In this document: positions 1-5,331 of the stretch, one piece after another | Numbering within the stretch: position 1 is the first letter of the stretch | How the letters are laid out: each line of letters starts with the position of its first letter | Source: Actinomycetes bacterium | GTDB lineage: Bacteria; Actinomycetota; Acidimicrobiia; Acidimicrobiales; Palsa-688 | Length of the DNA stretch: 5,331 nucleotides | Direction of reading: 5' to 3' | Assembly: GCA_021821705.1 (NCBI GenBank) | Contig: JAKACE010000156.1 | Coordinates: forward strand, 1-5,331 | The notes under the pieces: model-generated | Seen by the model: the letters and a program-made list of their open reading frames with translations, nothing else | Told to the model about the DNA's origin: nothing | The model's database searches: none | Translations under genes and position numbers: made by a program

Positions 1-203
1 ACCCGTCGCCGGCACCGTAGCCAGCGGAACCGCCGGCCTGGCCACCGCAGGAGCCGCGGTCATTACAAGGGTCACAGCAGAGGCGGCCGCTGCCGCCCAC
101 GTGAGCCGTCTGGTGGGGCGCCCCCATAGCGGGCGCGCCAAGCTAGGGACTAGGTGCACCTTTACCGTCCTTTCGACGTTCTGGTTGACTGCGTTGCGCC
201 CGC
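1..203. other. Left-edge region with no assignable gene
   Basis: This 203-base stretch lies beyond the 3' end of the beta-galactosidase gene. One plus-strand frame (starting at base 2) is open from the window edge to 337. Its first 40 or so codons give an Ala/Gly/Thr/Val-rich peptide with G/C-rich third positions. After about base 120 it becomes Arg/Pro/Ser-rich with no recognisable character, and it would overlap the beta-galactosidase 3' end by 134 bases in antisense. At least one minus-strand frame is also open from an ATG near 129 to the left edge, giving a Gly-rich peptide without a visible ribosome binding site. I cannot decide between a gene tail on the plus strand, a gene start on the minus strand, or non-coding DNA. 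No tRNA or repeat was seen. Confidence 0.3.
117..139 (-). terminator. G+C-rich hairpin, possible operon terminator
   Basis: GGCGCCCCC (117-125) and GGGCGCGCC (131-139) form a 9-bp stem with a single C:C mismatch and a 5-base loop. The hairpin lies 64 bases past the stop codon of the leftward beta-galactosidase gene. No T-tract follows on either strand. Terminators without a T-tract are reported for high-G+C actinobacteria, so a role in ending the sugar operon is plausible. In DNA this G+C-rich, however, chance hairpins are common. Confidence 0.35.
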
Positions 204-2210
204 TCAGCCGTCCTGGCTTCGCACGACGGCGACACCCCAAGGGGGCAGGGTCAACGTGCCGGCTGCCCGCACGTTGCTCAACACCTCGGTGCCCGACCAT
301 GTCACAGTCACCTGCCGCTCGGTTGCACCATGGTTGACCAGGAACTCGTACCGGGCCCCATCGGCCCGGCGGACCGTGCGCTCCACCCCGGGCTCGCCAT
401 CACGCCCGCGGGTGGCCTCGCAGCGGTGGTAGAGGCGGCGCATGCCCTCGGCGTCCAGGCGCACGCCGACGTAATAGGCCGTGCCCGCCCCATAAGCCGT
501 CTCCACCACGGCCGGGGTGCCGGTCCAGGGACCGGACACCACCCGGGCCAGCACCTTGCCGTCGCGTTCGACGGCCACGTCTGCCCAGAAATCGCCACTC
601 GTGCGCGTGCCGTCCTCCCACTCGACCTCGACCAGTTCCCCAGCGGGAAGGGGGGCGACGTCCAGCACGTCGCAACCGAGCAGGGGCCGCAGCGGGCCTC
701 CGTAGGGGCCCAGGTGCACCTCGTCGTGTGCGTTCACGATGCCGCTCCAGAAGGAGATGAAAGCGGTCCCGCCCCCCTGCACGTAGGCGACGACGTTGGC
801 GCCCTCCTCGTCGCTCAGCAGGTACAGGCTGGGGGCGACGACGGCGCGGTACCCGCTCAGGTCCTCCGACGGCCTGCAAAAGTCGACAGTCACCTGCCGG
901 TCGTAGAGCGGGCGGGCCATCCAAGCCAGTTGCCCCTGCATGCTCATGTCCTGCGCCGGCTGCGTCCCCTCCTCCAGCGCCCACCAGTTGGGCCAGGAGA
1001 ACAGGATGGCAACCTCCGCTGCCACTGGGGCCGCCCCGAGGGCTTCAAGCCGCGCCACTTCCCCGCCGAGCTGGACCACTTCGGCGAACACGGGCGAGCG
1101 TTCGCCCGAGTGGGGCACCATCGCCGAGTGGAACCTCTCAGCGCCGCTGCGCGAGGCCCTCCACTGGAAGAACAGCAGCCCCCTCGATCCTCTGGCCAGG
1201 GCCTGGTAGGCCAGGGCGCGCATCTGCCCCGGCACCTTGGGCACGTTGTGCCTGCGCCAGTTGACCCTGTACGTGGTCTGTTCCATCACCACCCATGGCA
1301 CCGACTTGTTCAGCGATCGCGCCATGTCGTAGTGCAGCGCCGACCAGAACGCGCTGTGTGGGTCAGCCGGGTCGGGGTAGTTGTCCGTGCTGACGACGTC
1401 GAGGTGCTCCGCCCAGGCGAAGTAGTCGAGGGGCTTGAACAAGCCCATGAAGTTGGTCGTCACCGGAAGGTCCGGGCGCGCCCCGCGCACCAGGCGCTTC
1501 TCCTCCAGGCACTCCTCCAACCACGTGTCGCTGCTGAAACGCTTGAAGTCGAGCAGTTGGGCCGGGTTTGGGTGCGTCGGCGTCATCCGGGGCGGCAGCA
1601 CCTCCTCGAAGGTGCTGTAACGCTGGCTCCAGAAGCTGGTGCCCCAGGCCCGGTTGAGCTCGGCCACGGGCCCGTACCGTCCTGCCAGCCAAGACCGGAA
1701 CCCCTCGGCGTGACGGTCGCAGTAACAGTAGGGGACGTGGCAGGCGTACTCGTTGTGCAGATGGAACATACGCACGGCGCCGTGGTCCCCGAGCTCCCCG
1801 GCCAGCCTGGCGACCACCCGGGCCGCCAGCCGCCGGTAGTTCGGGCTGAGCACGCAGAAATGCTGGCGGCTGCCGTGACTGTAGCGGGCCCCGCGCTCGT
1901 CGACGGGCGCAACGTCGTCGTAGCCGGCAGTGACCCACGGAGGCGGGGAGGCGGTGGGCGTCGACAGGTCCACTCCGATGCCGGCGTCTCCGAGCAGGTC
2001 CATCACCTCACGCAGCCAGCCGAAGTCGAACTCGCCTTCTCGCGGCTCGAGCTGCGCCCACGAGAAAACCCCCACCGTCACCAGGTTGACCCCGGCTCGG
2101 CGCATCAGGCGCACGTCATCGCGCCAGGTCTCCGGCGACCACTGCTCGGGGTTGTAATCCCCGCCGTAGTAGATCGGGCCCACCGGTGCGGGCCTACGCT
2201 CGAGAGTCAT
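204..2210 (-). CDS. GH42 family beta-galactosidase
   Basis: This gene encodes a 668-residue glycoside hydrolase of family 42, which removes terminal beta-D-galactose from galactosides with retention of configuration. The N-terminal TIM barrel (about residues 12-390) carries the family hallmarks GGDYNPEQW at 16-24, the acid/base Glu154 in HNEY, and the nucleophile Glu310 in VVMEQTT. A GH42-type trimerisation domain (about 398-610) and a short beta-rich C-terminal domain (about 615-667) follow, so length and order match full-length members. Cys119, Cys162 and Cys164 fit the family's structural zinc site, with His167 where many relatives have the last Cys. There is no signal peptide, so the enzyme is probably cytoplasmic and acts on imported oligosaccharides. 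The ATG start is supported by AAAGG (2220-2224) nine bases upstream. The gene starts 13 bases after the MalG-type permease gene and is probably last in that operon. Exact substrate (lactose, galactan fragments or other galactosides) cannot be read from the sequence. Confidence 0.95.
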   Translation of the reverse strand: MTLERRPAPVGPIYYGGDYNPEQWSPETWRDDVRLMRRAGVNLVTVGVFSWAQLEPREGEFDFGWLREVMDLLGDAGIGVDLSTPTASPPPWVTAGYDDVAPVDERGARYSHGSRQHFCVLSPNYRRLAARVVARLAGELGDHGAVRMFHLHNEYACHVPYCYCDRHAEGFRSWLAGRYGPVAELNRAWGTSFWSQRYSTFEEVLPPRMTPTHPNPAQLLDFKRFSSDTWLEECLEEKRLVRGARPDLPVTTNFMGLFKPLDYFAWAEHLDVVSTDNYPDPADPHSAFWSALHYDMARSLNKSVPWVVMEQTTYRVNWRRHNVPKVPGQMRALAYQALARGSRGLLFFQWRASRSGAERFHSAMVPHSGERSPVFAEVVQLGGEVARLEALGAAPVAAEVAILFSWPNWWALEEGTQPAQDMSMQGQLAWMARPLYDRQVTVDFCRPSEDLSGYRAVVAPSLYLLSDEEGANVVAYVQGGGTAFISFWSGIVNAHDEVHLGPYGGPLRPLLGCDVLDVAPLPAGELVEVEWEDGTRTSGDFWADVAVERDGKVLARVVSGPWTGTPAVVETAYGAGTAYYVGVRLDAEGMRRLYHRCEATRGRDGEPGVERTVRRADGARYEFLVNHGATERQVTVTWSGTEVLSNVRAAGTLTLPPWGVAVVRSQDG

Positions 2211-2223
2211 CCGGGCCTACCTT

Positions 2224-3132
2224 TCAACCAACGACAGCGCCGAACGTGAGCCCGCGCGCTATGTACTTCTGAAGGAACGGGAACAGCACGAGCATGGGCA
2301 GCACCGAGAGCAGCGAGCCGAGGATCACCTCGGGGTAGAGCGGCTGCCCCGCCCCGGGCAGGTTGAGCTCGCTGGCCCATGCAGACAAGCCCACCGTGAG
2401 GGGGAACTTGGTCGTACTGCCGAGCAGCACGAGCGGAAGGAAGTAGTTGTTCCACGTGCCGATGAAGTCCAGCAGGAACAAGGTGACCATCCCGGGCATC
2501 AGTACCGGCCTGCTGACCCGCCAGAACGTACGCAGCTCGCCCGCCCCGTCAACCCGAGCCGCGTCGAGCAGGGCGTCGGGCACGGCGTCGACGCTGAACA
2601 GCAACATGAAATAGACCCCGAAGGGGTAGACGACCAGTGGCAATATCAGGCCCTCGTAGCTGTTGACCAGGCCCAGGTCGTGCTCGAGCAGGAACAGCGG
2701 CACCACCAGGGCCGTGGCCGGCACCAGGAAGGACGCCACCACCAAACCGGTCACCAGGCGCCTGCCCTTGAACTCGTACTTGGCCAGGGCATAGCCGCAG
2801 AGGGTGGATATGGCCGTAGCCGCCAGGGCGGTCACCAGGGCATAGACCGCCGAGTTGACCAGCCAGTACTTGAAGTAGCCGCCGTCAACGCTGAACAGCA
2901 GGCTGAAGTTCGAGGCCCACGACAGGTGTGCAGGCGGCAGGAACGTCGAAGTATTGAACAATTGGCCCGTGTTCTTGGATGAGGCGACCACCAGCCAGTA
3001 GATCGGCGCCAGGACGTACGCGGCCACCACGACGGCCAGCGCCGTGCCAGCGGTCGCCTTGGCCCGGCTGGCCAGGCGGTAGCGGCGGGGCCCTGGGACG
3101 GTAGTGGGGACGGTCGCCGGGACAGCTGTCAT
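2224..3132 (-). CDS. Carbohydrate ABC transporter permease, MalG type
   Basis: This is a 302-residue inner-membrane subunit of a CUT1-family sugar importer. After a Pro/Thr-rich cytoplasmic N-terminus, about six hydrophobic segments are visible (roughly 31-52, 90-115, 127-147, 157-180, 213-236 and 268-290). The cytoplasmic coupling loop that docks onto the ATPase is at about 187-213, containing DAARVDGA and then RPVLMPG; the usual Glu of the EAA motif is Asp190, a conservative change. Length and C-terminal end are normal for MalG-type permeases. The ATG overlaps the stop codon of the preceding permease (ATGA), and a full AGGAGG lies five bases upstream, so translation is probably coupled. It should pair with a MalF-type partner, a solute-binding protein and an ATPase. 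Here the MalF partner is truncated and the other two are absent, so this intact protein probably has no working complex from this locus. The sugar is inferred to be a galactoside from the adjacent beta-galactosidase. Confidence 0.92.
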   Translation of the reverse strand: MTAVPATVPTTVPGPRRYRLASRAKATAGTALAVVVAAYVLAPIYWLVVASSKNTGQLFNTSTFLPPAHLSWASNFSLLFSVDGGYFKYWLVNSAVYALVTALAATAISTLCGYALAKYEFKGRRLVTGLVVASFLVPATALVVPLFLLEHDLGLVNSYEGLILPLVVYPFGVYFMLLFSVDAVPDALLDAARVDGAGELRTFWRVSRPVLMPGMVTLFLLDFIGTWNNYFLPLVLLGSTTKFPLTVGLSAWASELNLPGAGQPLYPEVILGSLLSVLPMLVLFPFLQKYIARGLTFGAVVG

Positions 3133-3605
3133 CGTGCCCTCCTCGCCACGTGCCCCCCGCTCAGGCCACGGCGGCGCACGATCCCGTAAAAGGCGCCCGT
3201 CGCCACCACTGTGATCAGCGCCAGGACCACCGACTGGGCAGCCGCCAGCTGCTCGTTGCCGAATGAGAAGGCCGTGTTGTATATGAGCTCGTTCGGTGAA
3301 TAGCTGCTGCCGATGCTGGCAATGTCGTTGAGGATCATCGGCTCGTTGAACAGTTGCAGGGAGCCGATGATGGACAGCACCACGATGAAAAGCACCGTGC
3401 GTCTCACCATGGGCAGCTTGACCCGCAATGCGACAGACAGCTCGCTGGCACCGTCCACCTTGGCCGCCTCGATCACCTCACGGGGCACACTCGTAAGGCT
3501 CGTAAGCAGGATGGTCATGTTGTAGCCCGTCCATTCCCAAGTGACGATGAGCATCATCGCATAGAGAACGAAACGGTACGACAACGGCGTGAGCGGCCCC
3601 GAGGT
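3129..3605 (-). pseudogene. C-terminal half of a MalF-type ABC sugar permease
   Basis: About 155 residues of a CUT1-family permease remain, with an intact C-terminus and stop. The coupling motif is clear (EAAKVDGA followed by KLP, about 3411-3470). Three membrane segments can be seen: one in the stretch ending WEWTGYNM, one around LFIVVLSIIGSLQLF, and a last one around VVLALITVVATGAF. Full MalF-type subunits are around 300 residues with at least six segments, so roughly the first half is missing. The minus-strand frame stays open to 3998, but those extra residues (Arg/Ser/Pro-rich, no membrane segments) are the antisense reading of the lacI fragment and do not look like permease. The stop overlaps the MalG-type start by the ATGA arrangement, typical of an intact malF-malG pair, so the break is confined to the 5' side. 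The exact end is uncertain by about 15 bases. A functional importer is very unlikely. Confidence 0.85.
3138..3143 (-). promoter_or_regulatory. Strong ribosome binding site of the MalG-type permease
   Basis: The minus strand reads AGGAGG, five bases before the ATG at 3132. It sits inside the last codons of the upstream MalF-type reading frame. It fixes the permease start and would allow initiation there even though the upstream gene is broken. Confidence 0.7.
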
Positions 3606-3620
3606 GATGCCCAGCAGCGA
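3590..3620. other. Junction between two 5'-truncated, head-to-head genes
   Basis: Permease-like protein reads leftward from about 3596-3608. LacI-like protein reads rightward from about 3616-3619. Both lose family resemblance within these few bases and each lacks its N-terminal coding part. No insertion sequence, inverted terminal repeat or target duplication is visible at the point. The LacI frame meets a TAG stop at 3562-3564, inside the permease sequence, so the two are not one continuous gene. A deletion joint or a chimeric assembly joint fits; the exact base cannot be set without the parental sequence. Confidence 0.75.
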
Positions 3621-3945
3621 GGGCACCCTGACGGGCGCCCGCAAGTTGCTGGCCCGTTGCCCTGACATCGACGGCCTGTTCGTGGGCTCTGACCTGATGG
3701 CCCTGCAGGCACTGTCCGTGCTGCGTGAGGCCGGCCGCCGGGTGCCAGGCGACGTGGCCGTTGTCGGCTTCGACGATTCGGCCGCTGCGACCATGGCCGA
3801 CCCGCCCCTCACGACTGTCCACCAACCCTTCGAGCGCGCCGCTGCCGAAGCTGTCAGGGTGCTGAACGAGCTCATCTCGGGTGCCGCCACCGGGCCGCAG
3901 CACGTTGTGCTCCCCACCAAGCTGGTCCGGCGCCGGTCGGCCTGA
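3606..3945 (+). pseudogene. C-terminal fragment of a LacI/GalR-family transcription regulator
   Basis: About 110 residues match the C-terminal part of the LacI/GalR sugar-binding core. Hallmarks in order are CPDIDGLFVGSDLMALQAL, GRRVPGDVAVVGFDD (ending at about 3777), DPPLTTVHQP (3799-3828), and a terminal VVLPTKLVRRRSA before the TGA at 3943-3945. Whole family members are about 330-350 residues, with an N-terminal helix-turn-helix and hinge helix; that part and most of the effector domain are missing, so the product could not bind an operator. Codons GTG 3589 or ATG 3607 are in frame, but neither has a convincing ribosome binding site. The fragment lies divergently next to a sugar transport operon, the usual place for that operon's repressor. 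I infer it once controlled the beta-galactosidase genes. Confidence 0.88.
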
Positions 3946-3962
3946 CTCAGGACGGGGTGGCG

Positions 3963-3976
3963 CGGCCGGCCGGCCG
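3963..3976. repeat. 14-base G+C palindrome between lacI remnant and CDF gene
   Basis: CGGCCGGCCGGCCG is a perfect palindrome 17 bases past the stop of the LacI fragment. It could fold into a 5-bp stem with a 4-base loop and act as a weak terminator of the old lacI gene. It may equally be a simple GGCC repeat in G+C-rich DNA. No T-tract follows. Confidence 0.3.
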
Positions 3977-4049
3977 TGCAGGCCCAGACCGGCCTCACCT
4001 TCGCCGATGACCCGGCCCGGGCCCCTGCCAGGCGGTATTACTGGAGCCG

Positions 4050-5003
4050 ATGCCTGACAGAGATCCCCTCCCTCAGGGCCCTGCAGCGCCGGCCCGTCAC
4101 GGCCCGGCCGATGTCGGGGCCCCCGGAGCGGACGTCCGTTACCTCGTCGCCGCCCTCGGCCTCATCTCCTCCTTCATGGTGGGCGAGGTGGTGGCCGCCG
4201 TAGCGTCGGGGTCACTGGCCCTTCTCGCCGACGCCGGCCACATGATCACCGATGTCGGCGCCCTCGGTGCCAGTATCTGGGCGGCACGGCTGGCGGCGAG
4301 GCCGGCTGGAGGCCGATGGACCTACGGGCTGAAACGAGCCGAGATCCTCTCCGCTGCCGGCAACGGCGTCATGCTGGTGATGATTGCCGCCGTCATCGTC
4401 GTCGAGGCCGTAAGCCGTCTGGTGAGGCCTCCGAGCGTGGCCGGCTCCGTGGTGCTGGCCGTGGCGCTGGCCGGCGCCGCTGTCAACGTGGCGGCAACGG
4501 CTGTGCTGGCGCGCGCCAACCGGACCAGCCTCAACGTGAGGGGGGCGTTCGCCCACATCGTGACCGACCTTTACGCCTTCGGTGGAACGGCCGTTGCCGG
4601 TCTGGTCATCGTGTCGACCGGCTGGTCGAGGGCCGACTCGGTGGCGTCCTTGCTGGTGGCCGCCCTCATGGCCAGGACGGCCCGGGGCCTGCTGCGTGAC
4701 GCCGGCCGCATACTGCTGCAAGGAGCGCCCGAGCAGGTCTCGCTGCCCGAAGTGCGCGCCCACATCACCGGGCTGGAGCACGTGCTCGGCGTGCACGACC
4801 TGCACGCATGGACCGTTACCTCCAACCTGCCCACCCTCTCGGCCCACGTGGTCGTGGAGGACCACTGCTTCGCCTCGGGCCACGCGCCCCAGATACTCGA
4901 CTCGCTGCAGGCATGCCTGGGCGAGCACTTCGACGTGGAGCATTCGACCTTCCAGCTGGAGCCGGCCAGCCACGCCGCCCACGAGCAGGGCCGGCACCCT
5001 TGA
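4050..5003 (+). CDS. Cation diffusion facilitator (CDF) metal efflux transporter, CzcD/ZitB type
   Basis: This 317-residue membrane protein belongs to the CDF family, which exports Zn2+ (often also Cd2+ or Co2+) from the cytoplasm in exchange for protons. A Pro/Ala-rich N-terminal tail of about 28 residues precedes six membrane segments (about 31-52, 55-82, 98-123, 129-155, 166-190 and 195-215). The metal site is complete: His64 and Asp68 (HMITD) in segment 2, and His169 and Asp173 (HIVTD) in segment 5, the His/Asp combination of zinc-type members. The cytoplasmic C-terminal domain (about 220-317) contains GVHDLHAWTVTS and LSAHV, which are typical. There is no His-rich loop between segments 4 and 5; only the last dozen residues have scattered His. 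ATG 4050 is the only usable start, because the frame is closed by TGA at 4008-4010. GGAG ends just three bases before it, an unusually short spacing. No metal-responsive regulator is adjacent. The family is certain; the exact metal is inferred. Confidence 0.95.
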   Translation: MPDRDPLPQGPAAPARHGPADVGAPGADVRYLVAALGLISSFMVGEVVAAVASGSLALLADAGHMITDVGALGASIWAARLAARPAGGRWTYGLKRAEILSAAGNGVMLVMIAAVIVVEAVSRLVRPPSVAGSVVLAVALAGAAVNVAATAVLARANRTSLNVRGAFAHIVTDLYAFGGTAVAGLVIVSTGWSRADSVASLLVAALMARTARGLLRDAGRILLQGAPEQVSLPEVRAHITGLEHVLGVHDLHAWTVTSNLPTLSAHVVVEDHCFASGHAPQILDSLQACLGEHFDVEHSTFQLEPASHAAHEQGRHP

Positions 5004-5011
5004 AGCTGCCG

Positions 5012-5025
5012 TCCGCTCGTGCGGA
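5012..5025 (+). terminator. Small hairpin just after the CDF gene
   Basis: TCCGC and GCGGA form a perfect 5-bp stem around the loop TCGT, starting nine bases after the CDF stop codon. The position suits a terminator. The stem is short and no T-tract follows, so this is weak evidence. Confidence 0.25.
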
Positions 5026-5081
5026 AGTGGAGCTCGACTTGCCGCCCGGAGCGCGCACCGGCCCTGGGCCCCAGATCCGTG

Positions 5082-5100
5082 GTGCCCGGTCTGCGGGCAC
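5082..5100 (+). terminator. Perfect 7-bp inverted repeat in the CDF-lipoprotein gap
   Basis: GTGCCCG (5082-5088) and CGGGCAC (5094-5100) form a perfect stem with a 5-base loop, about 80 bases past the CDF stop. It could end CDF transcription ahead of the lipoprotein promoter. With no T-tract, a protein binding site is the alternative. Confidence 0.35.
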
Positions 5101-5109
5101 GCATGCAGA

Positions 5110-5121
5110 CCCACATGTGGG
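5110..5121. promoter_or_regulatory. Perfect 12-base palindrome, possible operator for the lipoprotein gene
   Basis: CCCACATGTGGG is a perfect 12-base palindrome. It lies 22 bases upstream of the -10-like TATCCT, so it covers or adjoins the expected -35 position, as expected for the site of a dimeric regulator. I do not recognise the motif as a known regulator's box. Chance occurrence is possible but less likely than for the pure G+C repeats nearby. Confidence 0.35.
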
Positions 5122-5142
5122 CGTACCGGGTGCGCTCCGGGC

Positions 5143-5148
5143 TATCCT
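5143..5148 (+). promoter_or_regulatory. Possible -10 element of the lipoprotein gene
   Basis: TATCCT fits the TAnnnT pattern of actinobacterial -10 elements. Transcription would start near 5155, giving a leader of about 40 bases before the TTG start. No good -35 hexamer is seen 16-18 bases upstream. Confidence 0.3.
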
Positions 5149-5195
5149 GCGGCGGTGCCCGTCACCGGGCCACTCCCGCTCCGAAAGGACCCGCC

Positions 5196-5331
5196 TTGCC
5201 CCGTTTCCGCCCTACCGCCGCAGTCGTCCTCCTCGCCGGCCTCACGCTCAGCGCGTGCGGAGGGAGCCCGAGCGCGGCCGGCACGACCTCGGTGCCGGCC
5301 AATGGTGCGACCACGACCTCGGCACCGGCGG
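5196..5331 (+). CDS. Secreted lipoprotein, N-terminal part (runs off window)
   Basis: This frame begins at TTG 5196 and is open to the window edge, giving 45 codons. AAAGGA (5184-5189) lies six bases upstream, well placed to support the non-ATG start. The product begins MPRFRPTAAVVLLAGLTLSA: a basic start with Arg3 and Arg5, a hydrophobic core, and a lipobox Leu18-Ser19-Ala20-Cys21. This is a signal peptidase II (Lsp) signal with lipidation at Cys21, so the mature protein should be anchored to the outer face of the membrane. After the Cys comes a flexible Gly/Ser/Thr/Pro/Ala linker with a 10-residue near-repeat (TTSVPA then TTSAPA). The functional domain lies beyond the window, so no function can be given. 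It has its own possible promoter and is separated from the CDF gene by 192 bases, so co-transcription with it is uncertain. Confidence 0.8.
   Translation, partial: MPRFRPTAAVVLLAGLTLSACGGSPSAAGTTSVPANGATTTSAPA
5283..5330 (+). repeat. Two copies of a 30-base-period repeat in the lipoprotein linker
   Basis: ACGACCTCGG occurs at 5283 and again at 5313, each followed by a codon pair ending in CCGGC. The period of 30 bases keeps the reading frame and encodes TTS(V/A)PA twice. The second copy reaches the window edge, so more copies may follow. Confidence 0.5.

Follow-up and report, generated by a model that had tools for sequence, protein, structure and literature searches.

In the window, two 3′ gene fragments, one of a MalF-type permease and one of a LacI-family regulator, are joined head to head within eight bases. 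We think it likely that one deletion of about 3.0 kb produced this arrangement by removing the malF 5′ part, the entire gene for the solute-binding protein, the promoter/operator region between the divergent genes and the 5′ 70% of lacI, so that the two stumps were left joined at 3630–3637. This reading draws on the truncations themselves, on the intact layout found in G010, on an operator-like palindrome that is missing from the window, and on versions of the locus in G001 and G002 that are broken or reduced in other ways. By comparison of sequences, the event looks like a real, ordinary loss-of-function deletion, to which its apparent repetition within the genus adds interest. That the sister species are broken at other end points is a new point beyond the window sequence.

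Source and gene content of the window

The window is the entire 5,331-bp contig C133 of the MAG G000 (2.70 Mb, 522 contigs, estimated 61% complete). G001 and G002 are sister species in the same genus, and G010 and G022 belong to the same family. The corresponding loci are L044 in G001, L045 in G002 and, in G010, L170, which is contig C265 (4,401 bases). The features of the window are as follows.

204–2210, minus strand: GH42 β-galactosidase, 668 aa, intact (Pfam PF02449, PF08532 and PF08533)
2224–3132, minus strand: MalG-type permease, 302 aa, intact (PF00528 at 110–295; 69% to the intact G022 operon)
3129–3629, minus strand: MalF-type permease, 3′ part only, about codons 122–287 of P0001 (Pfam and homology to P0001)
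3630–3637, no strand: malF/lacI junction, between the last clear malF and the first clear lacI homology
3637–3945, plus strand: LacI-family regulator, 3′ part only, without HTH (PF13377 at profile positions 72–166; 80% to G002 lacI)
4050–5003, plus strand: cation diffusion facilitator (CDF)

All three GH42 domains of the β-galactosidase lie in a single open frame, with the motifs HNEY at residue 152 and MEQ at residue 309, which we take to be catalytic. The frame is also open in G001 (91%) and G002 (71%). The closest named GH42 relatives returned were bog and fen MAGs titled Acidimicrobiaceae at 63–65% identity, in a search from which very near records were possibly left out. At the right end, 5196–5331 probably holds the start of a lipoprotein gene, with a signal ending in LSACGG, which runs past the contig end. 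Rfam gave no match in the window at gathering thresholds. Between 2150 and 4100 a scan for sigma-70-type promoters, a poor guide in actinobacteria, found none (shuffle mean 0.1), and there was one terminator-like site (shuffle mean 0.9).

Two genes cut at one join

The intact counterpart of the malF fragment is P0001, a MalF protein of 287 aa from a close relative, encoded on a 2,013-base public contig and covering the full permease domain (PF00528, profile 2–181). About the last 166 codons are kept in the window. This frame corresponds to residues 121–287 of P0001 at 94–96% identity (94% across the 172 residues aligned by BLASTP), and its homology to malF is far above chance (E 2.7e-74). It matches PF00528 (BPD_transp_1) only at profile positions 54–180 of 184 so that, judged on Pfam domain extent, it is short of the complete domain and N-terminal membrane helices of a MalF-type permease. 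The initial annotation had described a MalF without its N-terminal half; the truncation stands, with about 42% missing rather than half.

The regulator is cut more deeply. Its last 102 codons are clear and up to 109 can be aligned, with window positions 3616–3942 matching residues 255–363 of the G002 orthologue at 80% identity (E 1.2e-49). Above the cut-off the frame matches only Peripla_BP_3 (PF13377, positions 72–166 of 167), a PF13407 match falling below it, and Pfam found no HTH domain in the frame. The N-terminal HTH (PF00356) and sugar-binding domain of the LacI family are both present in the G002 and G010 orthologues; the G002 protein is intact at 363 aa, with its HTH at residues 35–79. 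The absence of the N-terminal region had thus been recognised correctly, and its extent is corrected here from two thirds to about 70%.

The last codon that is clearly malF is 3627–3629 (Arg) and the first that is clearly lacI begins at 3637 (Ala of ARKLL), which places the join within the eight bases 3630–3637, tighter than the roughly 30 bases within which both cuts had been put. Two genes are therefore each truncated at a single shared join and have intact homologues elsewhere, as in a pseudogene made by deletion.

The leftward frame stays open across the join into the lacI antisense strand, forming a 289-aa ORF (3129–3998). Gene calling at this locus accordingly yields a "permease" of 178–289 aa whose N-terminal part is antisense repressor, which should serve as a warning. 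We consider it very improbable that this chimeric frame encodes a novel protein with a function of its own, such as a half-permease that pairs with MalG. Its openness and the good conservation of the malF remnant would suit such a protein, but the conservation is accounted for by the time before the deletion, the permease domain is without its first 53 profile positions, and no binding protein was found. Moreover, among the ten clusters returned by a search with the joining region, one alone (P0002) covers it fully, the other nine aligning over 84% (the malF part).

The intact layout in relatives and the size of the loss

The layout expected before a deletion is seen in L170, from another species of the same family. 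Here malF and, upstream of it, the binding-protein gene lie on one strand, the orthologous lacI occupies the other, and an operator-like palindrome separates the two sides; malF reaches past the contig end. A divergent layout and a loss of 2–3 kb had both been predicted from the window, and the comparison bears them out. By alignment, the end points in the window fall at about positions 156 and 3188 of L170, which makes some 3.0 kb missing, comprising about 121 malF codons and about 255 lacI codons together with the binding-protein gene and the control region, with the placement of the end points resting on relatives 63–80% identical and one protein.

An unbroken copy of the locus at high DNA identity was not found in the genomes searched, and within the family the divergent layout is known from G010 alone. 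On G022 contig C193 the β-galactosidase, malG, malF and binding-protein genes stand together, and the lacI upstream points in the same direction and is not orthologous to that of the window. GH42 loci at ≥60% identity occur in G000, G001, G002, twice in G022 and at L049; the complete set of malG, malF and binding protein is present at one of these six (C193). At E≤1e-4, neither malG nor malF was matched in the sequence pieces examined from the other G022 locus (L046) and from L049. When lacI was searched across the family, four of 32 genomes had a match at E≤1e-60 (G002, G004, G010 and G018). Close malF and binding-protein matches adjoin lacI in G010 alone; neither is present at the G002 locus, and near lacI in G004 and G018 the only malF/malG matches are distant (27–28%). 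In the phylum, 9 of 396 genomes carry lacI orthologues at E≤1e-80 (45–50% identity), and at two of the four loci examined among these nine, β-galactosidase, binding protein, malF, malG and lacI occur together. A literature search found no title resembling a report of this locus.

The relatives also point to a substrate. Compared with solved structures, the binding protein of the G022 operon matched PDB 6h0h best (E 4.8e-32), and 2z8d, a galacto-N-biose binder, came fifth (E 8.4e-19). Sugar and galacto-N-biose/lacto-N-biose binding proteins are thus its relatives, whereas such a protein is absent at the window locus. The G010 binding protein is 64% identical to that of G022; Pfam at E≤5 named neither, giving no match to the former and a single irrelevant one, below threshold, to the latter. 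Together with the GH42 enzyme, the structure matches suggest that the sugar linked to the importer is probably a galactoside.

An operator-like palindrome missing from the window

A perfect 16-base palindrome, TTGGGAGCGCTCCCAA (L045:11434–11449), lies in G002 between a malG-like stub and the intact lacI, near the start of the β-galactosidase gene. Its counterpart in G010, TTGGGAGCGCTCCCAG, lies between the binding-protein gene and lacI and has one mismatch to it, outside the 14-base core. In both genomes this core equals TGGGAGCGCTCCCA, the CebR site reported in Streptomyces (PMC4898821), and may be a binding site of these LacI proteins. The window, like L044, contains no match to TTGGGAGCGCTCCCAA at ≤3 mismatches, and its regulator fragment is accordingly not accompanied by a TGGGAGCGCTCCCA operator as in a CebR-type regulon.

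Across 15 sequences scanned, matches with ≤3 mismatches occurred in three (L045, L170 and L174). G004 and G018, with lacI at 66–68% to that of G002, have none within the 19 kb examined; the palindrome is not universal beside lacI orthologues.

The family loci resemble a sugar ABC importer operon under a LacI/CebR-type repressor in the G010 arrangement of binding protein, malF and divergent lacI, in the G022 set of β-galactosidase, malG, malF and binding protein, and in the TGGGAGCGCTCCCA core of the G002 and G010 palindromes. From this pattern the window lacks binding protein, palindrome and the 5′ parts of lacI and malF. Two further differences are that the G022 operon has a lacI next to it that is no orthologue of the window gene, and that the sugar here, to judge from the GH42 gene, is probably a galactoside and not cellobiose.

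Real deletion or assembly artefact

The join could also be an assembly or library chimera, the true genome having an intact galactoside operon. At 5,331 bp the window spans its contig from end to end, in a MAG of 522 contigs that is 61% complete, circumstances in which such an error could arise. Against this, a separate 711-bp public contig encodes the same join in P0002 (178 aa; a cluster of five member sequences), the clearest support from outside the MAG, though indirect. P0002 begins in lacI antisense and, compared as protein, is identical to the window frame over 117 residues spanning the join. Past the identical part, the following 50 aligned residues include 7 differences, and the final 11 residues do not align; the contig is either a recombinant or another strain, or a mixed or chimeric contig, and it may come from the same sample as the window. 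The C-terminal end of P0002 also suggests that mixed sequence can occur on short contigs of this group.

If the operon were intact, its missing pieces might lie on other contigs, and the initial annotation had proposed looking for them there. In G000 (61% complete) no orthologue was found of the missing malF part (next match by E-value 27%), of the binding protein (best 34% over residues 28–203 of 463) or of the missing lacI part (best other lacI 37%), an absence that weighs little at this completeness. In G001, which is 93% complete, the binding protein likewise has no orthologue (best match 27%, partial). Moreover, a 117-kb contig of G001 shares the gene order of the window, and there the corresponding genes are broken at other positions. 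As a control on assembly quality, confined to one stretch and to differences >1 kb, we aligned 12 kb of G000 contig C341 with G001 contig C113. The two align in four pieces at 88–92%, and the single difference of that size is a whole gene present in G001 only, with clean borders and whole flanking genes. On these comparisons, an assembly error is an unlikely source of the join.

The gene found in G001 only encodes 457 aa (L180:2108–3481), is missing from the corresponding place in G000 contig C341, and presumably resembles cobyrinate a,c-diamide synthase.

The same module broken or reduced at other end points in sister species

In G001 the 117-kb contig has the gene order of the window, including the adjoining CDF gene, and malG, malF and lacI are all damaged. 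Its malG (L044:6785–7306) encodes 173 aa, is missing 129 codons in frame near the start and is otherwise open; the permease-domain match begins at profile position 26. From malF, codons ~82–144 are missing and there is a frameshift, and a join connects malF codon ~23 to lacI codon ~318. The G002 locus runs from the β-galactosidase gene through a malG-like stub (resembling the last 21–27 codons of malG) and TTGGGAGCGCTCCCAA to an intact divergent lacI, with neither malF nor a binding-protein gene. The stub scores 54 against a shuffle mean of 32, a score reached by 5 of 2,000 shuffles, and is likely a malG remnant. Elsewhere in G002 (C42) there is a more distant importer (malF 44%, binding protein 36%).

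The end points differ among the three genomes because each keeps sequence that another lacks, and the GH42 gene is open in all three genus genomes examined. The window locus resembles sugar-uptake operons pseudogenised by deletion in the truncation at one clean join, the intact relatives and the signs of earlier constraint; it is unlike them in that one module is damaged or reduced with different end points in three congeners and the β-galactosidase stays open. We regard this as ordinary deletion-driven gene loss that has apparently recurred within one genus. More specifically, and tentatively, since we rate it at somewhat less than an even chance, the importer module may have been shed repeatedly by separate deletions with differing end points in all three species while the intracellular β-galactosidase was kept. 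If so, the repetition would represent parallel loss favoured by selection, or a fragile locus, and in G002 it would have brought the repressor operator close to the β-galactosidase gene. The G002 losses may thus have put this gene directly under LacI control.

Timing and number of events

We estimated dN and dS between G000 and G001 by NG86, excluding codons in gaps or stops. For malF (143 codons) dN/dS was 0.016/0.589 = 0.027. The corresponding values were 0.045/0.331 for malG (173 codons), 0.031/0.520 for the lacI 3′ part (46 codons), 0.048/0.364 for the β-galactosidase gene (668 codons) and 0.085/0.511 for the CDF gene (317 codons). The low malF value suggests that, until recently, strong constraint probably acted on malF in both lineages, and therefore that the losses in the window species and in G001 are probably recent and separate rather than one shared old loss. 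It also fits the view, taken from the clean state of the fragments in the window, that the loss was recent.

One deletion event is the simplest reading of the window, and several nested events would look alike. A stepwise course would start from a smaller deletion shared with G001, for example of the binding protein and the 5′ end of the regulator gene, which was then extended in each lineage. Such a step is geometrically possible, as malF codons 1–22, the binding protein and lacI codons 1–254 are absent from both G000 and G001. We nevertheless consider it improbable, as a dN/dS of 0.027 in the malF remnant indicates that constraint stayed strong through most of the period after the split, which is unexpected if the ancestral importer was already dead.

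Expected consequences of the proposed deletion

Under a single recent deletion, separate from the G001 and G002 losses, the window importer would be dead, as no binding protein was found and MalF is cut to its 3′ part. The regulator would be dead as well, since a fragment without the HTH should not bind DNA. The β-galactosidase and malG genes, left without their native promoter, would be either unexpressed or transcribed from a different one. The window then offers a clear example, probably a recent one, of a sugar-uptake operon stripped of its importer and control region that can be compared with an intact relative, and three related species in different states raise the question of why an intracellular β-galactosidase is kept without its own importer. 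In G002, an MFS-type transporter gene (PF07690, 437 aa; L045:12647–13960) lies downstream of the intact lacI, and its product is a possible other route for a sugar.
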